Part shown: positions 1 to 64,000 of the stretch, piece by piece | How the letters are laid out: every line of letters begins with the position of its first letter | How positions within the stretch are numbered: the first letter of the stretch is position 1 | Assembly: GCA_903831085.1 (NCBI GenBank) | Contig: CAIKWE010000060.1 | Span: 62,001 to 126,000 of the forward strand | DNA length: 64,000 bases | Source: an uncultured Verrucomicrobiota bacterium | GTDB lineage: Bacteria > Verrucomicrobiota > Kiritimatiellia > Kiritimatiellales > Tichowtungiaceae | Direction of reading: 5' to 3' | Program-made: the position numbers and the translations under genes | Notes under the pieces: model-generated | Seen by the model: the letters and a program-made list of their open reading frames with translations, nothing else | Database searches by the model: none | Told to the model about the DNA's origin: nothing

Positions 1-140
1 TGAGAAACAGCATACATGACGGGGATATTGTCAGCGGGATGCCTGCGCGCGTTCTCGGAAACGTAAAGGATCTCGATTACAACATTCTCGAAAACCCGCA
101 ATACAAGGAGGGATGGATGGGCTATTTGAAGCCGCGCTAG
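1..140 (+). CDS. Partial hexapeptide-repeat acyltransferase (C-terminal end)
   Basis: The frame is open from the window edge and stops at 138-140. The last ~45 residues contain DIVSGMPARVLGNVKDLDY. A [VS]xGxPARVxG motif is the usual C-terminal cap of trimeric left-handed beta-helix acetyltransferases (maltose/serine/sugar O-acetyltransferases). It lies just upstream of other polysaccharide genes, so a sugar O- or N-acetyltransferase is likely. The catalytic part is outside the window. Positions 141-266 hold no gene; I see only a short pyrimidine-rich leader before the next start. Confidence 0.7.
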   Translation, partial: RNSIHDGDIVSGMPARVLGNVKDLDYNILENPQYKEGWMGYLKPR

Positions 141-266
141 TCCCAGATGTCAGCGATTTTTTAACGGAGATAAAAACTCTTTCCGCCCTCGGAGGATCTG
201 CCGCAGGCAGACAACCTTTCCATCTCTTAACCTGCTAACCCTATAACCATTCAACCGGAATACAAA

Positions 267-1523
267 ATGACTAATAATGTGAGCCATCTTTTCCAATGTT
301 TGGAAAAACATCTGATCGCGACAGACTTTAAGGGGATTGATCCGTTTGACGGGATGAACAGTCCTCTGGTGAAATCTCTGACGTTCGGCAATCGGCGGCT
401 GGGGATAGCCGCGCTTCAATTTTTCAAGCGCTGTCCGGTGAATTTGCGTCCGCTTTTCGGTATCCGCTCCGGAACCAATCCCAAGGGGCACGGGTTGCTG
501 GCCGCGACATATATTCAGAAATACCGCATGACCGGCGATGCGTCCGATCTGTCCCGGGCAAAAGAATTTGCGGACTGGCTGATTGTGAACCGTTCACACG
601 GCTGTTCCGGTGCAGCATGGGGATATAACTTTGACTGGCCGAACCGTAATGCGATCTTCCCTGCGGGCACCCCGACGAGCGTGAACACAGCCTACATTGC
701 CGAGGCGCTACTCGATCTCTTCGAAGTGACCGGCGATGAAAAATATAAAGCCGTCGCCGTTTCCTCAGCTGATTTCCTGCTGAAAGATCTTAATCGTAGC
801 GGAACGGACGATGAGTTCTGTTTTTCCTATACCCCGCTTGATCAGACGCAGATTCATAACGCAAATATGCTGAGCGCCACTCTGCTGGCGCGGATTTACA
901 CTGTAGCTACGGGCGGCGACCGCGGACTCCCTTCTGCAGCCGGGGTCGCTGACCCCGGAACCGGCGCGGGCACCGCCCGCACCTACAGTATTGGAATTGA
1001 TGTAGAGAAGATATCAGGCGCCGCTCAGGCTTCGATGCGCTTCTCCCTGAACCGCCAACAGCCGGACGGCTCCTGGCTTTATGGCACCGAGCCGCGCAAC
1101 AGCTGGATTGATAGCTACCACACCGGCTACAACCTGCTGTCCATTAAACGGTACTCCGCCGCCTTCCAAACAATGGAACATGAAGAAGCATTGCGCAAAG
1201 GCTACACCTTCTATCTGGATCATTTTTTCACCCCGGAAGGATTTGTAAAATATTACCATAACCGGACGTATCCGTGGGACGGCCATGCGATGGCGCATGC
1301 CCTGCTGACGCTCGATGAACTGGGGCACCTCGAGCCGGAACGTAGCGGCGCAATTCGTGACAAGGTCATGGCTCGTATCCAAGACACCTTCTGGGATGAG
1401 CGCCGGGGATGCTTTATTTACCTCGTTTCCAAACATTTGAAAAACCGCATCGACTATTATCGCTGGGTGCAGTGCTGGATGTTTTATGCACTCGTCACCC
1501 ACCAGTGGAAGACGGCAGATTAA
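267..1523 (+). CDS. Six-hairpin (alpha/alpha-toroid) glycosidase-like protein of polysaccharide clusters
   Basis: The 418-residue soluble protein has no signal peptide. The N-terminal KGIDPFDGMNSPL, the WGYNFDWPNR stretch, STSVNTAYIAEAL-like helices and a late RQQPDGSWLYG segment fit the alpha/alpha-toroid proteins often found in exopolysaccharide loci, where they are commonly mislabelled as delta-aminolevulinate dehydratase. The true role is unknown; a carbohydrate-active or carbohydrate-binding function is an inference. Residues 212-241 are a low-complexity insertion encoded by a palindromic element (901-988). Three palindromes of the TTCCAANNNTTGGAA type fall in this gene: a perfect one at codons 9-13 (FQCLE) and one-mismatch copies at 1164 (FQTME) and 1427 (SKHLK). 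The ATG has only a weak ribosome binding site, so the start is moderately sure. Confidence 0.7.
   Translation: MTNNVSHLFQCLEKHLIATDFKGIDPFDGMNSPLVKSLTFGNRRLGIAALQFFKRCPVNLRPLFGIRSGTNPKGHGLLAATYIQKYRMTGDASDLSRAKEFADWLIVNRSHGCSGAAWGYNFDWPNRNAIFPAGTPTSVNTAYIAEALLDLFEVTGDEKYKAVAVSSADFLLKDLNRSGTDDEFCFSYTPLDQTQIHNANMLSATLLARIYTVATGGDRGLPSAAGVADPGTGAGTARTYSIGIDVEKISGAAQASMRFSLNRQQPDGSWLYGTEPRNSWIDSYHTGYNLLSIKRYSAAFQTMEHEEALRKGYTFYLDHFFTPEGFVKYYHNRTYPWDGHAMAHALLTLDELGHLEPERSGAIRDKVMARIQDTFWDERRGCFIYLVSKHLKNRIDYYRWVQCWMFYALVTHQWKTAD
291..305. repeat. Dispersed palindrome TTCCAA-TGT-TTGGAA
   Basis: Perfect copy, extended to TTTTCCAA-TGT-TTGGAAAA at 289-307. It lies in the first codons of the toroid protein gene and is read as FQCLE. 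Confidence 0.85.
901..988. repeat. In-frame palindromic element with CTGTAG/CTACAG ends
   Basis: An 88-base segment begins CTGTAG and ends CTACAG. Inside are two hairpins: CCGGGGTC-GCT-GACCCCGG (940-958, 8-bp arms) and GCGGGC-ACC-GCCCGC (966-980, 6-bp arms). It is fully in frame and is translated as a Gly/Ala/Thr-rich run that interrupts an otherwise helical toroid repeat. This looks like a small mobile palindromic repeat captured in a gene, comparable in principle to Rickettsia palindromic elements. A possible relative with TTGTAGGAC ends lies at 59428-59570. Confidence 0.65.
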
Positions 1524-1553
1524 TGCGTGACGCATGAACAATCCGGGAGAGAT

Positions 1554-2093
1554 ATGAGAAACATGAAGCTTCAGGTGTTTTACATACTACTTGCATTGTT
1601 TAATGCCGCACACAAGGCGGTGGCATTTCGCTTTGCACGGCAACTGCTGTATTGCATTGCCGGATTTCGTATAGCCCGCTCCGCGTCAATACACAATGTC
1701 CGGTTCTTTACCTTCGGCAAGCTGGAGATTGGTTCAAACACGATTGTTAATCGCGGCTGTTATCTGGACAGTCGGCGCGGATTGACGATAGGAGATAATG
1801 TTGTCATTGCCCATGATACGAAAATCTACACATTAGGACATGATATCAACTGCGCGGATTTTTCAACCAAGGGCGCTCCCGTGCGTATAGAGGATCATGC
1901 CGTGCTCTTCAGCAACGTCCTGGTCATGCCGGGAGTAACTGTGGGCAAAGGGGCGGTAGTACTGCCCGGGTGTGTGGTGACAAAGGATGTTGCACCCATG
2001 TCTATCGTCGGGGGTAATCCTGCTGTCGTTAAGGGGATGAGGCAAACATTGCATCGGAAGAGGAATATAAAGCATTATTGGTGCGCCACATAG
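1554..2093 (+). CDS. Hexapeptide O-acetyltransferase (maltose/serine acetyltransferase-like)
   Basis: 179 residues from the ATG at 1554, which has GGGAGAG directly upstream. An in-frame GTG at 1527 would lengthen it without a ribosome binding site. Residues ~45-170 are imperfect hexapeptide repeats (IGSNTIVNRG, IGDNVVIAHD, IEDHAVLFSNV, VGKGAVVLPGCVV), ending in VGGNPAVV. The N-terminal ~40 residues contain a hydrophobic stretch typical of the WcaF-like subfamily. It probably transfers acetyl from acetyl-CoA to a sugar of the polysaccharide made here. Acceptor unknown. Confidence 0.8.
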   Translation: MRNMKLQVFYILLALFNAAHKAVAFRFARQLLYCIAGFRIARSASIHNVRFFTFGKLEIGSNTIVNRGCYLDSRRGLTIGDNVVIAHDTKIYTLGHDINCADFSTKGAPVRIEDHAVLFSNVLVMPGVTVGKGAVVLPGCVVTKDVAPMSIVGGNPAVVKGMRQTLHRKRNIKHYWCAT

Positions 2094-2147
2094 CGGACTG
2101 CGGTCTCGTACAGGGTTTAACGTGAATATTTGAAGGGTTGTTGTGCT

Positions 2148-3503
2148 ATGAAGATAAGTGTATTCGGATTGGGTTATGTGGGTTGCATTAGTTTGGGTTG
2201 CCTGGCCAAGAACGGGCATAAGGTTATCGGGGTTGATATTAATGAGAATAAAATCAAGCTCATTAATCAAGGCCGTCCGACCATTATCGAGAAGGACATT
2301 GATTTGATAATGGAGGAGCAATTCAAGCTTGGCAATGTTTCGGCGACCCGTGATTCCGCCGCTGCCGTGTCGTCTACTGAATTGAGCATCATTGCCGTGG
2401 GCACGCCTTCCACCGCCCGTGGACACTTGGATCTGAAGTATATATTCAATGTCGCACAGGATATAGGAAGGGCGCTGGCCAAAAAGGACACCTTCCACAT
2501 CGTTGCCATCCGTTCGACGGTGTTGCCGGGAACCTGCGATAAGGTCGCGAAAATGATTGAAGAAGCCTCCGGGAAACAAAGAAACAAGGATTTTGCGATT
2601 GTGGACAATCCGGAATTCCTGCGTGAGGGATCCGCTGTTTCAGATTATTACAACCCCCCGTTGACACTGGTTGGATCGGATAATGCGGATGCGGCCAGGC
2701 AGGTTGCAAACCTGTATGCGAATCTTCCGGGAGAGATCGTTATTACCGATCTCGGGGTCGCGGAAATCATGAAGTATGTCAACAACACCTACCATGCCTT
2801 AAAAATTTCCTTTGCAAATGAAGTGGGCAATATATGTGCCGAGATGGGTATCGATTCGCACAGGGTTATGGAAATATTCTGCAAGGATAAGCAATTGAAT
2901 ATATCTCCATACTATTTCAAGCCGGGCTTTGCGTATGGCGGATCCTGCCTTCCCAAAGATCTTAAGGGATTCCAGACTCTGGCGCATGATCATTATGTCT
3001 CCATCCCGGTGATCGCCGGCATAGGCATTACGAACGAAAACCAGATTCTGCGTGCAGTTCAATTGCTGCAACGGTTTTCCGGAAAGAAATATGGGTTTTT
3101 GGGATTGAGCTTCAAGGCCGGAACCGATGATTTGCGCAACAGTCCCGCTGTCCGGGTGGTCGAGTCCTTGCTGGGCAAGGGCGAGCAGGTCATGATTTAT
3201 GACAAGAATATAAATGAGACCCTGCTTACGGGGACAAACAAGGACTACGTCGATGCCAGGATCCCCCACCTGTCATCGCTATTGTGCCACAATATCAAGA
3301 AGCTCGTTGAGTTGTCGGATGTGCTGGTAGTCAACACGACGGAAAAAGAGTTTATGGATATATTAAGCGAGGAGAAGCATAAAACCATCGTTGATTTTGT
3401 CCGGATCTCCGACTGTTTGCTGGGTCGGTCGAATTATATCGGAATTAACTGGTCCTCTAAGGTCGGCGGATCCCATGTATCTGGAGAAGATACGGTCGTT
3501 TAA
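2148..3503 (+). CDS. UDP-glucose/GDP-mannose 6-dehydrogenase family protein
   Basis: 451 residues from the ATG at 2148; an in-frame TTG at 2130 is less likely. The N-terminal NAD site is ISVFGLGYVG, followed by GVDINENKI. The middle domain has NPEFLREGSAVSDYYNPP and the conserved catalytic-cysteine motif FAYGGSCLPKDLKGF; the C-terminal domain begins FLGLSFKAGTDDLRNSP. The enzyme oxidises a nucleotide-sugar C6 alcohol to the uronate with two NAD+. Motif spelling is closer to GDP-mannose dehydrogenase (AlgD) than to Ugd, but substrate cannot be fixed from sequence. It would supply a uronic acid for the polysaccharide locus. Confidence 0.88.
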   Translation: MKISVFGLGYVGCISLGCLAKNGHKVIGVDINENKIKLINQGRPTIIEKDIDLIMEEQFKLGNVSATRDSAAAVSSTELSIIAVGTPSTARGHLDLKYIFNVAQDIGRALAKKDTFHIVAIRSTVLPGTCDKVAKMIEEASGKQRNKDFAIVDNPEFLREGSAVSDYYNPPLTLVGSDNADAARQVANLYANLPGEIVITDLGVAEIMKYVNNTYHALKISFANEVGNICAEMGIDSHRVMEIFCKDKQLNISPYYFKPGFAYGGSCLPKDLKGFQTLAHDHYVSIPVIAGIGITNENQILRAVQLLQRFSGKKYGFLGLSFKAGTDDLRNSPAVRVVESLLGKGEQVMIYDKNINETLLTGTNKDYVDARIPHLSSLLCHNIKKLVELSDVLVVNTTEKEFMDILSEEKHKTIVDFVRISDCLLGRSNYIGINWSSKVGGSHVSGEDTVV

Positions 3504-3519
3504 ATGTAAGGATAAATGG

Positions 3520-4713
3520 ATGAACCCATTAGATAATAAGCACATACTGATTATTGAGGAGAATGCGTCGGTTCCCTTTGATCGAAGGGTCTGGCAGGAA
3601 GCCACCACCTTGAGGGAGCATGGCGCAGAGGTTTCCATTATTTGCCCGCAAATGCAGGGGCATACAACTCCGTATGAGGTTCTGAATGGGATCGAAATAT
3701 ACCGGCACCCTTTTCTGCACGAAGCCAAAGGTGCCCTTGGGTATCTATTCGAATACGGGACGGCGATTTATTGGGAAATGCGACTGGCACGGCAAATATA
3801 CAAGAAAAAGCCCTTTCATGTGATTCAAGGATGTAATCCCCCCGACCTTATCTATTTAGTTGCAAAGCAGTTCAAGCGCAAGGGGGTGAAATATGTTTTT
3901 GACCATCATGACATCAATCCCGAGCTCTATGTTGTTAAGTTCGGCAAAAAAGGTATTTTTTACCAGATTTTACGCTATTTAGAAAAACAGACCTTCAAGC
4001 ACGCGGCATACAGCATTGCTACCAACGAGTCCTATAGGAAGATCGCGATTGGACGGGGGAAGATGCCGAGCGAGAACGTCCGGGTTGTCAGAAATGGGCC
4101 GATGCTGGACCGGGTGAAGATCCAAGAGCCGATTTTGGAATATAAAAAGGGGCGCAATTATCTGGTGGGTTATCTGGGAATAATCGCCGCATTTGAGGGG
4201 ATTGATCTGTTGCTTGAGAGCGCACGCTATATATGTGATAAGAGAAAGGATGTTCAATTCGCGATTGTTGGCGGGGGTCCCGAGTTGGAGTCGCTGAGAT
4301 GTCTTTCAAAGAAGATGGGTTTGGGGGAGCATGTCGACTTCTACGGAAGGGTTTCGGACCGGTTGTTGATGGATGTGTTGAATACCGCAGATGTATGCGT
4401 AAACCCGGACAGACCGTCCGAAATGAACGATCTCTCCACCATGAATAAAATCATGGAGTACATGGCGTTGAAAAAACCCATTGTCCAGTATGACCTTAAG
4501 GAAGGCCGGGTTTCGGCTGGGGAGGCGTCGCTTTATGCCGACAATGACTCTCCGGTGGATTTTGCGGAGAAGGTGATATTCTTGCTCGACAATGAGGCGA
4601 AGCGACACGAAATGGGCGAATATGGCTACAACCGTATTGTTAACGAACTCTCGTGGGACTTGCAGGCTAAAAGGTTGGTGGATTTTTACGGTGAGATTTT
4701 AAAATCCTTTTGA
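3520..4713 (+). CDS. GT4-like glycosyltransferase
   Basis: 397 residues, GT-B fold. The start at 3520 is chosen because AAGGAT lies just upstream and the N-terminal strand HILIIEENASVPFDRRVW then begins properly; the frame is open further upstream but overlaps the dehydrogenase. The C-terminal half has VGYLGIIAAFEGIDLLLES (start of the second Rossmann domain) and the E-x7-E region around PSEMNDLSTMNKIMEYMA that binds the nucleotide diphosphate. It probably adds a sugar in the cytoplasm during repeat-unit assembly. Donor and acceptor unknown. Confidence 0.85.
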   Translation: MNPLDNKHILIIEENASVPFDRRVWQEATTLREHGAEVSIICPQMQGHTTPYEVLNGIEIYRHPFLHEAKGALGYLFEYGTAIYWEMRLARQIYKKKPFHVIQGCNPPDLIYLVAKQFKRKGVKYVFDHHDINPELYVVKFGKKGIFYQILRYLEKQTFKHAAYSIATNESYRKIAIGRGKMPSENVRVVRNGPMLDRVKIQEPILEYKKGRNYLVGYLGIIAAFEGIDLLLESARYICDKRKDVQFAIVGGGPELESLRCLSKKMGLGEHVDFYGRVSDRLLMDVLNTADVCVNPDRPSEMNDLSTMNKIMEYMALKKPIVQYDLKEGRVSAGEASLYADNDSPVDFAEKVIFLLDNEAKRHEMGEYGYNRIVNELSWDLQAKRLVDFYGEILKSF

Positions 4714-5157
4714 ATGTGCTCTGACAGACACAACATATATTGATGCATTGAAAACGAATAAAATCTTAATTTGAGAGCGGGGGTTTGATCTTGCCCTGAG
4801 CCCATAAAACTTGCCGGATTCCCAGCCCCAGAGTCTCTTGATTAAGCCTGCCGGAAGAACGCTCATTTCAAAAATTCGGTTTTATGGGGGCAAATCAGTT
4901 GGCGCATAAATATTGTGTGTTTTTGGTTTTTTGTGGCTAAATCCCCCTCTTCACGGAAGTGCGTTTTTTGGTATTTGTATCCTCGAATTCATTGGGTATG
5001 CTACAACGAGCTGGTTGTCATCGGTTTTCCTTTCTTGGTTTGAGAGATTTTAAGGAAACGACAACCCACTGCTTTTTTCAACCTGAAGACGCGCTTCCGT
5101 GAAGAGGGATTTTTTGTGACTTTTGGTGTTTTTTGTGGCTAAATTTCATCTCATTCA
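4714..5157. other. Gene-free stretch with nested inverted and direct repeats
   Basis: No credible gene. Two copies of TTTTTTGTGGCTAAAT (about 4926-4942 and 5129-5144) flank an inverted pair: ATCCCCCTCTTCACGGAAGTGC (4941-4962, copied here in two parts, ATCCCCC and TCTTCACGGAAG) against GCGCTTCCGTGAAGAGGGAT (5091-5110). Inside lies a second inverted pair, GGTTGTC..TTTTCCTT (5013-5032) against AAGGAAACGACAACC (5052-5066). The RNA or DNA could fold into one long interrupted hairpin of about 170 bases. It may be a small non-autonomous mobile element or a structured leader of the downstream dehydratase gene. 4714-4917 shows nothing recognisable. Confidence 0.55.
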
Positions 5158-5178
5158 TTGAAGCAACAGGAATCAAAT

Positions 5179-6111
5179 ATGAAGAAGTTAATGGTTACCG
5201 GAGGGTTGGGTTTTATCGGGTCGTACTTTGTGGATCTGGCGCTGAAGGCCGGATACTACGTGATCAATGTGGACAAAAAAACCTACGCCGCGCGCGATGA
5301 TGTCGATTTCCACAATCGCAAGCATTATGAGTTTATCGAAGCGGATATCCGCACGATGACACACATTCCGCCGGGCGTGGATGCGATCGTTAATTTCGCC
5401 GCCGAGTCCCATGTCGATAACTCCATTCATGCCAATGAAGAATTCTATAACAGTAATATCGGAGGGGTTTACAATCTGCTCGAGCTGATCCGCGCCAAGG
5501 ACTCGACCGACCGTCCGTTACTATTGCACATCTCAACCGATGAAGTGTATGGCACCGCGCACGAAGGTTCGTTTACGGAAGAGGATAAGCTGCTTCCCTC
5601 GAATCCTTATTCGGCAACCAAAGCCGCTGCCGAACAGCTGATTTTTGGCTGGCGGCACACGCACGGCATCAAGGCAATCATTTGCCGCAGTTGCAACAAT
5701 TACGGCTTTGGGCAGTATCCTGAAAAATTGCTGGCCAAGACCATAGAATTTCTGCTGAACGGTAAGAAGATGACAGTACACGGCGACGGCACTTACCGCC
5801 GCGAGTGGATTTATGCCGAGGATAATTGCGAAGCACTGCTGACGGTGCTGGAGAAGGGTAAAGAAGGCGAAGTCTATAACATCTCCTCCAATGAAGAACA
5901 TTCCGTGATTGAGGCCGTGAAAATGGTTGTCGAAGCCATGGGGATGAAAGAAGGCGACGCCCTGACTCATATTCCAAATCGTCCCGGTCAGGATCTGCGC
6001 TATTCGGTCGACTGCTCCAAGGTTCAGGCGCTTGGCTGGAAGCCGAAAACCTCTCTGCGTGAGTACCTTCCGACGTACATTAAACTCTATAAAAAACATC
6101 TGGGCTTGTAG
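5179..6111 (+). CDS. rfbB: dTDP-glucose 4,6-dehydratase-like NAD-dependent epimerase/dehydratase
   Basis: 310 residues; the ATG at 5179 has AGGAA about 8 bases upstream and is preferred to a TTG 21 bases earlier. The NAD-binding GGLGFIGS is at residues 7-14, the ISTDEVYG motif at ~120, and the catalytic YSATK (Tyr/Lys) at ~145. The D-E pair after the Thr of STDEVYG is the 4,6-dehydratase signature. The product would be dTDP-4-keto-6-deoxyglucose, the natural substrate for the cupin isomerase and DegT aminotransferase nearby. rmlA is not in the window. Slightly short for RmlB, so another NDP-sugar is possible. Confidence 0.85.
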   Translation: MKKLMVTGGLGFIGSYFVDLALKAGYYVINVDKKTYAARDDVDFHNRKHYEFIEADIRTMTHIPPGVDAIVNFAAESHVDNSIHANEEFYNSNIGGVYNLLELIRAKDSTDRPLLLHISTDEVYGTAHEGSFTEEDKLLPSNPYSATKAAAEQLIFGWRHTHGIKAIICRSCNNYGFGQYPEKLLAKTIEFLLNGKKMTVHGDGTYRREWIYAEDNCEALLTVLEKGKEGEVYNISSNEEHSVIEAVKMVVEAMGMKEGDALTHIPNRPGQDLRYSVDCSKVQALGWKPKTSLREYLPTYIKLYKKHLGL

Positions 6112-6253
6112 CTGGATGACCGAAGACTGAAGACCGACGACGGAAATCAGGTTTAGCTGCAAGAAGCAGGAAAAGGGACAGGCTTTTACAACCGCTTCGC
6201 TAGAGTAACTTCGGAGGGGTGCAGAGGATATCTGGGGAAAACAGATTGACGAT

Positions 6254-6303
6254 GGAGGTGAGAATAAAAACAAGAACCGGTTCTTGTTTTTATTCTCACC
6301 TCC
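6254..6303. repeat. 50-bp perfect palindrome without spacer
   Basis: Left arm 6254-6278 (GGAGGTGAGAATAAAAACAA followed by GAACC) is the exact reverse complement of 6279-6303; flanking GACGAT/GTCGTC extends it with one mismatch. It lies in the 387-base gap between the dehydratase and the cupin gene. It could be extruded as a cruciform, act as a bidirectional terminator, or be a fold-back assembly artefact. The rest of 6112-6420 holds only a GACTGAAGACCGACGAC-type repeat near 6125, related to the one inside the cupin gene. Confidence 0.85.
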
Positions 6304-6466
6304 GTCGTCGGCTCCGCTGGCGCGGGTCGGCGGCATCTGCCGCACCTGTTTTCCTCAATGTCTCGTGTTCAGGAGGCTCTCTGACTTGCTCGGGGCTCCT
6401 CTAACGACCGGAGGAAGTGGTTGTGGAAAGATATTTGCGTAAATTGGCGTCCATTAGCGGTTTGTT

Positions 6467-6495
6467 TCTGTGTGTTCGGTGTATTCTGTGGTGAA
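6467..6495. repeat. Dispersed CTGTGTTC..GTGGTGAA sequence, copy 1
   Basis: TCTGTGTGTTCGGTG-TATTCTGTGGTGAA lies just upstream of the cupin start. A close relative is at 27115-27146. The two copies share an unusual T/G-rich wording and both lie in intergenic DNA, so they look like members of a dispersed repeat rather than parts of genes. Confidence 0.5.
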
Positions 6496-6498
6496 GCT

Positions 6499-7032
6499 AT
6501 GAGTTCGTTATACAAAATAATTCCGTTCAATGTCCGACACGGGAACTGCGGCGGAAGCCTCGTTCAGTTTCAGGCCGGAGATGCCGAAGCGAATGCCCTG
6601 CCGTTTTCGATTGGCAAGGTGCTGGTGATGTCGGATATCCGCACGGACGATGTGCGCGGCAATCACGCCCACTATGAGACCGAGGAGATTCTCGTCGCTT
6701 TGACCGGCGGATGCACGGTGGATCTTGACGATGGATGCGGTACGCACGAAAGCGTGAGGCTTTCGGCCTTGCCGGAGGACGGCGGACAGAAGACGGAAGA
6801 CAGCGGTCGGTCGTCAGTCGTCAGTCATCAGTCCTCGGATATAAAAGAAGCCCTTCTTTTATATCCGCACATCTGGCGTGTGATGCGCGACTTTGAACCC
6901 GGAACCACACTGATGGTGATTGCTAACATCAGGTACGACGAAAAAGATTATATACGCGACCGCACCGAATTTGAGCGGGTTGCCAAGGATTGGAAGACTC
7001 TCGGCGGGAGTTCAGCGCTTAGCAAGGAGTAG
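6499..7032 (+). CDS. WxcM/FdtA-like sugar 3,4-ketoisomerase (cupin) with in-frame insertion
   Basis: 177 residues from ATG 6499 (MSSLYKIIPFN). The cupin core DVRGNHAHYETEEILVALTGGCTVDLDDG matches FdtA/QdtA-type dTDP-4-dehydro-6-deoxyglucose ketoisomerases, with the RGNHAH metal/substrate motif. The end, LLLYPHIWRVMRDFEPGTTL..ANIRYDEKDYIRD, is also typical. In between, residues ~94-117 are foreign: a run reading GQKTEDSGRSSVVSHQSS, plus part of a 30-bp hairpin. The family normally has a tight beta-hairpin there, so stability may suffer or the insertion may be looped out. In context it would isomerise the product of the dehydratase at 5179 before transamination. A one-mismatch TTCCAANNNTTGGAA copy is at 6981 (AKDWK). 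Confidence 0.8.
   Translation: MSSLYKIIPFNVRHGNCGGSLVQFQAGDAEANALPFSIGKVLVMSDIRTDDVRGNHAHYETEEILVALTGGCTVDLDDGCGTHESVRLSALPEDGGQKTEDSGRSSVVSHQSSDIKEALLLYPHIWRVMRDFEPGTTLMVIANIRYDEKDYIRDRTEFERVAKDWKTLGGSSALSKE
6777..6866. repeat. In-frame repeat insertion ending in a 30-bp hairpin
   Basis: 6777-6830 is built of GACGGAAGAC and GTCGTCAGTC-type words, partly mutually inverted. It is followed by a perfect hairpin: GGATATAAAAGAAG (6837-6850), loop CC, CTTCTTTTATATCC (6853-6866). All is translated in the cupin frame. Confidence 0.65.
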
Positions 7033-7034
7033 AT

Positions 7035-8021
7035 ATGAATAATGTACGCATAGCAGGTGTTGGTCATTATCTTCCGAATCAGGTGTGGACCAATCACGAT
7101 CTGGAAAAGAAAATCGATACAACGGATGCGTGGATTTTTTCCAAGACCGGCATCCGGCAAAGACATATTGCCGATCCGAGTGAAGCGACCTCCGACCTGG
7201 CCTTATATGCATCGTTGAACGCAATTAAGAATGCGGGCCTGCATGCGGAAGACATAGACCTTATTGTGTTGGCTACTTCCTCCCCGGACATGATTCAACC
7301 CTCCACTGCGGCCATTTTGCAAGGCAAGTTAGGGGCCGTAAATGCGGCGGCCTTTGATGTCGGTGCTGTTTGCGCCGGGTTTGTTTATGCGCTTGTTACC
7401 GCGACTGGAATGATGCGCGCCTTTGACCAATATAAAAATGTTCTGGTCGTTGGAGCCGAAACCTATTCCCGGATTTTGAATTGGCAGGATCGGACGACCA
7501 GTGTGTTTTTTGGGGACGGGGCGGGTGCCGTCGTGTTGACCAGATCAAAAGAACCCGGATACATGGGGCATTACCTGATGAACGATGGACTGGGCTGGGA
7601 TGTAATAAAATTTCCGGCAGGCGGGTCGCGCATTCCGGCTAGTAAAAGCAGTTTGGAAGACGGATTACATGCGTTCCAAATGGATGGGAAAAAGGTATGG
7701 GATTTCGCAATCAAGGCGATGCCGCAGGCGGTTCGCGCCGCCGCCAAGGATGCCGGATGTGAGGTCAGTGCCATTGATTTTGTGGTTCCCCATCAGGCCA
7801 ACATAAATATCATACAACGCAGTATGAAGGAGTTGGGGTTGCCAATGGAGAAAACGTATCCGACCATTGAACATACGGCCAATACCTCCGGAGCCTCTAT
7901 TCCGATTGCTCTATCGTTTGCTTGTCAAAACGGAAAAGTTAAGCAGGGAGATCTGGTGGCTTTTGTTGGATTCGGCGGCGGGCTTTCCTGGGGTTCTGCG
8001 ATTTTTCGGTGGACTAAATAA
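7035..8021 (+). CDS. Beta-ketoacyl-ACP synthase III (FabH-like)
   Basis: 328 residues. The Cys-His-Asn triad of KAS III is present: the Cys in DVGAVCAGFVYAL (~residue 113), the His in VPHQANINI (~250) and the Asn in TANTSGASIP (~280). AGGAG lies upstream of the ATG, three bases after the cupin stop. The stop overlaps the next start (TAATG), which suggests translational coupling. KAS III condenses an acyl-CoA with malonyl-ACP to give a 3-oxoacyl product. Inside a sugar locus, beside a 3-hydroxyacyl dehydrogenase and an acyltransferase, it more likely makes a short 3-oxoacyl group for decorating a sugar than serving bulk fatty acid synthesis. A housekeeping FabH role cannot be excluded. Confidence 0.85.
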   Translation: MNNVRIAGVGHYLPNQVWTNHDLEKKIDTTDAWIFSKTGIRQRHIADPSEATSDLALYASLNAIKNAGLHAEDIDLIVLATSSPDMIQPSTAAILQGKLGAVNAAAFDVGAVCAGFVYALVTATGMMRAFDQYKNVLVVGAETYSRILNWQDRTTSVFFGDGAGAVVLTRSKEPGYMGHYLMNDGLGWDVIKFPAGGSRIPASKSSLEDGLHAFQMDGKKVWDFAIKAMPQAVRAAAKDAGCEVSAIDFVVPHQANINIIQRSMKELGLPMEKTYPTIEHTANTSGASIPIALSFACQNGKVKQGDLVAFVGFGGGLSWGSAIFRWTK

Positions 8022-8863
8022 TGACTATTCAGAGGGTTAGTGTTTTAGGTTCGGGGGCGATGGGGACAGATATCGCCCTGCTTTTTGCCCAGCATGGATT
8101 CGAGGTATTGCTGTGGCACAGGACTTGTTCAGGCACGGCCAGACAGCGCCTGATGGATAGGCTTGATCGATACGTTGCAAAAAAGGTTTTTTCCGAAGAA
8201 ACTGCGGCGATCTTGCGGAACACTATTAAGGCCACGGATAGTGATGTGCAGGCTGCAGCATCTGATTTGGTCATCGAATCCGTGGTGGAATCTTATACAA
8301 CCAAAATCGAATTATTGAGCCGGTTCGATAAGCTAATGCTTCATGATAGCATTCTGGTTACAAACACCTCCAGTTTCTCGATAGACCATCTGGGCGCAGA
8401 ATTGGCGAGGCGGGCGGATTTCGCCGGGTTGCATTTTTTTAACCCCGCCACAAAAATGGATCTAGTTGAGATTGTGGCAGGAGAAAATACGTCGCCGGCA
8501 ACGGTGGGAGAGTTGCGAATTCTGGCTGAACGGCTGGGGAAGACTGCTGTAATAGTGAAGGATATCCCGGGTTTTATTGTTAACCGGTTACTGATGGTGC
8601 AAATCAACAGCGCTATCCGTTTGTTGGAGGTGGGCGCTGCTACCGCACAAGACATTGATCAGGCAATGATGTCCGGACTGGGACATAAGAAGGGGCCGCT
8701 TTCACTGGCCGATTTCATAGGGCTCGATGTAGTGAACGATATTCTGACAGCTATTTATACGGCAACGAATGAGACGGCTTATAAACCCTCCGCCCTGCTT
8801 GTACAGATGGTCGGCAGGCAGAGCCTCGGCAGGAAATCCGGGCGCGGATTTTTTAAATATTAA
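8021..8863 (+). CDS. 3-hydroxyacyl-CoA dehydrogenase (HBD family)
   Basis: 280 residues. The NAD-binding SVLGSGAMGTDIA is at the N terminus. IESVVESYTTKIELL, TNTSSFSI, the catalytic His in GLHFFNPA and DIPGFIVNRLLM follow in the family order, and the protein ends with the small C-terminal domain. It reduces a 3-oxoacyl thioester to 3-hydroxyacyl with NAD(P)H, or the reverse. Its start overlaps the KAS III stop by one base. The two together could make a 3-hydroxybutyryl-type thioester for the acyltransferase that follows. Confidence 0.87.
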   Translation: MTIQRVSVLGSGAMGTDIALLFAQHGFEVLLWHRTCSGTARQRLMDRLDRYVAKKVFSEETAAILRNTIKATDSDVQAAASDLVIESVVESYTTKIELLSRFDKLMLHDSILVTNTSSFSIDHLGAELARRADFAGLHFFNPATKMDLVEIVAGENTSPATVGELRILAERLGKTAVIVKDIPGFIVNRLLMVQINSAIRLLEVGAATAQDIDQAMMSGLGHKKGPLSLADFIGLDVVNDILTAIYTATNETAYKPSALLVQMVGRQSLGRKSGRGFFKY

Positions 8864-8877
8864 ACTGGAGAGAGCGT

Positions 8878-9573
8878 ATGGGTTTGATCAGTAAAACGGC
8901 AGTTGTTCACGAGAATGTTAAATTGGGTAAAAATGTTGTAATCCATGATTTTGTGGTGATTTATCCCGATACGATTATTGGAGACGATGTTGAAATTTAC
9001 GATGGTTGTGTGCTTGGCAAGCCACCTTCAAGTACAAGTAAAAGCTCCCGTTCCGTGTCTTCTAGCTTGCCTCCTCTGGCTATCGGCGTCGGTTCTGTTT
9101 TGTGTGCCCATGTGGTACTTTATCGAGGAGTGATTATCGGACAGAGAGTATTGCTTGGCGACAACAGTTCTTTGCGCGAAGAATGCGCGGTTGGGGATGA
9201 TTGCATCATAGCGCGTAATGTCAGCGTGAACTATAACACGAAAATCGGTAATCGGGTTAAGGTGATGGACAATACACACCTGACGGGGAATATGGTTATT
9301 GAGGATGATGTTTTTATTAGCGCTCTGGTCTGTACGACAAATGACAATCAGATTGGCCGGGCAGGCTGGCACGACAAGATCATTGGTCCTATTATCCGGC
9401 AGCACGCTTCGGTTGGAGGCGGAGCCAACCTCCTTCCCAATATTATTATCGGAAGAAACGCAATTGTTGGGGCCAGTGCCGTTGTGACCAAAGACGTTCC
9501 CGATTATAAAGTCGTCATGGGCATCCCAGCCAAAATCGTCCGGGATGTGAAGCCGGAAGAAAGACGAGGATAA
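8878..9573 (+). CDS. Hexapeptide N-acyltransferase, WlbB/FdtC-like
   Basis: 231 residues, almost wholly left-handed beta-helix repeats (KLGKNVVIHD, IIGDDVEIYDG, IIGQRVLLGDN, VGDDCIIARN, IGNRVKVMDN, IGRNAIVGASAVV), with PAKIVRD at the end. N of DNTHLTGNMVIEDDV is the place where sugar N-acyltransferases keep active-site His/Asn. GGAGAG precedes the ATG. A Ser-rich loop (residues ~46-62) breaks one coil. It probably transfers an acyl group from a thioester to the amino group of a dTDP-amino sugar, using the acyl chain made by the two genes before it. Confidence 0.8.
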   Translation: MGLISKTAVVHENVKLGKNVVIHDFVVIYPDTIIGDDVEIYDGCVLGKPPSSTSKSSRSVSSSLPPLAIGVGSVLCAHVVLYRGVIIGQRVLLGDNSSLREECAVGDDCIIARNVSVNYNTKIGNRVKVMDNTHLTGNMVIEDDVFISALVCTTNDNQIGRAGWHDKIIGPIIRQHASVGGGANLLPNIIIGRNAIVGASAVVTKDVPDYKVVMGIPAKIVRDVKPEERRG

Positions 9574-9585
9574 CCCGCGCGTGAG

Positions 9586-11049
9586 TTATCCGTCGGCCCT
9601 GCCGGTGAGAATCACCCAGATCGTCATGATGACGATGTAGAGGTCGAGCAACGGGTTCATGTTGCGGGCGTAGTAGAGATCGTATAGCACCGTTTCGTTG
9701 AAAGAAGTTCCGTTTTTCGCCGCATAAACTTTCCACAGTCCGGTGCAACCGGGCTTAATATCAAAACGCCGCTTGTGCCACTCATCAGTTACTTCATATT
9801 CGCTCTGCGGAACGGGGCGCGGACCGATCAGCGACATGTCACCTTTCAGCACATTAAATAGCTGGGGCAATTCATCAATCGCCCACTTGCGGATGAATTT
9901 TCCAATCGGTGTGATGTAAGCGGTGTTTACGATTTTACTAGCCTTGGATGATTCATCTTGGATGTGTTTTTTAATTTCTTCCATCCGGCTTTGATCCTGA
10001 TCGGCACCGATCGTCATGGAGCGGAATTTGTAGAAGGGGAAAAGCTTTCCGTTTTTGCCGACCCGCTCGCGGGTATAAAAAACAGGGCCTCGCGAAGTCA
10101 GTTTAATGGCGACTGCGGTGGCAATGAGAAGGGGTGAAAGCAACACGATTCCAATCAATGCACCGATCAAATCGGTAGTTTCCTTGTAGGCGCGAATCAG
10201 TGGCCCGTTTGGAATTTCCCGCATCCGAACGAACGGGATATCAAAGTAGGTGTCAGCGTTTAGGTTTTTGTGCCAGACGGACGATTTATCGGTGTGCACA
10301 TCCACCCACCCGAACAACCGTACGCATCGTTCAATCAAATCCATTAGATCCTGATAGGAAAGGTCTACAAGCGCCGGGGTAATGATGGCTCCTTCGATCT
10401 TGTGTAGATTAACCAGTTCGGGCAGATCGCTGATTTTTCCGAGACACAAAAGATCTCCGGTTATTCTCGTTCCTTTTTCCCGGCAGTCGGACACGGATAG
10501 GAATCCGACGGGGCGAAGAGTGGCGTATTGGCGCTGATCAGTCAGTTGTTGCGCAAAGTAGATCGACGCATCGCTGGTTCCGATGATGACTACCCGGCGG
10601 TGCATTTTAGCACGAGCGGCTACGCGGAACATTGCCGGAAATATAATCTGCCGGTGGATGACTAGTGCGCTGAACTGCAGGAACGCCCAATTTATCAGAA
10701 CCAGCCGCGAGGGAACGAAAACGAAAAACTTGATGGATGTTCGCAGTAGCAGGTACCCCAGCACGCAGACGGCCACCCCCTGAACGATGCGCAGAAAGTG
10801 CGCGGAGGGGCTAAGGAGCGTTTTTCGTTTGTACAGATGTAGAGCCCCGAAAATACCGATCATCGCAAAGGCATAAAAAAGAACTGTTAGAAGTTCTCCG
10901 GAAACGTGCAGTGAACGCGTAATAATGTTCAGATCGGGCTCATACCGCCGCCAGTGCAACGCCACGCCGAAGGTTCCGACCAGAATCAGCCAGTCGGTCG
11001 CCATAAGGTAAACGGTCGAACGCCCATAACGGCGGAGGAGATACATCAT
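9586..11049 (-). CDS. Polyprenyl-phosphate sugar-1-phosphate transferase, WbaP/WcaJ type
   Basis: 487 residues from the ATG at 11049 (MYLLRRYGR is the usual N-terminus); an ATG at 11106 would add 19 residues. About four N-terminal membrane helices are followed by a Rossmann-like CoA-binding domain (RRVVIIGTSDASIYFAQQL), one membrane helix and the catalytic domain. That domain has TRERVGKNGKLFPFYKFRSM, WAIDELPQLFNVLKGDMSLIGPRP and GCTGLWKV. It starts repeat-unit synthesis by moving hexose-1-phosphate to undecaprenyl phosphate. It is the only minus-strand gene inside the polysaccharide locus and converges on the acyltransferase gene; a GGATAAC..GTTATCC inverted repeat lies at that junction. Confidence 0.9.
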   Translation of the reverse strand: MMYLLRRYGRSTVYLMATDWLILVGTFGVALHWRRYEPDLNIITRSLHVSGELLTVLFYAFAMIGIFGALHLYKRKTLLSPSAHFLRIVQGVAVCVLGYLLLRTSIKFFVFVPSRLVLINWAFLQFSALVIHRQIIFPAMFRVAARAKMHRRVVIIGTSDASIYFAQQLTDQRQYATLRPVGFLSVSDCREKGTRITGDLLCLGKISDLPELVNLHKIEGAIITPALVDLSYQDLMDLIERCVRLFGWVDVHTDKSSVWHKNLNADTYFDIPFVRMREIPNGPLIRAYKETTDLIGALIGIVLLSPLLIATAVAIKLTSRGPVFYTRERVGKNGKLFPFYKFRSMTIGADQDQSRMEEIKKHIQDESSKASKIVNTAYITPIGKFIRKWAIDELPQLFNVLKGDMSLIGPRPVPQSEYEVTDEWHKRRFDIKPGCTGLWKVYAAKNGTSFNETVLYDLYYARNMNPLLDLYIVIMTIWVILTGRADG

Positions 11050-11305
11050 ACTTTCACCGGGTTCCGAATTTACGTTCCAATTTAACGCGCAGAGTTTAGT
11101 GGTCATCCGGTTTTAAGACAAGGATTTTGACGGGGAAGCGGGTATGACGTTGAAACAAAACGAACGTTTTTGCCCCTGCAAATCCCTGTAATTTACAGGA
11201 AAGGCCCGGCCGGTTTAAAAATCTTCGCTTTCTTTGCCGCCTTCTGTTAAATGTATCGACCTTAACGGACGTTAGACTTTTGACCTTCGACATCAGGAAA
11301 CTGTC

Positions 11306-12412
11306 ATGCATGTTCCATTTTTAGATCTGAAGAACCAGCCGGCGGAACTTCGCAGTGAAATCCAGTCTGCGATGAATCAGGTGCTTGCTGAATGCAATTT
11401 TATTCTAGGCAAGCCTGTGGCGGAGTTTGAAGAGGCGTTTGCCGCTTATTGCGGGTGCAAATACGGAATCGGCGTGGCTTCCGGTCTGGATGCGCTGAAG
11501 CTGATTCTGCGGGCAATGGATACCGGCCCCGGCGATGAAGTTATTACGGTATCGCACACCTTCATTGCCACTGCTTTGGCCATTTCCTCCGTAGGCGCAA
11601 CGCCGGTTTTAGTCGAGGTGGATCCGGCCACGTATACCATGGATCCGGCGGCTTTTGAGGCGGCGATAACCGCGAGGACGAAAGCCGTCATGCCGGTGCA
11701 TCTTTACGGGCAGACTGCCGATATGGGTCCGATCCTCGAAATAGCCCGTCGGCATGGGCTCAAAGTGATCGAAGACGCCTGTCAGTCTCATGGCGCCCGC
11801 TGCAACGGCCACCGAGCCGGTTCGCTGGGCGACGCGGCGGCCTTCAGTTTTTATCCCGGCAAAAATCTGGGAGCCTACGGTGATGGCGGGGCGGTAACGA
11901 CGTCGGACGCGGTTCTCGCAGAGCGTATCCGGGCCATGCGCAATTACGGTTCCATTCGCAAATACTACCACGACACGCTGGGTGAAAATAGCCGGCTGGA
12001 TACCCTGCAGGCCGCTGTGCTGGGCGTGAAACTGAAAGTTCTCGATGCGGGAAATGCCGCCCGCCGCGCTGCCGCCGCACGCTACACCGCACAGCTCGCC
12101 GGGGTCGGCGATCTTATTACGCCCGCCGCCCGGAAAGGCTCTGAGCACGTTTTCCATCTCTATGTCATCCAAACCGGCCGCCGCGACGACCTCCAGCGCT
12201 ATTTGCTGGAGCAGGGCGTGGAGTGCCTGATCCATTATCCTGTGCCGGTGCATTTGCAGAAGGCTTATGCTTCCAATGATTGGAAAGCTGTAAATTTTTC
12301 GCTGACGGAAAAACTGGCGGGGCAAATCCTATCCCTGCCCATCTTCCCTGGAATCACCGAAGAGCAAATTAAGTATGTCTGTAATTCAATCAAAGCATTC
12401 TGCGGAAATTGA
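11306..12412 (+). CDS. DegT/DnrJ/EryC1/StrS sugar aminotransferase (FdtB/QdtB-like)
   Basis: 368 residues. PLP lysine is in [17 protein letters not shown] (~residue 187). VPFLDLKNQ at the N-terminus, [21 protein letters not shown] and [11 protein letters not shown] are family signatures. It transfers an amino group, usually from glutamate, to a keto sugar. With the dehydratase and the cupin isomerase it would give a 3-amino-3,6-dideoxyhexose. The palindrome at 12271 is read as SNDWK in the variable segment before the [16 protein letters not shown] helix. Gap 11107-11305 shows nothing except an A/T-rich stretch. Confidence 0.9.
12271..12285. repeat. Dispersed palindrome TTCCAA-TGA-TTGGAA
   Basis: Perfect copy inside the aminotransferase gene, read as S-N-D-W-K. 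Confidence 0.85.
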
Positions 12413-12418
12413 TGAGCG

Positions 12419-13816
12419 ATGCCTGTGTTCAGAAAACAAACTTTTTTATCCCGGCAGTGGCTGAATACGGCGGCGCTTTGCCTCTGTGATTCTCTAGTGT
12501 TGTTGGCGGGGCTTTGTTTGGGTGACTGGATTGTCTATAAAGTGCATGGCATTCCCATGTCCGTACATTATGCGCTGGCGGTTATTCCGGTTTGGTGGAT
12601 CGGCGCAGTGATTACTCGTGTCTCCCCGGCATGGGGGCTGGGTGCAGTTGAAGAGTTGCGCCGCATCCAGTTGCTGCTACTGGCTGTTTTTGCGTTGGCC
12701 GGCCTCGCTGTTTTTTTTGAACGGATTGTTCCCAGCCGCATAGTTTATATCGTCTCATATCTGTTTGGCGCAGTTTGTATTCCCTTGGCCCGCATCCCGG
12801 TCAAAAAAGCGCTTTTGTCCGCTGGACGGTGGGGGTGTGCGACAGTTCTATACGGCAATGCGCAGCAACTCCTCGGTGTCATCGAAACGTTTCAAAGAAA
12901 TCCACTGCTTGGATACGCTCCTTATGGCGTGTTTACAGACGAGTTGCCTGCTGGTGCTGTTCTTCAGGGCGTTTCAGTACTGGGCCGCATGGAAGAGTGC
13001 AGTCCTGCCGCCTCCGTGGCGATCGTCCCGGTTTCCTTTGCAGAAGGGCTCTCGCTGTCTGAAGAATTCGACCGCATTCTCTCTGGATATCAGCGCGTGA
13101 TCCTCGTTCCCGACATTAAAGAGGATGTTTTTCTGTGGGCGATTCCCCGTACGCTGGGAAGCCTGATCGGCCTCGAAATTACCAGTAATCTGCTCAACTC
13201 CGCCGCCCGTACATTTAAACGGGGATTGGATATTTTTCTGATCGCCCTTGTGGCTCCGATTTGGATACCTCTACTGGTTCTGACGGCCCTGACGATCTTG
13301 CTGGTTGACCGGCAGAATCCTTTTTTTCTTCAGCATCGGGTCGGCAAGACAAACCGTCCGTTTCGTCCGGTCAAATTTCGAACGATGCGGCCCGGTGCCG
13401 AAAAAGAGCTGGAACAGACGCTGGCCAGGGATGAATCGCTCCGCACAGAATGGGCGCAGAATTACAAACTTCGTAATGATCCCCGGGTGACACGGATGGG
13501 CCGTATTCTGCGCCGCACCTCTCTGGATGAATTACCGCAGGTGCTTAATGTGCTCGCCGGACAAATGTCGCTGGTCGGTCCGCGTCCGCTCCCCGAATAT
13601 CATCATGATCAACTGGCTGAATCCGCCCGGACCCCGCGCAGCCGTGTTAGACCCGGCATCACCGGCCTTTGGCAGGTTTCCGGGCGCAGTGATTCGGGAA
13701 CCGCCGGCATGGAAAAATGGGACACCTACTACGTTCGTAACTGGTCCATCTGGCTCGATATCATCATCCTTGCCCGCACGTTTCTGGCGGTTATTAAAGG
13801 GTCGGGGGCATACTAA
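12419..13816 (+). CDS. Second polyprenyl-phosphate sugar-1-phosphate transferase
   Basis: 465 residues. Four or five N-terminal membrane helices are followed by a linker domain and a C-terminal bacterial sugar-transferase domain with LQHRVGKTNRPFRPVKFRTM, SLDELPQVLNVLAGQMSLVG and PGITGLWQVSGRSD. It has the same activity class as the 9586-11049 enzyme, but the sequence is clearly different, and it is on the opposite strand. Two initiating enzymes in one locus suggest two polysaccharides or a locus that grew by merging. The ATG lies 6 bases after the aminotransferase stop. Confidence 0.9.
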   Translation: MPVFRKQTFLSRQWLNTAALCLCDSLVLLAGLCLGDWIVYKVHGIPMSVHYALAVIPVWWIGAVITRVSPAWGLGAVEELRRIQLLLLAVFALAGLAVFFERIVPSRIVYIVSYLFGAVCIPLARIPVKKALLSAGRWGCATVLYGNAQQLLGVIETFQRNPLLGYAPYGVFTDELPAGAVLQGVSVLGRMEECSPAASVAIVPVSFAEGLSLSEEFDRILSGYQRVILVPDIKEDVFLWAIPRTLGSLIGLEITSNLLNSAARTFKRGLDIFLIALVAPIWIPLLVLTALTILLVDRQNPFFLQHRVGKTNRPFRPVKFRTMRPGAEKELEQTLARDESLRTEWAQNYKLRNDPRVTRMGRILRRTSLDELPQVLNVLAGQMSLVGPRPLPEYHHDQLAESARTPRSRVRPGITGLWQVSGRSDSGTAGMEKWDTYYVRNWSIWLDIIILARTFLAVIKGSGAY

Positions 13817-13840
13817 TAAAGACGAATTAGAATTTGCGCC

Positions 13841-15733
13841 ATGAAACCTTTTGAAAAAATTACAATGGGGATCATCGCCGTTGCCCTCGCCGCAGCCTTT
13901 ACCCTCTTTGGTGTTTGGGAGGATAAGGCAGCGCTCTATGCACCTCTGTTGATGTTGCTCTATCTTGCGTTTGCCGCCTGGCTGGTCGGGTGCATGAAGA
14001 ACCGTTTGATCGGCGCGCTTGTTGTTCCGCCCGGCGGAACGCTGCTGCTCCTGTTCTGGTTTTACAGTGCGGCGTTGATTCCTTTTTCCGTTCTGCCGTA
14101 TGAGGCCAAGATTAGCGTGCTTCACCTCGGCTGTTATCTGGCCGTCTACTGGGCTTCTGCGAATATCCTTTCGCGATTTTCGTACCGGAAAGCCGTGTTG
14201 TCAGCAGTTTTTGTCGTTCTTGTGCTGGCGGCGCTTTACAGCCTTGTTCAGCATAGAATTAATCCCGAAATGCTGTTTGGTCGGCTACGCTACACAAATT
14301 ACGGTGAACGTCTTGGCGGTACCTATATCTGTCCCAATCATATTGCCCACCTTTTCCAGATGTGGCTCCCGTTCTGTCTCGTTTTTCTCTTCCTGCCGCA
14401 GTTCGGCTGGTTTTGGCGTATCTGTTTTGCCTATGCGTTGCCGTTGTTTCTGCTTTTGATATATCAGACCCAGTCGCGCGCCGGCATTCTCGGTGCCGTG
14501 GCGGCGATCGGAACAACCGTACTGTTGATGGTTCTGCGCAAAAGCCGCCGGGCTTTTTGTATCGCATTGCTCGTGGTGCCGCTGCTGGGGGCCGTTGCTC
14601 TCGGCGGTCTCTGGGCAGGCTCGTCGATGTTCCGCACCCGCATGCAGCCGGCGGTGAAGGTTTTGTCGTCGGCGGTTGCTGGAGACTGGGAGAGTGTAGT
14701 CTCTGTCGATTTTCGTCCGCAAACCTGGCTCGATACGACCAAGATGATTAAAGACCGTCCGGCATTCGGGTTCGGTCCCGGGAATTACGGACTGATGTTC
14801 GAAGATTATCGCCAGCGATGTCGGGCGGTCCGGATAGAAACGGTACATCCTCACAACGAATATCTCGAACTGCTTTCTGAATACGGGGTGGCCGGCGGCG
14901 TGCTGGTGCTCTGCGTGCTGGTCAGCGTTTCCGTTCAAATGATCCGCTTTATCCGGACGTCACCCCGGCCGCATCATGCCCTACCTGCCGCCGCGCTGCT
15001 CGGTGCTCTGGCCGGCACAGCTGTACATGGTCTTTTTGATTTCGAACTGCACATTTTCCCCAACGCGCTGATGCTGGCACTGCTCGCGGGCTGTGCGGCC
15101 GCTCCGCTGATGCAAACCGCTCCAGTCAAACATCCGAAGCTCCATGCCGGGGTTCGGTGGATATTCACGGTCACGGTTATTCTTGCGACGCTTTGGACTG
15201 TACAGGTTATGAGCTCCGCGTGGATTCGCGTCTGGGGCGACAGGTTTCTGCCGGAACAAAGAATTCAGCGTGCCGAAAGTTTTTATAAAACGGCCGAACG
15301 GATTGATCCGCAAAACTGGCAGGCACAATTCGGCCTCGGGCAGGTTTATTATCATGACCGTTATTATGAACTGGATCCGGCCCGCAAACATGAATGGGCG
15401 CTCAAAGAGCAGGCTGCTTATGCGGCGGCCTATCGGACAAACGCCAAAAAAGAAGAAGTGGTTTACGGGCTGGGGCGCGTCGAGCTGTTTCTCGGCAGCC
15501 GGGAGAAAGGGCTGGATTATCTCCGGCAGGCCGCGAATTACAAACGTTTCAATGATTTTTACTGGCGCAAACTGGGAATTGAACTGCGCAAGGCCGGTCT
15601 TTACGACGAAGCGCTGAACGCGTTCGAATATGCCCGGAAGCTGGACGGTTCTAATAAAACCGTCAAACGCAATATCGAGTGGCTGAAGGAACGGCAAACA
15701 GAAGCCGCCGGGGGAAAGCCAGAACCCAAATGA
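13841..15733 (+). CDS. Wzy/O-antigen ligase-like polymerase with C-terminal TPR region
   Basis: 630 residues. There are ten or more predicted membrane helices over residues 1-455. The Wzy_C motif is in the large loop: RPAFGFGPGNYG, then VETVHPHNEYLELLSEYGV-like (residues ~300-350). Residues ~480-620 are soluble TPR-like repeats (QNWQAQFGLGQVYYHD, KEEVVYGLGRVELF, AGLYDEALNAFEYARKLD). It polymerises or ligates lipid-linked repeat units at the periplasmic face. The stop overlaps the next start (ATGA). Confidence 0.87.
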   Translation: MKPFEKITMGIIAVALAAAFTLFGVWEDKAALYAPLLMLLYLAFAAWLVGCMKNRLIGALVVPPGGTLLLLFWFYSAALIPFSVLPYEAKISVLHLGCYLAVYWASANILSRFSYRKAVLSAVFVVLVLAALYSLVQHRINPEMLFGRLRYTNYGERLGGTYICPNHIAHLFQMWLPFCLVFLFLPQFGWFWRICFAYALPLFLLLIYQTQSRAGILGAVAAIGTTVLLMVLRKSRRAFCIALLVVPLLGAVALGGLWAGSSMFRTRMQPAVKVLSSAVAGDWESVVSVDFRPQTWLDTTKMIKDRPAFGFGPGNYGLMFEDYRQRCRAVRIETVHPHNEYLELLSEYGVAGGVLVLCVLVSVSVQMIRFIRTSPRPHHALPAAALLGALAGTAVHGLFDFELHIFPNALMLALLAGCAAAPLMQTAPVKHPKLHAGVRWIFTVTVILATLWTVQVMSSAWIRVWGDRFLPEQRIQRAESFYKTAERIDPQNWQAQFGLGQVYYHDRYYELDPARKHEWALKEQAAYAAAYRTNAKKEEVVYGLGRVELFLGSREKGLDYLRQAANYKRFNDFYWRKLGIELRKAGLYDEALNAFEYARKLDGSNKTVKRNIEWLKERQTEAAGGKPEPK

Positions 15734-16878
15734 AAACCATTCTGATTTTCGAACCTCTTTCCGGCGGACACCGCGCCGGCTATATCCACTGGCTGGCGGA
15801 TTCCATCACGGATAATCCTCCGGCCGGCTGTCATTTCGTTTTTGTCACCGATCCCGGCGTGGATATTCCGGCGGCGGCACCGCTTTCTTATCACAAAATT
15901 TCTCCCGAACTGGCGGGGCAATTCAAGTCGGCCGGTCCGTCCAAACTGCGCGGGCTGTTGCGGAACCTTTTTGATGAGTGCGTGGCGCAGTATTCTCCCG
16001 ATCATGCGCTGATACTGGAGTTAACCCGGCTGGAACTCTCTTTTGCTCTGCGTGGTGCGCCGTGCCCGGTTTCGGCGATCCTGTTTGTTCAGTATCCGGA
16101 ATTGGCGCGAGGACTGAAGTTTTTTTTCAAGGATTGGAAAACCGCGCTGCTCCTGCGCCGCGCGCCGGTCAAAAATCTATTTCTGCTGAACGGAGAAGAA
16201 AGCTGCCGTTATCTGGCCGGCCGATTCGGTTCGCGCTCCCGTTTTATTCCGGTGCCGGATCCGGTGCCGGAAATCACGGCAGAGGCCGATTATTCACTTC
16301 GCCGGGAATATCGAATCAGCGACGGACAGACGGCGTTTCTTTTTTTCGGAGCCGTTTCCCCGCGTAAAGGGGCGGACGTGCTGATTGAAGTGTTACATCT
16401 GCTTCCCGCTGAAGCGGCGGCGAAAAGCGTCTTTCTTTTCTGTGGCGAACCGGAGCGTGGTTATCAGCAAGCTTTTGATCAGGCTGTCGCCCGTCTGCGT
16501 GCCGCCCGTTCAGACATCACACTGAACATTGAAGACCGCTTTGTGTCCGACCAACGTATGATGGCCCTGTTTGAACAGTCCGATGTGGTTTTGATGCCGT
16601 ACACCCGTCCGGAATATTCGAGCGGAATTCTGGCGCTGGCCGCCAAGGCGCGTACGCCTGTCATCGGCCCGGACTCCGGACTTCTTGGCAGGCTGATCCG
16701 GCAGAACGGGCTTGGCGCTGTTTGCTCCGTTCAGCCGGAAACGGTCGCGGAGAACATTGTGAGCGCGACGCAGAATCTTCCGGCTGTTGACGAAACGCGG
16801 CGTGGTGCTTTCGTGCAGAAGAGTCGCCCGGAACTTTTCGCCCGGATCATTTTGGATGCGGTTTGCAATGAACGCTGA
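15730..16878 (+). CDS. GT4-like glycosyltransferase
   Basis: 382 residues from an ATG overlapping the polymerase stop. N-terminal ILIFEPLSGGHRAGYIHWL; C-terminal Rossmann half starts LFFGAVSPRKGADVLIEVL, with MPYTRPEYSSGILALAAKA (nucleotide-sugar site) and GPDSGLLGRLI. It probably acts in repeat-unit assembly. A one-mismatch palindrome copy at 16125 gives FFKDWK in the hinge region. Confidence 0.82.
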   Translation: MKTILIFEPLSGGHRAGYIHWLADSITDNPPAGCHFVFVTDPGVDIPAAAPLSYHKISPELAGQFKSAGPSKLRGLLRNLFDECVAQYSPDHALILELTRLELSFALRGAPCPVSAILFVQYPELARGLKFFFKDWKTALLLRRAPVKNLFLLNGEESCRYLAGRFGSRSRFIPVPDPVPEITAEADYSLRREYRISDGQTAFLFFGAVSPRKGADVLIEVLHLLPAEAAAKSVFLFCGEPERGYQQAFDQAVARLRAARSDITLNIEDRFVSDQRMMALFEQSDVVLMPYTRPEYSSGILALAAKARTPVIGPDSGLLGRLIRQNGLGAVCSVQPETVAENIVSATQNLPAVDETRRGAFVQKSRPELFARIILDAVCNER

Positions 16879-17854
16879 AAAATATCATTCATCTTTGCGC
16901 CCGATCGGGGACGCCTGCCGCTTGGCGAAAACCGGCTGGGTCTGTCTGCCCAACCCACTGGTCGGGATTGGCGCGGAAGGCCGACTGCTGTGGAAAGGCT
17001 GCGTTTTGTTACGCCATGCGGCGTTAGTTATCCGGTGCTGGGCCTCTTGTTCTCATCCGCACATTCTGATCCGTGAGTTTTCGACAATACCCTTGCTGCT
17101 GACTTTCCCGTTTCTCTGGCCGCTTCGCCGCAAGCTGTTTTTCGTGATCAATCATAATCTGCAATGGGCAGCGCGCAACCGAGCGGAGCGTTTCGGAATG
17201 GCGGCATTGGCGCGGATGGGCGCCCGCTGGACAATTTTTGAAACCCAGGATTTCCGAGGGTTGGAAAAGCTGAAGATCCCTTCGCCGCGGAATTTGGTAT
17301 TGCCTCATCCGGTGCCGGAGAGAACCGCCGGAGAAAAAAACAGCGTACGGGCGGTAATTGGCGTGACAGGTTATTGTCGCCCCGAAAAAGGAATGGATGA
17401 GCTTCTCAATCTGCTCGTGCGGCATTTCCCGGATTGCGATATCGTGATCGGGGTGTCCGCGCCGGAAAAAATTAAAGGTCTTTCCGAAAAAGTCCGGATG
17501 GTGAACACCACATCGGATGCGGATTACCGCCGGATGCTGGCGCAGTGCGACGTTCTGGTGCAGAACGGCGCGCAGAACAGTTATTTTTACCGCGTCTCCG
17601 GTCCGGTTGCCGATGCCGCCGCCTCCGGTGCCGCCGTAGTCGTTCCGGATTTTCCGCTGTTGCGGCATCAGGTTTTTTCCCCGGTGCCGGTCGGCGAAGT
17701 TTTCCAAGGTTTGGAAAAAATTCCGGACGCGGTGCGCACCGCGATCGCGAAGGCTCGCTCCGGACAATATGATTTCGCTGTTTATTGCGCGGCCCGCACG
17801 GCACAGGCGGTCGCCGACCGGCTGGATGAGTCTAGCAGAGAGCAGCATGGATAA
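16868..17854 (+). CDS. Putative glycosyltransferase (GT-B fold)
   Basis: 328 residues; the start overlaps the previous stop by 11 bases. Similarity is weaker than for its neighbour, but FFVINHNLQWAARNR, VLPHPVPE, VIGVTGYCRPEKGMDELLNLL and NTTSDADYRRMLAQCDVLV follow the order of GT4-type enzymes; the typical E-x7-E region is degenerate (VSGPVADAAASGAAVVVPD). It carries two palindrome copies: one-mismatch at 17252 (FRGLEK) and perfect at 17702 (FQGLEK). Confidence 0.72.
   Translation: MNAEKYHSSLRPIGDACRLAKTGWVCLPNPLVGIGAEGRLLWKGCVLLRHAALVIRCWASCSHPHILIREFSTIPLLLTFPFLWPLRRKLFFVINHNLQWAARNRAERFGMAALARMGARWTIFETQDFRGLEKLKIPSPRNLVLPHPVPERTAGEKNSVRAVIGVTGYCRPEKGMDELLNLLVRHFPDCDIVIGVSAPEKIKGLSEKVRMVNTTSDADYRRMLAQCDVLVQNGAQNSYFYRVSGPVADAAASGAAVVVPDFPLLRHQVFSPVPVGEVFQGLEKIPDAVRTAIAKARSGQYDFAVYCAARTAQAVADRLDESSREQHG
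17702..17716. repeat. Dispersed palindrome TTCCAA-GGT-TTGGAA
   Basis: Perfect copy, TTTTCCAA-GGT-TTGGAAAA at 17700-17718, near the 3' end of the glycosyltransferase gene; read as FQGLEK. Confidence 0.85.
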
Positions 17855-18596
17855 AATCAATATACTCGGCATACAGGTGGACGTGATTGATCAGCCTCAA
17901 CTGCTGGCGGAAATTGACCGGCTGGCGGCGGCGCAGCGCCCCGCGCTGGTCAATAATGTCAACGTGAACGCCTGCAACATCGCCTGCGACGATCCGGAGT
18001 TCCGTAAAATCCTGAATGCTTCCGAGGTTGTTTTCTGCGACGGCTTTGGCGTTAAGCTCGGCGCTCGGCTGCTTGGCAAGACGCTTGGACAGCGCATGAC
18101 GCCGCCCGACTGGATTGACGAGCTCTTCAAGCTGTGCATCCGGCGCCGGTACTGTCTTTATTTCCTCGGTGATACGGACGCAGTGATGGCGCTTTTTGTC
18201 CGGACGGTGAAAGAAAAATATCCGGCGCTCAGAGTGGTTGGTCAGCACGACGGGTTTTTCGCGCTGGGCGGAGATCAGGACATCCGGTTCACGAACGAAA
18301 TTCAGCGGCTGGGAGCGGATATTATTCTTACCGGCATGGGCATGCCGCGCCAGGAAAAGTGGGCATGGCAGGCGAAACAGCGGCTGGGTAAAGGGGTTGT
18401 TATCGCGACCGGTGCGCTGTTCCGCTGGCACACCGGCTACGAGCTCCGCGCTCCGCGTTGGATGACGCAGCATGGGCTGGAGTGGCTGGTCCGCCTGATC
18501 CTTTCTCCCCGCAAACATTTCAAACGGTACGTCATCGGTCTGCCGCTTTTCTTCTTTCGTATTCTCAAGCAGCGTTTCGGAAAGGTTCGGGAATGA
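17847..18596 (+). CDS. WecG/TagA/CpsF family glycosyltransferase (GT26)
   Basis: 249 residues. NNVNVNACNIACDD (~30-43), CDGFGVKLGARLLG, FLGDTDAVM, GQHDGFF, GMGMPRQEKWAW and VIATGALFRWHTG are in the order of GT26 enzymes, which add a ManNAc(A)-type sugar to a lipid-linked GlcNAc-like sugar. The start overlaps the previous stop by 8 bases, so the genes are tightly coupled. Confidence 0.9.
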   Translation: MDKINILGIQVDVIDQPQLLAEIDRLAAAQRPALVNNVNVNACNIACDDPEFRKILNASEVVFCDGFGVKLGARLLGKTLGQRMTPPDWIDELFKLCIRRRYCLYFLGDTDAVMALFVRTVKEKYPALRVVGQHDGFFALGGDQDIRFTNEIQRLGADIILTGMGMPRQEKWAWQAKQRLGKGVVIATGALFRWHTGYELRAPRWMTQHGLEWLVRLILSPRKHFKRYVIGLPLFFFRILKQRFGKVRE

Positions 18597-20140
18597 ATCG
18601 CATCCTCAAGCCCATTTTGTTTTTTGCCGCGCTGCTCGGCTTTTTCGTACTGACAGCGCCGGTCAATCACACGGAAGCCGAGGATTCTTATTTTTATGCC
18701 CGCATGGCGGAGCAGGGCGCGTGGTCCGAAATGTTCCATGCGCACCACTTGATCCATCTGCCGCTGATGCGGCTGATTTTCCGCGCCGTGCAGTTTGCCG
18801 GATACACCGGCAGGTCTTTCCCGGTGCTCACGGGCGTCAGTATGGTTTCGGGCGCCTTAGCGGTGTGTCTGTTCGCCGCGCTGTTGCGGCGTTCCGGCGC
18901 AAAAAAAACGGTGGTACTTCCCTTCGCCTGTGCACTGCTGTTCTCATACGGCTTTTGGCGCTACAGCACAACGGTCGAAATTTATGCTTCCGCTTCCGCG
19001 CTTTCCTTGCTGACGGTATATCTGGCCGTTCGTAGCGCGGAGCGGCCGTTTTTCTTTCCGGCCAGTGTGCTGGCCGGGAGTCTTGCGTTACTGCTGCATC
19101 TGGTTGTGATCCCGGTCGTTTTTATGGCGGTGCCTCTGTTTTACATACTTCGGAAACAAAAATTGCGAGCCGTAGTGTACGCATTGACAGCGCCGCTTCT
19201 GGCGGCGATCGGATACGGCGCGGTGATTGCGTGCGGAGTCCATCCAGTGGTCTATTCTGATACTTTTGTCCAGCGAACGGCGCTGCTGGAGCCGGTTACA
19301 TGGGTTAGCGGGCTGGTTGCGTGGGGACAGACAATCTTTTCCGGCAATTTTGTTTTTCGCATACCGGCGGTTGCCGAACAGATTGTCCGGCTATTGCCGT
19401 TTCAGATGATGCAGAAGCAGATGTTCATGGGGCAGCATGCACAGCCGTGGGTGGCTTTTGTCGCTCCCGTCACTTTCGGTTTAGCGACAGGACTGGCGGC
19501 AGGGATTTTTTGCTTCGTACTGCGGCATATCAAAGCCGTACTGGCAAACCGATCCGCGGTTCTTGTTCCGGTTTTCATCTGGTTTGCCGGTGCGGCAGGT
19601 ATGGCTTTCTGCTTTGAACCCGCCAATCCTGAAACGTGGATTTGTGTATTGCCACCGTTCTGGCTTTTGGCCGGATTGATCTGGGGCGCTTTGCCGGAAG
19701 GTCTGTTTTCCCGCTGGGCGCCTGTCGCGCTGGCCGCCGCGTTGTTGTTGCATAATTGGACAGGCGGGATGCTTCTGGTTAAAACCCCCGCAGGAGATTA
19801 TTGCCGACAGAAAAGTTCTTGGATCATAGAACAGGTTCGTCCGGGTGATTTGATTCTTACGGCGGACTGCCACAATCTCGTGACGTTTATGGGATATCAA
19901 ACGTCAGCTCGTGTTGTGGACGCCAAATTCATCGATTCCGATCAATGGGCTGAACTCAAGCGCCAAACATCCGGAAGGGTTTTCGTTTTTTCTGATGTAA
20001 TGGAACTGCTGCCGCCGGTCACACGCCGGGCACCGGATGCGGTTCGGAAAATCCGCGAAGTATCGGCGCAACTTCAAGCGGGATTGCAGCCTGTTCATCG
20101 CGATGAATTCGGAACGGTTTATCAGTGGAAGAGTTTGTGA
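18593..20140 (+). CDS. Polytopic membrane protein, GT-C-like
   Basis: 515 residues with about ten hydrophobic helices. The first periplasmic loop has NHTEAEDSYFYARMAEQG, resembling the acidic motif of GT-C (polyprenyl-phosphate sugar) transferases. The C-terminal ~90 residues after the last helix form a soluble domain (GDLILTADCHNLVTFMGY..RVVDAKFID). The start overlaps the GT26 stop (ATGA). It may add a lipid-phosphate-linked sugar to the glycan or to protein; unproven. Confidence 0.6.
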   Translation: MNRILKPILFFAALLGFFVLTAPVNHTEAEDSYFYARMAEQGAWSEMFHAHHLIHLPLMRLIFRAVQFAGYTGRSFPVLTGVSMVSGALAVCLFAALLRRSGAKKTVVLPFACALLFSYGFWRYSTTVEIYASASALSLLTVYLAVRSAERPFFFPASVLAGSLALLLHLVVIPVVFMAVPLFYILRKQKLRAVVYALTAPLLAAIGYGAVIACGVHPVVYSDTFVQRTALLEPVTWVSGLVAWGQTIFSGNFVFRIPAVAEQIVRLLPFQMMQKQMFMGQHAQPWVAFVAPVTFGLATGLAAGIFCFVLRHIKAVLANRSAVLVPVFIWFAGAAGMAFCFEPANPETWICVLPPFWLLAGLIWGALPEGLFSRWAPVALAAALLLHNWTGGMLLVKTPAGDYCRQKSSWIIEQVRPGDLILTADCHNLVTFMGYQTSARVVDAKFIDSDQWAELKRQTSGRVFVFSDVMELLPPVTRRAPDAVRKIREVSAQLQAGLQPVHRDEFGTVYQWKSL

Positions 20141-21738
20141 ACAGCGGAAGCCGCACTTCATTGCAACGGACGCTGTGGCTTATGGCGATCCTGTTTGCGC
20201 TCACAGCCGGCTGGATGATCTTTTTTCAACCATTGGAAAAGGCTGTTGCTTTCACCGCGACAGATGACGGGCTTTATTACCCGCGTCTGGCTCAGAACAT
20301 CATAGCTCGTGGAATGTGCACCTATGATGGCGTAACGGTCACAAACGGATTTCATCCGTTGTGGCTGCTGTTGCTGTTGCCGGTTTATGGACTGATTCAT
20401 GATCCGTGGCTAGCACTACGCGGCGTTTATATGGTCATCCTTGTCGTGCAGTTTGCCTCGCTCGGACTGTTGGCTCTTATTGCTCGGCGCACGCGAATGA
20501 CGACAGCAGGTCTGGCGGTGGCGGTATTCGTCCTTTTTTTAAACATCCGCTCCTTCACCATATTTTTCAGTTTTCTGGAAAGTCCGCTGGTGCTCCTTAT
20601 GTTGCTGGGGTATCTCGTTTTCTGTCTTCACACGGGCGGCCAACGTTTTGAAAATCCAAAAATTGCTTTCATTACAGGGGCGCTGACCGGGCTCTGTTTT
20701 CTGGCGCGACTGGACTGTTTCCTTCTTCCGGTGGCGTACGGAACAGTGCTTTTGACCCATTTGTTGCGTCAGCGCAAACAATGGAAGCATTTTCTCCTTT
20801 CAGCCGGTTCATCTGCCGCCGGATGCCTGTTGCTGGCGGTTCCATATCTTACATGGAACTGGATAGCTTTCGGCCATCTGCAAACGGTGTCGGCCCTTCA
20901 GAAAACCGCATCTTTTTCCCCCGTCGCCAGCTGGAATATGATTTCGGGCTGGTGTCTGAGTCAGTTTATTCCTCGCGTACAGCATATTCTCGGCTTGCAG
21001 AATATTTCCCCGAAACTGCTTTTGGGTTGTCTGCTTCTGAGTGGACTGCTCGCGACCGTTTATCTGCTGACCGGCACACGTCGCCATCGGCTGGTTGAAA
21101 GGCTCGGGTTTTGCCCTGAATTCCCGCTGTTTGTTGGAATACATGCTCTGTTCATTGTGTTGGCCGCCCCGCAAGATGCGGCGGCTTCTGCCTGGTACTG
21201 GATCCCAGAAATTACCCTGATTGCATTGGCCGTCGGCGCGGCGCTTCCCGATATTCGTCGGGCAGGAATACCGGTTGTCCCAGCGCTGATTGCTCTGCTG
21301 GTCGGAATTCAGCTGTGGATTTATCCTGCATTGGTCCAGCGTAAAACGATGAGCTTCGCTAAGTTGGAAGTCGCCCGGTTTCTGCGCGAAAACACGGCGC
21401 CTGAAATTCGCTGCGCCATGTTCGATTCCGGTATCATTTCATACTTCAGTCAGCGCGATTTTTCCGGGTTGAACGGATTGATTGGAGATTTTGAGCACGC
21501 CGCACTTATGCGTGAAAAAAAATATGCCGATGCGCTGGAACGGTGCCGAGTTGGTCTACTGGTGCTTGACACACCTAGGGAGCGGATTCCAGAGCTGATT
21601 TCCAATGTGGTTTACAAAACAGTGATTGAAACAAAATTTGAGAATTTCAATGAACCGCCCAAACCATTTGTGGTCTATAAAGGAAGCCCGAAAGATCTGC
21701 AGCGGGTATGGGACGTTCGGTACGGCGGACGAAGGTAG
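20137..21738 (+). CDS. Polytopic membrane glycosyltransferase-like protein (GT-C, ArnT/PMT-like)
   Basis: 533 residues from a GTG that overlaps the previous stop (GTGA); a GTG at 20125 is also open. The first loop reads TATDDGLYYPRLAQNI, with the D-D pair typical of GT39/GT83-like enzymes, then NGFHPLWLLLLLPVY. About ten to twelve helices are followed by a periplasmic C-terminal domain (REKKYADALERCRVGLLVLD). It is related in plan to the preceding gene. A one-mismatch palindrome at 20224 (FFQPLEK) lies in the first membrane helix/loop boundary. Confidence 0.65.
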   Translation: MNSGSRTSLQRTLWLMAILFALTAGWMIFFQPLEKAVAFTATDDGLYYPRLAQNIIARGMCTYDGVTVTNGFHPLWLLLLLPVYGLIHDPWLALRGVYMVILVVQFASLGLLALIARRTRMTTAGLAVAVFVLFLNIRSFTIFFSFLESPLVLLMLLGYLVFCLHTGGQRFENPKIAFITGALTGLCFLARLDCFLLPVAYGTVLLTHLLRQRKQWKHFLLSAGSSAAGCLLLAVPYLTWNWIAFGHLQTVSALQKTASFSPVASWNMISGWCLSQFIPRVQHILGLQNISPKLLLGCLLLSGLLATVYLLTGTRRHRLVERLGFCPEFPLFVGIHALFIVLAAPQDAAASAWYWIPEITLIALAVGAALPDIRRAGIPVVPALIALLVGIQLWIYPALVQRKTMSFAKLEVARFLRENTAPEIRCAMFDSGIISYFSQRDFSGLNGLIGDFEHAALMREKKYADALERCRVGLLVLDTPRERIPELISNVVYKTVIETKFENFNEPPKPFVVYKGSPKDLQRVWDVRYGGRR

Positions 21739-21804
21739 GGGGCACAAAAGTCTGTTGATTCGCAGGGCGCGGTGGTACAATTTTTAGACAGGTTGAGAAT
21801 TTTT

Positions 21805-22779
21805 ATGCAGAATGAATCATCCATCAAAGTCTGGAGCGAACGCTGGCGGCTCGGTGCGCTGTCCACTCCGGAACTGGTGCAGATCGGACTGATTTCTGTG
21901 ATCATCAGTCTGGTGTTCATGTTGTTCCACATGCTGGGGAACACGGTTGCAAACGTGGGCAGTCGCTCCGCTTTCCAATGGATGTTTGCCCGCTGGCAAG
22001 ACACGATTTCTTTCGGCGCGGACTATTCGCACGGCTATTTCATCCCCTTTGTCAGCCTCGGCGTGATCTGGTATAAGCGGAAAGAAATCTTCTCGGTCGG
22101 CGTGCGCACGGATTCTCGCGGGCTGGCCGTGGTCATCTTTGCGCTGGTGTTGCACTGGCTGGGTGCCAAGATGCAACAGACCCACTTTTCGCTGGCGAGT
22201 CTGGTGCTGCTGATCTGGGGCATTCCATTTTATCTCTTCGGCTGGGAACTGGCCAGAAAGCTTATTTTCCCTTGTTCCTATCTGGTCTTCTGCATCCCGT
22301 TGAACTTCATGGATGTTATGGCATTTCCTTTGCGTATGTTCTCAACCACGCTGGCTACCGGTATGCTGAAAGGTCTCGGTATTGCTGCCGTGCAGTCAGG
22401 AACCGCGATCTTTATTCCATCTATGCCGAGCGGGCTGGATGTCGCCGATCCATGTAGCGGCCTGCGCTCTTTGCTCGCCATGACAGCACTGACCGCCGTC
22501 TACGCATACTTTACTCAGCGCACACTTGTTCGAAAATGGATTCTTTTCATGGCCTCCATTCCGCTGGCGGTTTTCGGTAACATCGCGCGTATTGTTACCA
22601 TTGCTTTCGTGTCTGAGGCGATTGGCGGCAAACTGGCGCTTGGCATCTACCATGATTATTCCGGTTACATCCTTTTCACCGCCTCGATCACCATGATGGT
22701 GATCATTGGCAGTTTGTTGAACCTTGAATTCAGGGAAGTTGTGAAGAAATGCAAATCCGTGCTTTTACGCCGTACCTGA
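21805..22779 (+). CDS. Exosortase (EpsH/XrtA-like membrane transpeptidase)
   Basis: 324 residues from ATG 21805, chosen for the AGGTTGAG upstream; a GTG at 21772 is in frame. About eight membrane helices. The catalytic Cys is in DVADPCSGLRSLLAM, the Arg in FGNIARIVTIA and the His in YHDYSGYILF, the invariant set of exosortases. These enzymes cut PEP-CTERM-type tails and attach the protein to the surface. No PEP-CTERM protein was found in this window. It overlaps the EpsI gene by 31 bases. Confidence 0.9.
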   Translation: MQNESSIKVWSERWRLGALSTPELVQIGLISVIISLVFMLFHMLGNTVANVGSRSAFQWMFARWQDTISFGADYSHGYFIPFVSLGVIWYKRKEIFSVGVRTDSRGLAVVIFALVLHWLGAKMQQTHFSLASLVLLIWGIPFYLFGWELARKLIFPCSYLVFCIPLNFMDVMAFPLRMFSTTLATGMLKGLGIAAVQSGTAIFIPSMPSGLDVADPCSGLRSLLAMTALTAVYAYFTQRTLVRKWILFMASIPLAVFGNIARIVTIAFVSEAIGGKLALGIYHDYSGYILFTASITMMVIIGSLLNLEFREVVKKCKSVLLRRT

Positions 22780-23546
22780 TTCTGATCGGGTTGATGATCA
22801 TCGCCGCGCTGGCTTTAGCGTTCACGGTGGACGTTACGCTTAGTGACAAGGCTGGCGTGCGCATGAAACTGCCTGCCGCACTCGACGGCGGATGGCTCGG
22901 CGACGAACTGCGTTACTCTCATAACGCTGAAAATCCGAAACAGTATCAGGTCAGCCAACTGGAGCTGCCGAACATCGATCCAGTCACTGGCGATAAACTT
23001 TTCACCATGAGCCTGGCCGAATATGACGCGCTTCCGCATGACACGGAATTTTTGAAGTCTATCTATACAAACGAAGCGGCGGCTCAGGTGTTTGTTTCCA
23101 TTGTGCTTTCAGGCCGCGAGCGCGACAGTATCCATCGCCCGGAACGCTGTCTGGTTGGACAGGGCAGCACCATAGTCAACCAGCATTTCTGGAACGTTGT
23201 GATGCCACAGATCATCGAAGTCCCGCTGGAGGGCCGCGAGCCGCTCAAGGTCGCTGTTTTGGAAACCATTCGTAACTATCGCGGTGCCGACGGAGAGCGC
23301 AAAGTCTATTACGGTTACTATGCCTACTGGTTTGTCGGTCAGGGACGCGAAACCCCCAGTCACTACATGCGCATGCTCTGGCTGGCCTGGGATCGCGTTG
23401 TGAACAGCATTTCCCATAAATGGGCCTACGTCGTCGTTGCCGGCGACCGCACGGACGAGAAGTCAAATGCCTACGAACAGCAAATTATCGAATTTGTTCA
23501 GAAGCTTTATCCTCATCTGCTGGTTAACCAGCAGAATGGGGGTTGA
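22749..23546 (+). CDS. EpsI-domain exosortase-associated protein
   Basis: 265 residues: one N-terminal membrane anchor (~8-27), then a periplasmic domain with SIHRPERCLVGQGSTI, the H-x-P-E-x-C-L-x-G signature of EpsI, and YYGYYAYWFVGQG. EpsI proteins nearly always travel with exosortase and exopolysaccharide genes. Function unknown; an accessory of the sorting or secretion machine. Here it is coupled to the exosortase gene by overlap. Confidence 0.88.
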   Translation: MQIRAFTPYLILIGLMIIAALALAFTVDVTLSDKAGVRMKLPAALDGGWLGDELRYSHNAENPKQYQVSQLELPNIDPVTGDKLFTMSLAEYDALPHDTEFLKSIYTNEAAAQVFVSIVLSGRERDSIHRPERCLVGQGSTIVNQHFWNVVMPQIIEVPLEGREPLKVAVLETIRNYRGADGERKVYYGYYAYWFVGQGRETPSHYMRMLWLAWDRVVNSISHKWAYVVVAGDRTDEKSNAYEQQIIEFVQKLYPHLLVNQQNGG

Positions 23547-23571
23547 CAAAACCAGACCCGCACGCTTACCG
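23543..23571 (+). promoter_or_regulatory. Possible promoter of the leu leader
   Basis: TTGACA at 23543-23548 matches a sigma-70 -35 box perfectly. A 17-base spacer leads to TTACCG, a poor -10. It overlaps the EpsI stop codon region and sits ~40 bases before the leader-peptide ATG. Confidence 0.35.
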
Positions 23572-23586
23572 TTCCGCCCGATAACC

Positions 23587-23661
23587 ATGAATAACGTATT
23601 CAACAGCCTTGAACTCCTTCTGCTCGCCGGGGAAACCCTGCGGGAGTTCTGCGCTTGTTGA
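23587..23661 (+). CDS. leuL: leu operon leader peptide (24 aa, Leu-rich)
   Basis: The ORF reads MNNVFNSLELLLLAGETLRE followed by FCAC. Six of 24 residues are Leu, five of them in codons 8-13 (ctt gaa ctc ctt ctg ctc), most using less common Leu codons. It ends 103 bases before leuA and is followed by an intrinsic terminator. A ribosome stalled on the Leu run would leave CTGCGGGAG (23638-23646) free to pair with CTCCGCAG (23694-23701), the left arm of the terminator. A further hairpin CTTGTTG/CAACAAG (23654-23660, 23672-23678) covers the stop codon. The layout is that of a leucine attenuator. Confidence 0.75.
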   Translation: MNNVFNSLELLLLAGETLREFCAC

Positions 23662-23690
23662 TTTGACCCTCCAACAAGAATCTGGCCGAA

Positions 23691-23717
23691 CCTCTCCGCA
23701 GCCCGGAGAGGTTTTTT
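23691..23717 (+). terminator. Attenuator terminator upstream of leuA
   Basis: CCTCTCCG (23691-23698), loop CAGCC, CGGAGAGG (23704-23711), then TTTTTT. AA/TT pairs can extend the stem to 10 bp. It lies 48 bases before the leuA start, and its left arm can pair instead with part of the leader peptide coding region. Confidence 0.85.
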
Positions 23718-23764
23718 ATTTTCATGATGGGTTTAACAGAGAAAAAACTGTAAAGGAAAGAACA

Positions 23765-25447
23765 ATGAAAACACCGAAATACAAAGCCCCTGTGCCGTTC
23801 GAGATGCCGGACCGTGAATGGCCGGCGCGGACACTGTCCTCCAGCCCCGCATGGTGCTCCGTGGATCTGCGCGACGGCAACCAGGCGCTGCCTAATCCGA
23901 TGGACCCCGATCAGAAGCTGGAATACTTCCAGATGCTGTGCCGCATCGGATTCAAAGAGATAGAGGCCGGGTTTCCTTCCGCCAGTCAGGACGACTTTGA
24001 CTTCTTCCGCTGTCTGATCGAAGGGAAGCACATTCCCGACGATGTCTTCATCATGGGGCTGACTCAGTGCCGCCCGCACCTGATCGACCGCACCTTTGAA
24101 GCGTTCAAGGGCGTAAAAAAAGGTATCGTGCACGCCTACATTGCGACCTCTGAACTGCACATGACGAAAGTCTTCGGAACAGATCAGAAAGGCACAATGA
24201 AGTCGGCCGTCGAGGCCACCCACCGCATCCGCGCACTGGCCGACACCATGCCGGAGAGCGACATTCGTTATGAATTCTCGCCCGAGGAATTCACGGACAC
24301 CGACCTGCCGTTCTGTCTGGAAATGTGCAAAGCCGTCTACGAGGCGTGGGGTAAAGCGACGCCCGAAAAACCGATGATCCTGAATCTGCCCGCCACCGTT
24401 GAGCGCAGGCCGCCCAACCACTACGCCGACATGATCGAATGGTTTATCGCAAACTTCCCGCATCGCGACTGCGTGAAGATTTCACTGCACGCCCATAACG
24501 ATCAGGGCATGGCCGTCGCCGCCACCGAACTGGCGATGATGGCCGGCGGCGACCGCGTCGAAGGCACACTGTTCGGACACGGCGAACGCACCGGCAACGT
24601 CGACTTGGTCACCGTGGCCAACAATCTGTTTTCGCGCGGCATCAAATCCGGGCTGGATTTTTCCAGCCTGAACGAAATCGCCGCGACCGTCGAGCGCCTG
24701 ACCGGCATGCCGGTTTACTACCGCCAGCCTTACGCCGGCGAGTATGCCTTCACGGCATTTTCCGGTTCGCATCAGGACGCCATCAACAAAGGTATGCACC
24801 GTTTGGAAGAGGCGGCGAAGGCATTCGGTATGAAGTGGAAAGTGCCGTATCTGCACGTTGACCCCGCCGATCTGGGCCGCAACTTCGAGAAGCTGATCCG
24901 CATTAACTCGCAGTCTGGCAAGGGCGGTATCGCCTGGGTGCTGGAACAGGACTACGGCATTGAAATTCCAAAAGCCATGCAGCCCGAACTGCGCGAAGAG
25001 GTGCAGGTTTACAGCGAAGCCGTCGGACGGGAAGTTTCATCGGAAGAGGTGCACAACGTCTTCCGTGAAAAATTCGTCAACCCGACCGGCCCGTATGAAC
25101 TGATCGGCTATTGGCCGCGGCCCGACGACAAGGATCCGACCTTCATCCACGGCGAAGTCCGCGTCCGCGTTGACGGCAAAGAAAAAACCGCCATTGCCGA
25201 CGGCAACGGGCCGATCTCCGCCTTTGTTCATGCTGTGCGCGGCATCGTCGGCATCGACTTCAGCGTTGACGACTATCACGAACAGGCTGTCGGCAAAGGT
25301 GCCGATGCGCAGGCGCTGGCCTATGTGCCGCTGAAGCTGGAAGGAGACGGCATCGTTTTCGGTGTCGGCTCCGACTCCAACATCGACCAGGCCGCCGTCC
25401 GTGCTATTATCGCCGGGCTGAACCGCATCGCGGGAAAAAAGAAATGA
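23765..25447 (+). CDS. leuA: 2-isopropylmalate synthase (long LeuA type)
   Basis: 560 residues. Start ATG 23765, with AAAGGAAAG upstream. VDLRDGNQALPNPMD is the metal and 2-oxoacid site, GFKEIEAGFP follows, and HAHNDQGMAVAATELAMMAG and HGERTGNVDLVT carry the second metal-ligand set. The last ~130 residues are the LeuA dimer domain (VHAVRGIVGIDFSVDDYHEQ), the leucine-feedback site. It condenses acetyl-CoA with 2-oxoisovalerate, first committed step to leucine. The length matches the yeast/actinobacterial-type family. Expression is probably controlled by the attenuator upstream. It overlaps aroE by 4 bases. Confidence 0.95.
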   Translation: MKTPKYKAPVPFEMPDREWPARTLSSSPAWCSVDLRDGNQALPNPMDPDQKLEYFQMLCRIGFKEIEAGFPSASQDDFDFFRCLIEGKHIPDDVFIMGLTQCRPHLIDRTFEAFKGVKKGIVHAYIATSELHMTKVFGTDQKGTMKSAVEATHRIRALADTMPESDIRYEFSPEEFTDTDLPFCLEMCKAVYEAWGKATPEKPMILNLPATVERRPPNHYADMIEWFIANFPHRDCVKISLHAHNDQGMAVAATELAMMAGGDRVEGTLFGHGERTGNVDLVTVANNLFSRGIKSGLDFSSLNEIAATVERLTGMPVYYRQPYAGEYAFTAFSGSHQDAINKGMHRLEEAAKAFGMKWKVPYLHVDPADLGRNFEKLIRINSQSGKGGIAWVLEQDYGIEIPKAMQPELREEVQVYSEAVGREVSSEEVHNVFREKFVNPTGPYELIGYWPRPDDKDPTFIHGEVRVRVDGKEKTAIADGNGPISAFVHAVRGIVGIDFSVDDYHEQAVGKGADAQALAYVPLKLEGDGIVFGVGSDSNIDQAAVRAIIAGLNRIAGKKK

Positions 25448-26289
25448 AAAAACTGGCAGTCCTCGGACATCCCATCGGCCACACACTGTCGCCCGTCATG
25501 CACAACGCCTCCATCAAGGCGCTGGGGCTCATGGACGAGTATGAATACGGCAAACTCGATGTCCCGCCCGGCGAACTGATGGCGCGGCTCGCGAAGTTTC
25601 CGTCCGAAGGCTACGCCGGCGTCAACCTGACGATTCCTCTGAAGGAAGTCGCGTACCAAGGTCTAAAGCAACTGGCGGACAGTGCCCGGATTCTCGGCGC
25701 GGTCAACACCGTTGAATTCACCGGCGGCGGAATGGTTGGCCACAACACCGACGGCTACGGCTTTCTCAAAGCGCTCGAAGAAGCCTTTGGTAAAACCGTT
25801 CAGAGCGATTCCGTTTTCGTACTCGGTTGCGGCGGGGCAGGGCGTGCCGTCGCGCTCATGGCCGCGCTCAACGGCGCGAAGTCGCTGACGCTGGCCGATG
25901 TGGATGCCGCACGCGTTGCCAACCTGACGGCGGAAATCAAGAATGTCGCGCCGAAGGTCGGGATTTTCCAGTGCTTGGAAAAGACGGAACAAATCAAAGC
26001 CTGCCGCGAAGCCGATCTCGTCATTCAAGCCTCGCCGGTCGGTATGAAAAAAGAAGACCCCTCGCTTCTGCCGAAAGAGGCCTTTCGCCAAGGACAGCGC
26101 GTTTTTGATTTGATTTACATGTATCCCGAAACCGCCTTCCTCAGCACCGCCAAAGCCTGCGGCGCGCAGATTGCGAACGGCCTCGGCATGCTGTTGCATC
26201 AGGGCGCGAAAGCTTTCGAAATCTGGACGGGAATCAAACCAAGTGTTGAAGCGATGCGCAACGCATTGGAAAAGGCGGTATACTCATGA
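25444..26289 (+). CDS. aroE: Shikimate dehydrogenase
   Basis: 281 residues. LGHPIGHTLSPVMHN is the shikimate site and NLTIPLKE has the catalytic Lys; ILGAVNTVEF and GHNTDGYGF follow. VLGCGGAGRAVALMAA binds NADP. NGLGMLLHQGAKAFEIWTG closes the protein. It reduces 3-dehydroshikimate to shikimate with NADPH in aromatic amino acid synthesis. The start overlaps leuA (ATGA). A one-mismatch palindrome at 25966 (FQCLEK) lies in a variable region. Confidence 0.95.
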   Translation: MKKLAVLGHPIGHTLSPVMHNASIKALGLMDEYEYGKLDVPPGELMARLAKFPSEGYAGVNLTIPLKEVAYQGLKQLADSARILGAVNTVEFTGGGMVGHNTDGYGFLKALEEAFGKTVQSDSVFVLGCGGAGRAVALMAALNGAKSLTLADVDAARVANLTAEIKNVAPKVGIFQCLEKTEQIKACREADLVIQASPVGMKKEDPSLLPKEAFRQGQRVFDLIYMYPETAFLSTAKACGAQIANGLGMLLHQGAKAFEIWTGIKPSVEAMRNALEKAVYS

Positions 26290-27095
26290 TGGTATTCTGG
26301 ATGATTTACTGGTCGACGCTTATCTTCGCTCTGGGTCTCTGCTTTGGCAGTTTCCTCAACGTATGCATCTGGCGCATTCCGAAAGAAAAATCCGTTGCTT
26401 GGCCGCCGTCGGCCTGCCCGAAATGCGGAACCCGCATCAAAGGATACGATAATATTCCGGTGCTGAGCTGGCTTCTGCTCCGGGGGAAATGCCGCAGTTG
26501 CAAAGCGCCGATTTCCGTCGGCTATCCGCTGATCGAACTGCTCACAGGGCTTTTCTTTCTCACCATCTGGCTTATCTATGGAGTCAGCCCGAAAACGCCC
26601 ATCTATATGCTCGCCGTCTTTGGTCTTCTGCTCGGCACCTTCATCGACCTCGAAGAAATGTGGCTTCCTGACCGCGTCACCATTGGCGGCATGATTCTTT
26701 TTCCGCTGCTCAGTATGGCGGCGCCCGAGCTGCATGGCACCGTCGGGTGGTTCGCCGGCCTCAAGGCTTCTCTGATCGGACTTGCCGCCGGGTTCGGGCT
26801 TTTCTGGGCAATTCGTGCACTGGGAACCGCCGCGCTCAAAAAGGAGGCGATGGGATGCGGTGATCTCAAATTGATGGGAATGCTGGGCGCGCTGCTTGGC
26901 TGGCAGGCGGTGATTTACATCACCTTCTTTTCTGCGCTGGCTGGCGCCGTCATCGGCACGGGCTTAATCGTCATGAAGAAAAAAGAACTCTCGAGCCAGA
27001 TTCCCTACGGGCCTTACATCGCGCTCGCCGCCTTCTCCTGGATGCTCGGCGGCGACCGTCTCTGGAACATCTATCTCAACCTCGTGGGCTTTTAA
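26286..27095 (+). CDS. pilD: Type 4 prepilin peptidase / N-methyltransferase (A24A)
   Basis: 269 residues, about seven membrane helices. N-terminal GSFLNVCIWRIP, then the zinc-type CPKCG...CRSCK pairs (~44-74) of bifunctional PilD. The two catalytic aspartates are in GTFIDLEEMWLPD and GCGDLKLMG. It cleaves and methylates type IV prepilins or pseudopilins. No pilin gene is nearby. Four-base overlap with aroE. Confidence 0.92.
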   Translation: MMVFWMIYWSTLIFALGLCFGSFLNVCIWRIPKEKSVAWPPSACPKCGTRIKGYDNIPVLSWLLLRGKCRSCKAPISVGYPLIELLTGLFFLTIWLIYGVSPKTPIYMLAVFGLLLGTFIDLEEMWLPDRVTIGGMILFPLLSMAAPELHGTVGWFAGLKASLIGLAAGFGLFWAIRALGTAALKKEAMGCGDLKLMGMLGALLGWQAVIYITFFSALAGAVIGTGLIVMKKKELSSQIPYGPYIALAAFSWMLGGDRLWNIYLNLVGF

Positions 27096-27098
27096 TTT

Positions 27099-27113
27099 TT
27101 CCAAGCCTTGGAA
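27099..27113. repeat. Dispersed palindrome TTCCAA-GCC-TTGGAA
   Basis: Perfect copy in the 53-base gap between the convergent pilD and D-aminoacylase genes. Confidence 0.85.
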
Positions 27114-27114
27114 T

Positions 27115-27146
27115 CCTCTGTGTTCCTCGGTGTTCTCTGTGGTGAA
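27115..27146. repeat. Dispersed CTGTGTTC..GTGGTGAA sequence, copy 2
   Basis: CCTCTGTGTTCCTCGG-TGTTCTCTGTGGTGAA directly follows the palindrome and closely resembles 6467-6495. Confidence 0.5.
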
Positions 27147-27148
27147 AA

Positions 27149-28714
27149 TCAGTCCAGAAATTGTCCGTTGCGGTTGCCGGTCAGCTTCCCGCCCTCAATC
27201 GTCAGCGTGCCGTTGACGATCAGCGCGTCGATACCTTCAGAAAGCTGATGCGGGTTCGCGTAGGTTGTGTTCTTTTTGACCTTCGCCGGATCAAATACCG
27301 CCACGTCGGCAAAGTTCCCTCTCTTCAGCACGCCGCGCGCTTTCAGCCGGAACTGTTCTGCGGCCAGCGACGTCATCTTGCGGATGGCTTCGGGCAGCGG
27401 AACAGTCTTCCCATCCAGCGCGGCGCGCAGGAACTTTGTAAAACTGCCGTAAGCTCGCGGATGCGGATGATCTTTGCTCAGAATGCCGTCCGGCGCGCGG
27501 ATCGAAGCGTCGCTGCCGATCATCACCCACGGCTTCGCCAGAATCTTCCACATATTTTCTTCGCTCATGCCGAAGAAAATGCCGCCCGTGCGCAGTTCGT
27601 CCTTTTCGATAATATGAAGCAGCGCATCGATTGGTTCCATGCCGAGCGCTTTGGCCGCATCCGGCAGAGCCATACCCTTGAACTGCTGAAGATCGGGATG
27701 CACGGTCGAGCCGATCACGATGACACCGAAGCCGAACTCACCGCGCCCTATGACGACTTCATCACGGATACGCAGGCGTGTTTCCGGATCGCGCAGGCGG
27801 CCGAGCACCGCTTCCTTGCCGTCGTAGAGCGCCCAGTCCGGCAGGACAATATCAAGATCGGTCTGCGCGGCGATGTAAGGATAACGGTCGGCGGCGACTT
27901 CAAGGCCTTCGGCGCGGGCGGCTTCAATCTTCTCCAGCGCGGCGTCGAGCTTATGCCAGTTGGCCTGTCCCGATGTTTTCAGATGCGAAATCTGCACCCG
28001 CGCTCCCGACGTCCGGCCGATCTTCAGCACTTCATCAATCGCCTCGAGCAGTTGCTTTCCCTCGCTGCGCATGTGAGAGGTGTAGATTTTTTCGCGGCTG
28101 GCGCAGACCTTCGCCAGCGCAATGATTTCGTCCGCCGGTACGGCGGAGGCGGGCGGATAAATCAATCCGGTGCTCATCCCGCATCCGCCTTCGTCGAGCG
28201 CCTGTTCGAGCGCCCGCACCATCGCCTGAAGCTCATCGGGCGTTGCACCGCGCGGCTCATAGCCGCAGATTCCGCGGTGCAGCGTGTTATGGCCGATCAG
28301 CAGCGCCTCGTTCACGGCGGGCTTCGCCTGCTCAAAAAGTTTCCGATATTCGGAAACTGTGCTCCACGTTCCGGGAAACGGCTTATCCTGCCAGTCGGAC
28401 GGCAGTTTCGCGTCGCCGAGGCGCGGCGCGGCGGACGCGCCGCAGTTGCCGCACACTTCGGTCGTGACACCCTGAAACACCTTGCTCGAAGCGCGCGGAT
28501 CAATCAGCAAATAGGCGTCCGAGTGGGAATGAACATCAATAAATCCGGGACAGACGATCTTGCCCGTTGCGTCAACAACCTGCTTCGCCTCGGCTTTTGA
28601 CAGGTCGCCGATCTCTATAATCCGCTCGCCGCAGATTCCAATGTCTGTACGGATCGCTTCGGCGCCGGTTCCATCCAGCACCGTACCGTTTTTAATCAGC
28701 AGGTCGAATTTCAT
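27149..28714 (-). CDS. N-acyl-D-amino-acid deacylase (D-aminoacylase)
   Basis: 521 residues, amidohydrolase superfamily. GFIDVHSHSDAYLL gives the HxH metal motif; KVFQGVTTEVCGNCGASAAP contains the bridging cysteine typical of D-aminoacylases. YTSHMRSEG and VQISHLKTSG give the other His ligands, and WVMIGSDASIRAP the catalytic Asp. It hydrolyses N-acyl-D-amino acids, perhaps from peptidoglycan or D-peptides. It stands alone on the minus strand. Confidence 0.92.
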   Translation of the reverse strand: MKFDLLIKNGTVLDGTGAEAIRTDIGICGERIIEIGDLSKAEAKQVVDATGKIVCPGFIDVHSHSDAYLLIDPRASSKVFQGVTTEVCGNCGASAAPRLGDAKLPSDWQDKPFPGTWSTVSEYRKLFEQAKPAVNEALLIGHNTLHRGICGYEPRGATPDELQAMVRALEQALDEGGCGMSTGLIYPPASAVPADEIIALAKVCASREKIYTSHMRSEGKQLLEAIDEVLKIGRTSGARVQISHLKTSGQANWHKLDAALEKIEAARAEGLEVAADRYPYIAAQTDLDIVLPDWALYDGKEAVLGRLRDPETRLRIRDEVVIGRGEFGFGVIVIGSTVHPDLQQFKGMALPDAAKALGMEPIDALLHIIEKDELRTGGIFFGMSEENMWKILAKPWVMIGSDASIRAPDGILSKDHPHPRAYGSFTKFLRAALDGKTVPLPEAIRKMTSLAAEQFRLKARGVLKRGNFADVAVFDPAKVKKNTTYANPHQLSEGIDALIVNGTLTIEGGKLTGNRNGQFLD

Positions 28715-28753
28715 GTCGGAAATATACGTCCTAAAACTTCTTTGGTGAGTCTG

Positions 28754-29746
28754 CTATGAGCGCTTAATTTGCTTTGACCGCTTTGCGGGGGCAGATTTCT
28801 TTTTTGAGGAAACCTTGTAGACCGCCTCTGGTTCATGAACAGCCGGATGCTGATCCATCCATGATAGATCTTTCCCTATAACAAGCTCTTCTATAGTCGC
28901 ATGATGAGTGTTGTTCATAGGAATCAATCTCATTTGAAACTTATGCTTACGGGCCATAACCTTGACCTCATCAGCATTATCATAAGTCATCAGAAAATCA
29001 CCCCGTATAGTTTCGCAGAGCGAAAAAAGGCGTTCATGGTCAAGAGCGCAGTGCCGATAAAGCCGACTTCCTGCTTTTTTGCCACCTGCTGTATATGGAG
29101 GATCTATGAAAAACACGGCGTCTTTGCGGCTCGAATACTCTTGGATGACATCTAGCCCATCTTCTTTTCGAAAAGATATTCGATTTGCAATGAGGTTCAG
29201 GTCGTTGAATCGACGAGCAAGCGTTGTTGGGTACCATCGGGATTGAATACCCTTTCCATTCTCACCGTGTTTTAAAAGACCAGACCCGTCGGCTAATATA
29301 CCTCCGTGATAAGTTCTATTTTTTAGGATGGTTTGAAAGGCTTTTTCTCTAGTGTTGGCATTTAGCTTGGAGAGTTCTTCCAGCACAGATTCTCGCGACA
29401 GATCAAATTCGAGTATGCGTTTTGCGAGCCATGTTGCATGACCATCAACAACAGATTGCCATACGGCGGCGACATCTTGATCAAGTTCAACCATTACAGC
29501 TTGTTTTACAAGATCCTCAAACAGTGCTGTAAGGCTGATGATGCCTCCACCAGCGAACGGCTCAATCAGAAGGGCTGGTTTTGGATGACAAGTGTCGAGC
29601 CAGCTCCGAAAGGTTGGAACAAACCATGTTTTTCCGCCCGGATATCGGAAAGGACTCCTTTTGGGAACGGAGGACACGTTCACAGGTTTTCTAGTCTCAA
29701 TGGCATCATTGAGATCAAGAAATAACGACTGTTGCTTCATGATCAT
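28754..29746 (-). CDS. DNA adenine-N6 methyltransferase, D12 class
   Basis: 330 residues. FRYPGGKTWFVP is the N-terminal SAM motif, LLIEPFAGGGIISL is motif I, MVELDQD motif II and FFIDPPYTAGG motif IV with the catalytic DPPY. A Lys/Ser-rich tail ends the protein. It begins right after the stop of the upstream endonuclease gene (TAG then ATG), so the pair forms a type II restriction-modification operon. GC looks lower than in neighbours, which suggests transfer. Confidence 0.92.
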   Translation of the reverse strand: MIMKQQSLFLDLNDAIETRKPVNVSSVPKRSPFRYPGGKTWFVPTFRSWLDTCHPKPALLIEPFAGGGIISLTALFEDLVKQAVMVELDQDVAAVWQSVVDGHATWLAKRILEFDLSRESVLEELSKLNANTREKAFQTILKNRTYHGGILADGSGLLKHGENGKGIQSRWYPTTLARRFNDLNLIANRISFRKEDGLDVIQEYSSRKDAVFFIDPPYTAGGKKAGSRLYRHCALDHERLFSLCETIRGDFLMTYDNADEVKVMARKHKFQMRLIPMNNTHHATIEELVIGKDLSWMDQHPAVHEPEAVYKVSSKKKSAPAKRSKQIKRS

Positions 29747-30628
29747 CTAGAAGGGTTTCTCGATAGTTTTGTTTGTGGGCGGAGTTTCGAGTTGTTCGTC
29801 GAGTCGTTCCTGTAATAACCGCATGAAGTCATCCACCTTGCCGGGTACAGGAGTGGTAATTGATAACAGTGCCGGCTCAAATCCAGTGAATATCTCATCT
29901 GTTTTAACAAGCTTGTATTTGTCTTGGCCGTTTACCTTAGTTAATTCGAGATCATATATGAGCCATGCAATATCAGCTTTTGATTTTCTGACGGTCGACA
30001 GCTTGGGCAAGGTTTCAAAAAAGCTTTTGTTGAGAGCGACAGCAGATTTCCTGCCCCACGAATGAATAATACCGCCCTTAAAGAGAAGCTGGGGGGCGAG
30101 GCGTTTTCGGGACGAAGATAGGTAGTCCGGACGAGGATAATTTGGCTGGGAAGACCAATCCATATGCGCCATTGCTTTTGGGTCTTCCATGTAGTGTTCA
30201 AAAGGATCGCGCACATTGCCGGAGATGTAGACGGCTTGTACTTCCAATGCACCGAAATCCATTACCTTGCCGTGGTCGTCATAAGCGACAAGAACCACAT
30301 CAATATTGCCTGCGGATTTTCCATTTGCATCATTAAGCCGAACTTCGGTGAGTGAGCTATATGCGGTGCCCTCGTTGAAAAAGAAAGAAGCCGCATCATC
30401 AGTAATGAGCCAATCTTCCCGGAATCGAATTGGGCACGTTATAGCGGGGGCACCGGCATGGAAGACGCTGCAGACACCGAGCGGATTTTTCGCTTTGTCC
30501 TTAGTGCAGTTCGGCACCTTGTTATTGAATGGACAGAGGCGCCGAGACCGATATCGCGTTGCTTGGGTTGTCTGGTCGCTGGTTAAATGGCCGAAAACTT
30601 CAGCAAGCGGATGTTTGAGTTGGTTCAT
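29747..30628 (-). CDS. NotI-like type II restriction endonuclease
   Basis: 293 residues from ATG 30628 (GGGA 8 bases upstream); an in-frame start 90 bases earlier is open. LAEVFGHLTSD, CPFNNKVPNCTKDKAKNPLGVCSV and ITCPIRFRE give the cysteine pattern of the NotI family, which binds iron in NotI itself. LTEVRL and FGALEVQAVYISG supply acidic/Q residues of a PD-(D/E)XK-like core. It should cut DNA at the site protected by the adjacent methyltransferase. The partner is an adenine methylase, so the site must contain A and cannot be NotI's GCGGCCGC. Confidence 0.85.
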   Translation of the reverse strand: MNQLKHPLAEVFGHLTSDQTTQATRYRSRRLCPFNNKVPNCTKDKAKNPLGVCSVFHAGAPAITCPIRFREDWLITDDAASFFFNEGTAYSSLTEVRLNDANGKSAGNIDVVLVAYDDHGKVMDFGALEVQAVYISGNVRDPFEHYMEDPKAMAHMDWSSQPNYPRPDYLSSSRKRLAPQLLFKGGIIHSWGRKSAVALNKSFFETLPKLSTVRKSKADIAWLIYDLELTKVNGQDKYKLVKTDEIFTGFEPALLSITTPVPGKVDDFMRLLQERLDEQLETPPTNKTIEKPF

Positions 30629-30724
30629 AGACTGATTCCCATATCTGTTTGCAATTTGTGTCCGCACAAAACGAATCTCACTGCGGATGAGCGTAGAAGG
30701 CGGGATAAAGCCTGTCAACGGGAT

Positions 30725-31933
30725 TCAAGAAATCCTGTCCGGCATAGTACCTTTTCCGCGCCAGGCGAACCAGAGTGTGCCGAGTATGCCGAAGCCGAAG
30801 GCGACTTTCAGGTTGAGTTCCGGCGATATGCGCCAGAGCAGGGCGCCGCCGAAGGCGGCGAAGGCGACGATGACGTCGCGCACCAGATAGTAGAGTCCGA
30901 ACATCGCCGCTTTGCGTCCCTCCGGCGCGAGATCCATGATGAGCGCTTTGCGGGTCGGTTCGCCGAATTCTTTGAGTCCGCGGAGCACGAACGCCGCGAT
31001 CAGCGGGACGAGCGAGTTGGCGTGCAACAGCGCCAGCGGGAAGCAGGTGAAGAAGGCGAAGGTGATAAGCACGAACGGTTTTTTGCCGAAGCGGTCGGCC
31101 ATGTACGCGACGGGAACGTACACCAGCACGGCGGTGATGTTTTCGATGGCGGAGAGCCAGCCGAAGGTGAGTTCCGAGACCGGATGCAGAATGGTGCGCG
31201 TGGCCCAGATGACGACGAAGGCATCCGGGATGCGCTCGCAGAAACGAATCAGAATGTCCGACACAAGGAGGTTGCGCAGACCGACCGGCATTTCTTTCCA
31301 GAGCCGCAGAGGATTGGCCTCAGCGGTTTTGGTCTCTTTCGAGTCGTCGGTGATCATTACCTGCTGGAGCACAGAGGCGGCCAGAGCCAGTGCCAGTGCC
31401 ATAATGAAGGCGGCGCGCACGCCTTGTTCGACGCCCCAGAGGGCAATGCACGCGCCGCCGACAACCGGGCCGAGCATTTTCGGAACGCGCCGCACCAGCG
31501 CCAGCACCGATACGCCCATGGTGCGCCGGTTCTTCGGCACGATCTTGGCGAGCAGATCCATGGTGGCCGGCAACGAAATCGCTGACCACGAAATGAAGAA
31601 TGCCGCGCCGACCAGCACCGCCCACCAGGTGTGAATGAAGATGACGCACAGGTAGCCGATCATGGAGAGCGCATTGAAGAAAAGCAGTGCGCGTTTAGTG
31701 CCGAGCCGGTCGCTCAGATAGCCGCCGGGAAAAGAGTAGAGCGCAGAAAGTAGATCGTCCATGCCCGCCAGCAGACCGATGGCCAGAACGGCGGTTGAAG
31801 CCTGCGCCAGCTGTTGCAGGTAAAGCGGCAGGAAGCGCTCGGCCATGTGCTCGCCCATGCCGACCAGAATGATCATGCCGAGCAGGCCGGTCATACTGCG
31901 CTTGTGAACGGAATTGGGCGTGGTTGCTTCCAT
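30725..31933 (-). CDS. Major facilitator superfamily transporter
   Basis: 402 residues, ~11-12 membrane helices. GGYLSDRLGTKRALLF is the loop 2-3 MFS signature (DRxGxxR), and VAYMADRFGKKPFVL the corresponding loop in the second half. The ATG at 31933 is chosen; the open frame further upstream runs through an intergenic repeat and is not protein-like. Substrate unknown. It is divergent from the helicase gene. Confidence 0.85.
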   Translation of the reverse strand: MEATTPNSVHKRSMTGLLGMIILVGMGEHMAERFLPLYLQQLAQASTAVLAIGLLAGMDDLLSALYSFPGGYLSDRLGTKRALLFFNALSMIGYLCVIFIHTWWAVLVGAAFFISWSAISLPATMDLLAKIVPKNRRTMGVSVLALVRRVPKMLGPVVGGACIALWGVEQGVRAAFIMALALALAASVLQQVMITDDSKETKTAEANPLRLWKEMPVGLRNLLVSDILIRFCERIPDAFVVIWATRTILHPVSELTFGWLSAIENITAVLVYVPVAYMADRFGKKPFVLITFAFFTCFPLALLHANSLVPLIAAFVLRGLKEFGEPTRKALIMDLAPEGRKAAMFGLYYLVRDVIVAFAAFGGALLWRISPELNLKVAFGFGILGTLWFAWRGKGTMPDRIS

Positions 31934-31982
31934 TGGTTGCGGCTGAGTGTGAAAACGGGATTGGACTCTGTCAACCCTCCAT

Positions 31983-32014
31983 CCAACATTCCAATATTCC
32001 AACATTCCAATCTT
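31983..32014. repeat. Four 8-base tandem repeats CCAAYMTT
   Basis: CCAACATT-CCAATATT-CCAACATT-CCAATCTT. It lies in the divergent intergenic region of the MFS and helicase genes. Each unit junction spells ATTCCAA or CTTCC. Confidence 0.8.
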
Positions 32015-32041
32015 CCGCTTTTCTCTCCATAATCCGCGGCC

Positions 32042-35000
32042 ATGAACATGATTTTCAACGCATCGGCGGGGACGGGAAAGACCTGGCAGGTCACCGAACT
32101 CTATTCCGCGCTGGTGCTGGGCAAAGATCACGAACATCTGCCTGCCGGCCGTAAGCCCCTTCGACCGGGCTCAGGGCAGGCGGTCGATCCGCGCCGAATC
32201 CTGCTGATGACTTTTACCGATAATGCCGCCGCGGAACTGCGCGGGCAGGTTTCTAAAAAAATGCTCGCCGCCGAAAAGAATGGCGATGACGAAATCGGCG
32301 ACCTTGCCCGCCGTGTGCTGCGCTCGCTGCCCGCCGCGAACATTTCAACCATCCACGCCTTTTGCGCCGGACTGCTGCGCGAGCATGCGCTGGAACTCGG
32401 ACTCTCTCCGACTTTCCAAACCCTGGAAGACGAAGCTCGCGACGCATTGCTCGACGAAGTACTCAAGGCCGAAATTTTCCAATCCTTGGAAGAAGATTCT
32501 GACTTCCGCGAATTCTGCGCGGGCGTTTCGGTTCTAGGCGACCACGAATACAGTCTGATCAATACAGTTCGCTCTCTGCTCGAAAAAGCGGCCAGCCGCG
32601 GCCTCGACCTGAGTAACGCCGAAGCGATGCTTCCTCCAGCGGAACGTACGGTTTGTAAAGAAAGCTTCAAACGAATTCACGATGAACTGGCATCCTTCGA
32701 TCTGCCGAAAACCGCAGCTGATGCACTGGATACGTTGAATGCGTTGCTGGTGGCGGACTTTCCGGATCTAGCATTGATTAAGGCCTTGCCTAAATTCGGT
32801 CAGGCGAAAAAGGTGAAGCATCTATCCGATGAACTGGCAGAACTGAAAGAGCGGTTTTTGACGGAATATTTTTATGAGCAGAACATCAATCAGCTCCGCG
32901 CCTTCGCCCGTTGTCTGTCGGCCTGCGCACGCGGTTTTACCGAAGCCAAGCGGTCGCGCGACGCGGTGGATTTCGGCGACCAACTTCTGCTGGCTCGCGA
33001 TCTGCTCCGGAACGGAAATTTTACCGGACTGTTCGACTGGATCATTGTGGACGAAGTGCAGGACACCTCACGGGTGCAGTGCGATGTGATCGAAGCACTT
33101 TGGGGTCGAGACGCGCATCTGGTGATTTGCGGTGACCGTAAGCAGTCGATTTACGCATGGCGCAGTGCCGATCCGCAGGTGATGCCAGATCTGGAGTCGG
33201 CGATGGAGCAGCGAGGCGGAATCAAACGGATTGATCTGAAAACAAGCTTTCGCAGCAAAGACCGGATAATCACGGCGGTCAACGCGCTGTTCAGTGGAAT
33301 TTACGAGCGGTACGACGCGCTTAAACCGCAAGGTGTTCTTGCCGATGAAAAACCGTGCGTCGAGTTTTTGATGCAGGACGGTGACGAGAGCACGACCGAA
33401 GACGAAATGTCGGCAGTGGCAAGCCGCATTCGGTTGCTGGTCGACGGCGGTGCGGAATGGCGTCCAAAGTTTGGATATAATGAGCAAACGAAACGGTTCG
33501 CCGCTGACGAGCCGTTCAAGTACGGCGACATCCTGATTTTGCTGAAACGCTCGACGCATCAGTCGGTGCTGGAAAAAGCACTGCGTGATGCGGGTATTCC
33601 CTATACCAGCGGCGGCAAGGGCAGTGCGCTCTTCGAACAGCAGGAAGTGCGCGACCTGCTTTTGTTCCTGCAGGTGCTTTGCGAGCCGACGAACGATCTG
33701 GCTCTGGTTGGCTTTTTGCGCTCGCCGTTCGCCAATATGCCGGACGATGAAATTGTGAAGCTTGGCTGGGACGGCGAAAAATTTGATCACGAGATATTGC
33801 GGAAACAGTTTTTTAAAGGCAGCTCCGAAGCGGCAGAACGACTTTTGCGTTACCGCAGTCAGACCGGCGAAAAGCTGCCGTCGCAGCTGGTGCGCGAAAT
33901 GGTGCGCGAGACAGCGTTTGACTCGCAACTGGCCGGACAGCCGGGCGGCGAACAGCGGCTGGCTAATTTTAAGAAAGCGCTCGACTGGATTCGCACCGCC
34001 GAGCGCGGCGGGCAGGTTCTTCTGCCGGATGTGGTGCGGCTGTTTGAAAAATATATCCAGACACCGCCGCGCAGCGGGGCCGCCGAAGCGATGCTACCCG
34101 ATCTGGAGCAGAATGCGGTGATGCTGATGACGGTACACAGTGCGAAGGGGCTGACGAAACGGGTCTGCTTTGTGCCGGACATCAGTTTTGGCGGAAACAC
34201 CGAACCGGGCTTCGCGATGTTTTCTCCGGAAGGCCGTCTGGAGATGAAAATTTCCGGACTGGCGGGTGACGAGGTGAAGTCGCCGGGCTGGGACGCGGCG
34301 CGCGAGGCGGATAAAGCAGTATGCGAGCTTGAGATGACGAATGTTTTTTATGTGGCGATGACCCGCGCCCGCGATCTGGTCGTTCTTTCCGGCGCGGGAA
34401 CGAAAGATCCGAAAGGCTGGCTGAAGCAGGCGGAAGTTTTCCTAAGCAACGCTTCTCCCGAAGTATTGTGCCGCAAGGTTTTTTCAGACCTGCCGCAAGT
34501 AGACGAAGGCTTGAGTCCTGAGGCTGTAGGCTTGAGGGGGAAATTTGAATATGAATCGTTGCAAATTCCAAAAGGATTTGAACGCAGAACCGTGACGAGT
34601 CTGGTTGAAAACCTCAAACCTCAAACCTCAAACCTCAAGCCTACGAACGACCGGCGGTCGTTCGGTTCTCTCGGTCACGCAGTTCTCGAAGAGCTGGCGA
34701 AGAACGGGTGGGTTGGGGACATCTCGAAGCTGGTGGAGCTGTTCGGCGATGAATTCGGCAAAGTCGAAACGAAGCCCCTGATTAGACAGCTTGAAGCGGC
34801 TCGCGAAGCTTTGCGCAAAGAGACGGCGGGCGCGACGGCGCTATTTACGGAACATCCGTTTGTGCTGAAGCGCGGCGAGGTGATTCTCGACGGGACGATT
34901 GATCTACTGGCCGGGTTTTCCAAGCATTGGAAAATTCTGGACTATAAATTCACGAACGAGTCGCCGGAGACGGCGCGGGAAACCTATGCGCCGCAGCTTG

Positions 35001-35101
35001 AGGCGTATCGTGAGGCGGCTCAGAAGCTTTATCTCGATGCGGAAGTCTCCGCGGCGCTGGTGCTGATCGGCGAGTCAGTCCGGCTCGTTCCAGTGGTTTG
35101 A
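32042..35101 (+). CDS. UvrD/AddA-like helicase-nuclease (exodeoxyribonuclease V beta type)
   Basis: 1019 residues. Walker A is FNASAGTGKTWQ (residues 4-15). MTFTDNAAAELRGQV (motif Ia), WIIVDEVQDTSRVQ (II), GDRKQSIYAWRSAD (III), LKTSFRSKDRI (IV), MTVHSAKGLTKRVCFVPD (V) and FYVAMTRARDLVVLSG (VI) are all present. The C-terminal RecB-type nuclease has VILDGTIDLL and ILDYKF, giving D-(x)n-D-x-K. It should unwind and process DNA ends for recombination repair. No addB is adjacent. The gene holds three palindromes (32414, 32477, 34918), a hairpin insertion (32140-32181) and heptamer repeats (34612-34642), all in frame. Confidence 0.9.
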   Translation: MNMIFNASAGTGKTWQVTELYSALVLGKDHEHLPAGRKPLRPGSGQAVDPRRILLMTFTDNAAAELRGQVSKKMLAAEKNGDDEIGDLARRVLRSLPAANISTIHAFCAGLLREHALELGLSPTFQTLEDEARDALLDEVLKAEIFQSLEEDSDFREFCAGVSVLGDHEYSLINTVRSLLEKAASRGLDLSNAEAMLPPAERTVCKESFKRIHDELASFDLPKTAADALDTLNALLVADFPDLALIKALPKFGQAKKVKHLSDELAELKERFLTEYFYEQNINQLRAFARCLSACARGFTEAKRSRDAVDFGDQLLLARDLLRNGNFTGLFDWIIVDEVQDTSRVQCDVIEALWGRDAHLVICGDRKQSIYAWRSADPQVMPDLESAMEQRGGIKRIDLKTSFRSKDRIITAVNALFSGIYERYDALKPQGVLADEKPCVEFLMQDGDESTTEDEMSAVASRIRLLVDGGAEWRPKFGYNEQTKRFAADEPFKYGDILILLKRSTHQSVLEKALRDAGIPYTSGGKGSALFEQQEVRDLLLFLQVLCEPTNDLALVGFLRSPFANMPDDEIVKLGWDGEKFDHEILRKQFFKGSSEAAERLLRYRSQTGEKLPSQLVREMVRETAFDSQLAGQPGGEQRLANFKKALDWIRTAERGGQVLLPDVVRLFEKYIQTPPRSGAAEAMLPDLEQNAVMLMTVHSAKGLTKRVCFVPDISFGGNTEPGFAMFSPEGRLEMKISGLAGDEVKSPGWDAAREADKAVCELEMTNVFYVAMTRARDLVVLSGAGTKDPKGWLKQAEVFLSNASPEVLCRKVFSDLPQVDEGLSPEAVGLRGKFEYESLQIPKGFERRTVTSLVENLKPQTSNLKPTNDRRSFGSLGHAVLEELAKNGWVGDISKLVELFGDEFGKVETKPLIRQLEAAREALRKETAGATALFTEHPFVLKRGEVILDGTIDLLAGFSKHWKILDYKFTNESPETARETYAPQLEAYREAAQKLYLDAEVSAALVLIGESVRLVPVV
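32140..32181. repeat. In-frame hairpin insertion in the helicase gene
   Basis: GCCTGCC (32140-32146) pairs with GGCAGGC (32175-32181); inside, GCCC (32155) pairs with GGGC (32167) around CTTCGACC. It encodes AGRKPLRPGSGQA, inserted between motif I and MTFTDNAAAEL. The wording CCTTCGACC-GGGCTCAGGGC recalls a short element (TTCGACAGGCTCA) also seen at the rluD start. Confidence 0.55.
32477..32491. repeat. Dispersed palindrome TTCCAA-TCC-TTGGAA
   Basis: Perfect copy in the helicase gene, read as FQSLE; a one-mismatch copy (32414, FQTLE) lies exactly 63 bases upstream, in the same frame. Confidence 0.85.
34612..34642. repeat. Heptamer tandem repeat CCTCAAA in the helicase gene
   Basis: CCTCAAA three times, then CCTCAAG and CCT. 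Its last ten bases CCTCAAGCCT are inverted at 34528-34537 (AGGCTTGAGG). Encodes NLKPQTSNLKP between helicase and nuclease domains. Confidence 0.75.
34918..34932. repeat. Dispersed palindrome TTCCAA-GCA-TTGGAA
   Basis: Perfect copy, 19 bp with flanks (34916-34934). Encodes FSKHWK between the two catalytic parts of the RecB-type nuclease. Confidence 0.85.
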
Positions 35102-35104
35102 AAA

Positions 35105-36100
35105 TCACTTCACTCTGGCGCGGCTGACGTCAGCGACGTAGGCGGCGATACCGTTGGCGATGCCGAGGGCAATCCGGTCGCGCCCAGCGGGATCAATCGC
35201 AATGGCTTCGTCTTTCAGATTGCTCATAAAAGCCATTTCAACAAGAGCGGCGGGGCAGGGTGCGTCGCGCAGCACCTCGAAGCGGGCGCGTTTGACACCG
35301 CGGTCTTCCTGACCAGTGGCTCTGAGGATGTTCTGCTGGAGGCGGTAACCTAGCGCCATGTTGGCAGTGTCATAACGGTTTCCAGCGTTGGTGTCGGTGG
35401 GAAGTCTGCCTCCGCCGTAGGAGTTGCTGCTGTAGCGTCCCGGCAGAGCGAGAACAAACGTTTCGGCACCGCGGACACTCCGGTTTGCGGCAGAGTTGGC
35501 GTGGATGCTGACGAAGAGGTCGGCTCTGAGCGCGGCGGCCTTTCGGTCCCGGGCGTCGAGATCTACAGTCCGGTCATTTTCGCGGGTGAGTTCCACGTTG
35601 ATTCCGCGCGCTTCAAGTTTTGCTTTGACCCGCTTGGCGACGTCGAGCACAACCAGTTTTTCATGAACGTTGCGCGGGCTGCTGGTTCCTTTATCGTCGC
35701 CGCCGTGGCCGGGGTCGAGGACGACGGTGCGCGTCCCAACACCTTTGAGGAATTCCGCCGGGCGCGCCACCGGCTCGATGGTCTTATTGAAGTCCGTTGC
35801 ATCAATCGCCCACTGCCAGCCGAGTTTTTGAACCGGCTCGCTGAGCGCGATCAGGGTTCCGTTGATCCAGACGCTGCGGGATTCGGTTTCAAATTCGATT
35901 CTATTGAATCTGTTCTGCATGCAGACACGGTTTCTGGCGGGCTGGGAGATGGTCATGGCGTAATAAGCGGCCAGATTGGGCAGGGTGACGTAGCTTTTTC
36001 CGCGCGAGGTGACGGTGCGGATGGCTGCGGAGGCAGTTGCGACCGTAAAAAAGGTCATCAGACCCGCAACGAACAGCAGAACGGTTTTGTTCAGACGCAT
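35105..36100 (-). CDS. N-acetylmuramoyl-L-alanine amidase, secreted (Amidase_3)
   Basis: 331 residues from ATG 36100 (AGGTTATTTC upstream). Signal peptide over residues 1-26, ending ATASA. The N-terminal ~100 residues resemble an AMIN/SH3-like wall-targeting domain. Catalytic part: VVLDPGHGGDD, NVHEKLVVLD, DLFVSIHANS and ALVEMAFMSN supply the zinc ligands and catalytic Glu. It cleaves the amide between MurNAc and the stem peptide in the periplasm. Confidence 0.92.
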   Translation of the reverse strand: MRLNKTVLLFVAGLMTFFTVATASAAIRTVTSRGKSYVTLPNLAAYYAMTISQPARNRVCMQNRFNRIEFETESRSVWINGTLIALSEPVQKLGWQWAIDATDFNKTIEPVARPAEFLKGVGTRTVVLDPGHGGDDKGTSSPRNVHEKLVVLDVAKRVKAKLEARGINVELTRENDRTVDLDARDRKAAALRADLFVSIHANSAANRSVRGAETFVLALPGRYSSNSYGGGRLPTDTNAGNRYDTANMALGYRLQQNILRATGQEDRGVKRARFEVLRDAPCPAALVEMAFMSNLKDEAIAIDPAGRDRIALGIANGIAAYVADVSRARVK

Positions 36101-36166
36101 GAAATAACCTTTGAAGCAGGAGGGTTCATTTGTATAGTTCGGGAAACAGTTACCACGGACTAATCC

Positions 36167-37171
36167 ATGAAGCGAGGCATATATCACTTTGAACATAACC
36201 GGACCTTTCGTCTGAGTCTTTATCTTCTTCTTTTCCTCTCGGTGATCGGCGGCGGCACCGCCGGGTATCGCTGGATCGAGGGCTGGCCGCTGAACGAATG
36301 TCTTTATATGACCGTGATTACGATCTCGACGGTCGGATTCGGCGAGGTGCATCCGCTTTCGTACAATGGCCGGCTATTCACGATTCTGCTGATTTTTTTC
36401 GGAGTGACGGCCGCGGCGCTGTCTCTGACATCTCTTTTTGAATATTTCATATTGCGCGGGCTGAACAATCTTCTCGGGAGAAACAAAATGGATAAGCAAA
36501 TTGAAAAACTCAACCGGCACATCATCATTTGCGGCTACGGCCGCACCGGCGATTATATCGCCCGCGATTTGCAGAAAATGCACAAGCCCTTTGTGGTGAT
36601 CGAAGACGACCCGGAGCGGATCAAGCTGATGGAGGCGGAAGGTGTGCTCCATATCGTGGGGGATCCGTCGGATGATGATCAGCTGGAAGCCGCGGGTGTC
36701 GCCAGGGCTGAGGCGCTGGTGGCCTCGTTGCCGAAGGATTCGGACAATCTTTTTCTGACAATCAACGCCCGCAGTCTGAACCGCGATCTGCACATTATTG
36801 CGCGGGTTCAGGATGCCGACAACAGCCGCAAGCTGATCAAGGCTGGCGCGGACCATGTGGTTTCGCCGTTCTCGACCGGCGCGGCTCGGATTGTTCAGCT
36901 GCTGACCCGTCCGTCAGCCGTGGATACGATTGAACTGGTGACACAGCACGAAAACCTTGAGCTGGAAGTGTGCGAGATTCTGGTGGATGAAAAAAGCGAC
37001 TTAGTCCACAAAACACTGGCGGAATCGCGAGTCCGGCAGACGCTTGGCTGCATGGTTTTTGCCATTAAGCACCTGAACGGCGAAACGGTGTTTGATCCCG
37101 ATCCGCAGTTGCGGATTGAACCGGGCGACGTTCTCCTGGCGATTAAAAAGCCGCGTCCGGCGGAGGCATGA
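36167..37171 (+). CDS. Two-helix potassium channel with RCK (TrkA-N/TrkA-C) domains
   Basis: 334 residues. Two membrane helices flank a pore loop with the selectivity filter ITISTVGFGEVHPL (~45-58). HIIICGYGRTGDYIARDL starts the RCK-N domain; the C-terminal ~85 residues are a TrkA_C domain. It is a ligand-gated K+ channel of the MthK/Kch plan. GE in place of GD after the filter is a common variant. It overlaps the next gene by 4 bases. Confidence 0.92.
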   Translation: MKRGIYHFEHNRTFRLSLYLLLFLSVIGGGTAGYRWIEGWPLNECLYMTVITISTVGFGEVHPLSYNGRLFTILLIFFGVTAAALSLTSLFEYFILRGLNNLLGRNKMDKQIEKLNRHIIICGYGRTGDYIARDLQKMHKPFVVIEDDPERIKLMEAEGVLHIVGDPSDDDQLEAAGVARAEALVASLPKDSDNLFLTINARSLNRDLHIIARVQDADNSRKLIKAGADHVVSPFSTGAARIVQLLTRPSAVDTIELVTQHENLELEVCEILVDEKSDLVHKTLAESRVRQTLGCMVFAIKHLNGETVFDPDPQLRIEPGDVLLAIKKPRPAEA

Positions 37172-38049
37172 TGAAAGTCCTGTGGCTGGTCTGTCTTGCT
37201 TTGCCGCTCACTTGTCGGCCGCAGACGGACACCTTTTCGGTGATGACCTACAACCTGCATCAGTACGCCCTGACGGATCGGGATGGCTGCGGCGAGACGG
37301 ATGATCCGAAGCCGGAAAACGAACGCCGTGCAGCGGTACGGCTGATTGCCAAAGAGCATCCCGATGTGTTGACGGTGCAGGAAATGGGCGACGCGACGGT
37401 GTTCGCGCAGTTTCAGGACGATTTGCGCGCGGCCGGTCTGGACTATCCGTACGTCGAACGGTTGGCGCGCGGCCGGGTGGAAATTAATCTGGCGGTGCTG
37501 AGTCGCTTCCCGATTGTTGCGGTGCAGAACCACACCAACGAATGGTACAGCATCGGCGAGGCCAAGGTGCCGGTGGCGCGCGGGTTTCTGGACGTCGATA
37601 TCCGGGTCAATCCGAAATACCGTTTCCGCCTGCTGGCGGCGCACCTGAAATCGAAGGTTTATAATCCGCTGGGTCAGACGGAAATGCGCCGCAACGAAGC
37701 GCGGCTGCTCAACAAAGTCATCCGTGGAATTCTGGATGAAAGCCCCGGCGTCAATCTGCTGGTGGCGGGGGATCTTAATGATGATTACAACTCCGCTCCG
37801 CTGCGAGAAGTGAGCGGAAAGCGCGGCGGTAAGATGACCGATCTGCGTCCGGTTGATTCAGTTGGAGACGCGTGGACCTATTTTTACTTTTCCGCCGACG
37901 GGTACAGCCGGTTTGACTATTTCTTTGTCAGCGACGGAATGCTTGCGGAAGTGGTGCGCGGACAGACCCGGGTGGCGCGCGACCCGTTAACGTATGAAGC
38001 GTCCGACCACCGCCCGGTCATCGCGGTATTCCTCGCCGCCGATCAATGA
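37168..38049 (+). CDS. Secreted endonuclease/exonuclease/phosphatase family protein
   Basis: 293 residues with a short signal peptide. FSVMTYNLHQY, VLTVQEMGD (metal Glu), LLAAHLKSK, LVAGDLNDDYNS and YEASDHRPVIAVF are the EEP-fold motifs in order, with the closing SDHRP catalytic His. It hydrolyses phosphodiesters of nucleic acid, lipid or inositol type; the substrate cannot be told. It ends overlapping the convergent lipoprotein gene. Confidence 0.87.
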   Translation: MMKVLWLVCLALPLTCRPQTDTFSVMTYNLHQYALTDRDGCGETDDPKPENERRAAVRLIAKEHPDVLTVQEMGDATVFAQFQDDLRAAGLDYPYVERLARGRVEINLAVLSRFPIVAVQNHTNEWYSIGEAKVPVARGFLDVDIRVNPKYRFRLLAAHLKSKVYNPLGQTEMRRNEARLLNKVIRGILDESPGVNLLVAGDLNDDYNSAPLREVSGKRGGKMTDLRPVDSVGDAWTYFYFSADGYSRFDYFFVSDGMLAEVVRGQTRVARDPLTYEASDHRPVIAVFLAADQ

Positions 38050-38369
38050 GGAGGCTTCTGGTCGCCGCTTAGGAGTATATAGTGCCGCTGTGAGGCGGAA
38101 CTGACCTTGTCACTGATCGTGATCTGTTTCCCGCTTCCCCGCAGACCGTTCGCCTGCGGCAGCGGTTTCCAGTCGGCGTGCGTGCCGGCCGGAGCGTCTG
38201 AGTAATAAATGGTGTAAAGCTGGTTATTTTCCGCTTTCCAGGTGATGGCCATTTCTCCACTGGCGTAGGTGGTCGCCATCATCGGCGAAACGGGAAACTC
38301 AATCGGCGCGGGTGCGGTGGCGCACCCGGTCAGTACAAGAGCCGTCAGCAGAACCAGTGTTTTGCGCAT
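38043..38369 (-). CDS. Small lipoprotein of unknown function
   Basis: 108 residues. MRKTLVLLTALVLTGCATAP is a clear lipoprotein signal with lipobox LTGC. The rest (ITWKAENNQLYTIYYSDAP, SGKQITISDKV) looks like a small beta-sandwich. Its start shares one base with the stop of the upstream gene (TGATG), so the two are co-translated. Confidence 0.7.
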   Translation of the reverse strand: MRKTLVLLTALVLTGCATAPAPIEFPVSPMMATTYASGEMAITWKAENNQLYTIYYSDAPAGTHADWKPLPQANGLRGSGKQITISDKVSSASQRHYILLSGDQKPPH

Positions 38370-39385
38370 CAGAATACTTTCCACCAGGATTTTTTAGGTT
38401 CTTGCGGGACGACAATTTCGGCGGCGGGAACCTCGTTTGTTGAAAACGGGTCAACCTCGACTGCGGCGGCTGGTTTTGCCGCCGAGGCGGCTTCAACCAC
38501 CGGCTCCATTTCAATCAGCGGAGCCGGAACGATGACCGGTTCCGGTTTGAGTGAAGGAAGCGACTCGACCGACTGCGTCGCCTCGGCCGGTTTAGCAACC
38601 ATTGCTTCTGGCTCTGTCACCTTAACAGGTACAGGCTTAATCACCGGAGCGGGCTTGGTGGCCGGAGCTTCAGGTGCTTTGGCAGTGATATCGACAGCGG
38701 TCGCGCCAGCATTGGTTTTTTCTGGAGCGGCGGGTGCGGCAACGGGTGTTTCTGCTTCCATTGCGACGGGCACAATAACCGGCGGCGGAAGCGGTTTGAG
38801 GTAGTGCCATTTATCCAAATCAATCGAGAAGTCGCGTTGGGCGCGCTTTTCGATCAGCACATCGCCGCGCAGATTCCACCAGTGCACATTTTCCAGTGTC
38901 GGGTTAATCTGCTCGAGCGAAAAGCCGTAGCGCATTGCAAACTGGTTCCAATGACTGAAGGGGAAGTCAAAGGAAAGTCCGAGCAGATGGAGCAACGTGC
39001 GCGGGTCGGTGGAGGCAATACGGGTGGCGCTTTCGCACCAGGTGCTGTTCGGAATCACCGCAGCGGGGGCGCGCAGGCGTTCATTTTCCACCACAATGGC
39101 GCGTTTAGGCCGGTTGGCAAAGAAGGTGCCGCTGGCATAGTCTTCGACCGGCACGGCAACCCAGCTGTCGCCGTTCCATGCGTGGATCTTCAGCTCACCC
39201 TGCGTCAGCTGGTAGCTCACGATCATGACGGGATAACGCCGGGCAATGTCCTGCGCGATTTGAAGAGGAAGCACCTCTCGCGGCATGACCAGCATGGTGA
39301 TGTCGTCACTTTCCCAGAAAGCCTGCGCAGGCAATGAGAGGACGGACAGAGCAACAACAGTTAGCAGAACCAGTTTTTTTAACAT
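38369..39385 (-). CDS. Secreted protein of unknown function, Pro/Ala-rich tail
   Basis: 338 residues from ATG 39385. Signal peptide ending LPAQA. Residues ~23-190 form a globular part (DDITMLVMPREVLPLQIAQDIARRYP, HWNQFAMRYGFSLEQINPTL); residues ~200-338 are Pro/Ala/Val-rich and low complexity, suited to span the periplasm. I do not recognise the family. It is coupled to the lipoprotein, so they may act together in the envelope. Confidence 0.6.
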   Translation of the reverse strand: MLKKLVLLTVVALSVLSLPAQAFWESDDITMLVMPREVLPLQIAQDIARRYPVMIVSYQLTQGELKIHAWNGDSWVAVPVEDYASGTFFANRPKRAIVVENERLRAPAAVIPNSTWCESATRIASTDPRTLLHLLGLSFDFPFSHWNQFAMRYGFSLEQINPTLENVHWWNLRGDVLIEKRAQRDFSIDLDKWHYLKPLPPPVIVPVAMEAETPVAAPAAPEKTNAGATAVDITAKAPEAPATKPAPVIKPVPVKVTEPEAMVAKPAEATQSVESLPSLKPEPVIVPAPLIEMEPVVEAASAAKPAAAVEVDPFSTNEVPAAEIVVPQEPKKSWWKVF

Positions 39386-39492
39386 AATCGAACCCCTTTC
39401 CCTAAAATTCAGCACCAGGCTGATGCGCCTTCTTCATTCTCTTTGTAATCCGGATTGCAACTCCCTTTGTTTGCAGGGATTCTAGCCCAACC

Positions 39493-40626
39493 ATGCAGGC
39501 AGTCAAACCACAACCCATGAAAACAGCCGGACTTCAAAGGGCAATCCGAATGCGCCTTTTGCCGTGGTTTAGGGAAAATCGCCGTGATTTACCATGGCGG
39601 CGCAACCGCACGCCGTACCGCGTCTGGGTCGCCGAGATCATGCTCCAGCAGACCCGTGTTGATTCGGTCATCCCTTACTACCGCCGCTGGATAAAAACCT
39701 TTCCGTCGTGGAAAGCGCTGGCCCGCGCTCCGCAAAGTGATGTGCTGAAATGCTGGGAAGGTCTCGGCTATTATTCCCGCGCCCGCAACCTGCACGCCGC
39801 CGCCAAAAGCATCTGCGATGCATTTCATGGCCGCGCGCCGGATACGGCGGCGGAGCTGCGGAGCATGCCGGGAGTCGGGCCGTACACGGCGGCGGCGATC
39901 GCCAGTCTGGCCTTTAATGAAGACGCGGCGGTAGTTGACGGTAACGTGATTCGCGTCCTGAGCCGTCTGTTCGCTTTCGGCGGCGACACGAAGTCGGCGG
40001 CAGGCAAAAAAAAGATGCAGGCGTGGGCCGACGAACTGCTGGTGAAAGGGCTTGCCGGAGAATTTAATGAAGCCATGATGGAACTTGGCGCGCTGGTCTG
40101 TTTGCCGAAAAACCCGAAATGCGGGGAGTGTCCGTTGCAAAACGTCTGTGCCGCCTTGGCAAAAGGTTCGCCTGCAAAGTTTCCCGTCATGGAGAAAAAG
40201 GCGAAAGTGCCGCATATTACTGTCGGCGCGGCGGTGACGATGAACCGCAAGGGCGAAGTGCTCATCGCCCAGCGCAAACAGGACGACATGCTCGGCGGGC
40301 TCTGGGAATTTCCCGGCGGCAAGCAGGAGCCGGGCGAGACCATCGAGGAGTGCATCGTCCGGGAACTTGACGAGGAGCTTGGAATTAAAACCATTGTCGG
40401 CGAACATGTTATGACAGTTAATCATGCCTACAGCCACTTCACCATGACCATGCATGTACACCGTGCCCAGATCGTTTTGGGGCGTCCACGACCGATTCAT
40501 TGCGCCGACTATGCATGGGTAAAAGTTCCGAACCTTGGAAAATACGCCTATTCCAAAGCCGACCTACAGGTGGTTGCCCAGTTGCAGAGTCGGTCGGCTG
40601 GGTTAAAAAAACGGAAAAAAGGTTGA
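39493..40626 (+). CDS. mutY: A/G-specific adenine glycosylase
   Basis: 377 residues; ATG 39517 is an alternative start. RRDLPWRRNRTPYRVWVAEIMLQQT is the N-terminal signature. The HhH-GPD region has MPGVGPYTAAAIASLAF and the catalytic Asp in AAVVDGNVIRVLSR. The iron-sulphur ligands are C-x6-C-x2-C-x5-C (CLPKNPKCGECPLQNVC). The C-terminal NUDIX-like domain (GGLWEFPGGKQEPGET) recognises 8-oxoG. It removes A opposite 8-oxoG. A one-mismatch palindrome is at 40526. Confidence 0.95.
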   Translation: MQAVKPQPMKTAGLQRAIRMRLLPWFRENRRDLPWRRNRTPYRVWVAEIMLQQTRVDSVIPYYRRWIKTFPSWKALARAPQSDVLKCWEGLGYYSRARNLHAAAKSICDAFHGRAPDTAAELRSMPGVGPYTAAAIASLAFNEDAAVVDGNVIRVLSRLFAFGGDTKSAAGKKKMQAWADELLVKGLAGEFNEAMMELGALVCLPKNPKCGECPLQNVCAALAKGSPAKFPVMEKKAKVPHITVGAAVTMNRKGEVLIAQRKQDDMLGGLWEFPGGKQEPGETIEECIVRELDEELGIKTIVGEHVMTVNHAYSHFTMTMHVHRAQIVLGRPRPIHCADYAWVKVPNLGKYAYSKADLQVVAQLQSRSAGLKKRKKG

Positions 40627-40666
40627 TGAGGGTGGGTAAATGATATAGACAGGTTCCTCTTTTTCC

Positions 40667-40682
40667 GCGAACAGGAGTTCGC
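40667..40682 (+). promoter_or_regulatory. Small hairpin in the rpsP leader
   Basis: GCGAAC-AGGA-GTTCGC, a 6-bp perfect stem 25 bases before the rpsP start. The loop contains AGGA. It could be a structural element of the mRNA leader; function unknown. Confidence 0.35.
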
Positions 40683-40707
40683 AACCCGGACTGGAGATTA
40701 CAGAAAT

Positions 40708-41010
40708 ATGGCAACAAAAATACGTTTACGTCGAATGGGCACCATCAGCAAGCCGTTTTACCGCATTGTGGTGGCCGATTCCCGCTTCGCGACCACCGGT
40801 CGCTTCCTCGAAAACCTCGGTTGGTACGATCCTAAGCAAAAGGGCGACAATTTCAGCGTTAATGTTGAACGCGTCAAACACTGGATCGGCATCGGCGCTC
40901 AGATTTCGCCCACCGCCGCCAGCCTTTTGAAAAAGGCCGAAGCGGGTCAAGGCGCTCCGGCGGGGACAAAAGCCGTCGCAGACAAAGCTCCTGAACAGCA
41001 GGAGGCTTAA
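40708..41010 (+). CDS. rpsP: Small ribosomal subunit protein bS16
   Basis: 100 residues. KIRLRRMGTISKPFYRIVVADSR at the N-terminus is the bS16 signature, followed by LENLGWYDP. The C-terminal ~20 residues are an Ala/Gln-rich extension. First gene of the conserved rpsP-trmD-rplS operon; GGAG lies 9 bases before the start. Confidence 0.97.
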   Translation: MATKIRLRRMGTISKPFYRIVVADSRFATTGRFLENLGWYDPKQKGDNFSVNVERVKHWIGIGAQISPTAASLLKKAEAGQGAPAGTKAVADKAPEQQEA

Positions 41011-41012
41011 AC

Positions 41013-41243
41013 ATGAAGAAACTTGTGAAGCAGATGGTCGACGCACTGGTTGACCAGCCCCGCCACGTTAAGATCACTGAAATCAAAGGCGAAAAAAGCG
41101 TTGTTTATGAACTGCGCTGCCATGAAAAAGATGTCGGTAAAGTGATCGGCCGCAGCGGCAAGACCGTTGGCGCCATGCGAACGCTTCTCGGTGCTATCGC
41201 CGCCCGCGACGGCCGCCGCGCGATGCTCGAAGTTGTGGAATAA
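41013..41243 (+). CDS. khpA: KH-domain RNA-binding protein KhpA
   Basis: 76 residues. Single KH domain with GxxG loop VIGRSGKTVGAMRTLL. Members bind RNA with KhpB/Jag. It starts 2 bases after the rpsP stop. rimM, which usually follows here, is missing. Confidence 0.93.
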   Translation: MKKLVKQMVDALVDQPRHVKITEIKGEKSVVYELRCHEKDVGKVIGRSGKTVGAMRTLLGAIAARDGRRAMLEVVE

Positions 41244-41262
41244 AAAAACACCCTGTGATACA

Positions 41263-41287
41263 AAAGCGGCCGAAAGGCCGCTTTTTT
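41263..41287 (+). terminator. Intrinsic terminator between khpA and trmD
   Basis: AAAGCGGCC (41263-41271), GAAA tetraloop, GGCCGCTTT (41276-41284), T-run to 41287. It ends only 5 bases before the trmD start codon, so it also covers the place where a ribosome binding site would be. Confidence 0.85.
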
Positions 41288-41292
41288 GTTTT

Positions 41293-41991
41293 ATGCAGAT
41301 TGATGTAATAACCCTTTTCCCTGAAATGCTCGACGGCTTCCTCGGCCAGAGCATGATGAAGCGCGCCGCCAAAGCGGGCCATGTCGTTTTTAACGGACTG
41401 AACCTGCGGGACTTTACCGAGGACAAGCACCGCACCACCGACGAGCGCCCGTTTGGCGGCGGTCCCGGCATGGTGATGAAACCCGAGCCGATCTTTAAAG
41501 CGGTCGAGTCGGTTCGGACAGAAAAATCCCGCGTGATCCTGATGTGTCCTCAGGGTAAACCCTTTACCCAGCAGCGTGCGCAGGAACTTTCCAGAGAAGA
41601 ACACCTGATTTTTGTCTGCGGTCACTATGAAGGAGTCGATGAGCGGATCCGCGAGGCGCTCATCGACGAGGAGATATCCATTGGCGACTACGTTTTGACC
41701 AACGGCGTGCTGCCCGCCGCCGTAGTGATCGACGCCGTGGTGCGCCAGATTCCGGGCGTTCTCGGCGGGGAAGGGGCCGCCGAGCAGGAATCGTTCAGCG
41801 AACCGTTGCTGGAATACCCGCAGTACACCCGTCCGCCGGAATTTCGCGGCATGAAAGTGCCGGAGGAGCTGCTGACCGGAAACCACGCCGCGATTGCGGA
41901 ATGGCGGCGAAAACAGTCTGAAAAACGGACGGCCGCGCGCCGTCCGGATCTGCTGGACAGCCGCCGGGCAGAAAGTGGAGATGACGCTTGA
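41293..41991 (+). CDS. trmD: tRNA (guanine37-N1)-methyltransferase
   Basis: 232 residues. IDVITLFPEMLDGFL at the N-terminus, HRTTDERPFGGGPGMVMKPEPIF, FVCGHYEGVDERI and SIGDYVLTNG form the SPOUT knot and SAM site. It methylates G37 of tRNAs and prevents frameshifting. The start at 41293 begins the conserved sequence exactly; no Shine-Dalgarno is visible because a terminator hairpin fills the leader. Confidence 0.96.
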   Translation: MQIDVITLFPEMLDGFLGQSMMKRAAKAGHVVFNGLNLRDFTEDKHRTTDERPFGGGPGMVMKPEPIFKAVESVRTEKSRVILMCPQGKPFTQQRAQELSREEHLIFVCGHYEGVDERIREALIDEEISIGDYVLTNGVLPAAVVIDAVVRQIPGVLGGEGAAEQESFSEPLLEYPQYTRPPEFRGMKVPEELLTGNHAAIAEWRRKQSEKRTAARRPDLLDSRRAESGDDA

Positions 41992-42054
41992 CCGAAAGGC
42001 TCAGTTGGGTATGATTCGACGCTCACTTTTGGAATCTGGAAGAAAGAGACAATT

Positions 42055-42402
42055 ATGAATCCTGTAGTCGCAAACATAGGCAAAGAACAGTGCACCAAGG
42101 AAATCCCCGTATTCAATATCGGTGACACCGTCGACGTGCACGTCAAAATCAAAGAAGGCGCCAAAGAGCGCATTCAGGTATACACCGGCTCGGTGATCGG
42201 TCGTGACGGATTCGGTGTCGCCGAAACCTTTACCGTACGCCGCGTCGCTTTCGGCGAAGGCATCGAACGCGTATTTCCGCTGCAGAGCCCCAACATTGCG
42301 AAAATTGAAGTGGTGCGCAGTGGTAAAATCCGCCGTGCGAAACTTTACTATCTCCGTGATATTTCTGGCAAAAAGGCGCGCATCAAAGAACGCCGCGTGT
42401 AA
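42055..42402 (+). CDS. rplS: Large ribosomal subunit protein bL19
   Basis: 115 residues. [47 protein letters not shown] and [13 protein letters not shown] are bL19 hallmarks. Ends 6 bases before rnhB. GAAAGAGA precedes the start. Confidence 0.97.
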
Positions 42403-42408
42403 ATCGAA

Positions 42409-43053
42409 ATGGACATGCTCCGCTATGAAAAAGAGGCCTGGCAATCAGGCCTCTTTTTTATTGCCGGGATCGATGAGGCCGGGCGCGGCCCGCTTGCCGG
42501 GCCGGTCGTGGCCGCCGCCGTTGCCTTCGAGCGCGAACCGCTTGAAAACGGCGGCGCGGAAATCTTCGCCGGGCTCACCGACTCCAAAGCCCTTACGGAG
42601 AAGAGGCGCGAACATTTTTTTGAACAGCTTCAAGGGTGCGGCTTCGCCCGTATCGGGGTTGCCGTCATCGGGCCGGACATCATCGACGAAATCAACATTT
42701 TGCAGGCCACTTGGAAAGCGATGGCCAAAGCCGTTGCGCAGATCAGCCCGGTTCCCGATCTGGCGCTGGTCGATGGACGTCCGGTTCGCGGGCTGTGCTG
42801 TAAATCGCAGAGTATCATCAAAGGCGATGCTCAAAGTCTTTCGATCGCCGCCGCCAGCGTTATCGCCAAAGTCACTCGTGACCGCATGATGGTTGAGCTT
42901 GATTCGCAGTTTCCTCAGTACGGCTTTGCGCAGCACAAAGGCTACGGCACCCAGGCGCACCTTGCCGCCATTCATCGTCACGGCCCGTGTCTTCATCACC
43001 GTAAAACCTTTCGTCCAGTATCCGAACTCAATCAGGGGGAGCTGGATTTGTGA
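42409..43053 (+). CDS. rnhB: Ribonuclease HII
   Basis: 214 residues. IAGIDEAGRGPLAGPVVAAAV gives the catalytic D-E, TDSKALTEKRRE and LVDGRPVRGL further active-site parts, and ASVIAKVTRDRMM the last Asp region. It nicks RNA in RNA-DNA hybrids and at single ribonucleotides. Codons 7-17 encode an intrinsic terminator hairpin. The stop overlaps the yraN start (GTGA). Confidence 0.95.
   Translation: MDMLRYEKEAWQSGLFFIAGIDEAGRGPLAGPVVAAAVAFEREPLENGGAEIFAGLTDSKALTEKRREHFFEQLQGCGFARIGVAVIGPDIIDEINILQATWKAMAKAVAQISPVPDLALVDGRPVRGLCCKSQSIIKGDAQSLSIAAASVIAKVTRDRMMVELDSQFPQYGFAQHKGYGTQAHLAAIHRHGPCLHHRKTFRPVSELNQGELDL
42428..42459 (+). terminator. Intrinsic terminator embedded in the rnhB coding sequence
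   Basis: AAAAAGAGGCCTG (42428-42440), loop GCAAT, CAGGCCTCTTTTT (42446-42458), then T and A. The 13-bp stem is perfect. It lies inside rnhB codons 7-17 (EKEAWQSGLFF), 26 bases after the rplS stop. It is well placed to end the ribosomal-protein transcript. Confidence 0.85.
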
Positions 43054-43457
43054 GGCGGCTACTCCAGTGGTTCAAAAAAGAGGCTGAGCATCTGCGCACG
43101 GGGCGGGTCGGCGAAGCGCAGGCGGAGAAGTTTTTGAAGCAGGCCGGACTCAAAATCGTCGCCCGTAATGTGCGGGTAGGTTACGATGAACTCGATTTGA
43201 TCGCGAAGCAGGACGACACGCTGATTTTTGTGGAGGTCAAAACCCGCGCGAGCGAAGATTTCGGGCGGCCTGCGGCGGCGGTTAACCGCGCCAAGCGCAA
43301 AAAACTATCCCGCGCCGCGATGCATTTTCTTAAGAAACATAAACTGCGTCCGCCGTACATCCGCTTTGATGTTGTCGAAGTTGTTGGCGAAGAACCGGAG
43401 ATTCGCCATATTCAGAACGCCTTCACGCTTGAGGGCGGTTACCGTATCTGGTGGTGA
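43050..43457 (+). CDS. UPF0102 family protein YraN (endonuclease-like fold)
   Basis: 135 residues from a GTG overlapping the rnhB stop. RTGRVGEAQAEKFLKQAGLKI, then YDELDLIAKQDDTLIFVEVKTR (D-E-x-K, PD-(D/E)XK-type core) and IRFDVVEV. The family often sits beside rnhB; its cellular role is poorly known, possibly Holliday-junction-resolvase-like. Confidence 0.93.
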   Translation: MRRLLQWFKKEAEHLRTGRVGEAQAEKFLKQAGLKIVARNVRVGYDELDLIAKQDDTLIFVEVKTRASEDFGRPAAAVNRAKRKKLSRAAMHFLKKHKLRPPYIRFDVVEVVGEEPEIRHIQNAFTLEGGYRIWW

Positions 43458-43460
43458 AGT

Positions 43461-43475
43461 TTCCAAACATTGGAA
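43461..43475. repeat. Dispersed palindrome TTCCAA-ACA-TTGGAA
   Basis: Perfect copy filling the 19-base gap between the convergent yraN and AsmA-like genes. Confidence 0.85.
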
Positions 43476-43476
43476 C

Positions 43477-45912
43477 TTATTTTGGCAGGTTGACGAAGTG
43501 CCATTCGGGCTTATCGAGCGGTCCCTCAAGCCGGAATTCCAGCAGCCGCAGGAAGGGCGCGGTGGCGGTGGCGGCCAGACGCTGGAGTTGATACCATTCT
43601 TTCATCTGCTCGCCGGTCTGGCGCAGCGGCTCGGCCGCGACGACAAAGTTGAGGCCTTTTCCGGGCGAATAGTTTCCACGGCCGCGGGTGCTGATGAGGG
43701 TGCCGCCGAGTTGCGCGTTATCGCTCCAGATCGCGCCGTCGTGCAGTTCGTAGTCGGCGGAGAAAGCGGTGAGGGAGAACAGGTTGAAACCGGGGAAGGC
43801 GGACTGAATCAGCCGTGAAAAACCGCCGAAGAGCGGTACGTCGGCCAGACGTCCGGTTTCGATTTTGGCCTGTCCTTTGCCTCGTACAGATTTCCAGAAG
43901 CCAGCCAGGGCATCGGCTGTGAGGTCAACCGAAGCGGAGAACTTTCCGCGTGTACGGTTATAGCCGCCGCCGGCAACCTGTCCAAGCAACTGCTCCAGAT
44001 CTATCTGGCCGATGCGGGCATTGATGCGGTAGGGGGCGGAGCCGTCCTCGAGAAAGATGTCGAATTCGGCGGAGCCCTCGGCCCGCCCGCTGTAGAGATC
44101 TATGGTGGAATTGGTGAAGGCAAGTTGTGCGCCCCGCCCTTGGATGTCGGAATAGAAGGCGGAGGCCTGTATCTTGCCCATGCTGATGTTTGTTGCGCTG
44201 AAGGTTCCTCTGAAATTGTGATTGGTCCACGTGCCGTAATCAAGCTGTCCGCTACCGACGACCAGAACCGGGCCATTGAAGCGGAATTCTTCGATGATGA
44301 TGTGCTCGTCCGGCGCGAGTGCGCGGGCAACGTCGGCGGGCGGGAAGGTGTTGGTGGCGTTGAAGAAGGCAAGGCTGCGGATAAAGTCCACCTGTACGCT
44401 GCCGTCGAACCGCACGCCATCGCGGGTTGCGGTTACCGGAGTCAGATCCAAGAACTGGTTGGAGTAGACCATGAAAGTTTCGAGATGTCCTATCGGCACG
44501 CCGCCGCAGGTGAAGCGGTCGGCGGAGAGTGTGCCGCTGATGACGACCGATTCGTCGGGGTTGGATTGCGAGATGGCCAGGTCGGCTTTCAGCTGTTCAT
44601 TTGGAAATTTGAAGCGAAGGATGAAATCTCGGAGATCTTCGTCATAAGCGCCGGCAATAGTAGGATCACATTGCGCCTGTATCCGGGCTTTCCAGGCCTT
44701 GGAACCGAGATCTAATTCTAAGCTGCCGGTGAGCGGGCCGCCGTTGGCGCGTGTCACAAGGTCTTTTACTGTAACCGAATTGCCGTCGCGCACGAGACGG
44801 AAGGCGAGCGGGTCGAGCGTGATGTCTTGGCGTTTGATGTGCGCCTGCTGAACCTGCACGGCGACTTTTTCGGTCAATTGGTCGTACGGTGCAGGACCAG
44901 CCGAGGCGGTGAAGTCGAACCGGCCGTAGGGTTTGACTCCGGTCTGCGCGACGGCGGACTGAGCGTCTTCGGGCAGCAGGTTGAACAGGTCGACGGCGGA
45001 AAGGGTGTTTTCGACGGACACCTGCGCGTTGCTGTTTTGGAGATTGATTGCGCCGCGCAGGACGAGCTGCTCGCGATCAGACTGGCTTAAATGTAAAGCG
45101 GAGAGATTCCATGTGTTGTCGAGGCAGCCCAGTGTGCCAGAGAGATTCTTGTAAACGCGGTTGTTCCAGCTGATTCCTTTCGCCGACAGCTCCGCATTCA
45201 GAGACATCTCTTCGGGCCGGGCGTCATTGAAATTAAAGATAAGGCTGAGATCCGGCGGCCGTTCGCACTTTAACCGGCTCAGCGCGTCCGCCACTTTGGC
45301 GGCACGGCGGCTGAAATCGCCAATCGGCTGCGCTGCGCTTTTTTCGGAGAAGATGGCGGTTCCTCGCGCGAGGATGTCGATGCCTCCCCAGGACAGCTTG
45401 GCGTTTTCAACTACGAACCGTCCGGGTGCGACGGTCAGTGATGCCTCCAGCTTTTTGACGCTGCGAAACGGATGGTCGTCCGGGAGTACGCTTTCCCACG
45501 GACGGCCCAGAGAGACACCGAGATTTTTAACATAAATTTTGATGTGCCAGCCGTCTTTGGCTGGTTTTTTCCAATCGACCGGCCAGAGCATAACATACAG
45601 TTTTTTTGTGCTTAAGAGCGGTTGCAGGTCGTCGGGTGAGGTGCTGTAGAGCCGGATGTTACTGAGTACCCAGCCGTGATGTATCGAAAGCCGGATGGAT
45701 TGAACCTGTAACGGAATGCCCGCCTCCTGCACCTGCGCCGTAATGCGGCGTGTCAGGCTGGGCGGCAACCCGATGACCAGCAGTGCGAAAAGCGCCAGTA
45801 GAGCGGAAAGCCCCAGCGTGAATCCCATCAGGCCGAGGATATGCCGCCAGCGTGTTCCCGAACGGCCTGTGCGCGGGTCAGGGCTGTTTGATTTCTTCAA
45901 CTTGTTTTTCAA
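43477..45912 (-). CDS. AsmA/TamB-like large envelope protein
   Basis: 811 residues. One N-terminal membrane helix (~29-50), then long beta-rich periplasmic repeats (VQSIRLSIHHGWVLSNIRLYS, VVENAKLSWGGIDILARGTAIF, NFRGTFSATNISMGKI). A C-terminal AsmA-type end has GKFSASVDLTADALAGFWKSVRGKGQAKIETG. Such bridge-like proteins are tied to phospholipid transport to the outer membrane. Its start overlaps the upstream DUF4340 gene by 35 bases. A one-mismatch palindrome at 44690 is read as SKAWK. Confidence 0.75.
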   Translation of the reverse strand: MKNKLKKSNSPDPRTGRSGTRWRHILGLMGFTLGLSALLALFALLVIGLPPSLTRRITAQVQEAGIPLQVQSIRLSIHHGWVLSNIRLYSTSPDDLQPLLSTKKLYVMLWPVDWKKPAKDGWHIKIYVKNLGVSLGRPWESVLPDDHPFRSVKKLEASLTVAPGRFVVENAKLSWGGIDILARGTAIFSEKSAAQPIGDFSRRAAKVADALSRLKCERPPDLSLIFNFNDARPEEMSLNAELSAKGISWNNRVYKNLSGTLGCLDNTWNLSALHLSQSDREQLVLRGAINLQNSNAQVSVENTLSAVDLFNLLPEDAQSAVAQTGVKPYGRFDFTASAGPAPYDQLTEKVAVQVQQAHIKRQDITLDPLAFRLVRDGNSVTVKDLVTRANGGPLTGSLELDLGSKAWKARIQAQCDPTIAGAYDEDLRDFILRFKFPNEQLKADLAISQSNPDESVVISGTLSADRFTCGGVPIGHLETFMVYSNQFLDLTPVTATRDGVRFDGSVQVDFIRSLAFFNATNTFPPADVARALAPDEHIIIEEFRFNGPVLVVGSGQLDYGTWTNHNFRGTFSATNISMGKIQASAFYSDIQGRGAQLAFTNSTIDLYSGRAEGSAEFDIFLEDGSAPYRINARIGQIDLEQLLGQVAGGGYNRTRGKFSASVDLTADALAGFWKSVRGKGQAKIETGRLADVPLFGGFSRLIQSAFPGFNLFSLTAFSADYELHDGAIWSDNAQLGGTLISTRGRGNYSPGKGLNFVVAAEPLRQTGEQMKEWYQLQRLAATATAPFLRLLEFRLEGPLDKPEWHFVNLPK

Positions 45913-47662
45913 TGGGCACCGTTAGTTCACGGGTGAGTGTCTGCGCGGTTTCCTCTGAAACCACAAAGACGATATTCTGACCCTGAATCATGGCAAATCG
46001 TCCGTTCTCGGTTTTGTTGCCGAGTAGCACCATGCGCCCGACGACATTGGTATCGCTGAGCGAAACCGTCAGGGAAGTTTGAGGTTGATCCAGCCCGTAC
46101 GGCTTGAGGGAGGCTGGATTGAAATCAACATAACGACCGGCATGCAGTTCGTTAAGCGCCCACATCATATCCGTCAGCGCCTTGGCGCTGACCTGACGGT
46201 CGGGCTGACCGGATGTAAAGGTGCCAGACTCTGTTTTCTGGACGGACTGTTCGGTTCCGCCGCTCAGCACGGTGATTTTTTGAATCAGGGCCGGACTCAC
46301 TTCGAGCACCGTGCGGCTACGGTAGAAGAGCGGATCGGCAAAGACGTCGCGGACGATGCCGTCAGCGGTCGCATAGAATGACGGTTCATCGTCATATTGA
46401 ACCAGTCGCAGTCCGTCAGAGCCGGTCGCCCCAATGTGCAGCGTATTGGTTTTTCCGTCGACGGTCAAAACCGCCTCCCAAGGCGCGGCCTTCATCTGCG
46501 CAGTTTGTGTCGCAGAAGGCTCATCAATAAATTGCTCAACAGTCGCTCCGGTGAGTGCTTTAAGCAGTTCGCTGGTTTGCGCTGGGGCGGCATCCCAGCG
46601 CACAGGGCGGACGATCTGCCACTGGCTGTTGGTGCGAATCAGCTCAACCTGTCGCTCACCGCAAGTCAGCTGTATCGTAGAGATTCGTTCGGGTTGCAGG
46701 TCGAGCACCTGGCGGCTGCGTAACAGACCGGCATCGATTTCCAGTTCTTTAATCCAGTCGGATGGTATGGTGAAGACGGAATCGCTTTCAACTCGCTTGG
46801 CATAGCGCGCGGCGGGATTTTCCGGCACCGGCTTGCCAACGAGCAGAGTCTGAGTTCGCTCATCCTGAGTGAAAACCGTCAATTCGTAAGTCGGTTTTTC
46901 GAGGCCATAAGCGGTCAGGTCGGTTTTTTCATCGCCGACGAAACTGACAATGCGCGCGGAGAATATTTTTTCGATCAGCGTATGCGTAGCCTGTTTATCA
47001 GCACGGCCCGCGTGCGGCTGCTGCATCACCCAGCCATTATTTCCGGGCTGGCGCAACTGGAGGAACCCGCCGGTACGACGCAGATCGAGGCCGCGTACTG
47101 CGGCGGTTTCGCCGAAGAAAAGCGTGCGATCGCGAATCCATGAAGGATCCTTCGGGACAAGGTTGAGTAGAGTGCGCGCCGCGGAGATAATGTCGCCGCC
47201 GCCCTCGGGCATGACGTAGAGCATTTTTCCGACCGGTGCGTCGCGGCCGATCAGCCAGGTGAATGTGCCGTGGTTGTTTTGGAAGGTGATACGCGCACGC
47301 GGCTTATCGAAACCGTAATCGGCCGGTGTGAGGTTGCGCTCCCGCAGTGTTCCGGCGGTGATGAGTTCGCCGCGTTCGACATGCGCCATGCCAGCGATCA
47401 TTCTTTCGACCATACCCGAATCAACCGGCGCATCGGCCGGTTTGGTAAGACGCCAGATACCGGCGGTTTTTGCGCATTCAATCTGCACACCGTCGCGCTC
47501 CAGCGAGATCCGGTCAATACTCTCTGGATAAATCGCGAAGACCGTTCGCATTCGTTGGGTCTGCTGATCCGAGGTTTCGCTGCCTCGTTCGAAGATCAGG
47601 ATAAACCCGCCAAGCAGAACAGCGCCGATTAAAAGCATCCAGGTGGTGGTTTTGCGTTTCAT
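45878..47662 (-). CDS. DUF4340 domain protein, membrane-anchored
   Basis: 594 residues from ATG 47662. One N-terminal helix, then tandem repeats with WRLTKPADAPVDSGMVERMI, VGDEKTDLTAYGLEKPTYELTVF and KPYGLDQPQTSLTVSL, the [YG]GL[DE]xP pattern of DUF4340. Members accompany Gld-type ABC exporters, as here. Molecular function unknown; periplasmic. Confidence 0.85.
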   Translation of the reverse strand: MKRKTTTWMLLIGAVLLGGFILIFERGSETSDQQTQRMRTVFAIYPESIDRISLERDGVQIECAKTAGIWRLTKPADAPVDSGMVERMIAGMAHVERGELITAGTLRERNLTPADYGFDKPRARITFQNNHGTFTWLIGRDAPVGKMLYVMPEGGGDIISAARTLLNLVPKDPSWIRDRTLFFGETAAVRGLDLRRTGGFLQLRQPGNNGWVMQQPHAGRADKQATHTLIEKIFSARIVSFVGDEKTDLTAYGLEKPTYELTVFTQDERTQTLLVGKPVPENPAARYAKRVESDSVFTIPSDWIKELEIDAGLLRSRQVLDLQPERISTIQLTCGERQVELIRTNSQWQIVRPVRWDAAPAQTSELLKALTGATVEQFIDEPSATQTAQMKAAPWEAVLTVDGKTNTLHIGATGSDGLRLVQYDDEPSFYATADGIVRDVFADPLFYRSRTVLEVSPALIQKITVLSGGTEQSVQKTESGTFTSGQPDRQVSAKALTDMMWALNELHAGRYVDFNPASLKPYGLDQPQTSLTVSLSDTNVVGRMVLLGNKTENGRFAMIQGQNIVFVVSEETAQTLTRELTVPIEKQVEEIKQP

Positions 47663-47666
47663 GAAA

Positions 47667-49106
47667 CTACTTTCTCCGACGCAACCAGAGTGCGGTGCCA
47701 AGCAGGGCGGCCAGCGCCGGGATGGCTCCGACGGCGCTCCAGAAGAGGATGCGGATTTTTTCGCGGGTCAGTTTAAGGCGGGTGTCGTCCACTTTTTTTG
47801 GTTCGATCGCCATCAGCTGTTCACGGTCGAGCAGCCAATTGAGCGAGCTCATAAAGAGGCTGGCGTCGCCGCCGGTCAGACCGCTGTTGGAGACAAAGCC
47901 GGAGTCGCCGAAAACGATCAGACGCGACGGGCGGATCTGCATGTCGAGCAGTCCGGCAGTGTCGCCCTTTTCGACTGCAACGGCCATGGAAACAGGGCCG
48001 GGCAGGTCGTCGGTACCCTTGTCATATTTCGCGGGCATCTGGTCGGGTTGTGTTTCCGCCCAGCTGTTTTTGGAAGAGAGAGCCAGCGGCGTCACTTTTG
48101 GCCGGTCGGCGGAAGTGGTTTTCGGCTGGATGTAATCCGGCTCAACGGAACGCGGCATATGAAAAATGGCGGCGGTGGTGCCGAGTTTGGCGGTGATAGG
48201 ATGCTGGTTATAGGCGGCCACAAAAACTTCGCGGCCGGTCAACGTGCGGTCGGGATCGAGCACGACATCGTTATGCAGCAGGACACCCCATTCCTGAAGC
48301 AGTTTTTCAAGTCCCGACGTCTGTCCGGCGTCCGATAGAACCATCAGGCGCCCGCTGCGGTGCAGCCAGGTTGCAATGAGGTCGGCCTCGGACTTCGACA
48401 TGCTTTTCGAAGCGCCGGCGACAATCAGCGTACCGCAATCGGCTGGAATCTGTTTTGCGGTGCTCAGCAACAGCGGGCGGACTTCAATATTGTCTCGCTC
48501 AATCAGCTGGGCGGCTCCGGAAAAGCCGGTGCGGCGGTCGAAGTCAGTGATATCGCGCTCGCTGTGACCGGTCAGGAAATAAACCACGGGAACGGTTTTT
48601 TGAACGACGCCCTGAATAGCGGACGAAAAAGCCTGTTCGCCTTTAAATACCGCGATGCGTTCAATGCCGCTGGCGGCATCAATGTTGGCGATTTCGTCGA
48701 CGCGCACATATTTGCTTCGGCCTTCGCAGTCGAACACCACCACATTCGGTTCGGTCACCTTGTATTTCACGGCCAGCTCTTCCGTCTGCGAAATGTCGCG
48801 GTCGGGGTCGACCCACTGAATATTCAGGCGGCGGCTATGGAACTGGTATTCGCGCAGCAGATTATGGATGTCTTCATAGAGCACATTGCCGGGCTGGAAG
48901 AAAACCGTCACCGCAACCGGCTTTTCGAGACTCTCCAGCAGGCCGGTGGTCTTGGACGAGAGTTTATAAAGTTGCGCGCGGCTCCAGTCCACGCGGTAGT
49001 AGTGGCGGAAAGAGAGATAGTTGACCATCAGCGCGACGACCAGCGCCAGCAGCAGAGCCGTGCCGGTGTTGATCGCGATCCATAAACGATGTCTGCGGTT
49101 TTTCAT
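47667..49106 (-). CDS. GldG-like ABC exporter substrate-binding/auxiliary protein
   Basis: 479 residues. N-terminal and C-terminal membrane helices enclose a periplasmic domain. LSSKTTGLLESLEKPVAVTVFF, VDPDRDISQTEELAVKY, VYFLTGHSERDI and LIVAGASKSMSKSEADLIATWL match the GldG/ABC_transp_aux family. It works with the permease and ATPase that precede it. In Bacteroidota the counterpart is needed for gliding; here gliding is not implied. Confidence 0.87.
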   Translation of the reverse strand: MKNRRHRLWIAINTGTALLLALVVALMVNYLSFRHYYRVDWSRAQLYKLSSKTTGLLESLEKPVAVTVFFQPGNVLYEDIHNLLREYQFHSRRLNIQWVDPDRDISQTEELAVKYKVTEPNVVVFDCEGRSKYVRVDEIANIDAASGIERIAVFKGEQAFSSAIQGVVQKTVPVVYFLTGHSERDITDFDRRTGFSGAAQLIERDNIEVRPLLLSTAKQIPADCGTLIVAGASKSMSKSEADLIATWLHRSGRLMVLSDAGQTSGLEKLLQEWGVLLHNDVVLDPDRTLTGREVFVAAYNQHPITAKLGTTAAIFHMPRSVEPDYIQPKTTSADRPKVTPLALSSKNSWAETQPDQMPAKYDKGTDDLPGPVSMAVAVEKGDTAGLLDMQIRPSRLIVFGDSGFVSNSGLTGGDASLFMSSLNWLLDREQLMAIEPKKVDDTRLKLTREKIRILFWSAVGAIPALAALLGTALWLRRRK

Positions 49107-49118
49107 AGGCGTTACACC

Positions 49119-49850
49119 TCAGCGGCGGGCCTCGATCGCCTTAACGGTTGCAAAGAGAAAGAAAACGGTCACGCTTAAATAGAGAACCAGCGAGCGGGAA
49201 TCGAACACGCCGCGCGCCGCTTCCATCAAGTGTAGCGCGGCGGAAAGATAGCCACCGATCTCGCGCACCATCGGGTTTTTCGAAAGATGCGGCTCAAAGA
49301 GTCCTCCGAAGAAGAAAATGCTCATCACGGAGAACGTCGAAATCGCCGCGATAATCTGGTTGGAGGTCAACGCCGAGGCCAGCATACCCATCGCGATAAA
49401 AGCCGCGCCGATCAAACAGACCATCAGATAGCCGGCAGCAATCGGTCCGGCCTCGATCAGATGCGCGGCCTCCGGGGCCAGCAGACGGGCGATCACCAGA
49501 TAGAGCAGGGTCGGCGCGCACATGAGCATAAAGAAGGAGAGAACTCCTGCAAACTTAGCGGTGACGACCGTGGAATCTTTGACCGGCGCGGTCATCATGG
49601 TTTCGAACGTTCCGTTCTTCCGTTCTTCGGCAAAAGTACGCATGGTCAGAACCGGCACCACAATCAGCATGCAGGCCCAGATCACCACCATCAGCCCCTG
49701 TACTGAACGCATCACCTCCAGATTTTCCTTCACCAGCCAGTAAAAACCGCATCCGGTCACTAGCAGGAAAAACATCAGCATCACATAGGCGATCGGCGAG
49801 AGAAACATGGCCGACAGTTCGCGTTTCCAAAGTGCAAAAAAGGTTCTCAT
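49119..49850 (-). CDS. ABC-2 type permease (GldF/NosY-like)
   Basis: 243 residues, six membrane helices. It starts FFALWKRELSAMFLSPIAYV and has VLTMRTFAEERKNGTFETMMTAPVKDS, the amphipathic EExxGT coupling region. It forms the membrane part of the exporter with the ATPase. Overlaps the ATPase gene by 4 bases. Confidence 0.9.
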   Translation of the reverse strand: MRTFFALWKRELSAMFLSPIAYVMLMFFLLVTGCGFYWLVKENLEVMRSVQGLMVVIWACMLIVVPVLTMRTFAEERKNGTFETMMTAPVKDSTVVTAKFAGVLSFFMLMCAPTLLYLVIARLLAPEAAHLIEAGPIAAGYLMVCLIGAAFIAMGMLASALTSNQIIAAISTFSVMSIFFFGGLFEPHLSKNPMVREIGGYLSAALHLMEAARGVFDSRSLVLYLSVTVFFLFATVKAIEARR

Positions 49851-50797
49851 CGTTTTGCCTCCGTTACGGCGTCGTCGCGGGTGATGGCCACAAAAATATC
49901 TTCAAGCGAGCGGCTTTCCAGATGCAACTCGCGGAGTTTCCAGCCCTTGGAAACCGCGCATTCAAAAACCATTGTGCGGATATCCGGCGCGGACGAATCA
50001 ATCCGGTAACGGTTCCAGCCGTTATCGAGCGGTTCGTGTGACACCACATCCACGGTGCCGAGGCTCTTCAGCGTCGCTTCAATCACGCTGGGATCGCCCG
50101 CGATTTCGGCGCTGATCAGCACGTCGCCTTCCAGCCGTTTCTGCAGACTTTCCGGCGAGTCCGACGCCACGATCTTGCCTTTGTTGATAATCAGAATCCG
50201 GCGGCAGGTCATTTCGACCTCCGGCAGAATATGGGTCGAAAGGAGCAACGTGTGGCGTTCGGCCAGCTGGCGGATCAGTTCGCGCACTTCGCGGATCTGA
50301 TTGGGATCAAGCCCTGAGGTCGGCTCGTCGAGAATCAGCAGATCGGGATCGTGAAGCAGACTGTCAGCCAGACCGACGCGCTGACGGTAGCCTTTGGAAA
50401 GCTGGCCGATGATCCGGGGTCCGACGTCAGTCAGCCCGCACTGCTCTTTCACGATATCGCGCCGCCCGCGGATGGCCTTGCGCGCCACGCCTTTGATTTG
50501 TGCGCGGAATTTCAGATATTCGTCCACCCGCATTTCGTGGTAGAGCGGACAGCTCTCCGGCATGTAGCCGATGTGGCGGCGCGCCTCAATCGGATCTTCA
50601 AACACATCGCAACCGGCGATTTCTACGGCACCGCGCGTCGGGTGCAGGAATCCGGTCAGCATCCGCATCGTCGTGGTTTTCCCCGCACCGTTCGGGCCGA
50701 GGAAGCCGACGATTTCACCGCGTCCGACCTCAAACGACACGTCGTCGACCGCTGTATGGCCCGCAAACTGTTTTGTCAGGTTAGAAACCTTAATCAT
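49847..50797 (-). CDS. ABC transporter ATP-binding protein (GldA-like)
   Basis: 316 residues. Walker A FLGPNGAGKTTTMRML, signature LSKGYRQRVGLADSLLHDP, Walker B LLILDEPTSGLDP, His loop LLLSTHILPE. The C-terminal ~90 residues are an extra domain. First gene of the five-gene minus-strand operon that ends with the AsmA-like gene. A one-mismatch palindrome at 49938 is read as SKGWK. Confidence 0.92.
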   Translation of the reverse strand: MIKVSNLTKQFAGHTAVDDVSFEVGRGEIVGFLGPNGAGKTTTMRMLTGFLHPTRGAVEIAGCDVFEDPIEARRHIGYMPESCPLYHEMRVDEYLKFRAQIKGVARKAIRGRRDIVKEQCGLTDVGPRIIGQLSKGYRQRVGLADSLLHDPDLLILDEPTSGLDPNQIREVRELIRQLAERHTLLLSTHILPEVEMTCRRILIINKGKIVASDSPESLQKRLEGDVLISAEIAGDPSVIEATLKSLGTVDVVSHEPLDNGWNRYRIDSSAPDIRTMVFECAVSKGWKLRELHLESRSLEDIFVAITRDDAVTEAKR

Positions 50798-50886
50798 AAA
50801 AAAATCCGGAATGGTGGAATAACCGTTGCATTATCTATGAGAAGCCCGCGCAGTCAAGCCGCGTAACCGTTTCCAATGGCTGGAAA

Positions 50887-52854
50887 CTATTCGTAGCGCA
50901 GGGCTTCGATCGGGTCGAGCTTGGAGGCTTTCATGGCGGGCCAGAGGCCGAAGAAGATACCGATGAAGACCGAAAAGCCGAAGGCGACAACGACCGAAAG
51001 GTTGCTGATTTGCATCGGCCAGCCGGCACCTTGCGCCATACCCAGACTCAGACCTATGCCCAGCCCGAGGCCGGAGAGGCCGCCGAGCAGGCTGATGGCC
51101 AGCGCCTCGATTAAAAACTGCGCCATGATATCCTGCCGCCGCGCGCCGATGGCTTTGCGCAGGCCGATCTCGCGGGTGCGCTCGGTGACGGAGACGAGCA
51201 TGATGTTCATGATGCCGATACCGCCGACAATCAGCGAGATGCCCGCGATACTGGCGAGCAGGATGGACATGATTTTGGTGGTGGAGCCCATCGCCTCCTG
51301 AATTTCAGCCATGTTGCGGATATCGAATGGTTTGTCCTTCGGGTTGCGGTCGTGACGCGTGGACAGAAGGGTCAGGATATCTTCCTGTGCCTGCGGCATG
51401 TTTTCGATGGTGTCAATCTCTGCGTCGATTCCGTCGATGTAACGTTTGCCGAACAGGCGGTACATGGCGGTGGTGACGGGAATCCGGATGGTGTCGTCCT
51501 GGTCGCCGTATGCACTGGAGCCGCGTTCGGGAAGTACGCCGACAATCTCGTAGGATCTACGGTTGATGCGGATGGTTTTCCCGATGGGGTTTTCATTTTC
51601 GCCAAACAGGCTGCGGAGCGGGGTCATGCCGATGACGGCAACCTGTGCGCGCCGCGTGACATCTTCGTCCGTGATGTAGCGGCCCAGCAGCGGGACTTCA
51701 GCGCGCATGGGGCCGTAATTGGGCGAAACGCCGGAGGCCTCGCTGGGCCAGTTTTTGGCGCCGTACTGAAGTTGCACGTCGGCTCGAATGCGGGCTGAAT
51801 CCCGCTTGACCGACGGAATCTGTGAAACGGCGGTGGCGTCTTCGAGTGTCATTCTGGAGATTTGGCCGGCTTGCAGCCGTACGCCCTGACTGTTGCGCGA
51901 GGAAGTCCGGATACTCAGCAGGTTGGAGCCGAGGCGTGAAAGCTGTTCTTTTACCGAAGCTTTTGCCCCCATCGCGAGCGAAACCATCGTGATGACCGCC
52001 GCCACGCCGATCAGAATACCGAGCGCAGAGAGAAACGTGCGGGCCTTGTTGTTCCAGAGCGCGCGCAGACTTTGGGTGGTGAGGGCCATGCCTTCGCTAA
52101 ACACGGCCAGCCAGGTTCTTTTCCTCGCACCTTCCTTTAGAAGCTCAAGCACTTCTTCTCTCGCCGCATCCTGAACGATCGGCGTTTCGTTGCGGCGATC
52201 CTCCTGAATTTCGCCGTCGCGGATGGTGATGATGCGGTCGGCGTGTTCGGCCACCTCGACATCGTGTGTGACGAGGATAACGGTGAGTCCCTGCCGGTGC
52301 AGGGCGCGGAAGAGCGCCATAATGTCTTTGGCGCTTTTCGAGTCAAGGTTTCCGGTCGGCTCGTCGGCAAGAATGATGGAAGGGTTGTTGACGAGTGAGC
52401 GGGCGATGGCGACGCGCTGCTGCTGTCCGCCGGAAAGTTCATTGGGACGGTGGTGCATCCGGTCGCCGAGGCCGACGCGTTCGAGCACTTTTTGTCCGCG
52501 ATGCCCTTCCGATGTTTTTCCGGAATAGAGCAGGGGCAGGTTGACATTTTCAAGCGCCGAGGCGCGCTGGAGCAGGTTGAACTGCTGAAAAATAAAACCG
52601 ATGGTGCGGTTGCGCAAACGCGCGGTCTGCGTGTCGGAAAGGCCGGTCACATTTTTACCGTCAATTTCGTAACTTCCGCTGTCGGGCCGGTCGAGCAGGC
52701 CGATGGTGTGCATCAGCGTGGATTTACCGGAGCCGGAGGTTCCGATGATGGCAATAAACTCGCCATGTTCGACAGTGAGCGAGACGTTGCGCAGCGCGTG
52801 TACGGTGTACTCGCCCATCTGATAGCTTTTGCAGATGTTGCTTAAGCGCAGCAT
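50887..52854 (-). CDS. macB: MacB-like ABC transporter (ATPase fused to FtsX-type permease)
   Basis: 655 residues. N-terminal ATPase: IIGTSGSGKSTLMHTIG, LSGGQQQRVAIARSLV, ILADEPTGNLD. One membrane helix at ~275, a periplasmic domain, then three C-terminal helices (SLIVGGIGIMNIMLVSVTERTREIGLRKAIGAR). MacB exports macrolides, toxins or lipopeptides through TolC with MacA. Ends the macA-macB pair of this operon; the 89-base gap downstream holds a one-mismatch palindrome at 50871. Confidence 0.92.
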   Translation of the reverse strand: MLRLSNICKSYQMGEYTVHALRNVSLTVEHGEFIAIIGTSGSGKSTLMHTIGLLDRPDSGSYEIDGKNVTGLSDTQTARLRNRTIGFIFQQFNLLQRASALENVNLPLLYSGKTSEGHRGQKVLERVGLGDRMHHRPNELSGGQQQRVAIARSLVNNPSIILADEPTGNLDSKSAKDIMALFRALHRQGLTVILVTHDVEVAEHADRIITIRDGEIQEDRRNETPIVQDAAREEVLELLKEGARKRTWLAVFSEGMALTTQSLRALWNNKARTFLSALGILIGVAAVITMVSLAMGAKASVKEQLSRLGSNLLSIRTSSRNSQGVRLQAGQISRMTLEDATAVSQIPSVKRDSARIRADVQLQYGAKNWPSEASGVSPNYGPMRAEVPLLGRYITDEDVTRRAQVAVIGMTPLRSLFGENENPIGKTIRINRRSYEIVGVLPERGSSAYGDQDDTIRIPVTTAMYRLFGKRYIDGIDAEIDTIENMPQAQEDILTLLSTRHDRNPKDKPFDIRNMAEIQEAMGSTTKIMSILLASIAGISLIVGGIGIMNIMLVSVTERTREIGLRKAIGARRQDIMAQFLIEALAISLLGGLSGLGLGIGLSLGMAQGAGWPMQISNLSVVVAFGFSVFIGIFFGLWPAMKASKLDPIEALRYE

Positions 52855-52859
52855 GGCGG

Positions 52860-53906
52860 TTATTTAGATCCGGACCGGCCGGAACTTCCCCCTTGCGAAC
52901 GCGAACCAGAACCCCCGCCCTTCGAACCGGAGTCGGAGCCGGAACTGGAACCGGATCTACCGGAGCTGGTTGCCATAAACGGATTTTTAGCACCTTCTTT
53001 TTTGCGGACGACCTGCGGAATCAAAATCTCTTCGCCGACCTCAAGACCTTTGGTGATTTCGGTGAAGGAGTTTTCGCTGAGACCGGTTTTAACCTGTTTC
53101 ACTTCCGGCTCTTTGCCGTCTTTAGCGGGCAGGCGGACGGAAACTTTACCTTTGCGGTATTCGAGCGCGGCGGTCGGAACTGCCGGAACATTTTCATGTT
53201 CTTCTACCAGAAAGGTCAATGTGGCGGTCATACCACTGCGGGCGAAATCCGGCAGATTTTCCGAGGTTACGTCCACTTCATACATGGTCACGTTACTGAC
53301 CATTTTTGAGTCGTACGCGATGCTTTTGACGGTGCCTTCAAACGCAGAGTCCGGGTAAGCGTCGAGCTTCACGTTGACACGCTGTCCGGCGGAGATTGAG
53401 CCGATGTCGGTTTCATCCACCTGTCCGACAACGATCAGACTGTCGGCAATCACAATCACGGCGCTGGCGGAGGAGACCGTCTGTCCGGGCTCCAGCGAGC
53501 GGACGATAACCGTGCCGCTGAGCGGAGCCACCAGCGGTGCCGCTTTATAAATCCCCTCCCAGTACTTCAGTTCGTCTTCCCCCTTGGCGCGGGCGGTGTC
53601 GAGCAGGGTGGCGCGTTCGGTGGAACTGATCCAGGCGACAATCTGGTCTTTTTTAACCATGTCTCCTTCATTCATCAGCTGCTTCTCAAGGCGTCCAGAG
53701 ATCGGCGACTTGACTTCCAGACGGTTGGCCGGACTGATTTGTCCCGTGCTTTCAACCGTGCGGCGCATCGTTTTCAGCTCCACCTTGGCGGGTACATATT
53801 TCTTTGCTTCCTCAGCTGCGGCGGCTTTTTTCTCATGGATTTTGTAAAACCAGAACCCGCCGCCAGCCAGCGCGATCACGACAAGAAATAAAATGAATTT
53901 TTTCAT
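52860..53906 (-). CDS. macA: Periplasmic adaptor of a tripartite efflux pump (MacA/HlyD type)
   Basis: 348 residues. N-terminal anchor; VESTGQISPANRLEVKSPISGRLEKQLMNEGDMVKKDQIVAWI is the first half of the biotinyl-lipoyl-like domain, and APLSGTVIVRSLEPGQTV the second. The hairpin is short. The last ~40 residues are almost only Gly, Ser, Arg and Lys, an odd tail for the family. It links the MacB-like pump to the TolC-like channel. Five bases separate it from macB. Confidence 0.88.
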   Translation of the reverse strand: MKKFILFLVVIALAGGGFWFYKIHEKKAAAAEEAKKYVPAKVELKTMRRTVESTGQISPANRLEVKSPISGRLEKQLMNEGDMVKKDQIVAWISSTERATLLDTARAKGEDELKYWEGIYKAAPLVAPLSGTVIVRSLEPGQTVSSASAVIVIADSLIVVGQVDETDIGSISAGQRVNVKLDAYPDSAFEGTVKSIAYDSKMVSNVTMYEVDVTSENLPDFARSGMTATLTFLVEEHENVPAVPTAALEYRKGKVSVRLPAKDGKEPEVKQVKTGLSENSFTEITKGLEVGEEILIPQVVRKKEGAKNPFMATSSGRSGSSSGSDSGSKGGGSGSRSQGGSSGRSGSK

Positions 53907-53916
53907 AACCCGTTCC

Positions 53917-55191
53917 TTATTGAATCGAACTCAATCCCATTGCGTTCTGCCAGGCCGCTTCCGCCTGATCGGCCGCCAGCCTGCTCGACAGCCAGTTTTT
54001 CTGGCTGGTGACCAGCGAACTTTCAATCGTGTCCCAATCCTGAAAACTGATTAATCCCTGCTGATATTGCGCCCGCGCCACCGTCGCGCGCATATTAGCC
54101 GCTTCCAGCTGCGCATTCTGCACGCTCAGGGCGGCGTAACGGTTGCGGCAGGTGTTGAGAGCGGCCTGCAGATTGTTCAACAGATCCAGCATCGTGTTTT
54201 CAGCCTCCAGCCGCTTCTGCTCGCGTTGCAGACCGGAAATGATGATATCCTGCGAATTTTTCCAGCCCGTGAAGAGCGGCAGTGAAACGGAAATTCCTGT
54301 TTGCCAGCTTTCGGTTGTAATATCGCGGTCACCACTGCCCGACAGACTGGCGTTCGCGGTAACCTTCGGAAAGCGGATGCCGCTCTTAATGATGAAGCCC
54401 TGTTCGGCCGCTTTTATATTCGCTTCGGCTATATGATAGGTTGGTGTCTGTTGCGCCAGCTCATTCAGCGACACGTCGGAAGGAGGCGCATTGGTTCTCA
54501 GTTCGCCGTTTACCGTGAAATCAGGATACGCCGTCTGTTTCATCATGCCCGCCAGACGGCGGCGCGCCAGCTCCAGCGCCCGTTCCGCTTCTCCAACACT
54601 ATAGAGCGCATCGGCAAGTTGCGCCTGTTTCAGTAGCAGCGAGCCTTTGTGTTCACGTCCGCCCTGAAAGCGCATTTCAACCAGCCGCGCGCTGTCGGCG
54701 CGCTGCGCGGCGATACCTTTCGCCAGCGTCATCAGATCCTGTGCATACAGCATATCGGAAAAAGCCTTGCGCAAATCATATTCAACATTCGAGCGCGTCT
54801 GATCGAAATTGGCTTTTTCGGCGTAGAGTTCCGCTTCCTTTTGCGTTACCCCCGCGCGGTCGGCGAAGCCGTTGAAAATCGTATAGCTGGCGTTCAGCGA
54901 GGTCGACAGGCTTTCTTTTTTGTCCCAGTTGCCGTCGCCGTCCGTTGGTCTGCTCTCACCGATGCTGCGGCTGGCGCTGGCTGACACGCTGGGATAATAA
55001 ACTGACTCCTGCGACTTGAGCGCGGCCTCGGCCTCTTTCAGCTTCAGCCGCCCGACGGAGAGATCAATATTGTTCTCCACCGTTCGGGAAAAGCAGTCCT
55101 GCCAAGTCAGCGGTTCATCGGCATAAAGCAACCCCGCCAGCAAAAGCAGGGCCGCTGTTACGGAAAAACGATTCGGTTTAAAAAGGGACAT
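53917..55191 (-). CDS. TolC-like outer-membrane efflux protein
   Basis: 424 residues with signal peptide ending LLYADE. Two OEP repeats: LTWQDCFSRTVENNIDLSVGRLKLKEAEAAL, and later NELAQQTPTYHIAEANIKAAEQGF. Long helices rich in Ala/Gln and a GISVSLPLFTGWKN beta segment fit a TolC trimer. First gene of the efflux operon. Confidence 0.9.
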   Translation of the reverse strand: MSLFKPNRFSVTAALLLLAGLLYADEPLTWQDCFSRTVENNIDLSVGRLKLKEAEAALKSQESVYYPSVSASASRSIGESRPTDGDGNWDKKESLSTSLNASYTIFNGFADRAGVTQKEAELYAEKANFDQTRSNVEYDLRKAFSDMLYAQDLMTLAKGIAAQRADSARLVEMRFQGGREHKGSLLLKQAQLADALYSVGEAERALELARRRLAGMMKQTAYPDFTVNGELRTNAPPSDVSLNELAQQTPTYHIAEANIKAAEQGFIIKSGIRFPKVTANASLSGSGDRDITTESWQTGISVSLPLFTGWKNSQDIIISGLQREQKRLEAENTMLDLLNNLQAALNTCRNRYAALSVQNAQLEAANMRATVARAQYQQGLISFQDWDTIESSLVTSQKNWLSSRLAADQAEAAWQNAMGLSSIQ

Positions 55192-55235
55192 GGTTGCGAA
55201 CTATAACGCTTTGCCTGAAAAAATATTGCTAATTT

Positions 55236-56030
55236 TTAAACTTTTTTTGCCGGCGGTTCTTTGCCGAGTCTGGCGAGGACAGCTTTAAGGTCGGCCCACG
55301 ATTCACCTTTATGAGAGGGAGAACGCAATAGAAAGGAAGGGTGGTAAGTCGGCATGAGGTCGATGCCTTCGTATTTGCACCATGTTCCGCGGAATTTGGT
55401 GATGGCGACATCTTCCTGAAGCAATCCCTGTACGGCGGTTTTGCCGAGCGCGACGATGATTTTCGGTTTGATGAGCGCAATCTGCGCTTTGAGGTACGGA
55501 ATGCAGGCGTTCATCTCTTCCGGAAGCGGTACGCGGTTGCCTGGTGGACGGCATTTGACAATGTTGGCGATGAAAACGTCTTCGCGTTTATAACCCATCG
55601 CTTCGATCATTTTGTCGAGCAGCTGGCCCGCCGCGCCGACGAACGGACGGCCTTGAATATCTTCATCCGCGCCGGGCCCTTCGCCGACGAACATGATGTC
55701 GGGCCGGTTCGGGTTGCCTTCGCCGGGAACGGTGTTTTTACGTGATGCCTGGAGAGGGCAGGCGGAACAGACGCGCACCTGTCCGGCGATTGCTTCGAGC
55801 GTTTTACCGGTGACACGAACACTGCTTTGCGGCGTTTGTGCGGCCGACGGAGCGGAGCGGGGCGCGGAAGACCGTACAACGGGTTTCTGTGCGGGTGCCG
55901 GTTTCTGTGCCGGTGCGGGTTTTAGCGCGGCCAGCGTTTCCGACGAAACTTCCAAGGTTTGGAAGCCTTCCTCTTTTTTGTATTCGAGGAAGTCCTGGAG
56001 ATTGCTGACAAACTGTTTGATATCCGCCAT
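55236..56030 (-). CDS. Uracil-DNA glycosylase, family 4 (iron-sulphur)
   Basis: 264 residues. Catalytic region FVGEGPGADEDIQGRPFVGAAGQLLD; the four Cys ligands are in CSACP, NIVKCRPPGNR and FRGTWCKY. YHPSFLLR near the end is motif 2 (H). Residues ~1-85 are a variable N-terminal extension with KPAPAQKPAPAQKP and the palindrome-encoded FQTLE. It removes uracil from DNA. Confidence 0.93.
   Translation of the reverse strand: MADIKQFVSNLQDFLEYKKEEGFQTLEVSSETLAALKPAPAQKPAPAQKPVVRSSAPRSAPSAAQTPQSSVRVTGKTLEAIAGQVRVCSACPLQASRKNTVPGEGNPNRPDIMFVGEGPGADEDIQGRPFVGAAGQLLDKMIEAMGYKREDVFIANIVKCRPPGNRVPLPEEMNACIPYLKAQIALIKPKIIVALGKTAVQGLLQEDVAITKFRGTWCKYEGIDLMPTYHPSFLLRSPSHKGESWADLKAVLARLGKEPPAKKV
55950..55964. 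repeat. Dispersed palindrome TTCCAA-GGT-TTGGAA
   Basis: Perfect copy in the variable N-terminal region of the uracil-DNA glycosylase gene, read as FQTLE on the minus strand. Confidence 0.85.
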
Positions 56031-56052
56031 TGCTGTTTATGGATACCGGAAA

Positions 56053-56994
56053 TTACTTCGCGGCGGAAGTTTTATTGCGGAGCTGTTGGAGCAGCGTTTC
56101 CATATCAGCGGGAAGCGGTGCTTCAAACGTCATCCGTTTTCCAGAGATTGGATGGTTTAGCGAAAGTTTGGCGGCGTGCAGCATCTGGCGGTTGGCTTTG
56201 ATGGATGAAGCCCGCGCCCGGCCATAGACGGTATCGCCGATAACCGGATTTTTAATATGTGCCATGTGGACGCGGATCTGATGCGTCCGGCCTGTTTCAA
56301 TCTTCACTTGCACCAGCGCCGCTTCGCCGAGCGGCTCCAGCACTTCAAAATGGGAAACCGCCTCACGTCCGTTACGGACATTCACCGCCATTTTTTTGCG
56401 GTGCAGCGGATTTCTCCCTATCGTTGTTTCGATCGTGCCGCGCTTGCCGTATGGCACGCCCCAGACAATAGTCAGATATTCCTTGGCCGTCTCGCGTTCC
56501 TTAAACTGCCGCGTCAGCTCATTCATCGCCTTTTCGTTTTTCGCGACCACCATCACGCCGCTGGTGTCTTTGTCGAGCCGATGAACAATTCCGGGGCGCT
56601 TTTCGCCGCCGATGCCGGTCAGGTCGGTGCAGTGGTGGAGCAGGGCGTTGACCAGCGTGCCGGTTTCGTTGCCGACCGCCGGATGCACCACCAGCCCAGC
56701 CGGCTTGTTGATGACGATCATGTTGCGGTCTTCGTAAAGAACGTTCAGGGAAATATCTTCCGCCTGCGGTTCGGCGGGGGTTGCCTCGGGAACCGTCCAC
56801 TCCGCGCGGTCACCGGCGCGTATTTTCTGGTTCGCCTTGCACGGCGCGCCATTGACAGTCACCCGGCCTTCTTTAATCAGCGCCTGCCAGCGTGACCGCG
56901 AATGTTCCGGCACCGCTTCCGCCAGCCACGCATCCAGCCGCGCTTCCGGTTTATCTGCAACTTTTTCCACCCGTGGTGAGCCTGTCGAATCCAT
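56053..56994 (-). CDS. Pseudouridine synthase, RluD type
   Basis: 313 residues. S4 domain (RWQALIKEGRVTVNGAPC) followed by the RluA-family catalytic domain with GIVHRLDKDTSGVMVVAKN (catalytic Asp) and VKIETGRTHQIRVHMAH. It makes pseudouridines in 23S rRNA. The first 8 residues (MDSTGSPR) come from a dispersed TTCGACAGGCTCACCACGG word; a GTG at 56970 may be the older start. Confidence 0.93.
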   Translation of the reverse strand: MDSTGSPRVEKVADKPEARLDAWLAEAVPEHSRSRWQALIKEGRVTVNGAPCKANQKIRAGDRAEWTVPEATPAEPQAEDISLNVLYEDRNMIVINKPAGLVVHPAVGNETGTLVNALLHHCTDLTGIGGEKRPGIVHRLDKDTSGVMVVAKNEKAMNELTRQFKERETAKEYLTIVWGVPYGKRGTIETTIGRNPLHRKKMAVNVRNGREAVSHFEVLEPLGEAALVQVKIETGRTHQIRVHMAHIKNPVIGDTVYGRARASSIKANRQMLHAAKLSLNHPISGKRMTFEAPLPADMETLLQQLRNKTSAAK

Positions 56995-57037
56995 AGGGCG
57001 GGGATGTAACCACTAATCCTCACGAAAGGACACTCAT

Positions 57038-57052
57038 TTCCAAGGGTTGGAA
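57038..57052. repeat. Dispersed palindrome TTCCAA-GGG-TTGGAA
   Basis: Perfect copy in the 218-base divergent region between rluD and trpB. A TTGACA that might be a -35 box lies 35 bases downstream (57087-57092). Nothing else stands out in this gap. Confidence 0.85.
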
Positions 57053-57212
57053 GTCGGATGTCTGTCTTCCTTCTTCCGCCGCGATTGACACACGCATTCC
57101 GGTTTGGCACCCTTTCGCTCACGAAAACGCGTATTCCTGCGGGTTTCAACGGGTGTGTATCCGCGCTGCACGAAAAGCGATTTCTGATCAACGGTAAAGG
57201 GCGGCATACCTT

Positions 57213-58520
57213 ATGAGTCTTAAAACCAGCTTTGCTTTGACGCAGAAAGATATTCCAACCGCCTGGTATAATCTCAACGCTGACTTTCCTGTGCCGATGT
57301 CGCCGCCGTTGCATCCTGGCACCAAACAACCGATGCCGCCGGAAGCGCTGGAAGCCATCTTTCCGCGCAACCTCATTGAGCAGGAAATCAGCACAGAGAA
57401 ATACATCGAGATTCCCGAACCCGTCCGCGAAATTTATTCACTCTGGCGTCCCACGCCATTGCTGCGCGCCGTTCGGCTGGAAAGGGCGCTGAACACACCT
57501 GCGCACATTTATTATAAATACGAAGGCGCCAGCCCCGCCGGCAGTCACAAGGTCAACACCTCCGTGCCGCAGGCCTATTTCAACAAACTCGCCGGCACCA
57601 AACGGCTCGCTACGGAAACCGGAGCCGGTCAGTGGGGCGCCTCGCTGGCGTTCGCATGCAGCCTGATCGGGCTGGAATGCAACGTTTACATGGTCAGGGT
57701 CAGCTACGACCAGAAGCCGTATCGCCGGATGCTCATGCATACGTGGGGCGGAACCGTTCACGCGAGCCCGAGCAAATTGACTGAATATGGCCGCAAACTG
57801 CTCGCCGAAAATCCGGACTGCTCCGGCAGCCTCGGCATCGCCATCAGCGAAGCCATTGAGGACACGGTCACGCACCCGGGTACAAAGTATTCGCTCGGCA
57901 GCGTGCTCAACCATGTCTGCCATCACCAGACCGTTATCGGCGAAGAAACGATCAAACAGATGGAGCTGGCCGGCGAAGAACCGGACGTGATCTTCGGTTG
58001 TTGCGGCGGCGGCAGTAATTTCGCCGGACTCGCGTTTCCTTTTATCCGGGGAAAAATCCGTGACGGGAAAAAATACCGACTGGTCGGCGTCGAGCCGTCG
58101 GCATGCCCAACCTTGACGGAAGGCGAGTTGCGCTATGATTTCGGCGACATGGCGGAAACCACGCCGCTGATGATGATGTACACGCTGGGCCACAAGTTTA
58201 TGCCGCCGAGCATCCACTCGGGCGGATTGCGCTATCACGGCATGTCGCCGATGGTCAGCCACGCGCTCCAGCTCGGCCTCATGGAAGCGAAGGCCTATCA
58301 CCAGACCAAGGTGTTCGAAGCGGCGGTGCTTTTTGCGCGCAAGGAAGGCATTGTGCCCGCGCCGGAGTCATCCCACGCCATTGCGGCGGTGGTGGACGAG
58401 GCGATCAAGGCGCGCGAGGAAGGCAAGAAGCGCGTATTGCTCTTCAACCTCTCCGGCCACGGCCTGCTCGATCTCAGTTCATTCGAAAGTTATATGCACG
58501 GCAAAATGCAGGATGTTTAA
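57213..58520 (+). CDS. trpB: Tryptophan synthase beta chain, TrpB2 type
   Basis: 435 residues, the longer TrpB2 form. [19 protein letters not shown] Lys in [30 protein letters not shown], and the phosphate loop [17 protein letters not shown]. TrpB2 condenses indole with serine and often acts without TrpA; no trpA is nearby. It is followed after 19 bases by an outer-membrane-like gene. Confidence 0.93.
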
Positions 58521-58539
58521 CCTCAATCAAAGGATCGTC

Positions 58540-59427
58540 ATGAAATCCATCTCCGCCAAAATCTGTTTAGTACTTGTGTGCGGCGTGCTCGCCGGCGCGG
58601 TGTCAGCTCAGGCACAAGTCCCCGTCGTGGCTGGTCATTATCCTGCGGGTGCCGAAGGCATTAAAGGCGCGTCGCTGCCGCCGCCCGGCTTTTATTTCCG
58701 TGACTACAATATGTACTATTCCGCGGACACGTTCAGGAACGGTCCGCCGGACTTCGATATTTCGGCCTACATCAACGCCCCCCGGTTGATCTGGATGACG
58801 GATAAGGAAATCTTCGGCGCGCATTACGGAATGGACGTGATCGTTCCTTTTGTTTCCATGGACTGGACTGCGAAGGGTGCCAGCGATCATTATTCGGGCA
58901 TTGGCGACATCCAGCTCGAACCGTTGCTGCTATCATGGAATTTCCAGCAGTTCGATCTCGCGGCGGGTTATGCGGTCTGGGTGCCGACCGGCGACTATGA
59001 GCCCTCCCGTCCTGATTTGGTCTCAAAGGGTTTTTGGTCGCACATGCTGACGCTGGGCAGCACCTGGTACCCGGACAAAGAAAAGACCTGGGCGATGTCA
59101 CTGCTCAACCGCTACGAGTTCTGTCATGAACAGGAGAAAACGGACACGGATCCCGGTCAGGTTTTCACCACGGAATGGGGCCTTAGCAAAAGCCTGCGCC
59201 AAGGCCTGGATGTAGGCTTTATCGGCTATTACCAGCAACAGACCACTAAGGATTCCGGTCCAAATGTCTCCAGCGAACGGGATCGCAAGGTCGGCGTCGG
59301 CCCCGAAATCTCCGTGTTCTGGCCGCAGCTCGTCATGTTTACATCCATTCGCTACACCTACGAATTCGCCGCCGTCGACCGGCCCGAAGGTCAGCTGCTC
59401 ACGCTGACGCTGACGAAACCGTTTTAA
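58540..59427 (+). CDS. Outer-membrane beta-barrel protein, phenol MetA-degradation/SphA-like family
   Basis: 295 residues from ATG 58540 (AAAGGATCGTC upstream). Signal peptide ending VSAQA. ASLPPPGFYFRDYNMYYSADTF, IGDIQLEPLLLSWNF, AAGYAVWVPTGDYE and VGVGPEISVFW fit the putative meta-pathway outer-membrane transporter family. It ends in LTLTKPF with a C-terminal aromatic, as barrel proteins do. Ligand unknown. Confidence 0.8.
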   Translation: MKSISAKICLVLVCGVLAGAVSAQAQVPVVAGHYPAGAEGIKGASLPPPGFYFRDYNMYYSADTFRNGPPDFDISAYINAPRLIWMTDKEIFGAHYGMDVIVPFVSMDWTAKGASDHYSGIGDIQLEPLLLSWNFQQFDLAAGYAVWVPTGDYEPSRPDLVSKGFWSHMLTLGSTWYPDKEKTWAMSLLNRYEFCHEQEKTDTDPGQVFTTEWGLSKSLRQGLDVGFIGYYQQQTTKDSGPNVSSERDRKVGVGPEISVFWPQLVMFTSIRYTYEFAAVDRPEGQLLTLTLTKPF

Positions 59428-59570
59428 TTGTAGGACAGGCTTCCTTGGTATTCCGAGGAGCCTGTGTTTTCGGATCGCCACACGCTCCCGAATACGGGAC
59501 TCGACCAGCGGGAGAGAGGCTTCGCTATCGCGAAGCAATGACCGCAGGGAATGGCAACCGCGTCCTACAA
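59428..59570. repeat. Palindromic element with TTGTAGGAC/GTCCTACAA ends
   Basis: 143 bases with 9-bp terminal inverted repeats (59428-59436, 59562-59570). Inside: ACAGGC..CTTGG-TATT-CCGAGG..GCCTGT hairpin, and GCTTCGC-TATC-GCGAAGC hairpin. No coding potential. A MITE-like or REP-like unit directly after the barrel gene. The ends resemble the CTGTAG/CTACAG ends of 901-988. The rest of the gap to 59654 holds the palindrome at 59612. Confidence 0.65.
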
Positions 59571-59611
59571 CCACAAAGGAATATGTCGTTTCAATTGTTA
59601 ACGGCGCTCAT

Positions 59612-59626
59612 TTCCAATGATTGGAA
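59612..59626. repeat. Dispersed palindrome TTCCAA-TGA-TTGGAA
   Basis: Perfect copy in the gap between the barrel gene and the convergent Fic gene. Confidence 0.85.
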
Positions 59627-59654
59627 CTTGGGCTATAGAAAAGGATTCTATAGC

Positions 59655-60761
59655 TCATGAACCGGTGGCAGGTTCGATCAGGCGGTAGCTGGTACTTCGC
59701 CCGCTAGCGGAATTTTTTTCCAGAATGCCGCGCTCAAGCAGTTCGCTAATGTCGCGCAATGCGGTGTCGGTTGAGCACTTGGCCAGCTTGGCGTATTTGG
59801 AGCTGTTCAGATTTCCTTCAAACCCGCCCAGCAGGCGGTTGATGACGATCCGCTGGCGGGCGTTGATCGAACCTTCGTTGATCTTTTCCCAGATGCGCGC
59901 CTTCTTCAAAACTCCGGAGAGCGTTTCTTCCGCGCGGTCAATCGTCCGGCCCAGACATTCAAGAAACCACTCCATCCAGCGGGTAATGTCGGTTGTTCCC
60001 TTTTGTGAAAATTCGAGAGCGGCATAATACGCTTTCCGCTCCGCTTCAATTTGTGACGACATGCTGTAGAAACGCTCGGAGGTTTGGTCCGCCCGTGCCA
60101 GAGCCAGCTCCGCAATGGCACGTCCAATGCGCCCGTTGCCGTCGTCAAACGGATGAATCGTAACGAACTGGAAATGAGCCAGTGCCGCTTTCAAAACCGG
60201 ATCCATGCCGGACTCGGAATTAAACCAGGTCAGGAATGTCGTCATTTCTTCCGGAACGCATTTGGCGTCTGGCGCTTCATAATGAATTTTCTCGTAACCG
60301 ATGCCGCCGGAGACAACATACATTGGACCGGTTCGCCATGCGCCGACCGTAATATCGCGCATTCCGCTGCGACCGGTCGGAAAGAGCGCCGCGTGCCAGC
60401 CGAACAAACGCTTCTCGGTCAGCGGCTCGCTGTATTCTCTGGTCGCATCGAGCATCATTTCAACAATGCCGTCGATGTGGCGGGCGGCAGGCGGCAGTCC
60501 GCCGATATCCATTCCAAGGTGGCGGGCAATCGAAGAGCGAACCTGATTGGCATCCAGTGTTTCACCTTCGATGGCGCTGGATTTGACGATTTCAGAAGTC
60601 AGATTGGCCAGCCCGGCTTCGGCACGCTGCCGGAAACCCTGAGATTTCATCTGGCCGAGCAGATGGCCTTGCCGATGACGAACAGACGCGAGTAGGGGCA
60701 CCAGTTTTCCGGCATCCCATTGGAGATCGGGCCATTCCTTGAGTTGATGGATATAAATCAT
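59655..60761 (-). CDS. Fic family protein with N-terminal inhibitory helix
   Basis: 368 residues from ATG 60761; a GTG two codons earlier is also open. Catalytic loop HPFDDGNGRIGRAIAEL (~212-228) keeps the full HPFx(D/E)GNGR motif. SSAIEGETL at ~63 matches the (S/T)xxxE(G/N) inhibitory motif of class II Fic. The N-terminus resembles DUF4172, and the C-terminal ~70 residues look like a winged helix (YAKLAKCSTDTALRDISELLERGIL). It probably AMPylates a protein target or itself. An operator-like repeat lies directly upstream. Confidence 0.92.
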   Translation of the reverse strand: MIYIHQLKEWPDLQWDAGKLVPLLASVRHRQGHLLGQMKSQGFRQRAEAGLANLTSEIVKSSAIEGETLDANQVRSSIARHLGMDIGGLPPAARHIDGIVEMMLDATREYSEPLTEKRLFGWHAALFPTGRSGMRDITVGAWRTGPMYVVSGGIGYEKIHYEAPDAKCVPEEMTTFLTWFNSESGMDPVLKAALAHFQFVTIHPFDDGNGRIGRAIAELALARADQTSERFYSMSSQIEAERKAYYAALEFSQKGTTDITRWMEWFLECLGRTIDRAEETLSGVLKKARIWEKINEGSINARQRIVINRLLGGFEGNLNSSKYAKLAKCSTDTALRDISELLERGILEKNSASGRSTSYRLIEPATGS

Positions 60762-60770
60762 AATCACCGT

Positions 60771-60859
60771 ACCTTTTGCGGCGAATAATAGCCTTAATCA
60801 CCGCGTCGGCAAGTCTATTCGCCGCACCTTTTGCGGCGAATATGCAGCCTAATTACCGC
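60771..60859 (-). promoter_or_regulatory. Repeat/operator region upstream of the fic gene
   Basis: Two direct repeats of ACCTTTTGCGGCGAATA plus a TAATNACCGC tail (60771-60804 and 60826-60859). The second overlaps a perfect inverted repeat, TATTCGCCGCA-CCTTT-TGCGGCGAATA (60816-60842, 11-bp arms). The first copy ends inside the fic leader, and its TAATCACCG tail recurs at 60761-60769 over the start codon. The arrangement suggests a dimeric repressor site; the Fic protein's own winged helix is a candidate. Confidence 0.55.
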
Positions 60860-61059
60860 AAAGATTTGGTGGAGCGGACACTCCGTGTACGCTTACTCGT
60901 CCGCCGCAGGAGGAAAACGCGCCGGGACGGCGCGTTCCACATGGTTTCTCCGACCAAAAAGACGAAGTGAGTTTTGACGCTTCGCTTCTTTTGGAATACC
61001 AAAAGCGCTTTCGCCCCGACAAATTTGGGGCTCAGGTCCAGTCGTTGGAAATTACTAGA
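60860..61059. other. Gene-free stretch with small hairpins
   Basis: AACGCGCC-GGGAC-GGCGCGTT (60916-60936) and CTTTTGG-AATA-CCAAAAG (about 60990-61007) are perfect stems. A degenerate copy of the dispersed palindrome (GTCCAG-TCG-TTGGAA, two mismatches) sits at about 61038. No gene seen. Confidence 0.5.
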
Positions 61060-61557
61060 TTACCGGACTGACTCTGGGTCAGACACCTGCAAGCAGTTTA
61101 AAATACACCTCCAGTTATCCTCAGCTTCGGGGATTTGAGCCTTGATGGTTTTCAGTTGTAAGATCGTGACCTCATTTATAGAAGACATTGGAGCCTTCCG
61201 TTTCAGATGTGCGTCGACTGATTTTTTTTCCATAATAAAAACGCGTGGTGTGGCACAATCCTCTCCGTAATAAAAATCCCGGCCGCTAACCTTTCCGTTG
61301 CATCCCCAAACACCGACAAAAATATCGTAATGGATGTCACTTTTGATGATAAAGCCGTCAGCATTCTCTGCTCGCCGGTATTTGACTGATATCTTGCAGT
61401 TTTTTTCTCCATTCGGAGAGTGGGCGATAATGTCATAGCCGGGCATGTTTCGACTGGCGATGGAAGTAATAATTCCAAAGCGTACCATCAGCAACCCTCG
61501 CACCCAAACCTCGGCACCTTCTGCGCGGATAGAAGAATCTATATTGTTGAAGTTCAT
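61060..61557 (-). CDS. Hypothetical protein, possibly PD-(D/E)XK-like
   Basis: 165 residues, no signal or membrane helix. GYDIIAHSPNGEKNCKISVKYRR has the spacing of a D-(x)n-(I)xVKxR nuclease core, as in small PD-(D/E)XK folds; the remaining part (HYDIFVGVWGCNG..RDFYYGEDC) is not familiar. I do not recognise the family. Lower GC than upstream genes. Confidence 0.5.
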   Translation of the reverse strand: MNFNNIDSSIRAEGAEVWVRGLLMVRFGIITSIASRNMPGYDIIAHSPNGEKNCKISVKYRRAENADGFIIKSDIHYDIFVGVWGCNGKVSGRDFYYGEDCATPRVFIMEKKSVDAHLKRKAPMSSINEVTILQLKTIKAQIPEAEDNWRCILNCLQVSDPESVR

Positions 61558-61705
61558 TAAATTTCAATCCTCCTTCTCTTTTCCCCATTTTTGATCGCGT
61601 TGCGGCGCGCCAATCGCTGGTATGGGAATTCCGAAAGTCCTATTGCTTGCTCCACAGGTTCGACAGCCCGCTCTGATATTTACCTAATCCCGCTTCAAAT
61701 TTATC

Positions 61706-62902
61706 TTAAGCTGGATCGATCTCATCCTTTTCGCCTGTGCTAAGGGGCTTGAGCATTTTTCCGTTTTGGGCCAAGTCGTAATTCCTGTGCTGATAGACCA
61801 AAATCGCGTCCAAATTCTGCTTATAGTCGGCCCAGCTTGTAACCAAATAAGATGCCCGGTAGCCCTTTTTGTCGGGCTTAATTGTTTCAGGAGGTAAGCG
61901 ATCAAGGATTTCTTCGTATGCTACTTTCCAAATTTTCAGCATATTGGTTTTCCCGGTGAAATACAGATACATGAAGACCTTGCTTTTCCCTTCCTTGCCT
62001 TTTACCGGGGCCGACAAACTGAGACCGGCACCTAAGTATGAAATCGGAAACGGAAGTTCGAGGCCTTTGGATTTCAACGAGGCGACAATGTCGCTGAATA
62101 TTTTTACCGATAATTCAGCCTCGGCCCCATACCCCTTCTCGGCCTGAAGAGACAGCCATGCTTTTTGATCTGAAAGGTAAACTCCGCGCCCGGATTTCAC
62201 CATAGCCTTCGTCTGTTCCAGAGCATCATTGGATTTTTTTATTTTATTAAATATTTGATCGATCTGTCGGGTTTTAGTCGCCGCCAATCCAAGTTCTTGT
62301 CTGAAATAAAGCGATAGTTCAAAAAGCTTAATTCGGAGCTCAGGCGTAACCTCTATGCTCGCTTCATCACCATTTGTGCCTTGCCCGTCGTTATTCCCGC
62401 TTTCTGCGCTCACAGCAATGTGTTGGTATAACTCAAGATATTTTTCGATGATCGAATCTGACGCCAGCATTACAAGCCGCATTGCAAGGAACTGCATCTG
62501 CTGAAGCGACTCCACCTTAATGCTGTTCTTTTGGATCATCTCCTCAAATTTGGTCAGGATTTCGTTGAAGAGCCCGACGCGCTCTTCAAAAACTTTTTGC
62601 CCGCGCTCTTTTTCCTCTTCCGCTTCTGACTGTTTACTTAAAAGCGTCATAGTGATAACGGCGGCAAATATGGTGCCAAAAATAGCCGCCGCGAATTGCT
62701 GCGCAGCGGCATCTTTCAGGAGTGAAAACAGGGGTTGAAACCCAAAAAATGCCGCAACAGCAATGACAACCACAAAACCAAATGACCGACCGGTTTTCTT
62801 ATTCACATCAGCTTCCTTTATGTTACCCAAGCAAATCGGGCGATATCCTAAACTCTCAAACTTCTGAAAAGACGAACGCTTGCACGTATTGCTAAACGGC
62901 AT
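61706..62902 (-). CDS. Hypothetical membrane protein with coiled-coil region
   Basis: 398 residues if started at ATG 62902, which shares one base with the stop of the upstream gene (TAATG). A GTG at 62806 with AAGGAAG upstream is a good alternative (366 residues). Two hydrophobic helices (FGFVVVIAVAAFFGFQPLF and QFAAAIFGTIFAAVITMTLL) are followed by a Glu/Lys-rich coiled coil (SEAEEEKERGQKVFEERVGL) and a cytosolic helical domain. Unknown function. Confidence 0.6.
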   Translation of the reverse strand: MPFSNTCKRSSFQKFESLGYRPICLGNIKEADVNKKTGRSFGFVVVIAVAAFFGFQPLFSLLKDAAAQQFAAAIFGTIFAAVITMTLLSKQSEAEEEKERGQKVFEERVGLFNEILTKFEEMIQKNSIKVESLQQMQFLAMRLVMLASDSIIEKYLELYQHIAVSAESGNNDGQGTNGDEASIEVTPELRIKLFELSLYFRQELGLAATKTRQIDQIFNKIKKSNDALEQTKAMVKSGRGVYLSDQKAWLSLQAEKGYGAEAELSVKIFSDIVASLKSKGLELPFPISYLGAGLSLSAPVKGKEGKSKVFMYLYFTGKTNMLKIWKVAYEEILDRLPPETIKPDKKGYRASYLVTSWADYKQNLDAILVYQHRNYDLAQNGKMLKPLSTGEKDEIDPA

Positions 62903-63561
62903 TAAACATGCGCCTCTTTCCCAGCCTTTTTCCTCTGATCTTTCTCATTCAACCAGTTTTTATGCATCAGAGAATGTTGTGCCGACTCGTATTTGGACCC
63001 GTGCTCATCCGAATAGAGACTGACCGTCCCCCGCTCGTTCGTCGTCATCGTCCTTTTTTGCAGAGTTAAGCGGCAGTTCGAGGCCGTCCAAGTGGATCGA
63101 AGATCGTCGTCATTTGACGGTGCGCCGTATTTTTTTATCATCAGACCCGCAAGGTTTTCCGGGCAGGGATCGACATAAAGTGCTACTTCGTACAGCCGCC
63201 AAAGAGGCGCCTCATTTGAGCCAGCGTTTTTGAAGCTTACGCCGCCGCCACAAGGAAAGCCCTCGAAGGTCTCTCCCCCCGGAAGATTATAGACTCTTTT
63301 CTCCCGAAATCCGCAGTCGCAAACTAGGTCGAACGCGTCCCCGTCGTTCAGCCGTCCTGAATAGTTGTTCGGCGAGTCTCCTAATGTGAAGCCAGCGAAA
63401 CTCTCTGGGAGTGTGCTGGACTTTGTAGAGCTTTCCGTTCGGAGCACACGGTTCTTCACAAAACTGATCGCAAACATCACTGGTATTACAAATACCACCA
63501 ACAAAAAAAATCCTATGCAGCCGCAGTTGCCTGATTTACCGCTGTAACAAGACCCGTTCAT
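62902..63561 (-). CDS. Hypothetical membrane-anchored protein, Cys-rich
   Basis: 219 residues. A Cys/Gly-rich start (MNGSCYSGKSGNCGC) precedes one membrane helix (FFLLVVFVIPVMFAISFV). The outside part has LVCDCGFREKRVYNLPGGETFEGFPCGGGV, with four more Cys, and the tail is Lys-rich. Not recognised. Coupled to the next gene by a one-base overlap. Confidence 0.6.
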   Translation of the reverse strand: MNGSCYSGKSGNCGCIGFFLLVVFVIPVMFAISFVKNRVLRTESSTKSSTLPESFAGFTLGDSPNNYSGRLNDGDAFDLVCDCGFREKRVYNLPGGETFEGFPCGGGVSFKNAGSNEAPLWRLYEVALYVDPCPENLAGLMIKKYGAPSNDDDLRSTWTASNCRLTLQKRTMTTNERGTVSLYSDEHGSKYESAQHSLMHKNWLNEKDQRKKAGKEAHV

Positions 63562-63621
63562 TCGACCTTTTTGCTTTCTGTCGATAACGCCGAGGCGAAA
63601 TAAATCGGCAGATCAGAGATA

Positions 63622-63816
63622 CTACTTTTTCTTCCAGGATTTAGTTTTGACATACCGAATACCCGTACCCGGGATGCTGAAAGTTGTTCGTTGCAAGCCG
63701 TTGGCTTGCATTCCTATTCTAGCCCCCTTGCGCCCGATGCTGAATCCAACGCCGGATTTTGAGAGGTTAACATGGACCGGGCCAAGTTTGATTGTTTTTC
63801 TGAATTGCAGACCCAT
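63622..63816 (-). CDS. DUF4236 domain protein
   Basis: 64 residues. LQFRKTIKLGPVHVNLSKSGVGFSIGRKGARI and FSIPGTGIRYV are the DUF4236 pattern. AAAGGAGATTCGTATC gives a strong ribosome binding site. Small proteins of this family are often near phage, toxin or membrane genes; function unknown. Confidence 0.85.
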   Translation of the reverse strand: MGLQFRKTIKLGPVHVNLSKSGVGFSIGRKGARIGMQANGLQRTTFSIPGTGIRYVKTKSWKKK

Positions 63817-63844
63817 GATACGAATCTCCTTTTAAAATTGCCGG

Positions 63845-64000
63845 TTAGCGAGACAGCAACACTATGGCCACGATTACGACCACAATTATAACAGCGATCA
63901 AACCCGTCTTGTTTGACTTCTTTGCGGGCACATCGGCATCGCTTGTAGTGCCGGCGGCATTCGACTTCCCAGGCAAGCTGGTGAGTGTCACGCCGTTGTC
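63845..64000 (-). CDS. Partial protein with C-terminal membrane anchor
   Basis: Open to the window edge. The last 51 residues are DNGVTLTSLPGKSNAAGTT..KKSNKTGLIAVIIVVV..VLLSR. A Lys-flanked hydrophobic tail ends the protein, as in tail-anchored membrane proteins. It lies just upstream of the DUF4236 gene, in the same direction. Confidence 0.55.
   Translation of the reverse strand, partial: DNGVTLTSLPGKSNAAGTTSDADVPAKKSNKTGLIAVIIVVVIVAIVLLSR

Follow-up and report, generated by a model that had tools for sequence, protein, structure and literature searches.

The question raised by this locus is whether the leucine-rich short ORF upstream of leuA in the window (the whole stretch of 64,000 nucleotides that was analysed) belongs to a transcription attenuator, and how far such an element extends among related bacteria. 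In enterobacteria, leuA is preceded by a short leader ORF containing a Leu run, in which rare Leu codons act as control codons; the leader RNA can form three alternative pairings and ends in an intrinsic terminator. The closest named relatives of the source genome of the window are Kiritimatiellales/Pontiellaceae MAGs (Kiritimatiellota in NCBI taxonomy). Based on sequence, conservation, compensatory changes in the terminator and position-dependent folding, the element is very probably a ribosome-mediated transcription attenuator of the leu/trp type that controls leuA, and probably also aroE and a prepilin peptidase gene; from the same evidence we infer the transcription start, the translation of the leader and a response to leucine in vivo.

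Directly 5' of the attenuator region lie an exosortase gene and, after it, an EpsI-like/DUF3485 gene (together 21772-23546). The second of them, assigned by domain matches as an exosortase-associated DUF3485/EpsI-like gene (22749-23546), ends with a stop codon at 23544-23546. The gene presumed to be controlled, leuA (2-isopropylmalate synthase, 560 aa, 23765-25447, plus strand; NCBIfam NF002991, E = 3.5e-215), is followed on the same strand by aroE (25444-26289; TIGR00507, E = 1.3e-64) and a type IV prepilin peptidase gene (26286-27095; Peptidase_A24). Because aroE overlaps the end of leuA by 4 bp and the prepilin peptidase gene overlaps the end of aroE by another 4 bp, the three genes probably form one transcription unit. 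Between the terminator and the start of leuA, GGTTTAA.AGAGAAAAAACAGTAAAGGAA is strongly conserved in the genus (window 23730-23764).

The leader ORF, MNNVFNSLELLLLAGETLREFCAC, occupies 23587-23661 on the plus strand (24 codons, starting with ATG and ending with TGA at 23659-23661) and is conserved in 27 aligned loci. Its Leu residues fall at codons 8, 10, 11, 12, 13 and 18 (6 of 24 codons), with the run at codons 10-13; these positions and the stop at 23659 agree exactly with the sequence-only reading of this DNA. Downstream, the RNA can adopt three mutually exclusive pairings (1:2, 2:3 and 3:4) that end in an intrinsic terminator before leuA. Segment 1 (23611-23627, plus strand) consists of GAACTCC (23611-23617) and CTCGC (23623-23627), within and at the end of the Leu run, and pairs with segment 2, CTGCGGGAGTTC (23638-23649, plus strand), as a protector. 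Alternatively, segment 2 forms the antiterminator with segment 3, GAACCTCTCCGCAG (23688-23701, plus strand), a helix of 12 bp enclosing a local hairpin (CTTGTTG 23654-23660/CAACAAG 23672-23678, plus strand) that, according to folding, overlaps the stop codon of the leader and is nested inside the antiterminator. Segment 3 supplies the left arm of the terminator together with loop bases, and segment 4 with the T run, CGGAGAGGTTTTTT (23704-23717, plus strand), supplies the right arm and the U tract. The terminator (23688-23698/23704-23714) was the minimum free energy (MFE) structure when the RNA from the stop region was folded alone; its stem, put at 8-10 bp with six T by the sequence-only reading, is 11 bp (6 G-C), and the T run lies at 23712-23717. 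The pairing previously proposed between CTGCGGGAG (23638-23646) and CTCCGCAG (23694-23701) does form, as part of the longer antiterminator helix. In this way, the 2:3 and 3:4 pairings of the switch had been recognized from the sequence, and the protector 1:2 and the hairpin at the stop codon had been missed. With the ribosome stalled and segment 4 not yet made, the RNA folds with the 2:3 antiterminator as its MFE structure (-22.7 kcal/mol).

These pairings suggest the following course of events. Transcription would begin at the leader ATG or just before it. With plentiful charged tRNA-Leu, the ribosome should reach the stop at 23659 and cover segment 2 and part of the local hairpin, so that segment 3 would pair with segment 4 and RNA polymerase would stop at the T run. 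When leucine is short, the ribosome is expected to wait on Leu codons 10-13 and cover segment 1, which would let segment 2 pair with segment 3 over 12 bp before segment 4 is made; with this antiterminator in place no terminator would form and leuA would be transcribed. An untranslated leader would leave segment 2 held by segment 1, making termination the default. No matching conserved leaders were found before ilvB and trpE in the order, so that among the operons checked the attenuator is specific to leucine synthesis.

The dependence on ribosome position was calculated by a scan in which only RNA at least 12 nt beyond the first base of the A-site codon was exposed, and the probability that upstream RNA occupies segment 3 was recorded. 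In the window, this antiterminator probability was 0.81 with the A site at codons 10-14, a plateau that coincides with the Leu run; it fell to 0.40 at codon 16 and 0.24 at Leu18, and from codon 19 up to the stop it stayed at 0.09-0.12. The scan thus bears out the earlier proposal that a ribosome stalled on the Leu run frees segment 2 and one at the stop covers it (0.81 vs. about 0.1). It does not bear out Leu18 as an effective control codon, since its value of 0.24 against 0.81 at codons 10-13 places it outside the stall window. All 27 loci had a high antiterminator probability at the Leu run and a lower one at the stop. In the scan, the means over 8 genus and 18 sister-family leaders were 0.80-0.82 on the Leu run and 0.08-0.17 at the stop; the values calculated for the separate states of each locus gave stall/stop means of 0.81/0.21 in the genus and 0.82/0.08 in the sister family. 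As a control, leaders encoding the same peptide were recoded with synonymous codons drawn from window-gene usage (n = 200). The stalled antiterminator observed in the window was reached by 1% of the recodings and the observed switch by none; the median proportion reaching the observed stalled value was 1% in the genus and 7% in the sister family. The 135-nt leader also folds more stably than its dinucleotide shuffles (z = -3.4), and together with the 1% of 200 recodings this argues that the leader pairings are beyond chance. In the full-length RNA at thermodynamic equilibrium, the terminator usually prevails whatever the state (0.93 even when stalled); the switch must therefore be kinetic and decided during transcription, which is normal for attenuators. 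Termination by default varies among loci, since eight of the sister family had a high antiterminator value also without a ribosome (0.63-0.96).

A covariance model of the element (R1) matched 31 of the 43 genomes of the order, with one match in each save for two weak extra ones. Elsewhere in the class it gave nothing credible, including two matches at E near 0.005. The 27 distinct leaders that were aligned comprise nine genus sequences (M...FNSLELLLLAGETLREFCAC) and 18 sister-family sequences (MKNEFNNLLLGLLLLAGNDPAEAVCL type). Among the nine genus sequences, 11 of the 12 positions of segment 2 are invariant. In codons 14-24 of the genus leaders, nine of ten columns with an invariant amino acid also have an identical codon, compared with 78 of 375 in leuA of the same genomes; such near freezing of synonymous sites indicates that the RNA itself is constrained. 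The terminator in the sister family shows two-sided changes at three pairs, and 1 of 500 shuffles reached its covariation score. Antiterminator pairs in that family are kept in 87% of cells, compared with 33-60% for slid versions, and the sister-family counterpart of the local hairpin is GGTTG..CAACC. The comparison of relatives recommended by the sequence-only reading thus came out in its favour, with a conserved Leu leader, conserved competing stems and a conserved terminator with compensatory changes; the antiterminator helix in the sister family carries one-sided changes only and no two-sided compensatory change. Support for this helix accordingly comes from its conservation, from the recoding tests and from the differing yet complementary sequences of other clades: between the two families it differs and yet stays complementary (GCGG-GAG/CUC-U-CCGC in one, GCGG-AGG/CCU-CCGC in the other).

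Codon choice within the leaders is also distinctive. In the genus, CTA makes up 0.8% of the Leu codons of the counted genes, most of them leuA, and 15% of those of the leaders (about 20-fold enrichment); the corresponding figures in the sister family are 0.5% and 41% (about 80-fold). Control codons read by a scarce tRNA would be expected to show such a bias; where its relatives use CTA, the window leader has CTG. Among the counted genes, Leu is most often encoded by CTG in the genus (61%) and by CTC in the sister family (52%), a marked difference between sister families.

Comparison of relatives also revealed a predicted sigma-70-type promoter (23543-23572, plus strand), composed of TTGACA (23543-23548), an 18-nt spacer and TACCGT (23567-23572), whose -35 box overlaps the stop codon of the upstream EpsI-like gene in the window. 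TTGACA is present in 24 of the 27 aligned loci, 23 of which also have a 17-18 nt spacer and TAnnnT. This promoter is visible only by comparing relatives: a generic promoter scan of the window listed no promoter, because the -10 box is weak. The distance from the end of the -10 box to the leader ATG is exactly 10 nt in 17 of 18 sister-family loci and 9-14 nt in the genus members, which places the predicted transcript start 0-8 nt before the ATG. Additionally, no Shine-Dalgarno-like tetramer was found in any aligned leader of the order. With a -10 box about 10 nt from the ATG and no Shine-Dalgarno site, the leader ORF is probably leaderless or nearly so. Comparable starts have been described for the Corynebacterium glutamicum ilvBNC transcript, which begins one base before the leader ATG (PMC11857589), and for the Sinorhizobium meliloti trpL transcript, which begins at the leader ATG (PMC7298713). 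Like the window leader, both are translated from transcripts starting at or one base before the ATG; they differ in serving other amino acids in other phyla, and the start site in the window is a predicted one.

It could be argued that the leader ORF is incidental, and that the hairpin is a plain intergenic terminator of the upstream exosortase/EpsI-like operon, with leuA transcribed from its own promoter. The stop codon of the upstream gene does lie just before the region (23544-23546), the terminator is strong, and sister-family loci (L021, L029, L016, L017 and others) carry a further conserved element, GGGGTTGTTTAGATTAnGCCCC, in single copy, which could be a promoter and sits just 5' of the leuA Shine-Dalgarno site in the last 60 bases before leuA. 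Three sister-family genomes have a cupin-like gene before leuA: in two of them (L065, L066) an intact attenuator is located 5' of that gene, and in the third the contig ends before the attenuator region. The GGGGTTGTTTAGATTAnGCCCC element is kept even where the cupin-like gene separates the attenuator from leuA. Possible readings of this element are a second promoter that bypasses the attenuator (TGGA, 17 nt, TAGATT) and a hairpin whose loop is conserved. However, an incidental leader leaves unexplained the conserved Leu run and its enrichment in rare codons, the frozen synonymous sites over segment 2 and the fixed spacing from promoter to ATG, and we consider this account very unlikely.

Because the covariance model did not reach beyond the order, leuA upstream regions were read directly for the wider survey. 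Among 40 such regions from other families of the phylum, nine contained a short ORF starting with ATG and having at least five Leu in ten residues, compared with one on the opposite strand and an average of 0.45 (maximum 2) in shuffles. A profile that is on at the Leu codons and off after them was obtained for several leaders of other families, such as MPGQRRLSSLQSLLPLLGGGGCGAS (L104), MKVFVQYQLRLSRLLPVLLRG (L109, with a T8 terminator) and MNRNAGQLLRYLLLSLCELLLRTGRPQGFGA (L121), as well as for four Phycisphaerae leaders of the MIRQRNSLGLLLPLGLLLR type (L048, L050, L052 and L056). L126 and L099 showed no clean stall/stop switch in silico and are regarded as attenuator candidates only. The Leu-containing short ORFs of L131 and L100 were set aside, having no further support. 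The leaders are not obviously alignable between clades and may therefore have arisen repeatedly. There is roughly an even chance that leuA leader-peptide attenuation is widespread and repeatedly re-invented in Verrucomicrobiota and Phycisphaerae; on this reading, the ORF would be leaderless in the order studied, the clades would have unrelated leader sequences, and some Phycisphaerae would use an output other than intrinsic termination.

The last point concerns L048, L050 and L052, which have a terminal hairpin of at least 16 bp near the leuA start and no clear T run, so that their output may differ from intrinsic termination. These three loci favour the alternative that the leader controls leuA translation or Rho-dependent termination. 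For the order itself this is likewise very unlikely, since the window and all 27 aligned loci have a hairpin followed by 5-8 T, located tens to hundreds of bases 5' of the leuA Shine-Dalgarno site and not including it. A leucine riboswitch, a T-box or a protein-binding RNA element in place of ribosome stalling has next to no chance of being right: some unpaired bases around segment 2 are conserved, but codons and stems explain the conserved positions, leaders in other clades agree in the Leu run and the pairing logic and not in sequence, and no match was found among 4227 Rfam families at the gathering threshold (T-box and known riboswitch models included), nor a credible one at the relaxed threshold. 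The Leucine operon leader (RF00512) was matched neither at its gathering threshold nor among the five matches at E up to 10; matches to rnk_pseudo and Phe_leader, far below their gathering scores and located on the terminator, were rejected.

The attenuator in the window is thus compared with leuL (RF00512), which is grouped with trp, his, ilv, thr and phe, the other classical ribosome-mediated attenuators. The two are alike in the ORF with a Leu run, the three pairings and the terminator before leuA, and relatives of the window element likewise use rare Leu codons as control codons. They differ in that the window element has no sequence match to leuL, carries an extra hairpin nested in the antiterminator and is probably leaderless, and in that its leuA is followed by aroE and the prepilin peptidase gene and not by leuBCD. 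The branched-chain operon of Staphylococcus aureus has a leucine-rich attenuator (PMC5794164), similar in its Leu-rich leader peptide controlling branched-chain amino acid genes and different in phylum and operon. The actinobacterial LEU element also has a Leu-rich upstream ORF before leuA; unlike the window element, it is a predicted pseudoknot, in which the stem at the base joins the Leu codons to the Shine-Dalgarno site of leuA. No intrinsic-terminator switch is described for it, and the effects of mutations were at odds with classical attenuation (PMC1262725). The sequence-only reading was therefore too strong in counting some actinobacteria among the groups with established leu leader attenuation.

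A 2010 survey of premature terminators listed leader-peptide systems as known only in Proteobacteria and Actinobacteria, and added Firmicutes (PMC2965389). Our literature search, which covered few subscription papers, found no report of leader-peptide attenuation for Verrucomicrobiota, Kiritimatiellota or Planctomycetota, and priority is not certain. The mechanism is of a known kind, namely leu-type ribosome-mediated attenuation, and its presence in this lineage appears unreported. The sequence-only reading had called the finding unexpected there; this is fair insofar as the element seems undescribed in the lineage, yet similar leaders recur across the phylum. We rate the interest of the element as moderate: the mechanism is ordinary, and the taxonomic breadth and the predicted leaderless leader are the notable parts. 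A textbook regulatory mechanism is extended to a largely uncultured phylum, a predicted leucine-responsive element with a covariance model is now at hand, and an attenuator implies coupling of transcription and translation in these bacteria, with leaderless translation predicted.

Intact, altered and lost attenuators also provide a natural series for studying the origin of such switches. In one genus member (L067) the element is lost and leuA directly follows the EpsI-like gene. In the sister family, L020 (G041) has seemingly lost its Leu codons (MEEETCL) and kept the terminator, and represents a natural broken attenuator or an assembly error. In another genus member, L012 (G010), a stop codon occurs right after the Leu run and segment 2, although untranslated, is unchanged save for one base, which supports selection at the RNA level.

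Follow-up and report, generated by a model that had tools for sequence, protein, structure and literature searches.

A chromosome-wide, helically phased palindrome in Kiritimatiellia and its peptide footprint in a helicase-nuclease and other proteins

The peptide footprint that a short palindrome leaves in the genes of this bacterium is one part of a larger pattern. The consensus, TTCCAA-NSN-TTGGAA, is a dyad of 15 letters with 12 fixed bases, lengthened by weaker T/A flanks. It is highly enriched in the genome, marks proteins with a recognisable set of peptides, is spaced at whole turns of the DNA helix, is conserved among related genomes, is restricted to one bacterial class and occurs in some lineages with altered half-sites. 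We consider it probable that these palindromes are cooperative sites, on the same face of the helix, for a lineage-specific dimeric DNA-binding protein that organises the chromosome or regulates it globally. The original prediction described the footprint in a 64-kb stretch of DNA, here called the window, and considered insertion or conversion of the palindrome, with selection against damage, to be plausible. The observation is confirmed and its interpretation partly supported: to judge from sequence alignments, selection at the DNA level appears right and insertion wrong.

The palindrome emerged from an unbiased count of inverted repeats in the window, where TTCCAA-N3-TTGGAA is the commonest inverted-repeat word, with 10 exact copies and 28 sites with at most two mismatches. 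The source genome (G000; 2.14 Mb in 60 contigs) holds 379 exact copies, against one of the reversed pattern. A sample of 426,292 bases of this genome, made up of the window and 19 other stretches, contains 70 exact copies, compared with one of the reversed pattern and none of a palindrome shuffled from the same letters. The 70 sites form a perfect dyad, and 97% of them have G or C as the centre base. Neither this motif nor a chromosome-wide palindrome in Kiritimatiellia is described in the open-licence full texts searched.

Every peptide originally listed as palindrome-coded is present in the window. The frame 0 peptides are FQCLE (exact palindrome at 291-305; one mismatch in shikimate dehydrogenase, 25966-25980), FQGLE (exact, 17702-17716), FQTLE (exact, in uracil-DNA glycosylase, 55950-55964), FQPLE (one mismatch, 20224-20238), FRGLE (one mismatch, 17252-17266) and FQSLE, which lies with another FQTLE in the helicase gene discussed below; FQTME is coded by a one-mismatch site at 1164-1178. 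The second set comprises SNDWK (in ASNDWK, exact, 12271-12285), SKHWK (in the same helicase), SKAWK (in GSKAWK, one mismatch, 44690-44704), SKGWK (in VSKGWK of an ABC ATPase, one mismatch, 49938-49952) and KDWK (in VAKDWK, 6981-6995, and FFKDWK, 16125-16139, each with one mismatch). The third frame, with the general form F-P-x-x-G-K, is represented by PNLGK, part of VPNLGK in a MutY-like glycosylase (one mismatch, frame 1, 40526-40540). Two exact copies have convergent genes on either side (27099-27113 and 43461-43475), two are intergenic, between divergent (57038-57052) and convergent genes (59612-59626), and a further intergenic copy has one mismatch (50871-50885). Three DNA-repair genes of the window carry footprints: RecB-like (32042-35101), MutY-like (39550-40626) and uracil-DNA glycosylase (55236-56030).

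The proposed search for enrichment was made over the 426-kb sample, in 367 genes (129,091 amino acids) called with a home-made script. FQxLE occurs 40 times, compared with 1.2 expected from residue frequencies, and the reversed ELxQF not at all; FQxLEK occurs 21 times (0.1 expected), and S[NK]xWK 14 times (0.5 expected; reversed, none). The spelling of the 40 FQxLE peptides is telling: 21 are exact palindromes, where codon usage (CAA 0.24, TTG 0.12) predicts 0.39, while 18 have one mismatch and one has two. The related genome G010 has 43 FQxLE and 19 S[NK]xWK in its sample. This excess of exact spellings, together with the retention of sites in motif-rich relatives, bears out the claim that the footprint is imposed at the level of DNA.

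The helicase-nuclease gene (32042-35101, forward strand) carries three sites. It encodes a UvrD/RecB-like helicase with a C-terminal PD-(D/E)XK nuclease (Pfam PF00580, PF13361 and PF12705), and its best NCBIfam match, TIGR02785 (addA), falls under the cut-off of that model. The first site, TTCCAAACCCTGGAA at 32414-32428, has one mismatch and codes for FQTLE in frame 0; the second, at 32477-32491, is exact and codes for FQSLE, also in frame 0. They lie 63 bp apart, as had been noted, a distance that corresponds to six helical turns and is also a multiple of three. The third, at 34918-34932, is an exact palindrome with TTTT/AAAA flanks, read in frame 2 as FSKHWK. Its codon 959 lies within the PF12705 nuclease domain (residues 865-1007), on a hairpin that links the D and DYK motifs, with DLLAG and ILDY on either side, as originally described. 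A 12-bp inverted repeat, GTAGGCTTGAGG / CCTCAAGCCTAC, is also found in this gene, at 34526-34537 and 34633-34644 of the window, and encloses AAACCTC tandem units (34610-34639).

Is the motif or the protein the source of these peptides? For the two FQxLE copies, F-[QK]-x-[LM]-E is found at both positions in all 11 aligned homologues, with varying codons. The palindrome at 32414 is exact in four of these homologues, has one mismatch in seven and is three off in none; that at 32477 is exact in five, has one mismatch in three and is three off in three. Since homologues retain the peptide with other codons, both copies are partly older than the motif, and this is the very result that was named at the outset as one that would refute a footprint set by the motif: the protein supplied a near-match at these positions, which demand on the DNA then refined. 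For FSKHWK no such result is obtained. FS[NK]xWK occurs in just four of 13 homologues, each at most one mismatch from the motif, and the hairpin contains a gap in four of the 13; this copy thus seems mostly to follow the motif.

In the wider alignment with homologues, likewise proposed at the outset, coding sites were compared with their orthologues elsewhere in the genus, 566 times in all. A gap falls at or beside the footprint in 64 of them (0.113), compared with 0.087 of 11,320 background windows, and orthologue identity is 0.709 for footprints (n=502) against 0.715 for background. Footprints are thus in-place substitutions with no clear excess of gaps; insertion is not borne out as their origin, and, as footprints do not shun conserved residues, the idea that sites lie in loops where homologues vary fails as a general rule. 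Because there is no excess of gaps, we take sites to be gained and lost in place by base changes, and short-tract conversion may also give rise to them. The same results make it scarcely credible that the palindrome is a short element of REP or MITE type that moves or copies itself into genes and spacers. Such an element would be repetitive and patchy in number among relatives, as the palindrome is, but the absence of a clear gap excess, the in-place substitutions at aligned sites, the mostly unrelated sequences between neighbouring sites and the phasing rule described below all contradict it.

Orthologues without the motif (at least three mismatches) retain at least 80% of the peptide in just 22 of 179 comparisons. 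Coding sites differ from the query 12-mer by no more than one base in 64% of cases from the source genome to G010 (22 sites; background, taken from random windows in the same alignments, 15%) and in 67% from G010 to the source genome (18 sites; background 20%). Among motif-rich genomes the figure is 63% (259 comparisons) and from rich to poor genomes of the genus 28% (167 comparisons), each with a background of 17%; these two sets are non-independent, with many comparisons from the helicase locus, and the 22 and 18 sites shared with G010 come nearer to independence. Selection on the DNA is supported by these alignments as the likely force that holds coding sites.

The spacing between sites is as strict as the sites themselves. 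Neighbours lie 21/22, 31/32, 41/42, 52/53, 63, 73, 83/84, 94/95, 104-106 or 113/114 bp apart, with 31/32 bp the chief class, and the 63-bp spacing in the helicase is one instance of this general rule of whole helical turns. For spacings of 16-125 bp, counted as phased when they deviate by at most 1.5 bp from a multiple of 10.5 and compared with 20,000 random draws, 31 of 39 are phased in the 426-kb sample (12.4 expected), 69 of 76 in G010 with the helicase stretch excluded (24.2 expected), 22 of 22 in G048 and 23 of 23 in G125; in no tested set did any of the 20,000 draws equal the observed value. Phasing is also seen when both sites lie in coding sequence (23 of 25 in the sample, 35 of 37 in G010) and after removal of the 31/32 class (17 of 25 and 39 of 46). 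Weaker sites near exact ones obey it too, with an in-phase rate of 0.0080 compared with 0.0002. In related genomes, arrays reach six or seven sites. Their spacers have a mean identity of 0.415 (58 pairs), against 0.302 for random spacers; since they are mostly unrelated, the phased spacing seldom reflects duplication of a unit. As 31 cannot be divided by three, a phased array within one gene cycles through the reading frames, as in FPMFGE...SKDLKK...FQSLEK on contig C1 (64654-65958).

Sites with at most one mismatch, in the samples of the source genome and G010, have a density per kb of 0.25 in genes, 1.06 in divergent, 1.23 in tandem and 2.27 in convergent spacers, and 42 of the 70 exact sites of the 426-kb sample are intragenic, as are over half of all sites, these coding and intergenic figures being approximate with home-made gene calls. 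There is no promoter bias, and sites are in excess within 15 bp of stop codons (26, with 13.5 expected). The peak between convergent genes and the excess at stop codons would both suit an RNA hairpin that acts in transcript stability or termination, the more so as every transcript of a site would contain two complementary arms separated by a 3-base loop. Pairing, however, leaves no trace in the way sites vary. Complementary symmetric double changes make up 25 of 209 two-mismatch sites (12.0%), compared with 13.4% if the arms are independent, and in genes A5>G, which leaves a G-U pair, is as frequent as T9>C, which breaks the pair (14 of each). A hairpin is unlikely because such double changes are not enriched. 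The phasing extends inside genes, a T run precedes the stem and an A run follows it, opposite to the order in an intrinsic terminator, and the window gives no Rfam match; we therefore regard a role as RNA as very improbable.

Along the complete 3.88-Mb chromosome of G010, 42 sampled stretches reveal no trend between origin and terminus, and sites occur all round. A distribution that excludes the terminus, like those of Noc and SlmA, was considered and set aside, since an apparent gap at 3.4-3.8 Mb vanished with denser sampling; at 3.30-3.38 Mb, where the GC skew flips sign, there are 10 and 7 sites per 20 kb. In the source genome, GC-rich REP-like inverted repeats ending CTACA/TGTAG lie at about 7061-7470 of L019 (contig C3, 87061-87470), interspersed with palindromes; the 1.4 kb around them contain five sites and no called gene. 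The non-coding, site-rich part of contig C3 was considered as a replication origin, a reading that was rejected, as no cluster of DnaA boxes is found there.

Low-count stretches of G010 are mostly low in G+C or, in gene content examined for three of them, enriched in genes for sulfatases, secreted proteins and transposases; L200, L334 and L340, nearly devoid of the palindrome, carry sulfatases, secreted proteins or transposases. We take these stretches for recent acquisitions, and the motif may mark long-resident DNA. Foreign DNA would look like this if the palindrome were a self-marking sequence, an uptake or self-recognition signal in transformation or defence, with tagged DNA preferentially kept or taken up; the scatter of sites through genic and intergenic DNA, and an 18,851-bp viral record with seven exact sites, most in phased groups, can be read in the same way. 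To our knowledge, however, no uptake sequence is palindromic, such sequences being orientation-specific tags, whereas the site here is a perfect dyad. Nor would an uptake tag be expected to show helical phasing from one site to another, arrays of several sites or weak sites in phase, and we judge this reading unlikely.

The motif is abundant in some lineages, while f11, f25, f31, G098 and G053 belong to the class but show no excess of it. Among 146 genomes, the source genome and its relatives, 64 carry at least 20 exact copies, with a maximum of 3,044 in G125; all 14 genomes of the genus carry 62-793 copies, a density range of more than tenfold. Of 387 genomes drawn from the phylum, 256 do not belong to the class, and these hold 0-5 copies. 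The motif is thus confined to one class, Kiritimatiellia going by record titles. Records with paired sites are labelled, among the matches listed, as Kiritimatiellae, Lentisphaerae, Spartobacteria and Verrucomicrobia metagenome-assembled genomes, and in one case Firmicutes. The viral contig mentioned above (IMGVR_UViG_3300035698_006241; L220, L221) has most of its seven exact palindromes phased at 31 bp, at a density that resembles chromosomes of the class. Another, IMGVR_UViG_3300018422_000008 (L223), holds six copies of TTCCAAASTTTGGAA at irregular spacings of 60, 42, 36, 42 and 45 bp, unlike the phased arrays, and this is probably an unrelated iteron-like repeat.

Some relatives spell the half-site differently. 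In family f19, TTCCAA sites are almost absent and TTCCGA-N3-TCGGAA occurs in 12-364 copies in nine of ten genomes, where the control gives 0 or 1; the remaining one, G142, has two. In three sampled stretches of G100 the TTCCGA sites are paired at 31 or 32 bp. TTCCAY-NSN-RTGGAA is found in G113 and G065, in groups at 31/32 bp and in G113 also at 22, and TTCCAT-NSN-ATGGAA in G067, in groups at 31/32 bp with some at 16. G065 and G077 belong to one genus and have 1 and 110 TTCCAA sites, respectively. Even two or three TTCCAA sites, as in G098 and G056, can still pair at 31 or 32 bp. The generic pattern TTCC-N3-S-N3-GGAA, compared with its reversed control, is unsafe alone, with several-fold ratios also outside the class, and variants were accepted only where the words were inspected (G113, G067, G065 and partly G054). 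In G053 (L353-L358) a repeat of about 65 bp with the core GCACCC-N3-GGGTGC and flanking T and A runs, present in eight copies and one with a single mismatch in 120 kb, has the appearance of a REP element or a terminator.

What reads these sites? We infer a protein dimer as the reader, cooperative binding and an architectural role. Each half-site TTCCAA would be read by one subunit of a homodimer, and dimers on neighbouring sites, aligned along one side of the helix, would bind cooperatively, with a preference for a distance of three turns. Because there are hundreds to thousands of sites, mostly intragenic and with neither promoter nor ori/ter bias, chromosome organisation or very global regulation seems the likeliest function, and the binder would resemble a nucleoid-associated protein whose recognition site is unusually long and strict. 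Such sites would come and go through base changes in place, and selection on the DNA would retain a site where the protein tolerates F-Q-x-L-E, F-S-N/K-x-W-K or F-P-x-x-G-K, giving rise to the footprint. Half-sites that differ between clades (TTCCGA, TTCCAY, TTCCAT) while the spacing is unchanged would be expected of a protein that reshapes its sites as it changes. The more than tenfold range of density in one genus is unusual for a core nucleoid protein and counts against this explanation. A bolder version is a real possibility, which we offer tentatively: that the strict dyads, at whole turns through coding and non-coding DNA, form a lattice for a polymerising or bridging chromosome protein, that selection on this lattice reshapes proteins in three frames, and that the half-sites are re-spelled in each lineage (TTCCAA, TTCCGA, TTCCAY, TTCCAT) as the specificity of the protein shifts, once within a genus (G065 compared with G077).

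Could the reader be a protein already known for such layouts? Lrp-family targets are described as clusters of imperfect sites with centres two or three helical turns apart (passages of PMC2995911), and 15-bp semipalindromic sites of Lrp type exist, with AT-rich centres (passages of PMC10201364). The palindromes might then be operators of a conserved Lrp/AsnC-family regulator, expanded in some lineages, with TTCCAANSNTTGGAA as the site bound and a multimer spanning sites two or three turns apart. Each of the 14 genomes of the genus has one PF01037 gene. It is present in 60 of the 64 genomes with at least 20 sites, the four without it (G027, G032, G041 and G042) being 59-89% complete; ten f3 genomes that lack a PF01037 match all have 0 or 1 site; and four motif-rich genomes (G000, G010, G011 and G125) have sites with no more than one mismatch in the 200 bp upstream of it. 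Overall, 124 of the 146 genomes have a PF01037 match, and these include genomes without an excess of the motif, such as G051, G053 and G098. The recognition helix diverges by 0.414, compared with 0.153 elsewhere in the protein, in 95 pairs of relatives of the same motif class, G087 and G144 being placed with G113 by count and kinship alone. An AT-rich centre would be expected, whereas the centre here is G or C in nearly all exact sites, and 61 of 66 lrp loci have no site (at most two mismatches) in the 200 bp upstream. Since genomes that lack the motif also have the gene, and since the recognition helix differs between members of one motif class, contrary to what would be expected of a conserved reader, we do not name Lrp/AsnC as the binder; phylogenetic profile, recognition-helix alignment and upstream sites fail to support it, and the operator reading is quite unlikely. 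An autoregulated regulator beside the arrays was likewise rejected, as the genes adjacent to arrays include no recurring single regulator, and a crude motif filter for helix-turn-helix proteins gave no usable candidate.

If the proposal of a dimeric chromosome protein is correct, this would be a rare clean case in which an architectural demand on DNA can be read in hundreds of proteins, and selection on a non-coding function within genes would become measurable. The half-site variants would provide natural replicates of a switch in DNA-binding specificity over hundreds of sites, and bait DNA would give a direct handle on a chromosome protein of a little-studied bacterial class, from which strains of Kiritimatiella and Pontiella have been cultured (PMC7356697).

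Finally, how does the palindrome compare with known systems? HIP1 of cyanobacteria (GCGATCGC), an 8-mer tied to orphan methyltransferases, is also a short palindrome that occurs chromosome-wide, genes included, far above chance, and other palindromes substitute for it in some genomes, according to passages of PMC4390886. The palindrome described here differs from HIP1 in its 12 fixed bases in 15, its phasing and arrays, its peptide footprint in three frames and its occurrence in another phylum. A target of 12 bases would be unusual for a methyltransferase. The Fis-type sites of Escherichia coli are numerous odd palindromes of 15 bp that form helix-phased groups at some promoters, but they are degenerate and AT-centred, whereas the palindrome here is strict and G/C-centred. 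The nucleoid-occlusion sites of Noc (NBS) and SlmA (SBS) are likewise palindromes spread across the chromosome, the outer half of the Noc site being TTTCC/GGAAA. They contrast with the present sites, which are far more numerous, have a 3-base centre between 6-base half-sites and are not depleted at the skew-defined terminus of G010. A change of specificity in ParB/Noc is described in PMC7383237. Lrp/AsnC operator clusters, whose dyads of about 15 bp recur on one face at intervals of two or three turns (PMC2995911 and PMC10201364), differ from the palindromes in that the latter have a strict, long consensus, a G/C centre and chromosome-wide numbers; Lrp/AsnC proteins are nevertheless the best architectural analogy for the arrangement of these sites.
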